Assembly (NCBI RefSeq): GCF_000426885.1
Contig: NZ_AUGF01000020.1
Location: forward strand, 1-49,230
Direction of reading: 5' to 3'
Origin: Moraxella caprae DSM 19149
Lineage (GTDB): Bacteria > Pseudomonadota > Gammaproteobacteria > Pseudomonadales > Moraxellaceae
Length of the DNA: 49,230 nt
Shown here: positions 1 through 49,230 of the stretch, piece by piece
How the letters are laid out: each line of letters opens with the position of its first letter
How positions within the stretch are numbered: the first letter of the stretch is position 1
Notes under the pieces: model-generated
Database searches by the model: none
Told to the model about the DNA's origin: nothing
Seen by the model: the letters and a program-made list of their open reading frames with translations, nothing else
Translations under genes and position numbers: made by a program

Positions 1-93
1 ACCGTTCGTGGTGAGCTTGTCGAACCATAACGGTTTTCCGCCACCCCTCAACAAGCTCGGGGCGAACGGAAAGCCTAGTTTTGCAGGAAGTCT
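1..93. repeat. MITE-like element, right-hand part (left part outside window)
   Basis: This is nearly identical to the element at 35755-35878. It holds a large imperfect palindrome with CCGTTCG...GAGCTTGT on one side and ACAAGCTC...CGAACGG on the other. It ends in GTTTTGCAGGAAGTCT (78-93), the exact complement of the terminal repeat of the IS5-like element at the right edge of the window. It is non-coding and is probably mobilised in trans. Confidence 0.8.
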
Positions 94-190
94 AATTTGG
101 AATTGTAGGGGAAAATCACATTTGCCCTATGTTAATAGTTAATATTTGGAAAATATAATTTCTCTACCAATTTTATAAATGAGACAGATA

Positions 191-550
191 ATGAACGACA
201 TTGTTTTTATTCAAGGTTTAAAGATTAACACCCTTATCGGTGTCTATGATTGGGAGCGAGCCATTAAACAATCACTGGTGATAGATTGTGAAATGGCGTG
301 CGACATGACCCAAGCAAGCCAGACTGATGACGTGGCGTATGCCATCAATTACAAAACGGTGTGCGAAGACATAGAACGGCTATGCCACAAGATACAGGCG
401 AAATTATTGGAAAAACTTGCCGAAGAGATTTGTGCCTATCTGCTCGCCCATTACCCTTGCCAAACCATTACGCTCACCATTCATAAACCGAACGCCATAA
501 AACAAGCAGGTAGTGTGGGCGTAAAAATCATTCGCCATAAATCTGCATAA
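191..550 (+). CDS. folB: Dihydroneopterin aldolase FolB
   Basis: FolB cleaves 7,8-dihydroneopterin to 6-hydroxymethyl-dihydropterin in cytosolic folate synthesis. The 119-residue product has the family's usual length. It shows the N-terminal 'I.GL.INTLIGVYDWER' pattern, in which the pterin-pocket segment is conserved, a central 'VAYAINYKTVCEDI' segment, and the 'LTIHKPNAIKQAGSVGVKI' strand near the C-terminus. I start at ATG 191, which has GAGA about six bases upstream. The in-frame ATG at 179 lacks a ribosome binding site and would add four residues. It is followed 15 bases later by folK, the next enzyme in the pathway, so the two are probably co-transcribed. Confidence 0.9.
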   Translation: MNDIVFIQGLKINTLIGVYDWERAIKQSLVIDCEMACDMTQASQTDDVAYAINYKTVCEDIERLCHKIQAKLLEKLAEEICAYLLAHYPCQTITLTIHKPNAIKQAGSVGVKIIRHKSA

Positions 551-565
551 GTATTTTAATTAAAA

Positions 566-994
566 ATGATACACCAATATATCATCGCCTTAGGCAGTAA
601 TCATGATAGCCAGATGAGTTTTAAAATCGCCCTTGATGAATTAAAGTTATGGGGCGATGTGGACTTGTCGTCTGTAATCATTGGTAAAGATTTTACAGGC
701 AAAACAGAACTCATCTATCATAATGCCGTGATGATGATAAAGTTATACAAGCCGATGAATTATGATGAATTTAATGAACTATTAAAAAACATAGAAACAC
801 AATGCGGACGAGAGCAGAATAATTTAAAAAAGGACAGTTTAAAAAAAGTAGCTATTTTAAAAGTGGCTATGGATTTGGATGTTTTGGCGTATTATGAAAA
901 TGATGAATGGTGTATTATTAAAAAACGCTTGCCCTTTAAAAATCATGAAAAAACGGGACTGATTGAAATTGCCCCGTTTTTATTAATTGATTAA
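566..994 (+). CDS. folK: 2-amino-4-hydroxy-6-hydroxymethyldihydropteridine diphosphokinase, divergent FolK
   Basis: FolK pyrophosphorylates the FolB product using ATP. The 142-residue protein carries the N-terminal ALGSN motif, a 'YHNAV' segment equivalent to the usual FxN strand, 'LKNIETQCGRE', and 'VAMDLDVLAYY', which corresponds to the IDLDIL metal-binding aspartates. It is shorter than typical FolK (about 160 residues). The usual R-x-A-P-R stretch just before the IDLD motif is altered to KKVAILKVA, so activity could differ from the classical enzyme. Its position directly behind folB supports the assignment. Confidence 0.8.
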   Translation: MIHQYIIALGSNHDSQMSFKIALDELKLWGDVDLSSVIIGKDFTGKTELIYHNAVMMIKLYKPMNYDEFNELLKNIETQCGREQNNLKKDSLKKVAILKVAMDLDVLAYYENDEWCIIKKRLPFKNHEKTGLIEIAPFLLID

Positions 995-1019
995 TTAATT
1001 TACAAATAAAACCAATTTA

Positions 1020-2342
1020 TCAATTTATCTGTTCAATATTTCGCTCGTTTAATGCATCTCGCCATTCATTGACATAACCGCCACCGTGCAAGAATTTGAC
1101 AATCACGCCATAATCGCTATTTTGGCGAATCAAATCCACTTTGCGAAGTACGCCCCTATCAGGCAGGATACGGCAGTCCACGCCGAGTAGAATTTGGGCG
1201 TGTAGGGTGCTAGCGATTTGGGTGAGATACAGCACGTCTTCTTTGGTATCAACCGCCCCTAAGTTTTTGACATCATCGCTCAGTCCGTGCCATAGCTCAT
1301 CATTGCTTGCCCATTCTAAGGTTGCCACGACTTTTTTGTGAGTGCTAAGGGTGGTTTTGGTGGGTGTTGGCGTGCGTGGGGTGAAGTCGTCTTTATCAAC
1401 AATGGTTTGGTTAAAGGTGCGAAGTAAGTTTTCGTAATAATATAAATTAGGGTCAATGGCGAAACGCTCACGGGCATTAAAATGGCACAGCAGGTAAGCA
1501 CACAGGCGAGGTATCATGCCATAGACCACCACCGACAACATCATGAGTGTGGCAAGGCGAGCAGGGGGAACATCGCCCCGAGACAGGCTAATTTGGCTGG
1601 GTATCTCAAACCCAAACAGGCTTGGCACAAAGCCCAAACCCTTTAAAATCATGGCAAAATGGCTTTGGGATAACAGCGTGGACTCCCACATAAAGGCATA
1701 GCTTTTGAACAAAAACAGCATGAGCAGGGCAAGGACACTGCCTGCCAAGCCACAGAGCCACGCCTTGTGAATGATTTTGCCGATTTGCCATGCGGTGTTT
1801 TTTTGAAATTCTTCTTGATAGATGTCAAAGGCTTCGCTTTCTATGGCGGATTTGGGGCGAAGTCGGTCTAGCACGCCATAAATGCTAGAATAGCGGTTGG
1901 GGTTATTGAGTCCCACAAACCACAAAATAAGCGTAACCGTATGCCAGCCGAGCAATCCAAGCAGTACATAGAAAAAATTAACCACGTGCGTGCTAAGCAG
2001 TCCAAGCACCCCCACAAACCCAGCCACGAACGAGATACCTGCATAGAGCCTGCCAACACCTTTCACCAAAAAATCGCCTTTGTGCAGGGCGGTTTGTAAG
2101 TCGCCTTGACTGTCCATGAGCGTGGCACGATAGATGAGCTTATCGGTGGGCGTGCCGTCTGATGAGCGAGCAAGGTCGGTGGCGACTTTGGGGTCGGTGG
2201 CAAAGATAAAACCTGATTTCTCTAAGCGTCTGACTAGGTCAAGCTGTTTGTGTGTGGCAGGGTCTATCTCATGGGCATTACCCAGATTTTTTAGGCGAAT
2301 ATTTTCTAATGACATGGCGTGGCTCGTGGGGTTATTGCTCAA
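1020..2342 (-). CDS. DUF2868 family membrane protein
   Basis: This 440-residue protein has about four hydrophobic segments (roughly residues 95-150 and 195-285) between soluble ends. The C-terminal 'GVDCRILPDRGVLRKVDLI' matches the 'DPR..PDRG' pattern I recall for DUF2868. That family is often paired with a DUF3482 GTPase-like protein, which is absent here. The reading frame begins at TTG (2342) and overlaps the last codons of the upstream ferredoxin gene, with GCGAGAA just upstream of TTG. An ATG at 2315 is an alternative start that removes nine residues. Overlap with the rsxB-like gene implies translational coupling. The function is unknown. Confidence 0.75.
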   Translation of the reverse strand: MSNNPTSHAMSLENIRLKNLGNAHEIDPATHKQLDLVRRLEKSGFIFATDPKVATDLARSSDGTPTDKLIYRATLMDSQGDLQTALHKGDFLVKGVGRLYAGISFVAGFVGVLGLLSTHVVNFFYVLLGLLGWHTVTLILWFVGLNNPNRYSSIYGVLDRLRPKSAIESEAFDIYQEEFQKNTAWQIGKIIHKAWLCGLAGSVLALLMLFLFKSYAFMWESTLLSQSHFAMILKGLGFVPSLFGFEIPSQISLSRGDVPPARLATLMMLSVVVYGMIPRLCAYLLCHFNARERFAIDPNLYYYENLLRTFNQTIVDKDDFTPRTPTPTKTTLSTHKKVVATLEWASNDELWHGLSDDVKNLGAVDTKEDVLYLTQIASTLHAQILLGVDCRILPDRGVLRKVDLIRQNSDYGVIVKFLHGGGYVNEWRDALNERNIEQIN

Positions 2343-3162
2343 ATTCTCGCAATTTCTGCGTTAAATTGTCAAGTTCGTCTTGTATGGCAGGGCTGTTTTT
2401 TACGCTTAGCTGTTTGGTGAGTTTTTTGATTTGGGTGCGGATTTTGGCAAGTTCAATGGCGTTTTTGGCGGTGTCTTTGTCCATGGGTGTGCCACTTGGC
2501 TCGCTCATGACGTTCGCCATGACCGACTCAACCGAGCTGACCACAGGTTTGGTGCCGTCCGTGATACTTTGGGCGACACGGTCAAGATGGCGATGATAGC
2601 GAGTGCGTAGATGTGCCTGCTCGTCCACTCGCTCGCTGGGTGTGATGGTGCGTGGGTGTACTTCTAGGCGAATGCAGTCCACAGGGCAGGGCGGTAGGCA
2701 CAGCTCGCAACCTGTGCATAGGTCGGTGATGATGGTGTGCATGTGCTTGGCGGTACCGATGATGGCGTCCACAGGACAGGCAGGGATACATTTGGTACAG
2801 CCGATACAGTCGTTCTCATCGATGATGGCTCGTACCTCCACGGGGCGGTCGGTGGCAGGGTCGGTTGTCCATTTGCTGGTGGTGGCGTTCAGGGTGGGAC
2901 GTGGGTCGCCATGCTTGGCAAGCACCGTGCCGATGGCGTCCGTTACCGCTTGACCACCCGGCACGCATAAGTTATGCGACTCGCCACGCACCGCCACGCC
3001 ATAGGCATAGGGCAGACAGCCGTCTGGGTGTCCGCACAGACCGCACTGGGTCTGGGGCAAAAGTTCGTCTATCTGCTGGACGATGATTTTTTGGGTGGGG
3101 GTTAGGCGGTCAAGGGCTAAGGTGTTAAATAAAATCGGTAGGCAGGCTAAGCGGTCATTCAT
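2332..3162 (-). CDS. rsxB: RnfB/RsxB-like iron-sulfur protein, stand-alone
   Basis: This is an electron-transfer protein. Cys40, Cys43, Cys49 and Cys66 form the N-terminal RnfB-type [4Fe-4S] site (CGLCGHPDGC...C). Two ferredoxin clusters follow near residues 119-165 (CIGCTKCIPACPVD and CTGCELCLPPCPVD). The C-terminal ~90 residues are charged and predicted coiled coil. The N-terminal membrane helix of classical RnfB is missing, and no rnfACDGE genes are nearby, so this is an orphan RsxB as seen in Acinetobacter relatives. Its electron partner is not indicated by the sequence. It overlaps the DUF2868 gene downstream. Confidence 0.85.
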   Translation of the reverse strand: MNDRLACLPILFNTLALDRLTPTQKIIVQQIDELLPQTQCGLCGHPDGCLPYAYGVAVRGESHNLCVPGGQAVTDAIGTVLAKHGDPRPTLNATTSKWTTDPATDRPVEVRAIIDENDCIGCTKCIPACPVDAIIGTAKHMHTIITDLCTGCELCLPPCPVDCIRLEVHPRTITPSERVDEQAHLRTRYHRHLDRVAQSITDGTKPVVSSVESVMANVMSEPSGTPMDKDTAKNAIELAKIRTQIKKLTKQLSVKNSPAIQDELDNLTQKLREFEQ

Positions 3163-3265
3163 GGCGACAGGCTGTGAATAAAAGGGGTATTATAACAAGT
3201 TTTGGCAGGTTGTGCGAATTTGTGATTGGTGTGTGGCAGGCGTGATGTTAAATGGTGGATTTTAT

Positions 3266-3294
3266 TTGCCAAAAGGAGTAAAATTCTTTATAAT
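3266..3294 (+). promoter_or_regulatory. Sigma70-type promoter for argC
   Basis: TTGCCA (3266-3271) and TATAAT (3289-3294) are separated by 17 bases, about 40 bases before the argC start. This is a near-consensus promoter. Confidence 0.7.
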
Positions 3295-3332
3295 CCAAGG
3301 ATTTATTCAATGATTTTTATTTAGGAAAACCC

Positions 3333-4415
3333 GTGTCAAAAATTAACGTTGCCATCATCGGTGGCACAGGTTATACAGGCGTTGAGTTGATACGTCTGTT
3401 ATCACGCCACCCCCATGTCACTATTAGCCACTTGACTTCTCGCAGTGAAAAGGGGCGGGTGGTGAGTGAGATTTTCCCGAGCCTGCTTGGTGTGTGCGAT
3501 GTTGTGTACAGCGACATGACGGATGATGTCATGGACGAGATTGGCAAGGCGTGCGATGTTGTGTTTTTTGCTACGCCACATGGGGTCGCCATGAGCCACA
3601 CACCACGCCTTATCGCACAAAGGGTGAAGGTCATTGATTTGGGGGCGGATTTTCGTTTGCAGGATTTGGGCGAGTTTGGCAAATGGTACGGATTAGAACA
3701 TACTTGCCCTGATGTGTTGGCGGAGGCGGTGTATGGCTTGCCTGAGATTCACCGTGAAAAAATCAAATCCGCCAAGGTCATTGCTAACCCTGGTTGCTAT
3801 CCCACCACCGCCATTTTGGGGTTAAAACCTGTGATAGACACCCAAAACAGTGCAGATAAACCGTTGATTTTGCCAAACATTATCATTGATGCCAAATCAG
3901 GCGTATCGGGGGCAGGACGTAATGCCAAGATGAACCTGCTATTTAGTGAATTATCCGACAATTTCTCTGCCTATGGCGTGGCAGGTCATCGCCATACCCC
4001 TGAGATAAGCCAAGGCGTGCATGCGTTCTTAGGGTCTAAATTTACCCAAAAAGTGCGGTTTGTCCCTCATCTTGTACCGATGATTCGGGGCATGTTTAGC
4101 ACCATTCATCTGACCTTAACCGATGACGGTAAGGCGTTAAATTGGCAAGAGATTTTTGAAAAAGTGTATCAAAACGAGCCATTTGTGGACGTGCTTGCCA
4201 AAGGAGTGCTCCCTGATACCCGTTCGGTGCGAGCGTCCAACCGCCTAAAAATCGCCGTTCATCAAGATGATGATGCCTTGACTGTGCTGGTCGTCCAAGA
4301 TAATTTAGTGAAAGGAGCGAGCGGTCAAGCGGTGCAAAACATGAATATCCTGTGCGGATTTGATGAGATGTGCGGGCTGGGCGTGGATTTTGGCGGTTGT
4401 GCGGTTGTGCCTTGA
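3333..4415 (+). CDS. argC: N-acetyl-gamma-glutamyl-phosphate reductase ArgC
   Basis: ArgC reduces N-acetylglutamyl phosphate to the semialdehyde with NADPH in arginine biosynthesis. The protein has the N-terminal Rossmann motif 'AIIGGTGYTGVELIRLL', the catalytic cysteine in 'ANPGCYPT' (about residue 155), and the 'SGVSGAGR' and 'GHRHTPEI' segments of the catalytic domain. Its length (360 residues) fits the long ArgC type. The start is GTG at 3333, preceded by AGGA with a six-base spacing. It stands alone with its own promoter, and the other arg genes are not in the window. Confidence 0.95.
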   Translation: MSKINVAIIGGTGYTGVELIRLLSRHPHVTISHLTSRSEKGRVVSEIFPSLLGVCDVVYSDMTDDVMDEIGKACDVVFFATPHGVAMSHTPRLIAQRVKVIDLGADFRLQDLGEFGKWYGLEHTCPDVLAEAVYGLPEIHREKIKSAKVIANPGCYPTTAILGLKPVIDTQNSADKPLILPNIIIDAKSGVSGAGRNAKMNLLFSELSDNFSAYGVAGHRHTPEISQGVHAFLGSKFTQKVRFVPHLVPMIRGMFSTIHLTLTDDGKALNWQEIFEKVYQNEPFVDVLAKGVLPDTRSVRASNRLKIAVHQDDDALTVLVVQDNLVKGASGQAVQNMNILCGFDEMCGLGVDFGGCAVVP

Positions 4416-4500
4416 AAAATATGTGTTTATCCCAACATAAAACACACCACTTGATTTTAGCGGTTGAATTTACCAATTTAATTTATCAAAGGAGTATATC

Positions 4501-4713
4501 ATGGCAATTGAAACCCTAACCCTAAAAGTCTTTGGCATGACCTGTGATGGCTGTGTGCAAAGCGTGCATAACGCCATTAGCGACATCGCAGGCGTGCAAA
4601 ATGTGGAAGTCAATCTACCCTTGGAGCAAGCTGTCATTGAATATGACGACACCCAAGTGGATAAGATTGAGCTGATTCGTGCGGTAGAAGATGCAGGATT
4701 TAGTACGACCTAA
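4501..4713 (+). CDS. copZ: Heavy-metal-associated (HMA) domain copper chaperone, CopZ-like
   Basis: This is a 70-residue single HMA domain with the metal-binding GMTCDGC motif near residue 13 and the typical beta-alpha-beta-beta-alpha-beta pattern, ending 'LIRAVEDAGFST'. Such proteins carry Cu(I) in the cytosol and hand it to CopA-type ATPases; a CopA is encoded at 46183-48327. A good ribosome binding site (AAAGGAG, 4489-4495) precedes ATG. It is monocistronic and followed by a hairpin terminator. Confidence 0.88.
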   Translation: MAIETLTLKVFGMTCDGCVQSVHNAISDIAGVQNVEVNLPLEQAVIEYDDTQVDKIELIRAVEDAGFSTT

Positions 4714-4730
4714 GATAAATATAGACATAA

Positions 4731-4761
4731 ATAAAAGGCTAATCCTATGGGTTGGTCTTTT
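4731..4761 (+). terminator. Rho-independent terminator after the CopZ-like gene
   Basis: The stem AAGGCTAATCC / GGTTGGTCTT (with G-T pairs) closes a short loop and runs into eight T residues. Confidence 0.75.
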
Positions 4762-4777
4762 TTTTATACGTTAGGGA

Positions 4778-5355
4778 TTAGGCAATCCATGCCAAATTTT
4801 TGACATCATCCGCCACATCTAGCCGGTACAGCACGGTGTTATGCATGGGCATGGCGGTTTGAAAAGCACGAAATCGCCTGATGTCGCCATTATCACGCAC
4901 AGGCAGATTCATGAGTCGATAGGCAAAAATCCCATGCCCAAAAAACAGCGTATTATCATCAAACCTACCGATAAATGTATCTACCCGCTCCATAAACTCG
5001 CCAAAGCTGTCCGCCCCACGCCATGTCTGTCATCTAGCCCCACCGTTTGCCACCAGTTGGCATTCATCAGACGGCGTGCATCCACCGAGATGTCTTTGAT
5101 GATTTAACTCATCAAGCAGGTCATGTGCTTGTGGCATGTCATAATACCGACAAAAGGGCAGGGCGGTCTGTTGTGTGCGAAGCATGGCAGAATGATAAAT
5201 GTGGCTTGGGCGTATGCCCAGCTGTTGCCAATGGGTAAGGCGGTCTTTGGCTTGGATGTGTCCTTTTTCGGTCAAAGGAATATCAGCATTGGGTAGGGCG
5301 TGCCACCAGCATTGGCAAGGCTTTCGTCATGGCGGATAAAATATAGACTTTTCAT
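4778..5355 (-). pseudogene. Histidine phosphatase family protein (SixA/phosphoglycerate mutase-like), frameshifted
   Basis: Pieces of one histidine phosphatase lie in different frames. The N-terminus (from ATG 5355) reads MKSLYFIRHDESLANAGG; the family motif is RHGE, so the G is also D here. The next piece reads 'IPLTEKGHIQAKDR...SAMLRTQQTALPF', then 'DISVDARRLMNANWWQTVGLDDRHG', then 'DSFGEFMERVDTFIGRF...LFFGHGIFAYRLM', which includes the second catalytic histidine. Frame changes lie near 5300, 5090 and 5005. The first and last are explained by loss of one G or C in a short run; the middle one needs an insertion or a larger deletion. This is probably a genuine pseudogene, but some breaks could be sequencing errors. 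Confidence 0.8.
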
Positions 5356-5370
5356 GGTGTTTGTCCTATT

Positions 5371-5399
5371 AAAAAAGGCGAACTTTGCCCGCCTTTTAT
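5371..5399 (-). terminator. Terminator downstream of the PfkB-family kinase gene
   Basis: AAAAAGGCG (5372-5380) pairs with CGCCTTTT (5390-5397). On the minus strand the stem is followed by a T-run. It separates the kinase gene from the downstream phosphatase pseudogene. Confidence 0.8.
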
Positions 5400-5419
5400 A
5401 TCTATATCAAATTTTAAAT

Positions 5420-6415
5420 TTACCCCAAAACCGTCTCTTTGATCAAGCCATACTCCGCTTTGGGTAGCCTTGCTCCAAACTGGCTGACCACACGGCTTGC
5501 CACCGCCCCTGCCAATCCCACGCACGCCTGATAATCCGCCCCTTGTGCTAAGGCGTACAAGAACGCCCCTGCAAAATTATCGCCTGCCCCGTTGGTATCT
5601 ACCACGTCCGCAGGTGGGACATCATACAGGCGAACGCTGTCTTTGTCTGCCACGGTAGTGGGGTTTGCTCCGTTGGTGATGACGACTACTTTGGCGTGAT
5701 TTAGCAGGGCATGAACCGCCTGAATGTCATCATCTGTCTCGGCAAAGAGTTTGGCTTCGTCCATGTTGCAAAAAATCATGTCCACACCGTCAGAAAGCCA
5801 CGACATCACACCGTCTTTGGCAAAGCGAACCACCGCAGGGTCAGCGAAACTTACCACGATTTTAACACCTTGTGCTTTGGCGGTTTGACACAGTTTGCTA
5901 ATGGCATCTTGTACGGATGGGGTCATGGCAAGATAGCCTTCTAGGTATAGATATTTTGCCCCAGTCAGTGCATCAAAATCCACGTTCGTCTCATCAATCT
6001 GCCCACTGACCGCCAGATTGGTCTGCATGGTACGCTCGCCGTCATCGGTAACCAGCACCGCACAAGTGCCTGTTGCCCCTGCCACTTCGGCTTTACCGCC
6101 GTCTATCGTAACGCCCATGTTTGCCATGTCGGATAGATAAAACACGCCACGCTTGTCATGCCCCACTCGGCAGTTATAAAAGGACATGCCACCCAATGCC
6201 GAAAAACACGCCACCGTGTTGCCTGCCGAACCGCCCCCTGCTTGCTTGGTAGGCGTTAGTCCGTGTGTGTTTAAAATGTCAAATAAAGCGGTCTGCTCGT
6301 CCGTGTCGGCAAGGGTCATGTTGCCTTTGGTGAGTCCTGTTTGGGTCAAAATCTCATCGGTAAGTTTAAATTCGGTATCAAGAAGGGCGTTACCAATGGC
6401 GACAAGTTGGTACAT
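5420..6415 (-). CDS. PfkB-family carbohydrate/adenosine kinase
   Basis: This 331-residue ribokinase-fold kinase transfers phosphate from ATP to a sugar or nucleoside hydroxyl. It carries the GGGSAGNTV substrate/signature region (about residues 60-68) and the second PfkB signature 'DTNGAGDNFAGAFLYAL' (about residues 272-288), with the catalytic aspartate in GAGD. The N-terminal 'VAIGNALLDTEF' and 'NCRVGHDKRG' resemble the adenosine kinase branch found in many proteobacteria. The exact substrate cannot be read from the sequence; adenosine is the leading guess. It is monocistronic with its own terminator. Confidence 0.85.
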   Translation of the reverse strand: MYQLVAIGNALLDTEFKLTDEILTQTGLTKGNMTLADTDEQTALFDILNTHGLTPTKQAGGGSAGNTVACFSALGGMSFYNCRVGHDKRGVFYLSDMANMGVTIDGGKAEVAGATGTCAVLVTDDGERTMQTNLAVSGQIDETNVDFDALTGAKYLYLEGYLAMTPSVQDAISKLCQTAKAQGVKIVVSFADPAVVRFAKDGVMSWLSDGVDMIFCNMDEAKLFAETDDDIQAVHALLNHAKVVVITNGANPTTVADKDSVRLYDVPPADVVDTNGAGDNFAGAFLYALAQGADYQACVGLAGAVASRVVSQFGARLPKAEYGLIKETVLG

Positions 6416-6487
6416 GGGGTTTCCTTATGATTTAGAAAATGAAAAATGCCATTATAACAAAATTTGCCAAAATTGCCCGTTAAATTC

Positions 6488-6516
6488 ATGACTTTATCAG
6501 ATTTTTTTTGTATAAT
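6488..6516 (+). promoter_or_regulatory. Sigma70-type promoter for rlmN
   Basis: ATGACT (6488-6493), 17 bases, then TATAAT (6511-6516), about 32 bases before the rlmN ATG. Confidence 0.65.
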
Positions 6517-6548
6517 ACGCGGTTAATTTTTTAAAATAAAACAACACC

Positions 6549-7736
6549 ATGACCGTCAAAATTCCTGTCATTCACACGCCCGACACGCCAAACACCGACC
6601 AAAAATCCAATCTTTTGGGCATGTCAAAAGATGAGCTTTCCCAATTTTTTGTGAATATGGGCGAAAAGGCGTTTCGTGCCACGCAGGTGATGAAATGGAT
6701 TTATCAGTTTGGCGTTACCGACTTTTTTGAGATGACCAACTTATCCAAAGCCTTGCAAGCCAAGCTCGACAAAGTGGCGTGCGTGGTACCACCGGCTGTC
6801 AAATTCAAGCAGTTTAGCGAGGACGGCACTCGTAAATGGGTGTTCGAAGTGGCAGGCGGTTCGCTTGTTGAGACCGTGCTCATCCCTGCCGAGGACGGCA
6901 AGCAGTTTGGGCGTAAGACCTTGTGCGTGTCTAGCCAAGTCGGCTGTGCGTTGGACTGCTCATTTTGTAGTACGGGCAAACAAGGCTTTGAACGGGATTT
7001 GACCGCCAGCGAGATTATCGGACAGTTGTGGGTTGCCAATCAGTCCTATATGCAAGGCGTTGCCCCAACCGAGCGTGAAAACCGTGTTACCAATGTTGTC
7101 ATGATGGGCATGGGCGAGCCACTATTAAACTACGAGCCTGTCGTGGCAAGCATGAGCCTTATGCTTGATGACCATGCCTTTGGCTTATCCAAACGCCGTG
7201 TTACACTCTCCACGTCTGGCATCGTGCCAAAAATGTATGACCTTGCCAAGGACATTGATGTGGCTCTTGCCATCAGTTTGCACGCTCCTAATGACGAACT
7301 GCGTAACGAGCTTGTGCCTATCAATAAAAAGTACCCGTTGGCAGAGCTTATCCGTGCCGCCAAAGCCTACGTCTATGATGAAAATCCCCGCCACAAAAAG
7401 CACGTTACCATTGAATACGTCATGCTACATGGGGTAAACGACAGCGATAAGCACGCTCATGAATTGGTGGCGTTACTGGCGGATTTGCCAAGTAAAATCA
7501 ACCTAATTCCCTTTAACCCTTTTCCGCACGCTCCTTATGGGCGGTCTAGCAACAACCGCATTCATGCGTTTAGTAATATCCTAAATCAAGCAGGCTTTGT
7601 GTGTACAGTCCGCCAAACTCGTGGCGATGACATTGATGCAGCGTGTGGTCAGCTTGTGGGGCAAGTGGCGGACAGAACACGGCGAGCCAAAAAATGGCAA
7701 GAGAGCATCCAAAAACGCCAAGACCAAAAAGCGTGA
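6549..7736 (+). CDS. rlmN: Dual-specificity RNA methyltransferase RlmN
   Basis: RlmN is a radical-SAM enzyme that methylates C2 of A2503 in 23S rRNA and A37 in some tRNAs. The CxxxCxxC cluster motif is present as CALDCSFC (Cys133, Cys137, Cys140). '[13 protein letters not shown]' is the SAM-binding GGE-like motif, and the conserved late cysteine lies in 'AACGQL' near the C-terminus. The length of 395 residues is normal. It opens the conserved Moraxellaceae run rlmN-pilF-rodZ-ispG. Confidence 0.95.
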
Positions 7737-7955
7737 TGGTTTAAAAATACGATGAAACGACAAGATTTTGGTAGGAAAAAGGCAAAAATATTGGCAAAAA
7801 TTATTGATAATTGTTAGAATGGCGATTATTTGTCCGCTGTATTTGTTCAATGCCAAATAAGTATGTAAGTTTTGGGGCTGTCAGTATGGATTTGATGCCC
7901 TACTTAGGTTAAGACAAAACGGTTAATTTTAAATCATAGTCATTATGGTAAAGTC

Positions 7956-8783
7956 ATGAAATATTTAGTCATTCCTGTGCTATTGACCGCCTTATTGGCA
8001 GGATGTCAGAGCACCTCACAAAGTTCGAGTACGGTTTATCAAGGCACTGACCCATCACAGCGTAAACGTGATAAGTCTGAGCTTGCCCAAGCACGTACTG
8101 CTCTGGCGGGACAGTTTATCGCCCAAAGACAGCTTGATGCCGCCAAAAGACAGCTTGATGAAGCGTTAGAGGCGGACAGCCGTTATGCTCCCGCCTATGA
8201 CATGATGGGCAATCTACTTAGGATAGAGGGTAGTCCTAGCAATGTCGCCAAAGCCGATGAGTATTTTAAAAAGGCGATTAGCCTAGACCCAAATTTTACC
8301 CAAGCACGCAACAACTATGGCGTGTATCTGTCAGAGCGTGGGCGTTACCAAGAGGCGATAGAGCAGTTTAACATCGCAGGGGGCACGCTCGGCTACCGTA
8401 ACCGTGCAGGGGCTCTTGAAAATCTAGGGCTGACTTATTTGAAAATAAACAACCCAGCAGCGGCAGAAGTGGCCTTTAATAAGGCGATGGAAACCGAGCG
8501 TGGGGCAGTCGTGGCAAGGATGGAGATGATTGATATTCTCATCAACAGACGTGAGTCTCTAAAAGCCAAAGAGTATTTTGAGGATTTAAAGAGCTTGTCC
8601 CAAATGCATGGTCAGCCCATGCCACCACGTCTGATATACCAAGGCATTCGCCTAAATATTTTACAAAACAATCGCCAAGAGATTCAGCGGTTGTCCAGTC
8701 AGCTTCTGTCGCAGTATCCGCTGTCCGATGAAGCAAAAAAACTAAAACAATGGCTAAATAACCCAACGGGAGCATTACAGTGA
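7956..8783 (+). CDS. pilF: Type IV pilus biogenesis/stability lipoprotein PilF (PilW)
   Basis: PilF is the outer-membrane pilotin that helps assemble the PilQ secretin. It has a lipoprotein signal with lipobox LLAGC (Cys17) and then tetratricopeptide repeats from about residue 45 to 240 (for example 'AKRQLDEALEADSRYAPAYDMMGNLL' in shorter repeat units). The family length of about 250-275 residues fits. Its stop codon overlaps the GTG start of rodZ, indicating translational coupling. The conserved place between rlmN and rodZ/ispG supports the call. Confidence 0.9.
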   Translation: MKYLVIPVLLTALLAGCQSTSQSSSTVYQGTDPSQRKRDKSELAQARTALAGQFIAQRQLDAAKRQLDEALEADSRYAPAYDMMGNLLRIEGSPSNVAKADEYFKKAISLDPNFTQARNNYGVYLSERGRYQEAIEQFNIAGGTLGYRNRAGALENLGLTYLKINNPAAAEVAFNKAMETERGAVVARMEMIDILINRRESLKAKEYFEDLKSLSQMHGQPMPPRLIYQGIRLNILQNNRQEIQRLSSQLLSQYPLSDEAKKLKQWLNNPTGALQ

Positions 8784-9589
8784 GTCAAACCAACGACAAA
8801 CCAGCATCAAACACAGGTTTTGGCGGTAAATTAAGAAGTGCCAGAACGTCTCGGGGTTACTCACTTGATGCGGCGGCAGGCGAGCTGAACATTCTAAAAC
8901 GCCATGTGCAGGCGATGGAAGAAGAGAACTTTGATGCCCTGCCCCAATTTGCGTTTGCTCGGGGTTTTGTGGTCAACTATGCTAAGTTTTTAGAACTTGA
9001 TGCCGATGAGTTCGCCCGAGAGTTTGAAAGCATCTATCCTGAGGGCAAACGCACCAAGCGTGTTGAGGACATCAAAGCGCCACTGGCGCCCATGGGTACC
9101 ATTGAGCGTGGGCGTGGGGGCATGCGATTTAATCCATGGCTCATTGCGGGGGTGATTGCTTTAGTGATTTTTGGGTTTGTGCTATTAAAAATCATATCCA
9201 GCGCAGTGGGTAAATCAGATGAGACCAATCCAACGACCCAAACACAAGTACTAAGTCCGAGCGAACAAGCCCAAGGAGCGGCAGTCGGGGCGTCAGGTTC
9301 GGCATTAAACCTAGGTACAAATGATGGCGAGCCTACTACCCAAGCTGTGGCAGGACAAGGCGTGATTGATATTTGGTCAAAGGGTGATGTGAATATCAAA
9401 ATCACCGACAAAAATGATAACGTGCTCATGCAGGGCTTGCAGTCTCGTGGCGGTTATCAGTTAAAGGGCGAGACACCCTTTACCGTTGAGATTGACAATC
9501 CTGCTCAGGTGGATTTGAACTTCAACCAACGCCCCATTCGCTTGGGCGAGCATACCCAAAACGGCAAAGCTACCCTAACCTTACAATAA
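8780..9589 (+). CDS. rodZ: Cytoskeletal/helix-turn-helix membrane protein RodZ
   Basis: RodZ links MreB to the elongation machinery. A Cro/xre-type helix-turn-helix spans about residues 15-75 ('[19 protein letters not shown]', '[18 protein letters not shown]'). A transmembrane segment is at about 113-134, followed by a Q/T-rich linker and a C-terminal DUF4115 beta domain (about 195-269, ending '[15 protein letters not shown]'). The start is GTG at 8780, overlapping the pilF stop (GTGA). ispG follows ten bases later. Confidence 0.88.
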
Positions 9590-9599
9590 GCGAGTCATC

Positions 9600-10718
9600 A
9601 TGAGCCATCACAGTCCCATCAAACGCCGTCCCACTCGCCAAATCATGGTTGGCAATGTCGCCATCGGTGGCAACGCTCCCATTAGTGTGCAGAGCATGAC
9701 CAACACCAACACTTGCGATGTGGATGCCACAGTCGCCCAGATACAACGCTGTGTGGATGCAGGGGCGGACTTGATGAGGGTCTCCACGCCCACAATGGAG
9801 TCCGTGGAAGCCTTTGCCCAAATCAAAAGACAGGTAAACATTCCGCTCATTGCCGACATTCATTTTGATTATAAAATCGCCCTAGCGGTGGCGGACGCAG
9901 GGGCGGACTGCTTACGCATTAACCCGGGCAACATCGGCAATGACCAAAAGGTGCGTGAAGTGGTGGCTTGTGCTCGCCACCATAACGTGCCTATTCGTAT
10001 CGGTGTCAATGCAGGCTCGCTTGAAAAAGATTTGCAAAAAAAATATGGCGAACCGACAGGGCAAGCCATGTTGGAGTCGGCATTACGTCATATTGATATT
10101 TTAGAAAAACTAAACTTTCAAGACTACAAAATCTCAGTCAAGGCGTCTAACGTTTTTTTGACCCTAGATGCTTATCGGCTTATCTCGGCAGAGGTGGATT
10201 GCCCGTTGCATTTGGGCGTTACCGAGGCTGGTGTGTATCGTACAGGCACGGTCAAATCCGCCATTGCACTAGGTGGGCTTTTGCTTGACGGCATTGGCGA
10301 CACCATGCGGATATCCTTGGCAAGTCCGCCTGAGGAGGAGATTAAAATCGGTTTTGATATTTTAAAATCGCTAAACATTCGCTCCAATGGCGTAAACTTT
10401 ATCGCTTGTCCGTCTTGTAGTCGTCAAGAATTTGACGTGATTAAGGTCATGAACGAGCTAGAATCTCGCCTAGAAGACATCAGAGAACCGCTTGATTTGT
10501 CGGTCATTGGCTGTAAAGTCAATGGACCGGGAGAAGCCAAAGAAGCAACCATTGGCGTGGTGGGGGCAAGCCCAAATTCGCTCGTGTATAAAATGGGACA
10601 AAAAAGCCATTTGATTGATACCAAAAATTTGGTGGACGAAATAGAACAAATGGTGCGTGAAAAAGCCAAAGAGTTGGCAGATAAACGAGCCAATGAGATT
10701 ATTAGGGTGGCTCAATAA
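9600..10718 (+). CDS. ispG: 4-hydroxy-3-methylbut-2-en-1-yl diphosphate synthase IspG (GcpE)
   Basis: IspG is the penultimate enzyme of the MEP isoprenoid pathway, a [4Fe-4S] enzyme converting MEcPP to HMBPP. The TIM-barrel start '[22 protein letters not shown]' and the cluster cysteines Cys270 and Cys273 (CPSC) and Cys305 ([10 protein letters not shown]) are present, as is the nearby glutamate. It has the 372-residue length typical of gammaproteobacteria. In relatives hisS normally follows directly; here two lipoprotein genes and repeats intervene. Confidence 0.95.
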
Positions 10719-10851
10719 AATTATCATTTGGCATTTTAAGGCACGCTTGCATTTTGCATTTGTTAATGATGGGTATTCTCCGATACATAAATGCTCTTGC
10801 CGACTTTAATAGATTATTTTTTAATTTTATGTTTTTATATGAGGTAATGTG

Positions 10852-11523
10852 ATGAAACATACTTTTGTTTTGGGTCTTCTTATCCTATCATTTGGCATGT
10901 ATGGTTGTGCCAAAGAAGAAAATTTTGCCGAACAGCCTGCTGTGGAGAGTAACCCCCCGCATGGTGTCCAAATGGCAGAAAAGTCAAATGAACTATCCTC
11001 TTGGATTTTAGATAAGGCAGACATTAGGTTTTACAGCACAAAGACCGATAAGAATGACAATGATATTGTCGAGGAGGGTGTTTTTAATACCTATTTTGGC
11101 TATTTGGATAAGCAAGGTAACCTAAAAATGGAGATAGAACTTGACAGTGTTGAAACTGACATCTCTATCAGAAACCAAAGAATTAAAGAATGGCTTTTTG
11201 AGACAGAGAGATTTCCAAAAGTGGAGATTCAATCTCAAATAGATTATGACTGGATAAATACTCTTGGTGTTCATAAAGAAGTAAGTAAAGTGCAACCACT
11301 GACCATTTCTTTTCATGGCAAGACAATACAAACCGAGGCGTCTCTTAAAATCATAAAGTTGGATAATAATACAATAAATGTGATGACACAGGAGCCTGTT
11401 CACTTAAATCTGTTAGAACTTGAAATGATGCAGGGCTTAAATAGCTTAACAGAGGTGATGAATTTAAAGAGTATTAGTTATTTGGTGCCAGTCAAATTTC
11501 AAGGTAATTTTAAGAAACCTTAA
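10852..11523 (+). CDS. YceI-like lipoprotein
   Basis: This is a 223-residue predicted lipoprotein with lipobox MYGC (Cys19). The body 'KADIRFYSTKT...GVFNTYFGYLDKQGNLKMEIELDSVETDI..RNQRIKEWLF' and the later 'PLTISFHGKTIQTEASLKI' match the YceI lipocalin-like beta-barrel pattern, in which isoprenoid-type ligands are bound in some members. I start at ATG 10852 because GAGG at 10841-10844 is correctly spaced; an overlapping GTG at 10849 is possible. The ligand is unknown. It lies between ispG and hisS, where relatives usually have no gene. Confidence 0.75.
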   Translation: MKHTFVLGLLILSFGMYGCAKEENFAEQPAVESNPPHGVQMAEKSNELSSWILDKADIRFYSTKTDKNDNDIVEEGVFNTYFGYLDKQGNLKMEIELDSVETDISIRNQRIKEWLFETERFPKVEIQSQIDYDWINTLGVHKEVSKVQPLTISFHGKTIQTEASLKIIKLDNNTINVMTQEPVHLNLLELEMMQGLNSLTEVMNLKSISYLVPVKFQGNFKKP

Positions 11524-11526
11524 ATG

Positions 11527-11649
11527 ATACAGCTAACAAAATTGAATTTTACCACGGAAACTGTTTGTTCTGAGCTATTTTCCGTCATGGTTCGACAGGC
11601 TTACCACGAACAGAAAACCGTAGCACTTTTTCATTTTGTAGAGTGTATT
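11527..11649 (+). repeat. Dispersed palindromic repeat (family B), plus orientation
   Basis: It runs from GATACAGCTAACAAAATTG to AGCACTTTTTCATTTTG..AGAGTGTA, with a REP-like core (CATGGTTCGACAGGCTTACC). A reversed copy lies at 12717-12990 and others at 42693-42831 and 45969-46091. Confidence 0.7.
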
Positions 11650-11822
11650 TATCAAATCATGCATAAAATGACTTTGCACTTAATTGGTTATATTGATATA
11701 AAATCTTACGCCTTAATAACACCCAAGATAATAACGCAAATCAATCATAAAGATGATTTGTAAATGCTTATCTCGTATTTGTGTTTGTATATTTAATGGC
11801 TTTTACTTCTTGGAATTTATTT

Positions 11823-12674
11823 ATGAAAAAAAATATTTTATCATTCATGATAGTTTTATCATGTTCTTTATTAATGTCTGCTTGCTCAAATTCTGACAAT
11901 TCATTAAATAATGATGAAAATAAACAATCAGGTATTAATGGCAATGTTAGTACCACTCAAAAACCATTCGCTCAAAAATCATCTTTTGATGTTAAAGTTG
12001 GTCTTATGTCGTCTTCAACTGGCAATGCGCCAATTATTTTTATTGACGAAAAGGGAGATATTCAGGGTTTTGAGTACGATATCTTAAAAGAAATAGATAA
12101 GCGTTCTGATTATAATTTTCAATATGAATATCAGCCAAGAGATAACCTTTTTAATCTCATGAATAATAAAGAGATAGGTATTATCGCAGGTATTGAGATT
12201 AGTGAGCAACGAATTCAAAAATATAATATGACCAACTCTTATTTGGATGTTTATCCGATAACTTTGCTAAGTCAGAATCCAAAAATAAAGAAATTGGAGG
12301 ATATTGGGAAAAATTCAGCAGTTGTTAAAGAAGATTCAATGCAAACCACATTTGCAATTGTCAAAGATTATGAAAATAATTATGACGATGCTAACATAAA
12401 CTATACAGTCAGTGATTGGATTTCTGTACAGACTCTTTTAAGAGATGATGCTCAGATTGCAATTGGTAATTCTGTTACCATGCCTTATTTTTATTCAAAA
12501 TATTCAACAAAAAAAGACCCTTTGTATTTTTCCATTGATTATGACTATCCGCAAGAATCTTATGGATTTTTGATAAACAAAGAAGATGTGGACATGATGA
12601 ATGACATAAATAAGCACATTTTAGATATGAAAAGTGATGGCACTTATCAAAAGATATTTAAAAAGTGGTTTTAG
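11823..12674 (+). CDS. Extracellular solute-binding lipoprotein, family 3 (amino-acid ABC transporter type)
   Basis: This 283-residue predicted lipoprotein (lipobox MSAC, Cys21) has a bacterial extracellular solute-binding fold: 'VGLMSSSTGNAPIIFIDEKGDIQGFEYDILKEI', 'IIAGIEISEQRIQKYNMTNSYLDVYPITLL', and a C-terminal 'MNDINKHILDMKSDGTYQKIFKKWF'. I start at ATG 11823 because it opens a normal lipoprotein signal (MKKNIL...) and has a GGAA upstream; a longer in-frame start at 11781 has none. No permease or ATPase is nearby. Codon use is more AT-rich than that of neighbouring housekeeping genes, and the gene is bracketed by inverted copies of repeat family B, suggesting acquisition. Confidence 0.8.
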   Translation: MKKNILSFMIVLSCSLLMSACSNSDNSLNNDENKQSGINGNVSTTQKPFAQKSSFDVKVGLMSSSTGNAPIIFIDEKGDIQGFEYDILKEIDKRSDYNFQYEYQPRDNLFNLMNNKEIGIIAGIEISEQRIQKYNMTNSYLDVYPITLLSQNPKIKKLEDIGKNSAVVKEDSMQTTFAIVKDYENNYDDANINYTVSDWISVQTLLRDDAQIAIGNSVTMPYFYSKYSTKKDPLYFSIDYDYPQESYGFLINKEDVDMMNDINKHILDMKSDGTYQKIFKKWF

Positions 12675-12716
12675 TTTTTAACTAATAACAAAAATGATGT
12701 TAATCTAAATTGAGCT

Positions 12717-12990
12717 ACTCTCTGCAAAATGAAAAAGTGCTACGCTTTCTATTCATGGCGAGCTTGTCAAACCATAGAAGAAACCGAATTTTTGATAAGC
12801 TTAGGGTGAATGGTTTGTGTAGTAAAATTTAAGATAGTAGTCCAAAAAGTATGCCAAACTAGGTTTTCCGTTCGCCCTGAGCCTGCCTGCGGGTAGGAAA
12901 ACCGTTAGGTTTCCCAAGCTCACCACGAACGGTTTTCTTTGTAGCATACTTTTTGAAGCAGAGCCAAATTTAATTTTGCTAGCTGTATCT
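12717..12990 (-). repeat. Dispersed repeat family B (reversed) with a nested second palindromic element
   Basis: The left end CTGCAAAATGAAAAAGTGCT and the right end AAATTTAATTTTGCTAGCTGTATC are the reverse complement of the family B ends at 11527-11649. Inside it, 12844-12954 is a separate element bounded by the inverted repeats AAAAAGTATGC and GCATACTTTTT with a REP-like core. These repeats fill most of the 350-base gap before hisS; no gene is seen there. Confidence 0.7.
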
Positions 12991-13024
12991 TTATCTTTTT
13001 GATAAAACTGACTTAGGAAAAAAC

Positions 13025-14302
13025 ATGAGTAAACTTACCGCCATTCGTGGCTTTAATGACATTTTGCCAACCGACACCGCCAAATGGCGAGCGGTGGAGA
13101 GTGTTTTAACCCAAGTGCTAGACGGTTATGGGTTTAGCCAAATCCGCCTGCCTATGGTGGAGGAGACCGACCTGTTCGCCCGTGGCGTGGGCGAGGCGAC
13201 CGACATTGTCGAAAAAGAGATGTTTGGCGTGGTGCATGGCAACCAAAATACAGGCAAAGACGAGAATGAAAAATCGTTCACGCTCCGCCCAGAGGGGACA
13301 GCAGGGTGCGTGCGTGCGGTGGTGGAGCATAATCTGACACGTGGCGACACGCCAAAACTGTGGTACATGGGGGCGATGTTCCGCTACGAGCGTCCGCAAA
13401 AGGGACGTTATCGCCAGTTTACTCAGCTTGGGGTGGAAAGCATTGGCTCGCCCCTGCCTGACGCTGATGCCGAGCTGATTGCGATGACGGCGATGATGTA
13501 CAAACGCCTTGGGATTTTTGACCATGTAATGCTGCAACTCAACACGCTGGGTGAGGCTCATGAGCGTATCGCTTATAAGACGGCATTGGTTGAATATCTG
13601 ACCGCTCATTTTGACGGGCTAGATGACGACAGCCAACGCCGTGTCAGCACCAACCCCTTGCGAGTGCTTGACAGTAAGGACGAGCAGACTCAGGCGATTT
13701 TGCTTGGGGCTCCGAAGTTGTCCGACTTTTTGGGCGATGAGAGTCGTTTGCATTTTGAGCAGGTGCAAAACTACCTGCACACGCTTGGCATTGATTTTGA
13801 GATTAACGAAAAGCTCGTGCGTGGGCTTGACTACTATAACAAAACCGTCTTTGAATGGGTAACGGACAAATTAGGCTCACAGGCGACTGTGTGCGGTGGT
13901 GGGCGTTATGACGGGCTTGTTGGCATCGTCAAGGGCAAGCCTGAGCAGAGCGAGCCTGCGGTGGGCTTTGCCATGGGGCTTGAACGCTTGATGTTACTCA
14001 TGGAAACTGTCAATCCGATTGCCGATACTGCCGACTGTGATGTGTTTGTCGTGGCAAGCGAGAGTGTGTATATGAATGCCGTGCTATACGCCAATGAGCT
14101 ACGCACATACCGCCCAAATATGCGTGTCAAAATGGCATCCGCCACCAGCCTAAAATCACAAATGAAAAAGGCGGACAAGTCGGGGGCAAAATTTACCGTG
14201 ATTATCGGTGATGATGAAGTTGCCAATCAAACCGTGTCGGTCAAAAATATGGCGACAGGGGAGCAGGCAAGCCGTGCGATGACGGATTTTGATTTTGAGT
14301 AA
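13025..14302 (+). CDS. hisS: Histidyl-tRNA synthetase HisS
   Basis: HisS charges tRNA-His. This class II synthetase shows 'TLRPEGT' (residues 86-92), motif 2 '[14 protein letters not shown]' (119-132), the histidine signature '[15 protein letters not shown]' (about 264), motif 3 '[11 protein letters not shown]', and a C-terminal anticodon-binding domain ending 'MATGEQ'. The 425-residue length is normal. ATG 13025 has TTAGGAAAAAAC upstream. It is followed by yfgM and bamB in the usual order. Confidence 0.96.
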
Positions 14303-14388
14303 GATTTGTTGGTGTTATAAAAGTTTAACGGTTTTTAAATTATTGATAAAACCAAATTTAACATTAAAAGCATTTTAAGAGTTAGTAG

Positions 14389-15192
14389 ATGAGCGATGAA
14401 CTGATAGTAAATGACAAACAAGCCATGTCCGCCCTAAAACAGCACGGCAATAAAATCGTGTGGGCGGTGATTTTGGTATTGGCAGGGTATTTTGGCTGGG
14501 ATTTTTATCAAAAAAACTACGCCAAAGTGGATACGGTGGCAGCTGATAGCTATACGCTAATCACCGAGAAAAATGATGCGTTTGTCCATCAAGCCGATAA
14601 AGAAGCATTAGGCAGGGACCAACAGGCTTTGTTTGCGGATATTGATAAATTGGTGGCGAACCATGGCAAGACCGCTTATGCATGGCAGGCTCTCATGATA
14701 AAGGCACGACATCAGTCAGATAACGGTCAGCACACCGAGGCGGTGGCAACCCTAAAACAGGCAAGTCAGATAAACTTGGATGATGAGGGGCTGAATGCAA
14801 TCACTCAGCTAAGACTGGGGCAGTCGCTATTGGCGGCAGGTAATGCTGATGAGGCTTTGACGGTGGTCAATGGTGAGTTTCCTAAGGCGTTTGAGAGTTC
14901 AAAGCAAGAACTACTGGGCGACATTTATGTCTTAAAAAATGACAATGAGAATGCCAAGCAAGCCTATCAGCTGGCGTGGGATGGACTGACTGAGCGTGGC
15001 GAGAGTCGCTCACTGCTTAGCCTAAAAATGCAAGCACTGGGCATGACCCCAACGCCCATCACGCCCAAACACCAAGTAGTGGCAACGCCAGTCCAAGCTG
15101 ATGCGGACGTGACAAGTGCCAATGCCCAAACAGTGGGTGCAAATGATATACTGTCAAATGAGAATGAGACAGTACAGGGTGGCGGCGAGTGA
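14389..15192 (+). CDS. yfgM: YfgM-like tetratricopeptide membrane protein
   Basis: This is a single-span inner-membrane protein (helix about residues 21-39, 'IVWAVILVLAGYFGWDFYQ') with a periplasmic TPR region. It matches YfgM, an ancillary SecYEG/PpiD partner in E. coli. 'AYAWQALMIKARHQSDNGQ' and 'LRLGQSLLAAGNADEAL' are TPR-like. The C-terminal ~50 residues are a low-complexity extension rich in T, V and Q. Its place between hisS and bamB is the conserved one. Confidence 0.85.
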   Translation: MSDELIVNDKQAMSALKQHGNKIVWAVILVLAGYFGWDFYQKNYAKVDTVAADSYTLITEKNDAFVHQADKEALGRDQQALFADIDKLVANHGKTAYAWQALMIKARHQSDNGQHTEAVATLKQASQINLDDEGLNAITQLRLGQSLLAAGNADEALTVVNGEFPKAFESSKQELLGDIYVLKNDNENAKQAYQLAWDGLTERGESRSLLSLKMQALGMTPTPITPKHQVVATPVQADADVTSANAQTVGANDILSNENETVQGGGE

Positions 15193-15273
15193 TGACACAA
15201 AGTGGCAATACAAACACACCATTTATCAACTCATCCTAAACAAAACTTTGCTAAAATTAATGCGTTTTAACTG

Positions 15274-15425
15274 ATACACCCAAGAGACTTTAAAATTACT
15301 GCAAACACAATGATGTTTGGATGTAGGGGCGTGCTGTGCACGCCTTGTGTAGTAATGTTATCAAAAGGGTGTGCTCAGCACACCCCTACAAACCCGTGGT
15401 AAATATCAAGTTGTTTGGGTGTATA
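15274..15425 (+). repeat. Dispersed palindromic repeat (family C)
   Basis: It is bounded by ATACACCCAAG and TTGGGTGTAT and contains two palindromes, GGGGCGTGCTGTGCACGCC and GGGTGTGCTCAGCACACCCC. A near-identical copy lies in the opposite orientation at 26764-26912 and a diverged one at 29685-29835. It sits in the gap between yfgM and bamB. Confidence 0.75.
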
Positions 15426-15475
15426 TCAACCACAATCAAATCTAAACCAAATACAGAAATCAAATAAGGATTCAT

Positions 15476-16654
15476 ATGAAACACATCACCAAACCTTTGG
15501 CTGTGGCAAGTGTGGCGGTATTGGCACTGACTGCCACAGGTTGCGACCGTTTTAGTCGCAGTAAAACCCCTGAGAGCAAACCTGCCAAACTGGTCAAGAT
15601 TGATAATGAAGTAGCGGTTTTAAATAAAGTTGCCAGTTTTTCACTACCCCAAGCAGGCGGGCGTTTTAAAGGTGTCAATGTCAATAAAAAAGACGTGGCA
15701 GACTTGCAAGTGGCTTTTGTGGATGGTGCACTCATCGCTGCCAGTCGCACGGGCGTGGTCAGTGCCTTTGCTGGCAATGCTCAGGCATGGTCGGTAAATG
15801 TTGGCGATGTCATCAGTAGTGGCGTGGCAACCGATGGTAGGCTTGTGGTAGTTGGCACTCGCTCGGGCAAGGTAGTGGCATTAGATGGAGCGACAGGAAG
15901 CGTGGTGTGGGAGCGAGGCTTGCCCAGCTCATCACTTGCTCCTGCTCTCATCGGCAGTGGTCGCGTGATGGTCTCTGCCAACGACGGCATGATTTATGCC
16001 CTAAATGCCAGTGATGGCAGTCAAGTGTGGCAGTTTAGCACCCAAAACCCTGCCGTCAGCGTGCGGGGTGCGGCAACACCCATCAGTCTAGATGCCAACA
16101 CGGCATTATTTGGCACGGCAGACGGACGTATTCATGCCATCAACCCACAGGCAGGCACACCGCTGTGGACACGTCGGGTAGGGCGTGCAGTCGGTGGTAG
16201 TCAAGTCCACCGCATGAGCGATGTCGATGGCACGCCATTGGTGGCAGGTCAATATCTGTATGTGCCAAGTTATAGCGGACAGCTGACTGGGTTTGACATG
16301 AGTGCAGGACGTACCCTATTTGTTAGCGAGCTTGCCAGCACCAAATCTCCTGCTCTACTGGGTAGTCAGCTCATTGGTACAAGCATCCATGGCGATGTGG
16401 TTGCCTTTAATGCGATGACAGGCGATGTTTTGTGGGAGAATAATGAACTCAAATACCGCCGTCTGACCAATCCTGTCGTCATTGGCAGTCATGTGGCGGT
16501 GGGCGATTTGGACGGTGTGGTGCATGTTTTTGATAACACAGGCAGAATCATTAGTCGTACAAATACCAAAGGACAGCTAACCAGTTTGCAAGTGATAGAA
16601 AACCGCTTATATACCCAAAGCAGTGAGGGCGTGGTTGCGGTGTGGCAGTTCTAA
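15476..16654 (+). CDS. bamB: Outer membrane protein assembly factor BamB
   Basis: BamB is a lipoprotein subunit of the BAM complex that inserts beta-barrel proteins. The signal ends with lipobox TATGC (Cys23). The body contains repeated PQQ-type beta-propeller blades, for example 'GKVVALDGATGSVVWERG', 'GMIYALNASDGSQVWQF', 'GRIHAINPQAGTPLWTRR' and 'GDVVAFNAMTGDVLWENN'. The 392-residue length is normal. In relatives der follows directly; here an 8.5-kb minus-strand block separates them. Confidence 0.93.
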   Translation: MKHITKPLAVASVAVLALTATGCDRFSRSKTPESKPAKLVKIDNEVAVLNKVASFSLPQAGGRFKGVNVNKKDVADLQVAFVDGALIAASRTGVVSAFAGNAQAWSVNVGDVISSGVATDGRLVVVGTRSGKVVALDGATGSVVWERGLPSSSLAPALIGSGRVMVSANDGMIYALNASDGSQVWQFSTQNPAVSVRGAATPISLDANTALFGTADGRIHAINPQAGTPLWTRRVGRAVGGSQVHRMSDVDGTPLVAGQYLYVPSYSGQLTGFDMSAGRTLFVSELASTKSPALLGSQLIGTSIHGDVVAFNAMTGDVLWENNELKYRRLTNPVVIGSHVAVGDLDGVVHVFDNTGRIISRTNTKGQLTSLQVIENRLYTQSSEGVVAVWQF

Positions 16655-16688
16655 TGATGTACAAATAACAAATATAAAAATGCCAAGC

Positions 16689-16716
16689 AAAAGGGGTGAG
16701 AATATCACCCCTTTAT
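16689..16716. terminator. Bidirectional terminator between bamB and scoB
   Basis: AAAGGGGTGA / TCACCCCTTT form a ten-base-pair stem with a five-base loop and A/T flanks on both sides, serving the two convergent genes. Confidence 0.85.
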
Positions 16717-16737
16717 TTGTTATTTGCCTATTTGTTG

Positions 16738-17370
16738 TTAGGCTTGATGTACTGTAACAGGCGTCACCCTTTGCACATCATCAAACGTTACGCCATCAGC
16801 AAGCTCCACCAAAACAAGCCCCTTATCGGTAACGTCATACACCCCAAGCTCGGTAATGATGCGATTAACCACGCCCTTACCTGTCAGAGGAAGCTGGCAC
16901 TCAGGCAAAATCTTCGGCTCGCCATGTTTATTGACCTGCTCCATAAGCACAATAACACGCCCCACGCCTGCGACCAAATCCATCGCTCCGCCCATGCCCT
17001 TGACCATTTTGTTTGGTATCATCCAATTTGCCAAATCGCCCTTTTCGGAAACTTCCATTGCCCCCAAAATGGCAAGATTGACCTTGCCGCCCCGTATCAT
17101 GCCAAAAGACTGCGATGAGCTAAAAAAGCTCGCCCCCTGTTGAGCGGTTACCGTTTGCTTACCTGCGTTGATTAAATCAGCATCAAGCTCGCTCTCGGTG
17201 GGGAACGCCCCAATGCCCAAAAGTCCATTTTCTGATTGAAGCATGACCGTCATGCCATCTGGAATGTAGTTGGCAACCAATGTTGGCAAACCAATGCCCA
17301 AATTCACATAATAACCGTCTTGTAATTCCAAACTGGCACGGCGTGCCATTTGCTCTCTTGTCCAAGCCAT
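16738..17370 (-). CDS. scoB: 3-oxoacid CoA-transferase subunit B
   Basis: This is the beta subunit of the enzyme that moves CoA from succinyl-CoA or acetyl-CoA to acetoacetate. The catalytic glutamate lies in SENGLLGIG (Glu47). Other family segments are '[15 protein letters not shown]', '[20 protein letters not shown]' and '[12 protein letters not shown]'. The 210-residue length is typical. Nine bases separate it from scoA; it is the last gene of a six-gene minus-strand operon that starts with atoE. Succinyl-CoA versus acetyl-CoA as donor (Sco versus Ato) cannot be told from the sequence alone. Confidence 0.92.
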
Positions 17371-17379
17371 GAGTTCCCC

Positions 17380-18081
17380 CTATGATTGTTGTCTAATGGT
17401 GCGTTGTTCAATGCGTTTTTCGGGCGTGGCATTGACCACGATACGATGTACATAAATGCCTGACAGATGAATCTCGTCAGGGTCAATCTCGCCTATCTCC
17501 ACAAGCTCTTCGACTTCCACGACCGTGATTTTACCTGCGGTCGCGACATCGGGGTTGAAGTTACGGGCAGTTTTTCTAAAAATGAGATTGCCCATTTTGT
17601 CCGCTTTATATGCCTTGACAAGCGACACATCAGCGACAAGTGAGCGTTCCATGAGATATTCTACCCCGTCAAATTCACGCACTTCTTTGCCTTCAGCAAC
17701 CTTTGTTCCCACGCCTGTTTTGGTAAAAAAAGCAGGAATGCCCGCCCCGCCTGCACGAAGTTTTTCGGCAAGCGTGCCTTGTGGGGTAAGCTCCACTTCA
17801 AGCTCACCTGACAAAAATTGGCGTTCAAATTCCTTGTTCTCGCCCACATAAGACGCGATCATTTTTTTGATTTGGCGACTTTTTAGAAGTAGCCCAAGCC
17901 CAAAATCATCCACGCCTGCGTTATTACTGATACAGGTTAGGTTTTTTACGCCTGTCTCTCTTAGAGCCGAAATAAGAGCTTCGGGGATACCACACAGCCC
18001 AAAGCCACCTACGGCAATGGTTTGACCATCTTTTACAATATCAGCCAGAGCGGCTTGGGCGTTGTCATATACTTTTGTCAT
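17380..18081 (-). CDS. scoA: 3-oxoacid CoA-transferase subunit A
   Basis: This is the alpha subunit partner of ScoB. It shows the glycine-rich '[16 protein letters not shown]' (about residues 20-35), '[15 protein letters not shown]', '[29 protein letters not shown]' and '[18 protein letters not shown]', all characteristic of the family. It has 233 residues and starts at ATG 18081 with AGGAG upstream. It lies between the 3-hydroxybutyrate dehydrogenase and scoB, fitting a path from 3-hydroxybutyrate through acetoacetate to acetoacetyl-CoA. Confidence 0.93.
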
Positions 18082-18112
18082 GATGACTCCTAAGGTTAAA
18101 AGTATGGTTGAT

Positions 18113-18901
18113 TTATTTCATTGACCAGCCATGACTGGCAATAAAGGACTGTCCTGTAAATACATTGGTTGGAAAACTTGCCAAAAATAATGCCAGAGCT
18201 GCCACATCATCAGTGGTAGTAAATTCACCATCCACAGTAGAGCCTAACATGATATTTTTTACCACCTCTTCTTCACTAATGCCTTTTTCACGAGCCTGTT
18301 CAGGGATTTGTTTTTCTACCAATGGTGTTTTGACAAAACCAGGACAGATAACATGAGAGCGGACATTATGTTTTACTCCTTCTTTGGCAAGCGTGCGGCA
18401 TAATCCCAAAAGTCCATGTTTGGCGGTAACGTAAGGGGATTTTAACGCTGATGCTTCGTGAGAATGCACCGAACCCATATAAATGACAGTGCCAGAGTTT
18501 TTTGCATACATATGTTTTAGGGCGGCTTTTGTGGTCAAAAAAGCACCATCCAAATGTATGGCAAGCATTTTTTTCCAATCATTATAAGCAAGCTTATCAA
18601 TGGGATTGATGATTTGAATGCCTGCATTGGATATTAAAGTATCCAAAGCCCCATATTCTGCCACAAAATCATCAATGGTTTGATTTACCTGATTTTCTTG
18701 TGTGACATCCAGCAATATGGCTTTTGCTTGACCACCTAAGGTTTTTATTTCATCGCAAACACCGTGGGCGTGGTCTAAGTTTATGTCAGCCACACCAATC
18801 GTTGCCCCTGCTTTGGCAAATTCAAGTGCAATTTGCCTTCCAATACCACCACCTGCCCCTGTAATAAAAGCGGTTTTGTTTTTTAGGTCATGATTCATCA
18901 T
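18113..18901 (-). CDS. bdhA: 3-hydroxybutyrate dehydrogenase (short-chain dehydrogenase)
   Basis: This enzyme oxidises D-3-hydroxybutyrate to acetoacetate with NAD+. The classical SDR motifs are present: GAGGGIG (residues 15-21) for the cofactor, an aspartate after beta-2 ('ADINLDHA') favouring NAD, NAG (about 92-94), Ser144, and YVTAK (Tyr157, Lys161). The 'VCPGFV'-like segment ('[17 protein letters not shown]') and the C-terminal '[13 protein letters not shown]' match 3-hydroxybutyrate dehydrogenases. The context with the GntP permease and scoAB supports the substrate. ATG 18901 has AAGGAG upstream. Confidence 0.88.
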
Positions 18902-18924
18902 TCATACTCCTTTGTGTCATGATA

Positions 18925-20304
18925 TTAAAAAGAATCAAAGAATGTGCCCAGCATAATAATACATATGGTTGCTAGAATTGGAATAGCTATGGTAACAATA
19001 GCAAGATTTACATAAGATTGCTTGTGTGTTAGGTGACAAATGGCAAACAATGTAATGACCGCACCAGAATGTGGTAGGGTATCTAGACCGCCTGCCGCCA
19101 TGACAGCAACTCTATGTAGCAACTCTGGATCTATGTTATGCTCAATGGCAAGTCTCAGGTAATCTTCGCCGAGCGTTTGTAGGGCAATGCTTAGCCCACC
19201 TGATGATGAGCCTGTAATGCCTGCCAAAACACTCATGGCAACCGCTTCAGAAACCAAAGGGTTGTTTGGTGAAATGTTAAGAATGTTATCCCGAATGATG
19301 GCAAATCCCGCCATCGTGGCAATGACTGCTCCATAACCGACTTCTGATGCGGTATTAAAAATAGGTAACATGGAGCCATAGACGCCTTTATTAACTGATT
19401 CTTGTAGCTTCTTGAAGTGTCTTAAATTTAATAAAATAAGTACAGAGCATGATGTTAATAGAGCGATGATGATAGACCATAAGCCAAGATTGGCTTTGAT
19501 TTCAAGTTCGGGAAATTTGGCAGTAATCGCCCCAAAATCCATGTTGGGAAACACGCCATAAGTCAGTAAAGCATTAATGGCAATCACTAAAATGAGTGGA
19601 AGTGCCGCCAACACAAATGACATGTTGGAACTTAAAAGTTTGGTGTCATCATCTATATGGTTGCCATAGCCTTCTCCTGTTTTTTTGGCTAAGTTGGCAC
19701 GGCTTTGCAACCACCAAGTTCCCAATACAAACATGATAAAACCACCAATTAACCCCAAAATAGGTGCGGCAAAGGCATTTGTCTGATAATACGGAATAGG
19801 AATGGCATTTTGAATAGCAGGCGTGCCAGGTAAAGCGGTCATGGTAAAGGTAAACGAACCAAGAGCAATACTGGCAGGTATTAAGCGTTTAGGGATGTCT
19901 GCTTGCCTAAATAGAGCTTTTGAAATGGGATAAATAGAAAACGCCACCACAAAAAGCGATACGCCACCGTATGTCAGGATGCCACAGACCAAAACCACCA
20001 CCAAAATTGCCCTGCTGGCACCTAATTTTTCGGTAATAGTATTGGCAATAGTCGTAGCTGCACCAGAATCCGCCATGAGCTGTCCAAATAACGCTCCTAA
20101 TAGAAATACGGGGAAAAATTTTAATAAATATCCGCCTAGCGCCTTCATGAATGTTTCAGTGTAGGCAGGCAAAAGCAGTACACCATCACCTGATAAGATG
20201 ACTGCTAACGCTGCCATGAGTGGAGCCAGTATCAATACCGACCAACCCCGATAAGCAAAGTACATTAAAAGCACAAGAGAGATAATAATAGCCAGAATAC
20301 TCAT
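18925..20304 (-). CDS. GntP-family permease, probable 3-hydroxybutyrate importer
   Basis: This 459-residue protein has about 12 hydrophobic segments. Family landmarks include 'FFPVFLLGALFGQLMADSGAATTIA', 'GVSLFVVAFSIYPISKALF', 'TALPGTPAIQNAIP' and 'SGGLSIALQTLG'. GntP/CitMHS-type carriers move gluconate and other small carboxylates with protons. Placement 23 bases upstream of the 3-hydroxybutyrate dehydrogenase suggests 3-hydroxybutyrate as substrate, which is an inference from context. ATG 20304 has no strong ribosome binding site. Confidence 0.85.
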   Translation of the reverse strand: MSILAIIISLVLLMYFAYRGWSVLILAPLMAALAVILSGDGVLLLPAYTETFMKALGGYLLKFFPVFLLGALFGQLMADSGAATTIANTITEKLGASRAILVVVLVCGILTYGGVSLFVVAFSIYPISKALFRQADIPKRLIPASIALGSFTFTMTALPGTPAIQNAIPIPYYQTNAFAAPILGLIGGFIMFVLGTWWLQSRANLAKKTGEGYGNHIDDDTKLLSSNMSFVLAALPLILVIAINALLTYGVFPNMDFGAITAKFPELEIKANLGLWSIIIALLTSCSVLILLNLRHFKKLQESVNKGVYGSMLPIFNTASEVGYGAVIATMAGFAIIRDNILNISPNNPLVSEAVAMSVLAGITGSSSGGLSIALQTLGEDYLRLAIEHNIDPELLHRVAVMAAGGLDTLPHSGAVITLFAICHLTHKQSYVNLAIVTIAIPILATICIIMLGTFFDSF

Positions 20305-20428
20305 GATAAATCACTCCATGATTGTCATGTTTGGATTGGGTTGATTTTTTTGTGAGTTTCATAAACATCATAAAACATTGAGTAAAAACCCACTAAATTA
20401 ACCCTGTACAGTCCTTGAAAATCAAAAA

Positions 20429-21604
20429 TCACACCAACTCAATCGCCATAGCCACCGCCTCACCGCCACCAATACACAAACTGGCAACGCCTTTTTTACC
20501 GCCCACTCGTTTTAGGGCGTGAATGAGCGTTACCAAAATTCTCGCCCCCGATGACCCTAAAGGGTGCCCTAAGGCACACGCACCGCCATGAATATTGACT
20601 TTATCAGCATCCAACTCAAATGCGTCAATGGCGGATAATGTGACCATGGCAAAGGCTTCGTTAATCTCCCATACGTCCACGTCTTTTGCCGTCCACCCTG
20701 CCTTATCAAGCACCTTTTGCATCGCACCGACAGGGGCAATGGTAAACTCGCTTGGATGCTGGGCGTGGCTTGCGTGGGCGACAATCCGAGCCAGTACAGG
20801 TAGGTTATTGGCTTTGCCAAATTCAGCGCTTGCCACCAGCACCACAGACGCGCCGTCTGAGATGGAGCTTGCGTTGGCAGGGGTGATTGTGCCGTCTTTA
20901 GCAAAGGCAGGTTTTAGGGTTGGGATTTTGTCAATGTTGGCATTGGCAGGCTGTTCGTCTGTATCCACCACCACATCGCCCTTGCGAGTGCTGACGGTAA
21001 CAGGGCAAATTTCGTCTTTAAAATAACCGTTATCAATGGCATTCATGGCTTTTTTGAGCGATGAAATGGCAAACTCGTCCATTTGGGTGCGAGTATAGCC
21101 CTTTTTATCCGCCATTTCTTGGGCATATACACCCATGAGTTTGCCTGATTCGGCATCTTGTAAGCCGTCAAAAAACATCAAATCACGAACCTCGCCATGC
21201 CCCATACGAAAGCCCCCACGAGCCTTAGGCAAGGCATATGGGGCGTTGGTCATGGAGTCCATGCCTCCTGCGATGACAGCAGATTTGTCGCCTGCCTTGA
21301 TGGCGTTGCAAGCGGTCATGACAGACATGAGTCCCGAGCCACAGACTTTGTTTATCATGGTTGCCCCGACGCTGTCAGGCATGTTGGCAAGTCGCATGGC
21401 TTGGCGAGCAGGGGCTTGACCCACACCTGCTGACAGCACGCATCCCATGATGACCTCATCTATCTTATCATCGGACACGCCTGCTTTATCCAGCACCGAA
21501 CGAATGGCAACCGCCCCAAGCTGTGGCGATGATAGACTGGCAAACGCCCCTTGAAACGCCCCCATGGGCGTGCGAGATGCTGAGATGATGACCGGATTTG
21601 ACAT
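20429..21604 (-). CDS. atoB: Acetyl-CoA C-acetyltransferase (thiolase)
   Basis: This enzyme cleaves acetoacetyl-CoA with CoA to two acetyl-CoA, or runs in reverse. Catalytic Cys88 lies in NKVCGSGL, 'GGMDSMTNAPY' is a thiolase signature, and 'WEINEAFAMV', 'NIHGGACALGHPLGSSGARI' and the final 'CIGGGEAVAMAIE' (second catalytic cysteine) complete the set. The 391-residue length is standard. It lies in the middle of the ketone-body operon, giving the final step after scoAB. Confidence 0.93.
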   Translation of the reverse strand: MSNPVIISASRTPMGAFQGAFASLSSPQLGAVAIRSVLDKAGVSDDKIDEVIMGCVLSAGVGQAPARQAMRLANMPDSVGATMINKVCGSGLMSVMTACNAIKAGDKSAVIAGGMDSMTNAPYALPKARGGFRMGHGEVRDLMFFDGLQDAESGKLMGVYAQEMADKKGYTRTQMDEFAISSLKKAMNAIDNGYFKDEICPVTVSTRKGDVVVDTDEQPANANIDKIPTLKPAFAKDGTITPANASSISDGASVVLVASAEFGKANNLPVLARIVAHASHAQHPSEFTIAPVGAMQKVLDKAGWTAKDVDVWEINEAFAMVTLSAIDAFELDADKVNIHGGACALGHPLGSSGARILVTLIHALKRVGGKKGVASLCIGGGEAVAMAIELV

Positions 21605-21632
21605 AAAAACTCCTTATTTGTTTGTCAAAAAA

Positions 21633-22970
21633 TTAAACTAGAAAATAAAACCCACCTGCTATAATCAATCCTGATGCGATAAGTACCATAAGACAATAGC
21701 CCATAATCGCCCTCGCGTCAAGACCTGCAATGCCTAACAATGGCAACGCCCAAAACGGCTGTATCATGTTTGTCCATGCATCACCCCAAGCAATCGCCAT
21801 GGCGGTAACTTCAGGCTTAACTCCAAGGGCAAGACCTGCTGGCATCATGATAGGACCTTGCACCGCAAACTGACCACCCCCTGACGGCACAAAGACGTTC
21901 ACAACCCCTGCACTCAAAAACGCCAATATGGGGAAAGTGTCGCTTGACGCATGATTTAAAAAGAAATTGGTAACTTGCGTGCCAATGGATATGCCGTCCG
22001 CATTCGCCCCTGTAACCACACCCATGATTCCCCCATAAAAAGGAAACAACAGCACAATGCCTGTGATACCGCTAATACCGTCATTGACGGCACGATAATA
22101 GCGTTCTAGCGTACCATGAGCAAGTAGCCCAATGAATAAAAACAATCCAATGACGATATTTAAGCCAAAATTCATGCTTTTGCTAAATTCTACGGCAAAA
22201 TACCCCATTGCCAACATCATCAATAGTATCATCATCAGACGGCTATCGTCTAGTTTTTGGGCGGGCGTGTCATTTGGCGGTAAAATTAACGGCTTATCTT
22301 TTATCAGTTCTGGATTGACAAGCGTTGGATTTTTTGGGTGCATGAGTGCATTTAATATCGGCACAATGAGCAAAATCAGCCCTGCAATAATAAGATTGTA
22401 AGATGAAAAAATGGTCGTAGAAATTGGCACGACATCACTCAATGTACCACCAGATAATTTGGCAAGTGTCTCGCCCCCTGTACTTAATGTGAGTGGCACA
22501 GAACCTGATAACCCACCATGCCACACCAAAAAGCCCGAATAAGCAGAAGCCACAAGTAGCGGATAATCCACGCCTCGCACTCGTTTGGCAAGGGCTTTGG
22601 CAAATACTGCCCCAATCACCAGTCCAAAACCCCAATTTAACAAACAACCAATCATCGCCACCAAAGTAACAACCACAATCGCTGTTATGGGACGGTGAAC
22701 TTTGCTCGCTAGCTTATCCAATAGCTTTTGAAAAATAGGGGCATTGGCAAAGGCATAGCCCGTTACCAAAATCAGTGCCATTTGCATGGCAAAGCTATGA
22801 AGCGACCACAAGCCATTGCCCCAATGATGAGCCAACGCCAATGGGGATTGACCCGTCAAAACAATCCCTGCAATAAAGGCAATGAATGTCAAGACCACAG
22901 AAAAGACAAAGGGGGACGGTAGGTAACGATTGACCAGTTGTACGCTAAGATTAGTAAGAGTGGCAAACAT
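21633..22970 (-). CDS. atoE: Short-chain fatty acid transporter AtoE
   Basis: AtoE-family carriers import acetoacetate, butyrate and similar acids. The protein is about 445 residues with many membrane segments. It has 'VNRYLPSPFVFSVVLTFIAF', 'LLNWGFGLVIGAVFAKALAKRV', 'WHGGLSGSVPLTLST' and 'FVPSGGGQFAVQGPIM', all typical of the family. I prefer ATG 22970 because AAGGA lies about seven bases before it; ATG 22976 abuts the ribosome binding site. It is the first gene of the operon atoE-atoB-gntP-bdhA-scoA-scoB. Confidence 0.92.
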   Translation of the reverse strand: MFATLTNLSVQLVNRYLPSPFVFSVVLTFIAFIAGIVLTGQSPLALAHHWGNGLWSLHSFAMQMALILVTGYAFANAPIFQKLLDKLASKVHRPITAIVVVTLVAMIGCLLNWGFGLVIGAVFAKALAKRVRGVDYPLLVASAYSGFLVWHGGLSGSVPLTLSTGGETLAKLSGGTLSDVVPISTTIFSSYNLIIAGLILLIVPILNALMHPKNPTLVNPELIKDKPLILPPNDTPAQKLDDSRLMMILLMMLAMGYFAVEFSKSMNFGLNIVIGLFLFIGLLAHGTLERYYRAVNDGISGITGIVLLFPFYGGIMGVVTGANADGISIGTQVTNFFLNHASSDTFPILAFLSAGVVNVFVPSGGGQFAVQGPIMMPAGLALGVKPEVTAMAIAWGDAWTNMIQPFWALPLLGIAGLDARAIMGYCLMVLIASGLIIAGGFYFLV

Positions 22971-23087
22971 AAACATTCCTTGTTAAACGCCTGTTATTTT
23001 TTATATCTTAAATCATTTTTTATTGTCATGCAAGTGGTTTTATTTAAGAGTTTTAGTATTGGCAATATGCTAAAAAGTCCGTATTCT

Positions 23088-23724
23088 CTAAACATCGCAA
23101 TCCACCTGCTCACTCGGATGTGCCTTAACAAAGGCAGGCAAAGTATTGCAATACTCATGAATGGCGGTAATGGTTGGATAGGCGGACAAATCCACCCCAA
23201 AGCGTTTGGCATTGTACACCTGCGGTATTAGCACACAGTCGGCAGCGTGGGCGTATCGCCAAAACAGCAGTTGCCTGCCGTCTTTTGGAGCAGTTTTTCA
23301 AGCGGAGCAAAGTTTTCGTGTATCCAATGGGCATACCACGCCTGCTTGTCATCATCGCCAATATTTAGGCGTTGTTGTAGGTATTTTAGCGCCTTTAAAT
23401 TATTAAGCGGGTGCGTGTCGCACGCTATCATCTGGCACACCGCCCACACACTTGCACGGTCAAGGGGGTCTTGGGACAGTAGGGGTGTGGCAGGATAGGC
23501 ATTTTCTAAATAATCCAAAATCGCAAGCGACTGTGTGATGATGCGACCGTCCACGTGAAGAGCAGGGATGAGCCCTTGGGGTTTTTGGCAAGATACTCTG
23601 CCATGCCCTGCTCCCCTTTGACCAGATGAATTGGCACACTGTCAAACGCCAAGTCTTTTAGGTGCAAGGCAATCCGCACCCGATAGCTTGCCGATGAGCG
23701 AAAATAGGTATAAAGTTTCATCAT
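23088..23724 (-). pseudogene. maiA: Maleylacetoacetate isomerase (zeta-class glutathione S-transferase), two frameshifts
   Basis: The N-terminus 'MKLYTYFRSSASYRVRIALHLK' contains the zeta-GST active-site SSASYRVRIAL. After 'AEYLAKNPKG' the frame shifts; the continuation 'GLIPALHVDGRIITQSLAILDYLE' resumes one frame over. A second shift occurs after 'CCFGDTPTL', with the C-terminus 'ADCVLIPQVYNAKRFGVDLSAYPTITAIH' in the third frame, ending at 23088. Each break equals the loss of one C or G in a short run, so sequencing error must be excluded. The start codon overlaps the nhaC stop (ATGA). The normal role is tyrosine catabolism; no other gene of that pathway is visible here. Confidence 0.85.
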
Positions 23725-25142
23725 GTCTCCTGTGTCGGTTCAGCCCTTGTAATTGTGATTCCTGTAAACCCAAAAAAGAGCGTCAAAAATAAACAGCTAT
23801 AACAAAACACCGCATACGGCACATAGTCCAGCACAGGTATGCCAAACACCCCTGCCAAAAACACCCCGTACACGCCCCACGGCACCAAAGGATTGATGAC
23901 TGTGCCTGAATCTTCTATCGTGCGAGCCAAGTTTTTGGGGTGCAAGCCTAAGCGTTTGAACTCAGGGGCAAAGGTATTGCCCGATAACAATAGGCTCAAA
24001 TACTGCTCACCCACCAAAAAATTGACCCCAAATGCCGTCAAAGACGCTGTCAATACCGCACGACTGGCACGAGTCAAAAGATGACGAATGGTGGATAATA
24101 AAGCAGGCAACACCCCCAAAGCGTGCAAGAGTCCTCCCAAGCTCAATGCCAAAATCACAAGAAGCTGGCTAAAAAACATACTTTCCAAACCGCCCCTTGA
24201 CACCAGTCGCCCCACATCGCCAAGCTTCAAGCCTTCGGCAGGTTTATACCCTGTAAAAAACCACCCGCCAAGCTCAGCAAGACTTGGCGAGCTATGGATA
24301 TAGGTGATGATAAGCGACACGGCAATGGTTGCTGATATGGCATAAATGGCGTTCACTCGCATGACAGCAAGGGCAATCAGCACGGCAAAGGGGATAAGGG
24401 CATAGCCATGCACCAAACCACTTGCCACAAGACTATCCTGCAACACCGCCACGTCCGCCAAGTCCGCACCGCCATCGCCTGATAACACAAAAAACACCAC
24501 CGCCGAGATAAGCCAAGCAGGAATGGTGGTGTACATCATGTTTTTGATGTGGTCAAATAGGTCAATGCCCACGATACTGGCGGCAATGCTTGTTGTGTCG
24601 GACAAAGGCGACATCTTATCGCCAAACAACGCCCCTGAGACCACCGCCCCTGAGACGATGGCAGGATTGGCGTTAAAGGCTTCGGCCATGCCCAAAAACG
24701 CCACGCCCACAGTCGCACAAGTGGTAAATCCACTACCTAATGCCACGCCAATCACACTTGCCAAGATAAAGGCGGACAAATAAAACATCTGGGGCGACAA
24801 GACATTAAAGCCATAATAAATCAAAGTTGGAATCGCCCCACTCATCATAAGAGCGGACACCAGTAGCCCAATGAACGAGAACAGATAAATCGCCCCCATG
24901 CCTGTGGATACGCCCTTTATCATACGCTCTTGCATATCATCAAAGGAGATACGCCGACTAAACCCAAACATAAGTAAGCCCAATATCACTAAAAGCAAGG
25001 ACAAATGTGGCACAAAGCCCCATGCTATCATCGTAACGCCCAAAATGATAATGGCACTGATGGCAATCACTACCGCTTGGGCGTGGCTTAGGGTCAAAAG
25101 GGTGTCGTCATGATGTGAATGATGAATGTGCTTGTCGGTCAT
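23721..25142 (-). CDS. nhaC: NhaC-family Na+/H+ antiporter
   Basis: This polytopic membrane protein of about 473 residues has NhaC-family landmarks: 'LVILGLLMFGFSRRISFDDMQERMIKGVSTGMGAIYLF', 'ALGSGFTTCATVGVAFLGMAEAF', 'SGAVVSGALFGDKMSPLSDTTSIAASIVGIDLFDHIKNMMYTT' (quoted in part). The N-terminus is histidine-rich (HIHHSHHDD). I start at ATG 25142 with AAAGAAG upstream; the longer open frame to 25238 has no family similarity. The family exchanges Na+ for H+, or malate-H+ for lactate-Na+ (MleN type). Translation is coupled to the broken maiA. Confidence 0.85.
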   Translation of the reverse strand: MTDKHIHHSHHDDTLLTLSHAQAVVIAISAIIILGVTMIAWGFVPHLSLLLVILGLLMFGFSRRISFDDMQERMIKGVSTGMGAIYLFSFIGLLVSALMMSGAIPTLIYYGFNVLSPQMFYLSAFILASVIGVALGSGFTTCATVGVAFLGMAEAFNANPAIVSGAVVSGALFGDKMSPLSDTTSIAASIVGIDLFDHIKNMMYTTIPAWLISAVVFFVLSGDGGADLADVAVLQDSLVASGLVHGYALIPFAVLIALAVMRVNAIYAISATIAVSLIITYIHSSPSLAELGGWFFTGYKPAEGLKLGDVGRLVSRGGLESMFFSQLLVILALSLGGLLHALGVLPALLSTIRHLLTRASRAVLTASLTAFGVNFLVGEQYLSLLLSGNTFAPEFKRLGLHPKNLARTIEDSGTVINPLVPWGVYGVFLAGVFGIPVLDYVPYAVFCYSCLFLTLFFGFTGITITRAEPTQET

Positions 25143-25306
25143 TTTTGCTTCTTTAATGCCTCTAAATGGCTTATTATACCTTATTGATCGCCATTCGTAT
25201 ATGTAGTGATGTTCTTTGTTTGGCGTAAGCAAAATCAATAAATACCATACCCCGTCAATTTTATGTTAAAATAGTGAGTTTTATAAAATAACAATCCGAG
25301 AACACC

Positions 25307-26725
25307 ATGTCCCTAAAACCTGTAGTCGCCCTGATAGGTCGCCCCAATGTCGGCAAATCCACGCTGTTTAACCAATTCACCAAATCCCGCCAAGCCCTAG
25401 TCGCTGACCTAGCAGGGCTGACCCGAGACCGCCAATATGGCGATGTGTTTTTTGAAAATAAATCCTTTATCGTCATTGATACAGGCGGTATTGGCGAGGC
25501 TGATGATGGTAAGGGCAACATTGATGACTATATGGCAACACAGTCGTACACCGCCATTCATGAAGCGGACATGGTCGTGTTTGTCGTGGACGCACGGGCA
25601 GGACTAACCCCAAGCGATGAGGAGATTGCCAAGTTTTTGCACACGCTGGGTAAGCCTGTCTTTTTGGTAACCAACAAAACAGACGGTGTACACGAAGCGT
25701 CCATTGCTGAGTTTTTTGGTTTGGGTTTTGGCGAGCCAATTCCGACAAGTGCCAGCCACGGCAAGGGCGTAACGAGCCTGCTTGAAATCATCACTGCCGA
25801 TATGCCCGAGACGCTCGCCGAAAATCCTGAGACAGACGGCTTGAAACTGGCGATTATCGGCAGACCTAATGTCGGCAAATCCACGCTGGTCAATCGCTTG
25901 CTTGGCGAGGAGCGTGTTGTGGTGTTTGATATGCCAGGTACGACAAGGGACAGCATTTACATTCCCTTTGAGCGAGAAGGTCGCCAATACACACTCATTG
26001 ATACCGCAGGCGTGAGACGGCGTGGGCGGATTGGTGAAAAAGTAGAAAAATTTAGTGTTATCAAGACCCTACAAGCTATCAAAGATGCCAATGTGGTTGT
26101 GCTAGTGATTGACGCACACGAAGGTATCGTTGATCAAGATTTGCATATGTTAGGCTATGCTCTGGACGCAGGTCGTGCGATTGTGATTGCCATTAACAAA
26201 TGGGACAATCTTAGCCAAGACCAAAAAGACATTGTCAAAATTGAAATGGACAGACGTTTTCATTTTATTCCGTGGGTTAAGATTCATCTGATTTCTGCCC
26301 TGTACGGCAATGGCGTGGGCAATCTGTATCCGTCTATCCATAAGGCGTACGATGCGTCCATGTTTAAGGTGTCTACGTCTCGTCTTACGCAGATTTTGCA
26401 GGATGCGGTGGAAGCTCATCAACCGCCAATGGTGGGCGGTCGCCGTATCAAACTTCGCTATGCTCATTTAGGTGGGCATAATCCGCCTGTCATCGTCATT
26501 CACGGCAACCAAACGAGCAGTTTGCCAAAAAGTTATCAGCGTTATCTTGAAAATGTGTATCGGGACGTGTTTAAATTAGAAGGCACGCCCCTGCACGTAG
26601 AATTTAAACAAAATGCCAACCCATACGAAGGCAAAAAAAATCCCATCATTAAAAATAAAGCCAAAGTCATGCGTGAGCGTAAACGTATTGCTGAGTTTAA
26701 GAAACGGGATAAGAAGAGAAAGTGA
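25307..26725 (+). CDS. der: Ribosome-associated GTPase Der (EngA)
   Basis: Der is an essential GTPase for 50S assembly. Two tandem G domains are present: the first with GRPNVGKST (about residue 10) and 'DTGGIG', the second with GRPNVGKST (about residue 183), 'DTAGVRRRG' and 'NKWD'. A C-terminal KH-like domain ('[23 protein letters not shown]') and a basic tail follow. The 472 residues are normal. In relatives it follows bamB; here it is displaced by the catabolic island. Confidence 0.96.
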
Positions 26726-26763
26726 TTTATATTTATGGGGGTGGATTAAATTTGCCCCTAGCT

Positions 26764-26912
26764 ATACCTAACGAACTTAATATTTACCACGGGTTTGTAG
26801 GGGTGTGCTGAGCACACCCTTTGATGACATTACTGCACAAGGCGTGCACAGCACGCCCCTACGTCCACACATTATTATGTTTTTAGTAATTTAAAGTTTC
26901 TTGGGTGTATAT
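26764..26912 (-). repeat. Dispersed palindromic repeat (family C), inverted copy
   Basis: This is close to the reverse complement of 15274-15425, including the TTTGTAGGGGTGTGCTGAGC and GCGTGCACAGCACGCCCC palindromes and the terminal TTGGGTGTAT. It occupies most of the gap after der. Confidence 0.75.
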
Positions 26913-26964
26913 TTAAACTCAAAGTAAATCATAAATCAATAATGGCAAAATAATAAATAACCCT

Positions 26965-27726
26965 ATGTTCAAAAATATCCGCATTCTTATCCTACTGTGC
27001 ATTTTGCTTATTGTCGCTGTCAATAACTTTCGTGATAAAAACCACGATTGGCAAAAGCCTGTTTATGTCGCCATTTATCCCATTAACATGGATAATTCGC
27101 CAGAAGTTGCCAAATATATCGCAAGCCTATCTGATAGCGATTTTAAAGAAATAGAGACTTATCTCAATGCCGAGAGCAAAAAATACGGTCAAAACGCCAG
27201 TTTTTATTATCGGCTAGGGCAGGAAGTTAAAGCCATGCCCCCTGTAGTGCCAAGAAATGGCGGAATTACGGACGCGATTATTTGGAGTTTAAAATTTCGC
27301 TATTATACCTACAAAAACGCCCATGACGTTGGCGTGCCGACCAATTTGCGGTTATTTTTGCAGTATCATAGCCCTGACAAAAAAATCATCACCGAGACAT
27401 CTACCGCCCTACAAAATGGACGCATTGGCGTGGTCAATCTGTTTGGAGTGTCAAAAAGAACTGCCAATAACAACGTGGTCATCGCCCACGAGAGCTTGCA
27501 CGCCTTTGGGGCGAGCGACAAATACGACCTATCAAACGGTTCTCCCATATATCCGCACGGCTATGCCAACCCTGCCCAAAACCCACGCTATCCGCAGACC
27601 CAAGCCGAGCTTATGGCGGTACATATCCCCACGTCCCCGACCAAATTTGACATGGCACGAGACCTAAAACAAACAGTCGTGGGCGAGATGACGGCGGTTG
27701 AGATTAAATGGAAAAAACTGGATTAA
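26965..27726 (+). CDS. Predicted membrane-anchored metalloprotease (HExxHxxGxxD)
   Basis: This 253-residue protein has an N-terminal membrane segment (about residues 5-20), so it is anchored with an extracytoplasmic domain, or secreted. Residues 175-185 read HESLHAFGASD, matching the zinc motif HExxHxxGxxD known from snapalysin-type metzincins. 'QTQAELMAVHIP' (about 211-222) could supply the Met-turn. The motif is seen directly; protease activity is inferred. The substrate is unknown. It overlaps or abuts the downstream aminotransferase-like gene, so the two are probably co-transcribed. Confidence 0.7.
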   Translation: MFKNIRILILLCILLIVAVNNFRDKNHDWQKPVYVAIYPINMDNSPEVAKYIASLSDSDFKEIETYLNAESKKYGQNASFYYRLGQEVKAMPPVVPRNGGITDAIIWSLKFRYYTYKNAHDVGVPTNLRLFLQYHSPDKKIITETSTALQNGRIGVVNLFGVSKRTANNNVVIAHESLHAFGASDKYDLSNGSPIYPHGYANPAQNPRYPQTQAELMAVHIPTSPTKFDMARDLKQTVVGEMTAVEIKWKKLD

Positions 27727-27728
27727 CC

Positions 27729-28322
27729 ATGCTTTTTGAGACGCTTGCCATAAATAATGGGCGTATTTTAAATCTGGATTATCACAATAGACGATTTAAA
27801 CAGGGGCAGTTATTTTTACATTGTCAAAGCATGATTGATGATATTGCCGATATAATTTGTGTGCCTGATGAATTTAACAATAAATTTATCCGTTGTCGTG
27901 TTACTTATGATAAATATAGCACAAAAGTAGAATATTTTGATTATGCCCCAAAATCCATTCAGTCTTTTAAAATAATAGAATGTGATAGTATAGATTATGC
28001 TTATAAATATGATGATAGAAATTTATTAAATCAGTTATTATCCCAAAAGGGTGATTGTGATGAAATTATCATTATAAAAAACGGCTTGGTTACGGATTGT
28101 TCTATTGGCAATTTATTATTTTTAAAAGACAATCACTGGTACACGCCTGATACACCATTATTACAAGGCACTCAGCGAGCGTATTTATTGGAAGCTCAAA
28201 AAATTCATTTGGCAAATATTGATAAAAATAATATTTGGCAATATGAAAAAGTGATGATGATAAATGCCCTAAATGCGTTTGATGAGAATCGGGCGGTGTT
28301 AATTAAAAATATTAAGGAATGA
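27729..28322 (+). CDS. Class IV aminotransferase-like protein (4-amino-4-deoxychorismate lyase type)
   Basis: This 197-residue protein resembles PabC. It has an N-terminal 'LFETLAINNGRILNLDYHNRRF' (the FET...G.....HL.R pattern), a lysine in 'YKYDDRN' at the place of the PLP lysine, and 'DEIIIIKNGLVTDCSIGNLLFLKDNHWYTPDTPLLQGTQRAYLLE', here quoted in part. The usual glutamate of 'EsS.sN' is an aspartate. It is shorter than normal PabC (about 270 residues), so the enzyme may be minimal. ATG 27729 fits the family start; ATG 27708 overlaps the upstream gene. No pabA or pabB is nearby. Confidence 0.7.
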   Translation: MLFETLAINNGRILNLDYHNRRFKQGQLFLHCQSMIDDIADIICVPDEFNNKFIRCRVTYDKYSTKVEYFDYAPKSIQSFKIIECDSIDYAYKYDDRNLLNQLLSQKGDCDEIIIIKNGLVTDCSIGNLLFLKDNHWYTPDTPLLQGTQRAYLLEAQKIHLANIDKNNIWQYEKVMMINALNAFDENRAVLIKNIKE

Positions 28323-28323
28323 T

Positions 28324-29178
28324 ATGCTAAGATTGGCGATTTTTGCGGACATTCATGGCAAATTTTTATTACCCTTTAAATTGGTGGATTATTATCAAGC
28401 CCTGACAGGACAAGCGATTGATGCCATTATCCAATGTGGCGACATGGGAGTATTTCCTGAAAAAAACAACATGGATAAAGCGACATTAAGACACGCCAGA
28501 CATGACAGAGATGAGTTGGGTTTTATGGATAATTTTGTCAAAATGGATAGTGACATTGCCAAATTTTTAAATACGCTCAATATCCCCATGTATGCCGTGC
28601 GTGGCAATCACGAAGACCATGATTTTTTGGATAATTTAGAAAATAACAGCGATAAAAATTTGCCTTATTTTCATATTGATTGTTATCAAAAAATTCGGGT
28701 ATTAAAAACAGGCTTTCCACTCATATTAACCAATGACGCCGACAGCATTAGCCTATTGGGCATTGGGCGAATTGGCGATAGAAAAGGGCGAGAGCATAAA
28801 ACGTTTATCCAAAACTATGAACGAGAACAATTAAAAAAGCTCTATAAAACCTGTGGCGACATGGATATTTTAATCACTCATGACAAACCAATCGAAAGTA
28901 TTCGTGGTTATGGTTCATCTGACGTGGCAGACGCATTGGATAATATCGCTTTTTGTTATCATTTTTATGGGCATACGGGCGAGCCTTATCATGAAACACT
29001 TGCTGATAATGGCATTACCCAATCGGTAAAAATCAAAGAATTGGAATTTAATCAAAAAGGCAAATTAGAAACAGGCTCTATGATAATTTTAGAAAAAGAC
29101 AAAGACAATATCAGCATAAAAAGCGTGCCATTATTTGACATTATTCATTTTGATAAAGAAAGTTGGCGATATGTATGA
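28324..29178 (+). CDS. Calcineurin-like metallophosphoesterase
   Basis: This is a 284-residue cytosolic phosphoesterase. The metal-binding motifs are all present: DIH (Asp9, His11), GD (39-40), GNHE (94-97), 'ILITHDKP' and 'YGHTGEPYH'. They are in the order of the calcineurin superfamily. It follows the class IV aminotransferase-like gene by one base. An rtcB RNA ligase gene lies downstream on the same strand, beyond a separate transcription unit. RNA end processing is a possible role, but the sequence itself shows only a generic phosphoesterase. Confidence 0.82.
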   Translation: MLRLAIFADIHGKFLLPFKLVDYYQALTGQAIDAIIQCGDMGVFPEKNNMDKATLRHARHDRDELGFMDNFVKMDSDIAKFLNTLNIPMYAVRGNHEDHDFLDNLENNSDKNLPYFHIDCYQKIRVLKTGFPLILTNDADSISLLGIGRIGDRKGREHKTFIQNYEREQLKKLYKTCGDMDILITHDKPIESIRGYGSSDVADALDNIAFCYHFYGHTGEPYHETLADNGITQSVKIKELEFNQKGKLETGSMIILEKDKDNISIKSVPLFDIIHFDKESWRYV

Positions 29179-29214
29179 CTGTTTGGGATTTTTATAAAAA
29201 TTTTTAAAAACCCC

Positions 29215-29242
29215 TTGACTTTTTATTTTTATCGCTTATCAT
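29215..29242 (+). promoter_or_regulatory. Strong sigma70-type promoter of a short transcription unit
   Basis: TTGACT (29215-29220), a 16-base T-rich spacer, then TATCAT (29237-29242). It lies 68 bases before a 25-codon reading frame. Confidence 0.7.
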
Positions 29243-29248
29243 ATACGC

Positions 29249-29456
29249 ATTCACGCACCAAATACGCTTGGTGTATTTCATTCACCCAAACAGCAATAGG
29301 AGTAAAACAATGTCTGTATCTTACAATCTTTGTAATTCAAAAAAGACCAGCCGTTTTGACTGTTTGGGCAAATCATTTTTGATATAAGCCTTATATCAAG
29401 CCAAACACATAAAGACGGTGGCAAGCCTTAATCTACAAGGCTTTCACCGTTTTTTA
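29249..29456 (+). ncRNA. Candidate short structured RNA with an internal small reading frame
   Basis: The ~205-base unit starts after a promoter, has a 5' hairpin (CACCAA/TTGGTG region), and has a well-placed AGGAG. A 25-codon frame follows, then a palindrome (TTGATATAAG/CTTATATCAA) over its stop codon and a strong terminator. It may be a regulatory RNA, a small-protein mRNA, or both. The promoter-terminator pair is seen directly; transcription is inferred. Confidence 0.5.
29310..29387 (+). CDS. Possible 25-residue small protein
   Basis: ATG 29310 is preceded by AGGAG (29298-29302) with a seven-base spacing, an unusually good initiation site for this window. The predicted peptide begins MSVSYNLCNSKK and ends DCLGKSFLI. 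It has two cysteines and no membrane segment. I do not recognise it. It could be a leader peptide or a real small protein. Confidence 0.4.
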   Translation: MSVSYNLCNSKKTSRFDCLGKSFLI

Positions 29457-29457
29457 T
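29413..29457 (+). terminator. Strong rho-independent terminator
   Basis: The stem ACGGTG-AAGCCTT pairs with AAGGCTT-CACCGT, with a small internal bulge and the loop AATCTAC, and is followed by six T residues. It closes the short transcription unit. Confidence 0.88.
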
Positions 29458-29497
29458 TGTCTAAAATTTGCCCAAAAAATCGCTAAGATTTGTCTTA

Positions 29498-29525
29498 AAA
29501 ATTGATAAACTGCTTTATCAATTTT
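29498..29525. other. Perfect 12-bp inverted repeat
   Basis: AAAATTGATAAA (29498-29509), loop CTGC, TTTATCAATTTT (29514-29525). It could be a second hairpin or an operator. The rest of the gap 29458-29868 holds only the family C repeat and no gene that I can see. Confidence 0.5.
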
Positions 29526-29684
29526 GACGGTTTTCTTTTCCAAAAATATTGTCTTTTATTTGTCATTTTTATATTTAAAAATGATTGGGGAAGGATTGTC
29601 TTTTTAATCTGTGTTTACTTAATTAGCTAAAAATTGAATGATTTTTGGTTGGGGTTTTTATATCAAAAATTTGGTTTTTTTTAA

Positions 29685-29835
29685 ATACACCTAATGAAAT
29701 TAATATTTATCACAGGCTTTGTAGGGGCGTGTTGCACACACCCTTGATGATATAATGATTTTATTGGATGTGCAGAGCCAGTCCCTATACCTACATATCA
29801 TAAATTTGTGGTAATTTTAATGTTTCTTTATCTAA
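29685..29835 (-). repeat. Dispersed palindromic repeat (family C), diverged copy
   Basis: It starts ATACACCTAATGAAATTAAT, includes TTTGTAGGGGCGTG, and ends near AATGTTTCTTTAT. It has the same orientation as the copy at 26764-26912 but is more decayed, with the internal palindromes partly lost. Confidence 0.65.
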
Positions 29836-29868
29836 ACCCCCAAACCAACTCAAAAGAGAAATAATTTT

Positions 29869-31083
29869 ATGAGTATCGGACTTATTTTAAATGAAAATGG
29901 CAACAATGGCGTGCCTGTCAAAATCTTTACCAAAGACGTGGAGCAAAAGGCGTTAAATCAGCTCTACGCGATGAGCCAGCTACAATTTATCCATAGCCAT
30001 ATCGCCGTCATGCCTGACGTTCATGCGGGCAAGGGGGCGACTGTGGGGAGCGTGATTCCGACCAAATCGGCAATCATTCCGTCTGCGGTGGGCGTGGATA
30101 TTGGTTGTGGTATGAACGCCCTACGCCTGTCTATCAAGGCAGGGCAGTTGCCCGACAACCTAAAGCCTGCCCGCCTTGCCATTGAAAAACACGTTCCTGT
30201 CGGCTTTGAAAAGCACAAGCAAATCATGGCAAAAATGAGTACGCTTGACCCGCTTGCCATTCGTCTCAAAAAAATTACCGACAAGCACAAGGGCTTGTTA
30301 AAAATGATGAGTAACTTTGACAGAACGTGGGCAAAACAGCTTGGCACGTTGGGCGGTGGCAATCACTTTATTGAGCTGTGCGTGGACGAGAATGATGACG
30401 TATGGATTATGCTTCACTCTGGTTCTCGTGGGATTGGCTCGTGTATTGGCGAGTATTTTATTAGCCTTGCCAAAAAGGTGAATGAGACGTGTTTTGGTTA
30501 TATTCCTGACCGTGAGCTGTCGTATTTGGCACAGGGTACGCCGTTTTTTGACAATTATATTGAGGCGGTGGGCTGGGCTCAGGACTATGCGACCGAAAAC
30601 CGCCGTGAGATGATGAGACTCATTATCAAAGCCTTACAAAGCAAAGACGCACAATTTCCCCGCTTTACCGTAACCAAAGAGGCGATAAACTGTCATCACA
30701 ACTATGTGAGCCGTGAGACGCATTTTGGCAGTTCGGTCTATGTAACTCGCAAGGGAGCGATTAGTGCCTATGAGGGCGAGCTTGGCATTATCCCCGGCTC
30801 TATGGGGGCGAAATCCTATATCGTGCGTGGGCGTGGCAATAGCGAGAGTTTTTGTTCGTGTTCGCATGGGGCAGGGCGTAGGCTAAGCCGTGGGCGTGCG
30901 GTGCGTGAGTTTGGCTTGGCGGATTTGGTCGCTCAGACGGACGGTATCGAATGCCGTAAAGATAAGGGCGTGCTGGACGAGATTCCACAGGCGTATAAAG
31001 ATATTGATGAGGTCATGGCAAACCAAACCGATTTGGTGGAGGTGGTGCATACCTTAAAACAGGTGATGTGTATTAAGGGGTGA
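29869..31083 (+). CDS. rtcB: RNA-splicing ligase RtcB
   Basis: RtcB joins RNA ends bearing 2',3'-cyclic phosphate or 3'-phosphate to 5'-OH, using GTP and Mn2+. The protein has 'VMPDVHAGKGATVGSVIPT', 'GVDIGCGMNALRL' (metal cysteine), 'LGTLGGGNHFIELC', 'HSGSRGIG', 'NCHHNY' and the guanylylated-histidine region 'CSCSHGAGRRLSRG'. It has 404 residues, the short bacterial form. No rtcA or rtcR is seen. ATG 29869 has AGAGAAATA upstream. Confidence 0.94.
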   Translation: MSIGLILNENGNNGVPVKIFTKDVEQKALNQLYAMSQLQFIHSHIAVMPDVHAGKGATVGSVIPTKSAIIPSAVGVDIGCGMNALRLSIKAGQLPDNLKPARLAIEKHVPVGFEKHKQIMAKMSTLDPLAIRLKKITDKHKGLLKMMSNFDRTWAKQLGTLGGGNHFIELCVDENDDVWIMLHSGSRGIGSCIGEYFISLAKKVNETCFGYIPDRELSYLAQGTPFFDNYIEAVGWAQDYATENRREMMRLIIKALQSKDAQFPRFTVTKEAINCHHNYVSRETHFGSSVYVTRKGAISAYEGELGIIPGSMGAKSYIVRGRGNSESFCSCSHGAGRRLSRGRAVREFGLADLVAQTDGIECRKDKGVLDEIPQAYKDIDEVMANQTDLVEVVHTLKQVMCIKG

Positions 31084-31120
31084 TGAATGATTTTTTATTT
31101 GTCATTTTGGAAAATAAGTG

Positions 31121-31143
31121 CAGGGCAAATTACATTTGCCCTG
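31121..31143. terminator. Hairpin after rtcB
   Basis: CAGGGCAAA and TTTGCCCTG form a perfect nine-base-pair stem with the loop TTACA. There is no clear T-run, so it could be a weak terminator or an mRNA-stabilising hairpin. A related sequence lies at 114-131 before folB. Confidence 0.5.
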
Positions 31144-31233
31144 TGTTAAATTTGGATTTTGGGGCGAATAAATTACCCTTATACGTCCAAATTCTAAAAT
31201 ATATTTTGATTTAATCCAACATGGGAAAATAAC

Positions 31234-31449
31234 ATGAAAAATCAAAAAGAGCTTATCAAACTTGGCGAAAAATTGGCAAATCACCCAATTTACCCAAGTG
31301 CGATTAAAGTACGCAACCAAACCGCCTTAAACCCTTTATTAAAAAAGGGTGGTGTTCATGATAAAGACAACCCCAAAACACGCCATAAAAAAGAGCGTGC
31401 CAAAATACGTTTGCACCTAAAACATAAGGGGTATGACAACAATTTTTAA
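31234..31449 (+). CDS. Small, very basic conserved-looking protein
   Basis: This 71-residue protein has a strongly positive C-terminal half ('LLKKGGVHDKDNPKTRHKK' followed by 'ERAKIRLHLKHKG'), suggesting binding to nucleic acid or ribosomes. The N-terminal part is 'MKNQKELIKLGEKLANHPIYP'. I do not recognise the family with certainty; it does not match ArfA well. ATG follows 'ATGGGAAAATAAC'. It sits between rtcB and the Hvf-type operon. Confidence 0.6.
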   Translation: MKNQKELIKLGEKLANHPIYPSAIKVRNQTALNPLLKKGGVHDKDNPKTRHKKERAKIRLHLKHKGYDNNF

Positions 31450-31466
31450 AAATTTTTCAAATTTTT

Positions 31467-31494
31467 TGTAAGATATTTGCCCCACGTCCGTCTA
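31467..31494 (+). promoter_or_regulatory. Candidate ECF-sigma promoter before hvfA
   Basis: TGTAAG (31467-31472), 16 bases, CGTCTA (31489-31494). The bipartite form with a CGTC-type -10 is characteristic of many ECF sigma factors and unlike the sigma70 promoters elsewhere in this window. An ECF-type sigma gene lies in the same operon (36531-37118). Confidence 0.5.
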
Positions 31495-31538
31495 AGATAT
31501 ATCATAAAATGGTTTATGATGTTTAATTGGAGTTTATC

Positions 31539-31961
31539 ATGTCAAATCTTAACCGTAAAATCACAGGTCTTGCCGTAGCAACCCTACTTGCCACAGGACT
31601 TACTGCTTGTAAAGAAGAAAAGGTGGAAGCACAGCCCATGGAGAAAGGCTACCAAAATGCCGAGCCAGCTCAGCCTGCTACTGCCGAGCCTAACACCGCT
31701 ACCGCTACCAAAACTGCCGAAGGCAAATGCGGTGAGGGCAAATGTGGCGAAGCAGGGTGCAGTGCCACCATGACCGACAAATCAGCCGAAGGTAAATGTG
31801 GCGAAGGTAAATGCGGAGCCGAAGCAAAAGCAGGCGATAAAAGTGCTCATGCAGGTTGTGGAGCGAACACCGCTACTGCTACCGCCGACAAATCAGCAAC
31901 TGCCAGTTGTGGAGCAAGCACCAACAAAAACGCTAATGCCAGTTGTGGCGGTAACAAATAA
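31539..31961 (+). CDS. hvfA: HvfA-like RiPP precursor, Cys-rich EGKCG repeats
   Basis: This 140-residue precursor is exported. Residues 1-24 form a signal with a possible lipobox (LTAC, Cys24). A Pro/Ala/Thr spacer follows, then EGKCGEGKCG at 61-70 with EAGC (71-74), and a second EGKCGEGKCG at 84-93. Looser HAGC, TASC and NASC sites follow at Cys107, Cys124 and Cys136. In Haemophilus influenzae HvfA, cysteines of EGKCG motifs are converted by a DUF692/DUF2063 enzyme pair to Cu(I)-binding groups. I start at ATG 31539, with GGAG six bases ahead. The downstream genes supply HvfB, HvfC and HvfD, which makes the call firm. Confidence 0.9.
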   Translation: MSNLNRKITGLAVATLLATGLTACKEEKVEAQPMEKGYQNAEPAQPATAEPNTATATKTAEGKCGEGKCGEAGCSATMTDKSAEGKCGEGKCGAEAKAGDKSAHAGCGANTATATADKSATASCGASTNKNANASCGGNK

Positions 31962-32052
31962 ATAGCGGTTTAGGCTTGCATGACAGGGTTTTGGGAATTT
32001 TTCACAACCTTGTTATACACTAATGATTTTGGCAAATAAATTGGAGAAAAAG

Positions 32053-33369
32053 ATGATACAAACCAAAAACTTAATCATCGGCTTTGGTAAAGCAGGCAAA
32101 ACGCTGGCAGGGCTGTTTGACAAACAGGGCGAGCGTACCATTTTGGTTGAGCAATCGGACAAAATGTATGGCGGAACGTGTATTAACGTGGGCTGTATTC
32201 CGTCAAAAAAACTGATTCATGAAGCCAAAACAGACAGTTTTGCCGTTGCCATGCAGGACAAGGACAAACTCATCTCTGCCTTGCGTGAAGCTAATTTTAA
32301 CAAAATCAATGATTTGCCAAATGTGACCGTCATCAATGCACAAGCGAGCTTTGTTGATGATAACACTGTTGCCCTATCCACAGGCGAGACGGTGCGTGCC
32401 GAGCGGATTTTTATCAACACGGGCACGACCCCCATTATGCCACCGATTGCAGGCGTGGACGGCGAGCGTGTTTATGACAGCACGGGGCTTTTAAACTTAG
32501 GCGACAGCCAAGCGACCGCCCCCAAGCGACTGGTTATCGTGGGTGCAGGCTTTATCGCCCTTGAATTTGCCTTTATGTATCACGCTTTTGGCAGTCAAGT
32601 GAGCATTGTTGAAAAATTTGACAGCTTTTTGCCAAACGTTGATGATGATGTGCGTGCGATTGTGCTTGACCTATTAAATGAGCGTGGCATTACGGTGCAT
32701 TTAGGGCAAGATGTCCAAGAATTTAAACACCTAACAGAGCATACCCAAGTCATCACCGATAAGATGACCCTTGACGCTGATGCTGTGCTTGTCGCCATTG
32801 GCAGACGACCTAACACAGATGGTCTAAACCTACAAAACACAAGCGTACAGCTAAGCGAGCGTGGCTATGTGGTGTGCGATGACAAACTAAAAGCCACCGA
32901 CCACATTTGGGCGATGGGCGATGTCGCAGGTTCACCGCAGTTTACCTACATCTCGCTTGATGATTATCGCATTGTGGCGGATGATTTGTTTGGGAACGGC
33001 ACACGCCACAGAGCCGACCGCCACACCTTCCCAACGAGTGTTTTTATCACACCGCCTTTATCACAAATTGGCCTGAGCGAAAAACAAGCCAAAGACAGTG
33101 GCAAAAATTACCAAGTGGCAACCTTGCCCGCCCAAGCCATTGTCAAAGCCAAAATCACAGGCAATACCAAAGGCTTATTAAAAGCGATTGTGGATAAAGA
33201 CAATAACGAGATTTTGGGCGTTACGTTGTTTTGTGAAAATAGCCATGAGATTATCAATTTATTTAAATTGGCAATGGATAATGGCGTTAAAGCGGATTAT
33301 TTTAAAGAGCAAATTTTTACGCACCCAACCATTAGCGAATCATTAAATGATTTATTTGCCAAATTTTAA
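32053..33369 (+). CDS. rclA: RclA-like flavoprotein disulfide/copper reductase
   Basis: This 438-residue FAD- and NAD(P)H-dependent class I disulfide oxidoreductase closely resembles E. coli RclA: 'IIGFGKAGKTLAG', the redox pair in 'GGTCINVGCIPSK', 'INTGTTPIMPPIAG', 'YDSTGLLNL', 'IWAMGDVAGSPQFTYISLDDYRI' and the C-terminal 'QIFTHPTISESLNDLF'. RclA protects against hypochlorous acid and reduces Cu(II). I start at ATG 32053 (GGAG with six-base spacing) rather than 32023. It lies 91 bases after hvfA and in the same direction, so it is part of the same operon or readthrough unit. Confidence 0.9.
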   Translation: MIQTKNLIIGFGKAGKTLAGLFDKQGERTILVEQSDKMYGGTCINVGCIPSKKLIHEAKTDSFAVAMQDKDKLISALREANFNKINDLPNVTVINAQASFVDDNTVALSTGETVRAERIFINTGTTPIMPPIAGVDGERVYDSTGLLNLGDSQATAPKRLVIVGAGFIALEFAFMYHAFGSQVSIVEKFDSFLPNVDDDVRAIVLDLLNERGITVHLGQDVQEFKHLTEHTQVITDKMTLDADAVLVAIGRRPNTDGLNLQNTSVQLSERGYVVCDDKLKATDHIWAMGDVAGSPQFTYISLDDYRIVADDLFGNGTRHRADRHTFPTSVFITPPLSQIGLSEKQAKDSGKNYQVATLPAQAIVKAKITGNTKGLLKAIVDKDNNEILGVTLFCENSHEIINLFKLAMDNGVKADYFKEQIFTHPTISESLNDLFAKF

Positions 33370-33413
33370 TTGTTTTTAAATAAATTTAATTGGTGTAATT
33401 TAGAAGGTGTCTT

Positions 33414-33803
33414 ATGAAAAAACTCACTCTTGCCATTGCAATTAGCATTTTGGGATTAACTGCGTGTAACAGTTTTGCCAATACCTCATCAAAACAAAAC
33501 AATGCCAAATCTCAAACCCAAACTCAATCACAAATCAAACCAAAAGCAAAAGGCGTTTGGATTGATGTGCGTAGCCCAGAAGAGTATCAAGCAGGGCATT
33601 TGTCAAATAGCATAAATATCCCTGTTGGCGATATTGCATCAAAGATTTCTGCCATTGAACCCAATAAAGACAACCCTATCAATCTGTATTGCCGTAGTGG
33701 TAGACGTGCCGAAGTTGCTCGCACAGAACTCTTAAAATTGGGCTATACCAATGTTACCAATCACGGCGGTTATGAAGACCTAAAACAACAAGGCTATCGT
33801 TAA
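33414..33803 (+). CDS. Periplasmic rhodanese-like lipoprotein
   Basis: This 129-residue protein has a lipoprotein signal ('LGLTACNS', Cys18), a Q/K-rich spacer and one rhodanese domain (about residues 45-127). 'WIDVRSPEEYQAGHLSNSINIP' and the active-site loop CRSGRR are present, so the catalytic cysteine is intact. Rhodaneses transfer sulfane sulfur. Being extracytoplasmic beside a Cys-modified peptide, it may supply or remove sulfur or repair oxidised thiols; this is inference. The next gene follows after ten bases. Confidence 0.85.
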   Translation: MKKLTLAIAISILGLTACNSFANTSSKQNNAKSQTQTQSQIKPKAKGVWIDVRSPEEYQAGHLSNSINIPVGDIASKISAIEPNKDNPINLYCRSGRRAEVARTELLKLGYTNVTNHGGYEDLKQQGYR

Positions 33804-33813
33804 GAAGTGTTTT

Positions 33814-34014
33814 ATGAAAATCAATGTTGGTAAACCTGATAAAATTGTACGAATTATTTTGGGTGTTGTTATTATTGGCTTGGGTGTTTATTTTGGTTCG
33901 TGGTGGGGAATTGTTGGGCTTGTACTGTTATTAACAGGCTTTATGAATTTTTGCCCCATTTATCATATTTTGGGCATCAGCACTTGCAAATGCCATGTTG
34001 ATAACAAACCCTAA
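33814..34014 (+). CDS. DUF2892 small membrane protein
   Basis: This 66-residue protein has two hydrophobic helices separated by 'FGSWWG' and a C-terminal 'FCPIYHILGISTCKCH' with three cysteines. It matches the DUF2892 domain, which is fused to rhodanese in E. coli YgaP; here the two parts are separate adjacent genes. A membrane thiol-relay with the rhodanese is plausible. The sequence alone does not show the partner. Confidence 0.82.
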   Translation: MKINVGKPDKIVRIILGVVIIGLGVYFGSWWGIVGLVLLLTGFMNFCPIYHILGISTCKCHVDNKP

Positions 34015-34030
34015 TAATTAGGAAAATGAC

Positions 34031-34939
34031 ATGATAAATAAAAGACCATTACACGGGGCAGGGCTTGGCTTTCGCCGTGAGTTATTGCCACAAATGTCTC
34101 TTGATGATGCCAATGCCATTCATCAATTAAGCCAGATTGATTTTTTTGAAGTGTCGCCTGAAAATTGGATAAACTCCCACGGAATTATGGGCGGACGTTT
34201 TGAAAATATCTTGCGTGCTTATAGCGAGCGGTTTTCTTTTATTTGTCATGGACTTTCTTTGTCTATTGGCAGTTCAAAAGAATTGGACGTGGCTCATGTA
34301 AATAATATTAAGCATTTTATGAAGTCGCATAACATCAATTTATTTACCGAGCATTTGTCTTGGTGTAGTGATGACAAAGGGCATTTGTATGATTTATTGC
34401 CCATTCCTTGCACCGAAGAAGCGGTATTTTGGGTTGCCGAGCGTATTAAAAAAGTACAAGATATTTTAGGCTCTCAAATTGGCATTGAAAACGCCTCATA
34501 TTATTATCTACCGCCCCAAAGCCAAATGTCCGACAGTGAATTTATTTCTGCGGTGGTAAAAGAAGCTGATTGTTTATTGCATTTAGATGTGAATAATATT
34601 TTTGTCAATAGCCAAAACTTTGGTTTTGATCCACACCAATATTTGCGTGAATTGCCGCTCGAGCGGACGTGTTATTTGCACGTTGCTGGGCATTATGTGG
34701 ATGATGACGGCTTGATTGTGGATACGCATGGCGATAGTGTGGTGGAGCGTGTTTGGGCGTTATTAAATGACGCTTATGGTTTGATATTTGCCAAAACAGG
34801 TAAAGCGGCAGATAAGATTCCGACTTGTTTGGAGCGTGATTTTAATTTCCCAGAACTTAGCGAGCTTACCCGTGAAGTTAAATTCATTCGGGAAATTCAA
34901 GAACGCCATAAAAATAATTCTACATTTAAATTGGCTTAA
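34031..34939 (+). CDS. hvfB: DUF692 multinuclear iron-dependent oxidase HvfB
   Basis: HvfB is the maturase of the RiPP. The TIM-barrel metal ligands of the MNIO family are visible: Glu40, His73 (FICHGLSLSIG), Glu107-His108 (FTEHLSW), Glu153-Asn154 (GIENASYY), Asp186 (LHLDVNNIFVN), His217 and His221 (HVAGHY) and Asp231/His233 (DTHGDSV). Family members (MbnB, TglH, ChrH, HvfB) use iron and O2 to rewrite cysteines in a precursor. The product has 302 residues. It sits between the DUF2892 gene and hvfC; the precursor lies four genes upstream rather than adjacent, which is unusual. Confidence 0.93.
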   Translation: MINKRPLHGAGLGFRRELLPQMSLDDANAIHQLSQIDFFEVSPENWINSHGIMGGRFENILRAYSERFSFICHGLSLSIGSSKELDVAHVNNIKHFMKSHNINLFTEHLSWCSDDKGHLYDLLPIPCTEEAVFWVAERIKKVQDILGSQIGIENASYYYLPPQSQMSDSEFISAVVKEADCLLHLDVNNIFVNSQNFGFDPHQYLRELPLERTCYLHVAGHYVDDDGLIVDTHGDSVVERVWALLNDAYGLIFAKTGKAADKIPTCLERDFNFPELSELTREVKFIREIQERHKNNSTFKLA

Positions 34940-34974
34940 TTATTTTAATGATAATTTAATAAAATGGCATAACA

Positions 34975-35799
34975 ATGATGATTGATAAAGCACCCAAGTT
35001 ACGCATCTTTCATCGTGAATTTGGCGATTATATCCGCAAACAAAAACACGATAATACCGATACCGTGCCTGCTCGTGTGGGGCAATTATATCAAAATCTG
35101 ATTTATAATAATGTCTCTGGTTTTGTCAATCAATGCTTTCCCATTACTCGCAGTATTATTGAGACGCATTTTGGCATATTGGTTTGGCAAAATCTGATTA
35201 AAGATTTTTTAAAACATGGCGATATGGCAAGTCCGTATTTTAGTGAAATTACCGAGCAATTTGTCGGCTATTTGACCGATGATGTTTTGACAAAATTTGA
35301 TTTGCCCATTTATTTGTCCGAATTTGCTCATTATGAATGGGTGGAATTGTTTGTAGATAATCTACCGAACAATAATCCCAAGCCTATTTTAATGCATCAA
35401 AATACGCCCATTTTTATCAATCATACCGCCCAGATTTTATATTATGAATGGGCGGTGCAGGATATTAGCGTGGCATTTTCTCCCAGTCAAAAAAGCCCGA
35501 CTTTTTTGGTGGTGTATCGTAAAGTGGTGGACGGTACATTTAAAACGGCATTTATGACCATAAGCCAGCTTAGTTTTATCATACTAACCTTTATGCAAGA
35601 AAAGCAAAATGAAGAGGTATGTTATCAAAATACAAATGAGTTATTGGCAGAGCTACAACGCACCTTTGAATTAAATGATGAGATTTTTGATAATATCAAA
35701 ACTTCGTTTGATGATTTGGTCAATACAATGATTGATAATCAAATTTTTTATAACAGACTTCCTGCAAAACCCAAAAATAAGGAAAACCGTTCGTGGTGA
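34975..35799 (+). CDS. hvfC: DUF2063 partner protein HvfC, C-terminus altered by a MITE
   Basis: HvfC recruits the precursor to HvfB. It has the N-terminal DUF2063 helical domain ('LRIFHREFGDYIRKQ', 'RVGQLYQNLIYNNVSGFVNQCFPI') and a C-terminal alpha/beta domain. Codons 261-274 (RLPAKPKNKENRSW) lie wholly inside the inserted element at 35755-35878. Removing the element and one AAC target copy would give N260-Q-S-F-stop, a 263-residue protein. The core is intact, so function is probably kept. Confidence 0.9.
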   Translation: MMIDKAPKLRIFHREFGDYIRKQKHDNTDTVPARVGQLYQNLIYNNVSGFVNQCFPITRSIIETHFGILVWQNLIKDFLKHGDMASPYFSEITEQFVGYLTDDVLTKFDLPIYLSEFAHYEWVELFVDNLPNNNPKPILMHQNTPIFINHTAQILYYEWAVQDISVAFSPSQKSPTFLVVYRKVVDGTFKTAFMTISQLSFIILTFMQEKQNEEVCYQNTNELLAELQRTFELNDEIFDNIKTSFDDLVNTMIDNQIFYNRLPAKPKNKENRSW

Positions 35800-35878
35800 G
35801 CTTGTCGAACCATAACGGTTTTCCGCCACCCCTCAACAAGCTCGGGGCGAACGGAAAGCCTAGTTTTGCAGGAAGTCT
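35755..35878 (+). mobile_element. MITE of 124 bp, inserted in the 3' end of hvfC
   Basis: Terminal inverted repeats AGACTTCCTGCAAAAC (35755-35770) and GTTTTGCAGGAAGTCT (35863-35878) are perfect. AAC at 35752-35754 and at 35879-35881 is a three-base target duplication. The interior is a large REP-like palindrome. The left end is identical for 18 bases to the IS5-like element at 48969. Confidence 0.9.
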
Positions 35879-35910
35879 AACCAATCTTTTTAATAAAAAT
35901 AAGGTAAATT

Positions 35911-36543
35911 ATGATAAAAAAATACAGCACTTATTACAATAAATTTGTTGTAAATTTAAATAAATTGGACTTTTTGCCATTATTCGCCATTCGTCTTTAT
36001 CTTGCCCCTGTGTTTATTATGGCAGGGCTAACCAAATACCGTTCGTTTGATGATACGGCACAGTGGTTTGGTAATGCCGATTGGGGGCTTGGTTTGCCAT
36101 TTGCATCCTTTTGGGTGGCAATGGTGATTGTTGCTGAATTGATTGGTGGTGTGGCGTTATTACTCGGCGTGGCGACTCGTTTTTTTGGCGTGTTATTGGC
36201 AATCACAATGGCGGTTGCCATGCTTCTTGTGCATTTAAAAAACGGCTGGCACGCCATTACCCCAACCGACCCTGCGACCAATATCGCCCAATTATTTGGC
36301 GGATTGGGACAGGCAAGTTTGGATAATTCCATACAAGCGGGCGAGCGATTAAATAAAGCCCGTGAAATCTTACAAACGCATGGCAATTATGACTGGCTCA
36401 CCGAAACGGGTAATTTTGTGGTTTTAAATAATGGCATAGAATTTGGCATGACTTATTTTATCATGTTACTTGTGCTAATTATTTATGGAGCAGGGCGTTA
36501 TATAAGCATGGACTTTTGGATAAATAAAAAATGCACCAAATAG
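35911..36543 (+). CDS. hvfD: DoxX-family membrane protein HvfD
   Basis: This 210-residue inner-membrane protein has four hydrophobic segments (about residues 20-40, 65-90, 92-112 and 175-197). 'LYLAPVFIMAGLTKYRSFDD' and 'ELIGGVALLLGVATRFFGVLLAITMAVAMLLVHL' (quoted in part) are typical DoxX segments. The loop carries 'NGWHAITP'. DoxX proteins are routinely found in HvfABCD-type operons and may take part in electron flow or export. Its stop overlaps the sigma-factor start by 13 bases. Confidence 0.88.
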   Translation: MIKKYSTYYNKFVVNLNKLDFLPLFAIRLYLAPVFIMAGLTKYRSFDDTAQWFGNADWGLGLPFASFWVAMVIVAELIGGVALLLGVATRFFGVLLAITMAVAMLLVHLKNGWHAITPTDPATNIAQLFGGLGQASLDNSIQAGERLNKAREILQTHGNYDWLTETGNFVVLNNGIEFGMTYFIMLLVLIIYGAGRYISMDFWINKKCTK

Positions 36544-37118
36544 AATTACGCCAATTTGATAAAAAAAGCATGGACGAGATATATCAGTCCATGTTTGCTT
36601 TTGCGTATAACCAATTAAATCACGAACAGCACGCCGAAGATGTGGTGCAAGATGCCCTCTTAAATGCCTTAAAATACGCCGATAGTTTTCAAGGAAAGTC
36701 CGCCTTTAAAACATGGGTATTTGCCATTTTAAAAAATAAAATTGCCGACTTTATCCGCCAAAACAAACATTATGAAGTCATGAGCGACATGAGTGAAAAT
36801 AGCGATGAAGAGTTTTTGGCAATGCTGTTTGATGATATTGGGCATTGGCAAAACGGTTCATCGCCAAATGCCTTTGATAATCGCTGGGCAAGTCCGCATG
36901 AAACAGCTGAAAATGATGAATTTTGGCAAGTATTGGAACTTTGTTTGGAGAATCTGCCCAAAGAGCAGGCACAAGTTTTTTTGATGAAAGAATATATAGA
37001 ATTGGATAGTGATGAGATTTGTAAGAATTTAAATATCACTCGACAGAATTTATATGTGTTATTGCACAGAGCCAGATTAAGATTGCAAATGTGTTTGTCG
37101 GTAAAATGGTTTGTTTAG
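36531..37118 (+). CDS. ECF-type sigma-70 family sigma factor
   Basis: The 195-residue protein has region 2 ('YNQLNHEQHAEDVVQDALLNALKY', 'FQGKSAFKTWVFAILKNKIADFIRQ') and region 4 ('LENLPKEQAQVFLMKEYIELDSDEICKNLNITRQNLYVLLHRARLRLQ', quoted in part). There is no region 1 or 3, as in ECF factors. It is translationally coupled to hvfD and overlaps the region just before the anti-sigma gene. From memory, the meningococcal sigmaE-MseR module has the same neighbours. A self-regulated operon is likely, since a CGTCTA-type promoter precedes hvfA. Confidence 0.9.
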   Translation: MHQIELRQFDKKSMDEIYQSMFAFAYNQLNHEQHAEDVVQDALLNALKYADSFQGKSAFKTWVFAILKNKIADFIRQNKHYEVMSDMSENSDEEFLAMLFDDIGHWQNGSSPNAFDNRWASPHETAENDEFWQVLELCLENLPKEQAQVFLMKEYIELDSDEICKNLNITRQNLYVLLHRARLRLQMCLSVKWFV

Positions 37119-37129
37119 AGGGGGATACA

Positions 37130-37318
37130 ATGAAACAATTAAAGAATTGCCAAAAAATGACTGAACTTATGAGTCTGTCACAAGAAGAGCCATTGACTTT
37201 ATCTCAAAAAATGACGGTGAAATTTCATCTTTTGATGTGTCCTGAATGTCCTAGGTTTGATGATAATAATCGGGTGTTAAAAGAGATGATAAAACAGCAT
37301 AAAAATTTAAAGGGATGA
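37130..37318 (+). CDS. Small zinc-finger-type anti-sigma factor
   Basis: This 62-residue cytosolic protein has the zf-HC2/MseR pattern: Cys7 in 'NCQKMTELMSLSQEEPL', then 'KFHLLMCPECPRF' with His and two Cys for zinc. I start at ATG 37130, with GAGGGGG just ahead. Proteins of this kind bind the preceding sigma factor and release it under thiol or metal stress. The place directly behind the ECF gene supports this. No membrane segment is present, so sensing would be cytoplasmic. Confidence 0.85.
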   Translation: MKQLKNCQKMTELMSLSQEEPLTLSQKMTVKFHLLMCPECPRFDDNNRVLKEMIKQHKNLKG

Positions 37319-37333
37319 TTTTTGTTAAAGCGA

Positions 37334-38065
37334 TTAAAAAAGCTGATTTGACAACATCGTCCGCATGGGATTAAAACTTTTGCGATGTTCGGGCAATACC
37401 CCATGCTCATAAATGGCGGTGGTATGGGCTTTACTGGCATAGCCTTTGTGCTTGTCTAGTCCATAATCAGGATAAATCTTGGCATAGTCGCTTATGACGG
37501 TATCACGATGAACCTTGGCAAGGATACTAGCACAAGCGATAGACGTGTGAAGGCTGTCGCCCTTGATGAGCGTGTGAATGCACGGCTGAAAATCGGTAAA
37601 GTCATCGGACAGCGTGGGCGCAGCGTTGCCGTCTATCACGATGATAAGATTGTCGTTTTTGCCAATATCATTTAACGTTATCAAGTGTTCAATCGCCAAT
37701 CTCATGCCAAGTAAAGTCGCTTGATAAATGTCAATCGTATCAATCACATAAGCAGGAATGTCAATAATGACATAGCTTTGGCAGGTTTGCTTAATCGGGT
37801 CAAAGACCAAATTCCGCTTTTTTTCGGACAATTTTTTGCTGTCGTTGATAAGAGCAAGGGGCGTATTTGTCAGGTCAATTTGCCCAAATTCGCCCGTCGA
37901 ATCATTATCCAAAATCACCGCCCCAACGGTCATTTGCCCAAACAGTGAGCCCCGCCCCACTTCATCAATGCCGATGACAAAAGTGCGTGATGTGGGCTCG
38001 TGATTTTTGTGGGCGACAACGGTGCAAGTGTGGGCGTGCGTGTTTTGGGTGTGGGCTTTTATCAT
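37334..38065 (-). CDS. rnhB: Ribonuclease HII
   Basis: RnhB cuts RNA of RNA-DNA hybrids. 'VIGIDEVGRGSLFGQMTVGAVIL' holds the catalytic Asp34-Glu35; 'INDSKKLSEKKR' and 'DSLHTSIACASILAKVHRD' follow. The C-terminus 'YGLDKHKGYASKAHTTAIYEHGVLPEHRKSF' (quoted in part) is family-typical. The 243-residue form has a ~28-residue N-terminal extension rich in His and Thr. It is convergent with the anti-sigma gene only 15 bases away. Confidence 0.94.
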   Translation of the reverse strand: MIKAHTQNTHAHTCTVVAHKNHEPTSRTFVIGIDEVGRGSLFGQMTVGAVILDNDSTGEFGQIDLTNTPLALINDSKKLSEKKRNLVFDPIKQTCQSYVIIDIPAYVIDTIDIYQATLLGMRLAIEHLITLNDIGKNDNLIIVIDGNAAPTLSDDFTDFQPCIHTLIKGDSLHTSIACASILAKVHRDTVISDYAKIYPDYGLDKHKGYASKAHTTAIYEHGVLPEHRKSFNPMRTMLSNQLF

Positions 38066-38085
38066 GGTATTTTTAAAATTATAAA

Positions 38086-38123
38086 AACCGTTCGTGCTGA
38101 GCTTGTCGAAGCATGGCGGTTTT
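38086..38123. repeat. REP-like palindrome
   Basis: AAAACCG...CGGTTTT enclose the TTCGTGCTGAGCTTGTCGAAG core also found in the MITEs. It lies between mnmC and rnhB and could act as a hairpin terminator for mnmC on the minus strand. Confidence 0.6.
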
Positions 38124-38133
38124 TTGCGTAAAT

Positions 38134-40044
38134 TTATCTATTTTGGTCAATCGGTGTTTGCAGGCGTGGACGGTTTGGGTTTAATTTATCCAATAAAATA
38201 TGAGAGACAGGCAATGGCTCATCAAAAATCAACCCTGCCAAAATCTCACCACAAATCGGAGCAAAACTAAACCCCTTTGATCCCATGCCATAGACGGTGT
38301 ATAGTCCATGATTGCCCATTTTACCGCCAACTTGACCGCCTATTTCTCCGACTAGGGGGTGGTAATCAGGTGTTTGGGCTCGTATGCTTGCCCGTCCGTG
38401 CAAGTCCTTGATATTGATGTTTAACTCATCGGCAAGGCATGGTAAGCTCTGGCGAAGTTTATCCAAATTAAACTCATGCTCATCATCACGCACCGCCATG
38501 TCGGTATCGTTACGCACAAAACTTGCTCCCATTAAAAAGGTGGGCGTGCCGTCTTTATCAAAAGTGGCACAATAGCCGTCATATTTTATCGGGGTGGCAA
38601 GTTTGGCTTTTAACTTATCAGACATATGGCGAATATCAAGCCATGAGACTTGCCCACGGATTTTTCTGGGGTTAAATAATTCATCACTTAATAAATAACT
38701 TTCAAACCCTGCACAAATGACCATGATGTCGGCAGATAGCTCTCTATCGTCATTTTTTATCGTCCATGTGTTATTATCTTTTGTGATGTGTTTGGCATGA
38801 AACTGTTTAAATTGGATTAAAGGATTGGCTAAAATAAAATCCGCCAATTTGTGCGTATCAATTAGACCTGCTTTTGGCGTGTGGGTATTGATGAGTTGCT
38901 TATTAAAATCGGCATTGCGTGAATTAAGGTTTTTATTAAAAATGCCAATCAGTTCATCAGGATAGCTGTTTGCCAAATGGGCCAACTTTTCATGCGATTT
39001 TTGCGTGGGTAATAAAAAATCTATCGCCCCTGTTTGGGAGAATATCTCATCATTTGATGATTGATTAAACGCTTTGTAAATCCGCTCGGCATATAAAAAG
39101 CTGACGGTAGGCAGATGATTGGGAGCGTCTGATAATTGGGTGAGCTTAGGGGCGAATAAGGCTTTTGGGTTGCCTGATGCTCCTGATAATGGGGCGGTTT
39201 TGTCAATCAAAGTAACTTCTACGCCACGGCTTGCTAACGCATGAGCGGTAAAAAGTCCTGATACGCCAGCTCCGATGATGATGGCGGTTTTTGGGGTAGG
39301 TTTTGGCGTGGTCTTGGGTGTGGTCTTGCTGTCAAAAGTGGCGGTTATCATCTCACGCTTACGTCCAAAGCCCTTGATTTTTTGTACAGTCATGCCGATA
39401 GCGGTTAAGGCTCGTCTGACCGCCCCACTACTGGTAAAGGTGGCAAGGGTGGTGTTAGGTCTAGATAGGCGTTTGATTTGGTTAAAAATCTCGTCTGACC
39501 ACAACTCGCTGTTTTTGGTAGGGGCAAAACCGTCTAGAAACCAAGCATCCACAAGCCCATCACCCATTTTACAAAAACTATCCAACGCATCGCCTAGCCA
39601 TAAATCTAGCGTGATATTGCCAAAATGCAAGCGATGACACCCCGTTAAGGCAAGCGGATAATTATCCAGTAAATCCTTGATAAATGGAGCGGTTTGTTCG
39701 TCCTGCCACACCGCTAGGGCGGTGGTTAGGTCGGCATGAGAGAGCGGATATTTTTCGGTACTGACAAAGTACAGACGAGCGGACGGCGGGGCGGTTTGTT
39801 GCCAAAGTAGGCAGGTTGCCAAAAAGTTTAGCCCTGTGCCAAAGCCTGTCTCCATGATGACAAAATGCTCATGTTCGCCCAAATTGGCAAAGCGGTGGGG
39901 CAAATCATTGCCTTGCAAAAAGACATGATTGGTCTCATCAAATCCACCCGCTTTTGAAAAATAAATGTCGTCAAACTGCTCGGATGTGGGCGTGATGTTA
40001 CCCAAACTGTCGGTTTGCCATGTGATGTTTGCGGTCTGTATCAT
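38134..40044 (-). CDS. mnmC: Bifunctional tRNA mnm5s2U biosynthesis protein MnmC
   Basis: MnmC completes the wobble-uridine modification of certain tRNAs: its oxidase removes carboxymethyl to give nm5s2U, and its methyltransferase makes mnm5s2U. The N-terminal methyltransferase (about 1-245) opens 'ITWQTDSLGNITPTSEQFDDIYFS' (in part) and has 'VIMETGFGTGLNFL'. The FAD oxidase begins at about residue 255 with 'AIIIGAGVSGLFTAHAL' and ends with 'YTVYGMGSKGFSFAPICGEILAGL' (in part). The 636 residues are normal. Confidence 0.94.
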   Translation of the reverse strand: MIQTANITWQTDSLGNITPTSEQFDDIYFSKAGGFDETNHVFLQGNDLPHRFANLGEHEHFVIMETGFGTGLNFLATCLLWQQTAPPSARLYFVSTEKYPLSHADLTTALAVWQDEQTAPFIKDLLDNYPLALTGCHRLHFGNITLDLWLGDALDSFCKMGDGLVDAWFLDGFAPTKNSELWSDEIFNQIKRLSRPNTTLATFTSSGAVRRALTAIGMTVQKIKGFGRKREMITATFDSKTTPKTTPKPTPKTAIIIGAGVSGLFTAHALASRGVEVTLIDKTAPLSGASGNPKALFAPKLTQLSDAPNHLPTVSFLYAERIYKAFNQSSNDEIFSQTGAIDFLLPTQKSHEKLAHLANSYPDELIGIFNKNLNSRNADFNKQLINTHTPKAGLIDTHKLADFILANPLIQFKQFHAKHITKDNNTWTIKNDDRELSADIMVICAGFESYLLSDELFNPRKIRGQVSWLDIRHMSDKLKAKLATPIKYDGYCATFDKDGTPTFLMGASFVRNDTDMAVRDDEHEFNLDKLRQSLPCLADELNINIKDLHGRASIRAQTPDYHPLVGEIGGQVGGKMGNHGLYTVYGMGSKGFSFAPICGEILAGLIFDEPLPVSHILLDKLNPNRPRLQTPIDQNR

Positions 40045-40060
40045 GGTCTGTCAGGTCGGT

Positions 40061-40483
40061 TTATTTGCGTTTCATGATGAGTGACGCTAGGATAAAGCCA
40101 AGGATGAACGACACCAAGGTGCTGATAACGCCATAAAGAAACAACTGTCCACTACGTTCATTAACCAACACATTGACCTGCGTGGTCAGCTCGTCAATAC
40201 GCCCTTGTAGTTCGCTGTTTTTGGCGAGTAGCTCGGTATTGGCACGGGACAGCTCATTATCGTCGGGGCTGTTCAGCTCGGCAATGGTGGGAGCGTTGGG
40301 GTCGTGCGGGCTGGCAGGCGGTGGCGGAACGGGGGTTTGGCTCTCTGCGTTCTCACTCTCGCTGGCATTGCCATTGGTGCTGGCGGTGGGCGTGCCAGAT
40401 GTCGCATTGGAGGCGGTTTGAGCAAGGCTGACCTCAGGCAGTAAGGCGGTGGCAAGCAAGGCGATAATGATGGCAACTCTCAT
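40061..40483 (-). CDS. Small exported protein with coiled coil and C-terminal membrane anchor
   Basis: This 140-residue protein has an N-terminal signal peptide ('IIIALLATALLPEVSLAQ'), a low-complexity S/T/N/P region (about 22-75), a coiled coil (about 78-112, 'NTELLAKNSELQGRIDELT') and a C-terminal helix (about 115-137) ending in KRK. The C-terminal half recalls the tail of YgiM-type SH3 proteins, but no SH3 domain is present. The function is unknown. It is followed closely by mnmC (16 bases) and preceded by the YciI gene (8 bases), so it is probably in one operon. Confidence 0.65.
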   Translation of the reverse strand: MRVAIIIALLATALLPEVSLAQTASNATSGTPTASTNGNASESENAESQTPVPPPPASPHDPNAPTIAELNSPDDNELSRANTELLAKNSELQGRIDELTTQVNVLVNERSGQLFLYGVISTLVSFILGFILASLIMKRK

Positions 40484-40491
40484 GGCAATTC

Positions 40492-40797
40492 TCAGGCGTC
40501 ACTGTCGGCAGGCAAGGCTTGGATAAAGGGGCGAATGTCCACATGGCTATACACACCGCCATGCAAATACGGCTCGTCATTTGCCCATGCTCGGGCTTGC
40601 TCGATGTCATCAAAATGGGCAATGATAAGGCTGCCGCTCATGGCAGGTTCGCCGTGTGTGATAGGCGTGGGGCCTGCGATGACAAGGCGGTTTTGGGCGT
40701 GTAGGGCGGTCAGTCGCTCGATGTGAGCAGGGCGAATCTCGGCACGTTTGGCGGTGCTGTCAGCAACATCATGACCGATAATGGCAAATAGTGGCAT
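40492..40797 (-). CDS. yciI: YciI-like protein
   Basis: This 101-residue ferredoxin-fold protein has 'LFAIIGHDVADSTAKRAEIRPAHIERL', 'IAGPTPI' and 'LIIAHFDDIEQARAWANDEPYLHGGVYSHVDIRPF' (quoted in part), all characteristic of YciI. The His22-like residue of 'RPAHIERL' and Asp of 'NDEPY' are conserved in the family. The cellular role of YciI is not settled. It is the first gene of a YciI-exported protein-mnmC run. Confidence 0.85.
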   Translation of the reverse strand: MPLFAIIGHDVADSTAKRAEIRPAHIERLTALHAQNRLVIAGPTPITHGEPAMSGSLIIAHFDDIEQARAWANDEPYLHGGVYSHVDIRPFIQALPADSDA

Positions 40798-40996
40798 GGG
40801 TTTTCCTAATTGTTGGTTAAATTTTATGGGTAATTTGGGTTATATTTTGCAGAGGTAATATCGCTAAAAATCCAAAATTTGATAGGTTTTAAAAGGGCGC
40901 ATCGCAATTTGTCCTTACGCATTGTTGGTAATTTATACACCAATTTCAACTTTCAATGTTTTTTTGAATATCTAAACATTTGGTGGTTATGATAAC

Positions 40997-41623
40997 TTAC
41001 TTTTTTATCGCCGTTTCATCTATCTTAATGTGTTTACGCAGAACGACAAACATACCGACCATAAAGCTTATCATGACAATAATATCGCCAAAGGCGGTAA
41101 ACTCGCCCCAGTACTCGCCCCCCATAAAGACAAAGGCAAAAAATGCGTGCAGGCTTGCCATCAGTACAAAAAATCCTGCCCATGTTAGATTAAGTTTTTT
41201 CCATGCTGATGATGATAAGTCAAAAATGGGAGCGAACAGTTTTTGAATGGCGGATTCTTTGTTGTTCAAAAAAAACGGCGATAAAAACAAGGCAAGGGCA
41301 AAGCCTAGATTAATCAGCACCGCTTTTAGGCGAATATAAAAATCATCACGCAAGGCAAGGGTCAGCCCGCCAAACACCACGGTCATCAGTAGCACAAAAA
41401 TCTGCTGTTTTTGTAGACGAAATTTTTGACTGACAAACAAAAAGCCATACACCACAAGCGTGGCAAGGGTTAGCCCTGCGGTCGCCACGATGATGTGGTT
41501 GTTGCTCTCGCCCCCTGTCAAGCCGATGGCAGTCAGTAGGGGGTGGGCAGGATTGTCCTTGTCTGTGGTTTTATACAGATAAAAAAAGACAATGATGGGA
41601 ATGTAGTCAAGTAGGGCTTTCAT
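40997..41623 (-). CDS. yciB: Intracellular septation protein YciB
   Basis: This 208-residue inner-membrane protein has about five hydrophobic segments. 'MKALLDYIPIIVFFYLYKTTD' is the typical start, 'LFLSPFFLNNKESAIQKLF' and 'LNLTWAGFFVLMASLHAFFAF' follow, and it ends 'RKHIKIDETAIKK'. YciB affects septation and envelope integrity. I start at ATG 41623, which begins the family's conserved N-terminus; the open frame extends upstream to 41725 without similarity. A 200-base gap to the YciI gene holds nothing recognised. Confidence 0.9.
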   Translation of the reverse strand: MKALLDYIPIIVFFYLYKTTDKDNPAHPLLTAIGLTGGESNNHIIVATAGLTLATLVVYGFLFVSQKFRLQKQQIFVLLMTVVFGGLTLALRDDFYIRLKAVLINLGFALALFLSPFFLNNKESAIQKLFAPIFDLSSSAWKKLNLTWAGFFVLMASLHAFFAFVFMGGEYWGEFTAFGDIIVMISFMVGMFVVLRKHIKIDETAIKK

Positions 41624-41811
41624 GGGCGTGATGTATCTAAAAGATGCTATTTTACACGCTTTTGGGGGTAAAAGTAAAATAAATTGGGATTTGGTGGGTG
41701 ATTTTGCAAGATGAATAAATTGCAAGATAAACTGGCGTTATTTGTTCTAGCAAGGTAAAATACTGCCCCAGTCGCTCTATCGGGCAAGCTAAATAAATCG
41801 GAAACGGCAAA

Positions 41812-42534
41812 ATGTTACAAATTTTATATCAAGATGATGACGTGGTGGCGGTAAACAAACCTGCTGGTATGCTTGTTCATCGCTCATGGCTTGACAAGCA
41901 CGAGATAGTGTTTGTGATGACGGTTTTGCGTGATATGCTTGGGCAACACGTTTTCCCTGTTCATCGGCTAGACCGCCCGACATCAGGGGTGCTATTATTT
42001 GCTAAGTCGTCAGACGTGGCACGGACATTATCTTTACAATTTGAAAAGCACACGGTAGAAAAGTCGTATCTGGCGGTGGTGCGTGGGTATTTGCTCGGCA
42101 GTGGGCGGATTGATTATCCCTTAAAGGTCAAACTTGATAAAATCGCTGATAAATTTGCCAGTAGCGACAAAGAGCCACAGTCCGCCATGACTGATTATGA
42201 GAATTTGGCAACGTGCGAAATGCCCTTTGTCTCGGTCGATAGATACGCCACATCTCGGTATAGCCTTATGAAACTTATCCCAGTTACAGGGCGAAAACAC
42301 CAATTAAGACGGCACATGACGCACCTATTTCATCCGATTGTCGGCGATACCACGCATGGCGACACCGCCCAAAATCGTGCGGTGGCAGAGTTTACGGGCA
42401 TATCAAGGCTACTTTTGCACGCTCATACTTTGGCATTTGATGACATGAGTGGTAAGCGTATCACGGTGGTCGCCCCGATAGATGATGGATTTGGTAAGGT
42501 GGTGCGTGATTTTGGGTGGGGTAATTTGCTCTAA
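41812..42534 (+). CDS. truC: tRNA pseudouridine(65) synthase TruC
   Basis: TruC makes pseudouridine at tRNA position 65. It belongs to the RluA family: 'ILYQDDDVVAVNKPAGMLVHRS' at the N-terminus, the catalytic 'HRLDRPTSG' (Asp54), 'KSYLAVVRGY' and 'PVTGRKHQLRRHMTHLFHPIVGD'. The 240-residue size and the 'MLVHRS' sequence fit TruC rather than RluA/C/D. Confidence 0.88.
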   Translation: MLQILYQDDDVVAVNKPAGMLVHRSWLDKHEIVFVMTVLRDMLGQHVFPVHRLDRPTSGVLLFAKSSDVARTLSLQFEKHTVEKSYLAVVRGYLLGSGRIDYPLKVKLDKIADKFASSDKEPQSAMTDYENLATCEMPFVSVDRYATSRYSLMKLIPVTGRKHQLRRHMTHLFHPIVGDTTHGDTAQNRAVAEFTGISRLLLHAHTLAFDDMSGKRITVVAPIDDGFGKVVRDFGWGNLL

Positions 42535-42599
42535 TAATGTTGTGTTTGACAAAACCACCCAATTGAACCAACCTCCAAATCTTAGACATGAGATAAAAG

Positions 42600-42720
42600 G
42601 CTGGGTTGTTGCAAGTGGTTGTATTAACCCCGATTGGACTAAGATTCTGTAAGTTTACAGGACTTAGCCCTTTTGGTTTGCTCTTTATTCTACAGCGAAC
42701 AAAATTGAATTCTGCACGCA
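42600..42720 (-). pseudogene. Possible IS3-family transposase remnant (C-terminal end)
   Basis: Minus-strand translation gives 'RIKSKPKGLSPVNLQNL', which recalls the 'IKLKLKGLSPVQYR' tail of IS3-family transposases. Only the tail is present and it runs into a family B repeat. The resemblance is short, so the call is tentative. Confidence 0.35.
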
Positions 42721-42831
42721 AGCCGTTCACCCTGAGCTTGCCTGCGGGTTGGTTTCCATTATGGTTCGACTTAGCTCATCACGAACGAAAAACCTTAGCA
42801 CTTTTTCATTTTGCAGAGTGTACTTTTTTAG
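42693..42831 (+). repeat. Dispersed palindromic repeat family B
   Basis: It runs from TACAGCGAACAAAATTGAAT to CACTTTTTCATTTTGCAGAG, with REP-like cores including CCCTGAGCTTGCCTGCGGG. It fills most of the gap between truC and the DAHP synthase gene. Confidence 0.7.
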
Positions 42832-42857
42832 GCTAAAGTCTTTATAGGGTATAGAAA

Positions 42858-42890
42858 ACAATAAAGGCGAATCGCTCCGCCTTTATTTAT
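42858..42890. terminator. Bidirectional terminator after the DAHP synthase gene
   Basis: AATAAAGGCG and CGCCTTTATT form a ten-base-pair stem around AATCGCTC, with A-rich and T-rich flanks. Confidence 0.8.
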
Positions 42891-42915
42891 GGATTTAAGG
42901 TTTTTACCGCCAGTT

Positions 42916-43995
42916 TTAACGATTTGGCAAATGCTCTTTGACATCTTTGGCAAATTGACGTAACACATCAACCGTGCTATCCCAATCTAAGCAACCGTCC
43001 GTAACTGATTTGCCGTATTCTAGCTGGCTTAGGTCGGCAGGGATATTTTGGCGACCGCCTTTTAGGTGGCTTTCAATCATGAGACCCATGATAGATTTGT
43101 TGCCTTTTTGGATTTGTCCTGCGATGTTTTGGATAACCATGGGCTGTAAGTAGGGGTCTTTGCCAGAGTTGGCATGGCTTGCATCTACCATGATTTTGCC
43201 GTTGGTTTTGCCACGGGCAAGCTCGTTTTCGGCGGCTGCGATGGCAGTCTCATCATAGTTGGGCTGGTCGTTACCGCCACGCAAGACAACGTGGGCGTAT
43301 TTGTTGCCTTTGGATTTGATGATAGAGACTTGTCCGTCTGATGACAAGCCTAAGAAACTATGCCCTGAGCTGACCGCTTGCATGGCGTTTACTGCCACAG
43401 TCATGGAGCCGTCCGTACCGTTTTTAAAACCGACAGGGCAAGACAAACCGCTTGACATTTCACGGTGGGTTTGTGATTCGGTGGTTCTGGCTCCGATTGC
43501 CGACCAGCTAATCAAATCTTGCATGTATTGGGGGGTGTTAGGGTCAAGGGCTTCGGTGGCACAGGGTAAGCCTTTTTCATTAAGCTCCAAAAGTAGCTTA
43601 CGAGCCATACCAAGTCCTTTTTCGATGTCAAAACTATCGTCCATGTTCGGGTCATTGATAAGCCCTTTCCAGCCTGTGGTGGTGCGTGGCTTTTCAAAGT
43701 ATACACGCATGACGATAAATAGCTCGTCTTTTAGCTCGTCCGCCAACACTTTTAATTTGTCCGCATACTCATGGGCGGCATTGACATCATGGATAGAGCA
43801 AGGTCCGACCACGACTAGGATACGCTTGTCTATGCCATCCAAAATGTCTTCGATGACCTTGCGACCGTGTAGCACGGTGCTAAATGCTTGGCTAGATAGG
43901 GGGTAGGTGCGTTTTAGTTCGGCGGGGGTGATTAGGGGTGTGATTTTTTCAATATTCACATCATCAATTTCTGTATGGTGGGTTAAAAAAGACAT
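42916..43995 (-). CDS. aroG: 3-deoxy-7-phosphoheptulonate (DAHP) synthase, class I
   Basis: This enzyme joins phosphoenolpyruvate and erythrose 4-phosphate in the first step of the shikimate pathway. 'VVGPCSIHD', 'MRVYFEKPRTTTGWKGLINDP' (in part), 'ESQTHREMSSGLSCPVGFKNGTDG' (in part), 'VDASHANSGK' and the C-terminal 'LMIESHLKGGRQN' are diagnostic. It has 359 residues, as AroF/G/H have. Which amino acid controls it (Phe, Tyr or Trp) cannot be told with certainty. Confidence 0.93.
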   Translation of the reverse strand: MSFLTHHTEIDDVNIEKITPLITPAELKRTYPLSSQAFSTVLHGRKVIEDILDGIDKRILVVVGPCSIHDVNAAHEYADKLKVLADELKDELFIVMRVYFEKPRTTTGWKGLINDPNMDDSFDIEKGLGMARKLLLELNEKGLPCATEALDPNTPQYMQDLISWSAIGARTTESQTHREMSSGLSCPVGFKNGTDGSMTVAVNAMQAVSSGHSFLGLSSDGQVSIIKSKGNKYAHVVLRGGNDQPNYDETAIAAAENELARGKTNGKIMVDASHANSGKDPYLQPMVIQNIAGQIQKGNKSIMGLMIESHLKGGRQNIPADLSQLEYGKSVTDGCLDWDSTVDVLRQFAKDVKEHLPNR

Positions 43996-44139
43996 AATAC
44001 CTGCCTGTATTTATTGGGTTTGGTCAAAGGGGTATTATGCACAGTTTTGCACCGTTTGACAAGATGAAAAGTGAGAAAAAGGGCAAAAATTTTAAAAATA
44101 GTTTATGGATTTTTATAAATTGATAATTTATGGTTATTC

Positions 44140-44167
44140 TTGAAAGATAAAAAAGTTGTGTTATAAT
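44140..44167 (+). promoter_or_regulatory. Promoter of the antitoxin gene
   Basis: TTGAAA (44140-44145), 16 bases, TATAAT (44162-44167). Two GACAAA direct repeats just downstream could be an operator for the antitoxin. Confidence 0.65.
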
Positions 44168-44201
44168 TGTATTGACAAATTTATAGACAAATAGGTGTAT
44201 T

Positions 44202-44444
44202 ATGGCAACTATCGTGGCTCGTGTGGACGATGACCTAAAAGCCCAATCATTTTTGGCATTGCAAGAACTTGGCGTGACGCCGTCTGAGCTTATCCGCCAA
44301 ACCTTGCAATATGTGGCTTATCACAAAAAATTACCCTTTAAGACGGTGGTTTTGACCGATGAAGACAGTGAGCTTTTAGCCCTTGCCAAAGAACGCCTTG
44401 ATAATCCTGCCCCACGCATCAAAGTCAGTTTGGACGAGCTTTAA
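44202..44444 (+). CDS. RelB/DinJ-family antitoxin
   Basis: This 80-residue protein has an N-terminal ribbon-helix-helix ('ATIVARVDDDLKAQSFLALQELGVTPSELIRQTLQYVA', in part) like DinJ. The C-terminal half, 'LALAKERLDNPAPRIKVSLDEL', is the usual toxin-wrapping tail. It would bind its own promoter. Its stop overlaps the ATG of the decayed toxin (TAATG), showing a once-coupled pair. The antitoxin remains intact. Confidence 0.85.
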   Translation: MATIVARVDDDLKAQSFLALQELGVTPSELIRQTLQYVAYHKKLPFKTVVLTDEDSELLALAKERLDNPAPRIKVSLDEL

Positions 44445-44778
44445 TGTGTCAATTAATGTATGAATTAGAATTTGACGAGCGAGCCTTAAAAGAATGACAA
44501 AAACTGGGCGACACCATAAAAACGCAGTTTAAAAAGAGACTGGCTAAGGTGCTACAAAATCCATACATCATCGCCAATCGCCTAAGCGGTGGATAAAATT
44601 TATACAAAATCAAATTATGCTCGGCAGGTTATCGCCTTGTGTATCAAGTTGAAGACGATAAAGTGTGGTGTTTGTCATCGTGGTGGGTAAGCGTGAGAAA
44701 AATGCCGTCTATGACACCGCCGAAGAACGGCTTGCCGAACGTCAATCGGACAATCAAGACACGCAATCTGCCAAATAA
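44444..44778 (+). pseudogene. RelE-family toxin, decayed
   Basis: The reading starts 'MYELEFDERALKE', then TGA in place of a tryptophan, 'QKLGDTIKTQFKKRLAKVLQNPYIIANRLSGG', then TAA in place of glutamine, 'NLYKIKLCSAGYRLVYQVEDDKV', then a frameshift to 'VFVIVVGKREKNAVYDTAEERLA'. All RelE landmarks are recognisable (quoted parts shortened). Two stops and one shift make it non-functional. Confidence 0.88.
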
Positions 44779-44839
44779 CCCTTTTGCCCAATGCCCCGAA
44801 ATGTGCTATCATAGCCCTATTTTAGTTTTGAGAATGACA

Positions 44840-45835
44840 ATGACCACGCCCACTTATTCTGAGATTTTATCCGTTGTTGCTGATGATTTTGCCGTCATGG
44901 ACAAGCAGGTTTTTGGCTCGCTAAATTCCAAAGTTCAGCTCATCATGAAAGTGTCTGACCACGTCATCAACGCAGGCGGTAAGCGTATGCGACCTTTGAT
45001 GACCCTGCTCATCTCACGCATGATAAAGGATGAGCAGTACAAGCCAAGCCTAGAACTTGGGGCGATTACCGAGATGCTCCATACCGCCACGCTCGTGCAT
45101 GATGACGTGATTGATGAGTCTGGCATGAGACGGGGGCGACCGACTGCCAACGCCACTTGGAACAACGCCACGGCTGTACTGGTGGGCGACTATCTCATCG
45201 CTCGCTCGTTCAACCTTTTGACGGGGTTTGGCGACATGACCTTATTAAAGCTGTTCTCGGACGGAACGTGCGACATTGCCGAAGGCGAAGTCTTGCAACT
45301 GCAACACCAACACAACATCGAGACGACCGAAAGCGACTACCTACAAATCATTGATGGTAAGACTTCACGGCTTTTTATGATGGCGTGCGTGGGAGCGGCT
45401 TTGCTTCATGGTAAGCATGATGACAAGGAGTTACTTGCCAATTTGTCCGATTTTGGGCAACATTTTGGCAATGCCTTTCAGATGATTGATGATGTGCTAG
45501 ACTTTATGGGTGACAGTCAAACGATGGGCAAAAATCTGGGCGACGACCTAGCCGAAGGCAAGCCGACTTTACCGATTATCAAAACCTTAGAAATCCTAAA
45601 ACAAGCCAATAGCGATGACTATGACAAGCTAAGAATTGCCGTACAAACAGGCAAAACGGACAATGCCGAGACGCTCATCGGCTTGGTGAAATCATCAGGG
45701 GCGTTGGAATACTGTAAAAATCGAGCGTTGGACGAAACTTGCCTTGCTCAAATGGCTCTCATGAAACTGCCTGATAACAAATACCGCCATGCGTTATATC
45801 AATTGACCCAATTGGCGAGTGCCAGATTGGTATGA
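44840..45835 (+). CDS. ispB: Octaprenyl diphosphate synthase IspB
   Basis: IspB makes the side chain of ubiquinone from FPP and IPP. The first Asp-rich motif is DDVID (88-92) in 'LVHDDVIDESGMRRGRPT'; the second is 'FQMIDDVLDFMGD'. 'GGKRMRPLMTLL' is the IPP-binding region. The product is about 331 residues. I start at ATG 44840 with GAGA upstream; ATG 44834 would add two residues, and the longer open frame is a remnant of the toxin pseudogene. Confidence 0.92.
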   Translation: MTTPTYSEILSVVADDFAVMDKQVFGSLNSKVQLIMKVSDHVINAGGKRMRPLMTLLISRMIKDEQYKPSLELGAITEMLHTATLVHDDVIDESGMRRGRPTANATWNNATAVLVGDYLIARSFNLLTGFGDMTLLKLFSDGTCDIAEGEVLQLQHQHNIETTESDYLQIIDGKTSRLFMMACVGAALLHGKHDDKELLANLSDFGQHFGNAFQMIDDVLDFMGDSQTMGKNLGDDLAEGKPTLPIIKTLEILKQANSDDYDKLRIAVQTGKTDNAETLIGLVKSSGALEYCKNRALDETCLAQMALMKLPDNKYRHALYQLTQLASARLV

Positions 45836-45862
45836 TTTTAAAAACTACCGTTATCTAATGAA

Positions 45863-45899
45863 CCACCCCCAAAGCTTGCCACTCTAACCTTTGGGGTGC
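45863..45899 (+). terminator. Terminator after ispB
   Basis: CACCCCCAAAG pairs with CTTTGGGGTG around a 14-base loop, followed by CTTTC. Confidence 0.65.
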
Positions 45900-45904
45900 T
45901 TTCT

Positions 45905-45966
45905 ATGGCAAAATACACAACCGACTTTAAACTGTCTGTGATTGAGTATTATCTTAATCATCACAG
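45905..45966 (+). pseudogene. Truncated transposase N-terminus (IS3/IS150-like orfA)
   Basis: ATG at 45905 opens 'MAKYTTDFKLSVIEYYLNHH', the usual start of an IS3-type helix-turn-helix OrfA. The reading stops resembling a transposase at the join with a family B repeat at 45967. This is a small remnant. Confidence 0.5.
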
Positions 45967-45968
45967 TT

Positions 45969-46091
45969 ACACTCTACAAAATGAAAAAGCACCACGGTTT
46001 TTCGTTCGTGGTGAGCTATGCCTACCCATGACGGAAACCGACCCGCAGGCAAGCTTGTGGCGAACGGAAAACCTAGTTCAGCATACTTTTT
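45969..46091 (-). repeat. Hybrid of dispersed repeats (family B end and AAAAAGTATGC-type end)
   Basis: Its left end ACTCTACAAAATGAAAAAGC is a reversed family B end. Its right end GCATACTTTTT is that of the nested element at 12844-12954. The interior has REP-like cores. Together with the remnant and the terminator it fills the gap before copA. Confidence 0.65.
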
Positions 46092-46182
46092 AGACCACTA
46101 CCTAATTTTTTAATCAATTTATTTTAAAAATAAATTTAATCACAATTTGGTGCGTGGTACGCGCCTTACCAATATCTTGATT

Positions 46183-48327
46183 TTAATTGATTTCATCTTT
46201 TAAATCCACCCCCTTTAACCTAAGCGCATTGGCAAGCACCGACAGCGAACTTAACGCCATGGCGATACTGGCTATCATCGGATTTAGCACACCAATCATC
46301 GCAAGCGGTATGCCGATGACGTTATAAATAAAGGCAAAAAATAGGTTTTGCTTGATGTTGGTTAGGGTCAATTTGGCGATTTTGTGGGCGTGATAAACAC
46401 TCATCGCCCCGTCCGTCTCCGACTGTATGAGCCGAACACTTGCCGAGCCTGTCGCCACGTCTGTGGCACCCCCCACCGCCATGCCGATGTCGGCTGTGGT
46501 CATTGCTAGGGCGTCATTGATGCCGTCTCCTATCATGGCGGTTTTGTGAGTTTTTTGTAATTCTTTGATTTTTAGGGATTTATCCTGTGGCGATAGCTCC
46601 CCATAGCCGTCTATGCCAAGCTCATCTGTCACGCTGTCCACCACGCTTTGACGGTCGCCACTTAGGATAATGGGTGTGATGCCGTCCGCTTTGAGTTTAT
46701 CAATGAGCGTGCGGGCGTCCGCTTTTAGGGTGTCGGCTAGGGCAAAAATCCCTGCCAACTTGTCATCAATTGCCACAAACACAAGACTGGCTGTGGGATT
46801 GGCTTGGATAAAGGCGTGTTCTTTCTCGCCCAAATCAGCATGAACAAAACCGCTCGTCCCCACCCTTACCACGCCCACGCCAGCGATGTCGCCTTGCATG
46901 CCTTGCCCTGCTTGGCTTAGGATATTTTGGGCGGTAAATGTCGGGGCGTGATTGTCATGAGCATAAGCGGTTATCGCACGGGCTAGGGGGTGCGTGCTGT
47001 GACTCTCAATGCTTGCACTCACGCCAAGTAATGTGGGCGTATCGGTCAGGCTCAGGCTGTCCACCACCACAAGATGACCGTTTGTCAGCGTGCCTGTCTT
47101 ATCAAAGGCTATCGCCCCAATCTGCCCTGCCGTCTCCAACGCCACCGCGTCCAAAAACTGCACGCCATGCCGACTTGCCACCCCCATGCCTGCCATAATC
47201 GCTGTGGGTGTGGCAAGCCCCAACGCACAAGGGCAAGCAATGACCAGCACGGCAACCGCTCGCATGAGTGCGGTGTCAAACTGCCCGAGTATATACCAAT
47301 TTACCAAAAACGTCAGCACCGAAAGCCCCACCACCACCGGCACAAACACGCCTGCCACACGGTCGGCAAGCCGTGCAATCGGAGCTTTTGTTCCCTGTGC
47401 GTGCGACAGTGTGTCCGTCATCTGCCCAAGGGCGGTCTGTGAGCCTGTCGCGTGGGCTTGATAGGCAAAACTGCCGTCCACCACCACGCTCCCTGCCAGT
47501 ACGTCATCGCCATAAGTTTTTGATAAATAGGCACTTTCGCCCGTTAGATGAGCTTGGGTAATATCCCCTTGACCATCCGTGATGACCCCGTCCACGGCAA
47601 TTTTGTCGCCATGTTTGGCTTGCAAAATATCGCCCACTTTGACGTCCGCCAACGCCACGTCCGCCCACGCATTATCACGCTTGACCTTGACCGTCTGCGG
47701 TAGTAGCTCCATGAGTTTGGATAAGGCATTAAGACTGCCTGTTTTGGTGCGGTGTTCTAGATATTTACCAAGGCTCACAAAAGTCAAAATCATCACGCTT
47801 GCTTCAAAATACACATGACCGCCTGTGAGATAAGCATAAGTAGAATACGCCCAAATCATACTCGTCCCCAACGCCACCAGCACGTCCATGCCAAGAAGTC
47901 CGCCTCTTATCCCTGCCCACGCTCCTTTATAAAAAGGTGTGGTAAGGGCAAACTGAGCAATGCTTGCTAGCACAAACTGCACCCAATTTGGGGGCATGAG
48001 TGCGTGCGAGCCTGTCATCATGCCTGCCATACCCACCCAAAACGGCAAGGACAGCACGCCAAGGGCAATCAAGCGATATGGTGGTGCGTCACTATGGGGC
48101 GTGGTTTGGGATTGGTCTTGGACAAATTCCCCTGTAAAGCCTGCCTTTTTTATCCATGTCAAAATCTCATCACAAGATACGCTCTCTGTTGTGCTAAGGG
48201 TCAGCGTTTCTGTGGCAAAGTTCACATCAGCACGCTCTACGCACTCTTTTTTATTTAAGACTTTTTCTAGGCGAGTGGCACAGGCTTGGCAGGTCATGCC
48301 GTGTATTTTGAAGGTGTGGATGGACAT
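46183..48327 (-). CDS. copA: Cu(I)-exporting P-type ATPase CopA
   Basis: CopA pumps Cu(I) out of the cytosol. One N-terminal HMA domain has GMTCQAC (Cys13, Cys16). The P-type ATPase body has 'LTGESAYLSK', the transmembrane CPC (about residue 364 in 'VIACPCALGLATPTA'), DKTGT (about 408) and 'IGDGINDALAMTTADIGMAVG' (in part). The C-terminal helix has 'YNVIGIPLAMIGVLNPM', which contains the metal-binding YN. It is 714 residues. It is the partner expected for the CopZ-like chaperone at 4501. Confidence 0.94.
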   Translation of the reverse strand: MSIHTFKIHGMTCQACATRLEKVLNKKECVERADVNFATETLTLSTTESVSCDEILTWIKKAGFTGEFVQDQSQTTPHSDAPPYRLIALGVLSLPFWVGMAGMMTGSHALMPPNWVQFVLASIAQFALTTPFYKGAWAGIRGGLLGMDVLVALGTSMIWAYSTYAYLTGGHVYFEASVMILTFVSLGKYLEHRTKTGSLNALSKLMELLPQTVKVKRDNAWADVALADVKVGDILQAKHGDKIAVDGVITDGQGDITQAHLTGESAYLSKTYGDDVLAGSVVVDGSFAYQAHATGSQTALGQMTDTLSHAQGTKAPIARLADRVAGVFVPVVVGLSVLTFLVNWYILGQFDTALMRAVAVLVIACPCALGLATPTAIMAGMGVASRHGVQFLDAVALETAGQIGAIAFDKTGTLTNGHLVVVDSLSLTDTPTLLGVSASIESHSTHPLARAITAYAHDNHAPTFTAQNILSQAGQGMQGDIAGVGVVRVGTSGFVHADLGEKEHAFIQANPTASLVFVAIDDKLAGIFALADTLKADARTLIDKLKADGITPIILSGDRQSVVDSVTDELGIDGYGELSPQDKSLKIKELQKTHKTAMIGDGINDALAMTTADIGMAVGGATDVATGSASVRLIQSETDGAMSVYHAHKIAKLTLTNIKQNLFFAFIYNVIGIPLAMIGVLNPMIASIAMALSSLSVLANALRLKGVDLKDEIN

Positions 48328-48492
48328 GGTTTGACTCTTTTGATGGATGACAGGGCTTGCCTAATCCCTACTATCTATGGGCAAAGGATTGTTTGTCAAT
48401 AGCTCATAGGCATGACTGCTTAAATGAGAATTTGGGTTTGTTGATGGTTTAATAATTAAAATGACCACATTCTTATGATTTAAAAAGTATTT

Positions 48493-48957
48493 TTATGATG
48501 GGTTCTTGTTGGTATTTTGTACAATTTTTTCCTTTAAAGTATCAACCCAAGCCTGTGTTTCCGGGGTTTTTACAGGAAATGGATTAAATTCTCTTTGATA
48601 ATTACTGGCATCTGCCCAGCTGATAAACCTTACTTTATTTCCCAATGTGGTAGGATTTTTAAAGGTTAATTCTACCACATTATTTTTGATAGAAAATAAA
48701 TAGCGATAAGTAACAGATTGGATATTATCATAATCTATTGTTTCACTTATCTTACCATTTCTAATAAATAACCCATTTTCTACTTCTTTGACTTTATCGG
48801 CAAGAATTAAAATATTACTTTTCATATAATTAAAAGTCATCATATGAAAAGCAGTCATTACAATCACAAAAATGAAAAATATGATTGATGAATTGCTTGC
48901 CATTGATAGAGCGGTTAAGGTAAAAATACTGATAAAAACCATCCCAATCACATACAT
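48493..48957 (-). CDS. Small membrane protein, probably truncated at its 5' end by an insertion sequence
   Basis: This 154-residue product has two hydrophobic stretches near the N-terminus (about 1-20 and 25-45). A soluble domain follows ('VENGLFIRNGKISETIDYDNIQSVTYRYLFSIKNNVVELTF', in part) that looks like a PH-like beta domain by pattern. I do not recognise the family. The ATG at 48957 has no ribosome binding site, and the IS5-like element begins 12 bases upstream. The true N-terminus may have been cut off. Confidence 0.55.
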   Translation of the reverse strand: MYVIGMVFISIFTLTALSMASNSSIIFFIFVIVMTAFHMMTFNYMKSNILILADKVKEVENGLFIRNGKISETIDYDNIQSVTYRYLFSIKNNVVELTFKNPTTLGNKVRFISWADASNYQREFNPFPVKTPETQAWVDTLKEKIVQNTNKNPS

Positions 48958-48968
48958 TATTTTATATT

Positions 48969-49230
48969 AGACTTCCTGCAAAACCCATTCTATGCTAAAA
49001 TACCTCAATGAACTATGAAGCCTCCACACACCTATCCGACACCAAATTCAAACGCTTAGTTGGCATTGAACGCAGGGTTTTTAATGAAATGCTTGCTTGT
49101 TTAGAGCAAGCACAAGCTGCTGTACATCAAAGAGGCGGTAGAAAACTTAAAATCAGCATGCCCAATTTGTTAATGGCAACCTTACAGTATTTTAAAGAAT
49201 ATCGCACCTATGAGCAGATAGCCGCTGACT
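48969..49230 (+). mobile_element. IS5-like insertion sequence, left end (continues past window)
   Basis: The left inverted repeat AGACTTCCTGCAAAACCC begins at 48969 and the transposase starts 39 bases later. The right end lies outside the window. The terminal repeat is identical to that of the MITEs at 1-93 and 35755-35878. Confidence 0.85.
49008..49230 (+). CDS. IS5-family transposase, N-terminal part
   Basis: The first 74 residues are visible: 'MNYEASTHLSDTKFKRLVGI' followed by 'RRVFNEMLACLEQAQ', 'HQRGGRKLKISMPNLLMATL' and 'EYRTYEQIAAD'. This is the N-terminal helix-turn-helix of IS5-type (IS1031/ISL2-like) transposases. The DDE domain is beyond the window edge. No start alternatives were tested further. 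Confidence 0.85.
   Translation, partial: MNYEASTHLSDTKFKRLVGIERRVFNEMLACLEQAQAAVHQRGGRKLKISMPNLLMATLQYFKEYRTYEQIAAD

Follow-up and report, generated by a model that had tools for sequence, protein, structure and literature searches.

A nine-gene Hvf-type operon of Moraxella caprae with an inserted RclA–rhodanese–DUF2892 block and a predicted sigmaE-type promoter

The genes that share an operon with an Hvf/oxazolin peptide can tell which stresses evolution has put together. In the window, the whole 49,230-nucleotide stretch of Moraxella caprae DSM 19149 analysed here, the genes for such a peptide are interleaved with three genes for redox and sulfur proteins. Do these belong to the same response as the copper peptide, or are they only its neighbours? 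The most likely answer is an oxidant-induced envelope defence, in which Cu(I) would be sequestered outside the cytoplasm while the oxidant or Cu(II) would be reduced inside.

Gene content

Nine genes lie on the + strand between 31539 and 37318: hvfA, an rclA-like gene, rhodanese (rhd), a YgaP-type DUF2892 gene (ygaP), hvfB, hvfC, hvfX, an ECF sigma factor and a zinc-type anti-sigma factor (asf). All nine stand as the initial annotation had them, including the separation of precursor from maturase by three genes, with hvfA and hvfB flanking rclA, rhd and ygaP. The short gaps or overlaps described there hold for most junctions with the preferred starts (rclA-rhd 44 bp, rhd-ygaP 10, ygaP-hvfB 16, hvfB-hvfC 35, hvfX-sigma −13, sigma-asf 11) but not for hvfA-rclA (91 bp) and hvfC-hvfX (111 bp); the latter gap houses a repeat element. 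We infer that the nine genes form a single transcript. An Rfam scan of 29000–40000 returned no families.

The precursor gene (31539–31961) encodes 140 aa, with four EGKCG, one AGCS and three A[GS]CG motifs behind a lipobox signal (LTAC). It thus combines the two marks of HvfA/oxazolin precursors, at least two EGKCG motifs and an export signal, and scores 43.1 bits against the KCGExKCG domain model NF050137 (cut-off 19.5) and 36.5 against the HvfA equivalog NF050188, below its cut-off of 95. HvfA is predicted to be lipidated and bears cysteine motifs of two sorts, points that the initial annotation had missed. The lipobox test was an ad hoc regular expression, not a trained predictor, applied to precursor ORFs chosen by [EDAS][GA]KCG motifs and read from the most upstream start; this selection misses some precursors, among them those of M. 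boevrei operon two and the second one of L157, which were read by eye. In the majority of Psychrobacter-like operons, genes for a secreted precursor and for a lipid-anchored one lie next to each other.

HvfA is accompanied, three genes further on, by the MNIO maturase HvfB (34031–34939; PF05114, 299 bits; NF003818, 377.7 against a cut-off of 360; PDB 3bww by profile) and the DUF2063 partner protein HvfC (34975–35799; NF050145, 164.3, cut-off 142). The DoxX-family membrane protein HvfX follows (35911–36543; NF050144, 210.7, cut-off 80; PF07681). The earlier reading of an Hvf-type operon stands, but its fourth core gene, called hvfD, currently bears the name HvfX (PMC13419390, available portion). 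The same portion assigns the modification as 5-thiooxazole, replacing oxazolone/thioamide, and describes the known product of the maturation set in Haemophilus influenzae as copper-binding.

The flavoprotein disulfide reductase (32053–33369, 438 aa) is of the RclA/Har/MerA type. Its best match is RclA (NF040477, 544.9 bits), under the equivalog cut-off of 740, and it scores 498.3 against NF041853 (cut-off 650). It also matches PDB 6kgy, which we take to be E. coli RclA (E 1.9e-127), with both GGTCINxGCIP cysteines kept. The redox Cys pair GGTCINVGCIP and the C-terminal FTHPTISESLNDLF (THPxxSESLNDLF type) align with 6kgy, and these two features presumably define the RclA/Har/MerA group. The enzyme is a divergent member of that group, and the label "RclA" does not hold at equivalog level.

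The PspE-like rhodanese (33414–33803; PF00581, 61.4 bits, cut-off 22.2) has a CRSGRR loop and, like HvfA, a lipobox-type signal sequence (LTAC); against the PspE equivalog NF007627 it reaches 77.6, short of the cut-off of 102. The YgaP-like transmembrane protein has 66 aa (33814–34014; PF11127, 81.1 bits, cut-off 25.3). In YgaP itself one protein joins a rhodanese to a membrane domain of two helices. The same two domains (PF00581, PF11127) are present here, but split between two genes, and the rhodanese, with its own lipobox, would sit outside the cytoplasm. We infer a role of the two proteins in sulfur handling.

Regulation

The ECF sigma factor (36531–37118; TIGR02943, 208 bits, cut-off 162.2) adjoins a 62-aa zinc-type (ZAS) anti-sigma factor (37130–37318; NF052368, 58.1, cut-off 50), the pairing of Neisseria-type sigmaE. 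The sigma gene is present in all ten genus genomes with a full-length HvfB. In the anti-sigma factor an N-terminal Cys and H-x3-C-x2-C do not vary across an alignment of 19 rows, one from N. gonorrhoeae and the other 18 from Moraxellaceae; one of the 19 closest operons (L155) yielded no anti-sigma ORF.

Before hvfA lies a predicted sigmaE-type promoter, GTAAG-N16-CGTCTAA (31468–31495, + strand), identified as a motif. It resembles the neisserial consensus given in the available portion of PMC2893595 at 7 of 9 positions in the −35 element (GTMAGBWTT) and, in the −10 element (CGTCTAAH), at 7 of 8, with a spacing of 12. The initial annotation had placed the start of the region at 31467, about where this motif begins. 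All 19 of the closest Moraxellaceae operons examined carry the motif before the precursor, where chance would give 0.008 of 19. The search was prompted by the Neisseria consensus, and the pattern counted was fitted to these same operons, which comprise every locus reaching 65% HvfB identity or more in a family search of 299 genomes sampled from a larger set. In the M. caprae genome the strict pattern occurs at 4 sites, against 17 in the reversed control, and with fixed spacing and up to two mismatches at 31 against 85, so a wide sigmaE regulon was rejected for lack of enrichment. An ORF check left the hvfA site as the only strict site clearly placed as a promoter; one other lies more than 300 bp before doubtful ORFs and two lie within ORFs. 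For msrAB as a candidate second target, the 1.5-kb stretches upstream of the two PMSR matches (L064, L065) showed no clear motif; L065 has one loose match far upstream of the PMSR gene.

Such an arrangement is known from Neisseria. The sigmaE operon NMB2140-NMB2145/NGO1948-NGO1943 (MseR) shares HvfX, precursor, HvfB, HvfC, sigma and zinc-type anti-sigma factor, and the available portion of PMC2893595 describes, in N. meningitidis, co-transcription, autoregulation and a Cys-dependent anti-sigma factor, as well as sigmaE genes unresponsive to H2O2, diamide and singlet oxygen. The sigma/anti-sigma end, listed by the initial annotation among the additions, is not new: it closes the homologous Neisseria operon. 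The Moraxella operon differs in that hvfX follows hvfC, whereas it comes first in N. gonorrhoeae, and its HvfA has a lipobox, which the Neisseria precursor, read by eye, lacks. No rclA, rhodanese or ygaP was found in the 8.8-kb N. gonorrhoeae stretch scanned. Neisseria sigmaE also controls msrAB (PMC2893595, same portion); the two M. caprae msr loci lack a clear motif in the upstream stretches scanned. H. influenzae hvfABCX (oxazolin) shares the core precursor and maturation proteins, its HvfA having three AEGKCGEGKCG motifs (PMC13419390, available portion). According to the accessible text of PMC7907618, its hvf genes are HOCl-induced in an RpoE2-dependent manner, and RpoE2 controls them from another locus, the RpoE2/HrsE pair lying near msrAB, whereas the Moraxella pair is inside the operon.

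The structure may be looser in this strain. An inverted-repeat, MITE-like element of about 124 bp (35755–35878, no strand assigned; 41 matches in the genome) lies at the end of hvfC and has changed the last HvfC residues, judged from G009, whose corresponding site lacks it. Its hairpin (−56.9 kcal/mol, z −7.35), standing before hvfX, could uncouple hvfX, sigma and anti-sigma genes from the rest. Internal sigma-70 promoters are possible; the 32 consensus-like sites in the region (both strands; 19.0 in shuffles, sd 4.3) are too unspecific to place one. The region has 8 terminator-like sites (6.9 expected); three of them are on the + strand, all within hvfC or hvfX.

Distribution and history of the insertion

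If the sigma/anti-sigma end is known, the rclA-rhodanese-DUF2892 insertion is the new element. The block occupies the same position in 6 of 10 genus operons, with RclA 76–99% identical to the window copy, and in none of the 70 more distant operons examined. The synteny comparison across Moraxellaceae that the initial annotation proposed as a check did not refute its reading: synteny is conserved in these six genus operons, upstream motif included. These counts come from sampled genome lists that differ from the whole family: the best 80 of 341 loci in the named-genome search, and 15 stretches from 14 of the 69 non-genus genomes that matched. A search for RclA-centred synteny outside the family told little: of 369 sampled class genomes the M. 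caprae genome alone passed E 1e-90, with at most 4 candidates scored among the matches listed. In a midpoint-rooted tree of the 19 operons the six block-carrying operons form one side of a split (support 100), joined next by G010, which has the rhodanese only (support 97). The six look like descendants of one insertion, and hence are not independent evidence.

A rival reading makes rclA, rhd and ygaP passengers: having landed once, which would account for all six operons, they would travel behind a shared promoter with no functional tie to the copper peptide. It fits such passengers that an rclA relative (50–60% identity) is found elsewhere in four genus genomes. We nevertheless regard this as unlikely. 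Gene order is intact in 6/6 operons, even in G016, where the nine genes stand without rtcB, orf71, rnhB and mnmC in its 13.5-kb stretch. The low NG86 dN/dS of the three genes (0.12–0.26 across six comparisons) points to purifying selection. Single members of the block also occur inside hvf operons: that of G010 has just the rhodanese, and operon two of M. boevrei just ygaP. In M. boevrei a similar promoter motif also precedes an unlinked rclA-rhd pair. Apart from these operons, RclA and rhodanese pair up at separate loci in the family, which makes a chance neighbourhood unlikely; accidental neighbours were rejected. Motif and sigma gene do not always go together: G072 has the motif before rclA and no sigma match, while G003 has the sigma gene and no motif before rclA. 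A shared origin of the operon rclA with the separate rclA-rhd pairs was rejected, since the RclA tree groups the operon copies with the lone gene of G019 and places the other six separate genes across a split (support 100); the rhodanese tree, with 83 columns, was too weak to decide the origin.

Proposed working

On balance the locus is probably a sigmaE operon of the HvfABCX (oxazolin/Buf_EGKCG) type that regulates itself and that gained, in a Moraxella lineage, a module for oxidant reduction. By analogy with Neisseria and Haemophilus, oxidants of the HOCl/HOSCN type, with or without copper, would strike the anti-sigma factor at its cysteines and zinc and release the sigma factor, which would activate the promoter before hvfA and raise the whole presumed transcript, its own gene included. 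HvfBC, by homology, would turn cysteines of HvfA into thiooxazoles that bind Cu(I), and export and lipidation at the predicted lipobox would fix this copper sink to the envelope rather than release it. In the cytosol the RclA-type enzyme, again by homology, would reduce HOSCN, Cu(II) (to Cu(I)) or both. At the envelope, the lipoprotein rhodanese and the YgaP-type membrane protein may work on sulfane sulfur or on oxidised thiols, which is the weakest step.

According to the abstract of a published study, RclA reduces Cu(II) and protects against HOCl combined with copper; available excerpts describe HOSCN reductases in its family, and an E. coli rcl deletion that left HOSCN oxidation of the periplasm unchanged. 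E. coli rclABC and the Har/MerA HOSCN reductases share flavoprotein family and redox cysteines with the Moraxella enzyme, but in these excerpts rclABC has the regulator RclR and other partners instead of a sigmaE-type promoter and a rhodanese. These HOSCN reductases, and the four non-EGKCG motifs beside the four EGKCG in HvfA, would suit an operon against hypothiocyanite and thiol stress, with RclA, rhodanese and YgaP as main workers, HvfA as a thiol/oxidant sink and copper secondary. This too we hold improbable, given the complete HvfBC maturation set and the copper-binding H. influenzae product (PMC13419390, available portion). Far less credible is a modified peptide that delivers copper, or scavenges another metal, instead of protecting: the maturase shares PF05114 with the methanobactin enzyme MbnB (same portion), but the predicted lipid anchor speaks against a diffusible scavenger, and a Pfam scan of ten proteins, those of the block and one encoded just upstream, showed no transporter.

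Buf_EGKCG/oxazolin clusters share the EGKCG precursor, MNIO, DUF2063 and DoxX with this operon; as occasional extras for this class the survey text available names oxidored_molybd and ferric reductase, and it mentions lipoprotein signals once, for Buf2 (PMC12452194). No reductase module is mentioned for H. influenzae hvf in the available portions of PMC13419390 and PMC7907618. A bolder and more doubtful proposal is that Moraxellaceae have a membrane-anchored oxazolin class, with lipidated HvfA and mostly mixed EGKCG and SCG/GCG cysteines (Psychrobacter-like operons often pairing it with a secreted EGKCG-only precursor), and that in the M. lacunata lineage a single sigmaE promoter drives this anchored sink together with a Cu(II)/HOSCN reductase and a periplasmic rhodanese, as one oxidant-triggered circuit against copper and (pseudo)hypohalous stress.

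If the lipid-anchored class is real, the copper sink would stand at a fixed envelope site and not in solution. With the peptide, the RclA-type enzyme for Cu(II)/HOSCN reduction and the envelope rhodanese apparently under the same sigma factor, the copper-plus-hypochlorite idea can be tested directly, and the arrangement suggests that some Moraxella species hold several defences against immune oxidants and copper under one switch.

Gene content and predicted control

The operon occupies 31539-37318 on the + strand of the window, in a 2.6 Mb genome (G000) of 103 contigs. Its nine genes encode, in order, the hvfA precursor, an RclA-type flavoprotein, a rhodanese, a YgaP-type membrane protein (DUF2892), hvfB (MNIO), hvfC (DUF2063), hvfX (DoxX), an ECF sigma factor and a zinc-type anti-sigma factor of 62 aa. 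Profile models bear out the gene list and order of the initial annotation. Its hvfD is HvfX in present naming, while the names HvfA and RclA need care: the precursor scores over the KCGExKCG domain model and under the HvfA equivalog, and RclA is the top model for the flavoprotein at 544.9 bits, below the cut-off of 740. The flavoprotein aligns across most of its length with PDB 6kgy (E 1.9e-127), which we take to be E. coli RclA, and retains both redox cysteines. In a search that may omit records very close to the window, the closest named loci among the best 80 of 341 were those of Moraxella lacunata (HvfB 99%) and M. bovoculi (97%).

Sigma and hvfB co-occur across the genus: full-length HvfB is found in 10 of 22 genomes, all ten of which have the sigma gene, and an eleventh (G014) has two weak HvfB matches alone (21-25% identity). 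A sigma gene without an HvfB match occurs in two further genomes, G013, where the contig starts inside hvfX, and G021. The gene in G021 (G021:C17:46712-47265) is broken by an internal stop codon, an apparent decay of the sigma/hvf system.

The homologous genes of N. meningitidis, NMB2140-NMB2145, are described as a single autoregulated operon with rpoE and the anti-sigma gene mseR at its end, the MseR cysteines being required for activity, and with promoter elements GTMAGBWTT and CGTCTAAH separated by 12-13 nt (PMC2893595); the operon is also reported at the transcript level (PMC3240639). A predicted sigmaE-type promoter, GTAAGATAT-N12-CGTCTAAG, lies upstream of hvfA at 31468-31495 and agrees with this consensus at 7 of 9 (-35) and 7 of 8 (-10) positions, with the expected spacing. 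In the N. gonorrhoeae stretch annotated here, a promoter-like GTCAG-N-CGTCTAA precedes hvfX, precursor, hvfB, hvfC, sigma and anti-sigma. Sigma and a zinc-type anti-sigma close both operons, behind a similar motif, whereas hvfX stands first in Neisseria and seventh in the operon described here, which begins with hvfA. Two records filed as N. gonorrhoeae plasmids (NZ_CP119142.1, NZ_CP119140.1; ~2.17 Mb each) are chromosome-like in length.

All 19 operons compared carry the motif upstream of the first precursor. They comprise the window's and the 18 others for which the family search gave an HvfB identity of 65% or more, and are not independent because several are near-identical. Over 278,118 bases, both strands counted, a strict regular expression matched 21 times, and 19 of the matches lie 41-232 bp upstream of the precursor ORF; with Markov-shuffled upstream sequences the mean was 0.008 of 19 loci. 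The strict pattern has 4 sites in the window's own genome against 17 in a reversed control, only the hvfA site being clearly promoter-placed. At fixed spacing that site is the single exact match (with up to 2 mismatches, 31 sites against 85 in the control). Judged by this motif, the sigma factor may therefore have a regulon of essentially one operon. The only one-mismatch site at fixed spacing (G000:C35:16102-16129, in fetched stretches L175 and L197) is compatible with chance; it lies ~250 bp upstream of the likely start MNRITQILNIKHPIVQ of a gene that is presumably nitronate monooxygenase-like.

Between hvfC and hvfX, at 35755-35878, lies an inverted-repeat element of ~124 bp with termini AGACTTCCTGCAAAAC and a predicted fold of -56.9 kcal/mol, which alters the last residues of hvfC. 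It has at least 41 matches in the same genome (40 of 153 candidates scored), nearly all 95-100% identical, and several contig ends fall inside copies. Genome G009 has the site without the element, and the window shows an apparent 3-bp target duplication. In this strain, so strong a hairpin upstream of hvfX may loosen the coupling to the sigma gene.

The rclA-rhodanese-ygaP insertion

These three genes stand between hvfA and hvfB in six of the ten genus operons (G000, G001, G004, G009, G011 and G016). Of the three, G010 has the rhodanese alone, and G003, G007 and G017 have none; nor do the seven operons of genus g9 (three under Psychrobacter names), the first M. boevrei operon or six more family stretches (L163-L168). 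Only ygaP is present in the second M. boevrei operon, so that rclA, rhodanese and ygaP total 6, 7 and 7 over the 19 operons. In this second operon (L162) ygaP overlaps the hvfB ORF start, the precursor has a lipobox by eye, and hvfX was not found. None of the three genes occurs in 70 other loci (L084-L153, with titles naming neither Moraxella nor Psychrobacter) among the best 80 of 341, with flanks of up to 7 kb and many on short contigs; two rclA-model matches there, at 16 and 19 bits, were counted as noise.

In a midpoint-rooted tree of concatenated HvfB, HvfC and sigma, the six insertion operons split off with support 100 and G010 joins next (97). The simplest reading is accretion in steps, rclA last, although ygaP would have to have been acquired on two occasions or lost. 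NG86 dN/dS values for the window versus G011 and G016 (rclA 0.080/0.621 and 0.169/1.121; rhodanese 0.129/0.827 and 0.375/1.457; ygaP 0.093/0.399 and 0.101/0.859) indicate purifying selection. All nine genes are kept together in G016, although its stretch gave no match to any of the four flanking-gene queries. In G004 a DUF2798 gene (PF11391, 65.3 bits; L015:3918-4151, also in L014) lies between hvfA and rclA; a similar ORF occurs in G009, and the window has none.

RclA relatives (E 1e-90 or better, at least 49% identity) are rare, occurring in 13 of 199 family genomes. Outside hvf operons, a rhodanese relative is the next gene after rclA in G003, G008, G072 and M. boevrei G067, and in G021 the two are 2.7 kb apart; no rhodanese relative was found in the stretches fetched around rclA in G019 and G167. 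A DUF302 gene (Pfam) precedes rclA in G003, and the upstream gene in G072 and G067 resembles it. Between this gene and rclA, both G072 and G067 carry GTAAGA-N-GTCTAA. Two sigma genes of the window's family are present in G067. The G072 motif is suggestive only, since no such sigma gene was detectable there and, by eye, an inverted repeat also takes in its second half. In G003 the sigma gene is present, without such a motif upstream of rclA.

The precursor and its predicted lipid anchor

A simple lipobox test finds a lipoprotein-type signal in 15 of the 23 precursor ORFs tested from Moraxellaceae operons, the window's among them, and in 0 of 49 precursors of the 70 other loci among the best 80 of 341. 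Motifs of the SCG/GCG/SCS type occur in 13 of the 15 (the window's counted by eye) and in none of the 8 without a lipobox. The link is not general, as SCG motifs without a lipobox are seen in the precursor of N. gonorrhoeae. Five of the seven operons of g9 (L154-L156, L159, L160) have both kinds of precursor side by side, or six by eye with a second, lipobox ORF in L157; one of the pair carries KCG motifs alone behind a signal of non-lipobox type, the other a lipobox and mixed cysteine motifs.

Besides its lipobox cysteine, the window's HvfA has eight more: four in EGKCG, one in AGCS and three in AGCG/ASCG. KCG copies vary among operons with 97-99% identical HvfB (window 31539-31961 and L014-L016), from 2 in G001 and G004 to 4 in the window and 5 in G009, so copper-site number may shift rapidly.

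A possible response to oxidant and copper

The hvf genes of H. influenzae are reported as HOCl-induced and RpoE2-dependent (PMC7907618), and their product as carrying copper-binding 5-thiooxazoles (PMC13419390); E. coli RclA is described as reducing Cu(II) and giving protection against HOCl combined with intracellular copper (PMC7527725), and also as a HOSCN reductase (PMC12096828). By analogy, an oxidant would free the sigma factor, which would raise a Cu(I) sink anchored in the envelope together with a reductase in the cytosol; the least secure step is what the rhodanese and YgaP do. Against this, meningococcal sigmaE is reported not to respond to H2O2, diamide or singlet oxygen (PMC2893595), and E. 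coli rcl deletions to have no effect on HOSCN oxidation of the periplasm (PMC12096828). Internal promoters within the block are also possible on sequence grounds, and the hairpin element in front of hvfX in this strain counts on the same side.

Among the papers listed in searches of the open-licence literature, none was found to describe the arrangement. The MNIO survey, in the text available, names lipoprotein signals once, for ~16% of Buf2, and its main text does not contain the word "rhodanese" (PMC12452194). The hvf core and the sigma pair are already known; the apparent new variants are the reductase module and the class of lipid-anchored precursors.
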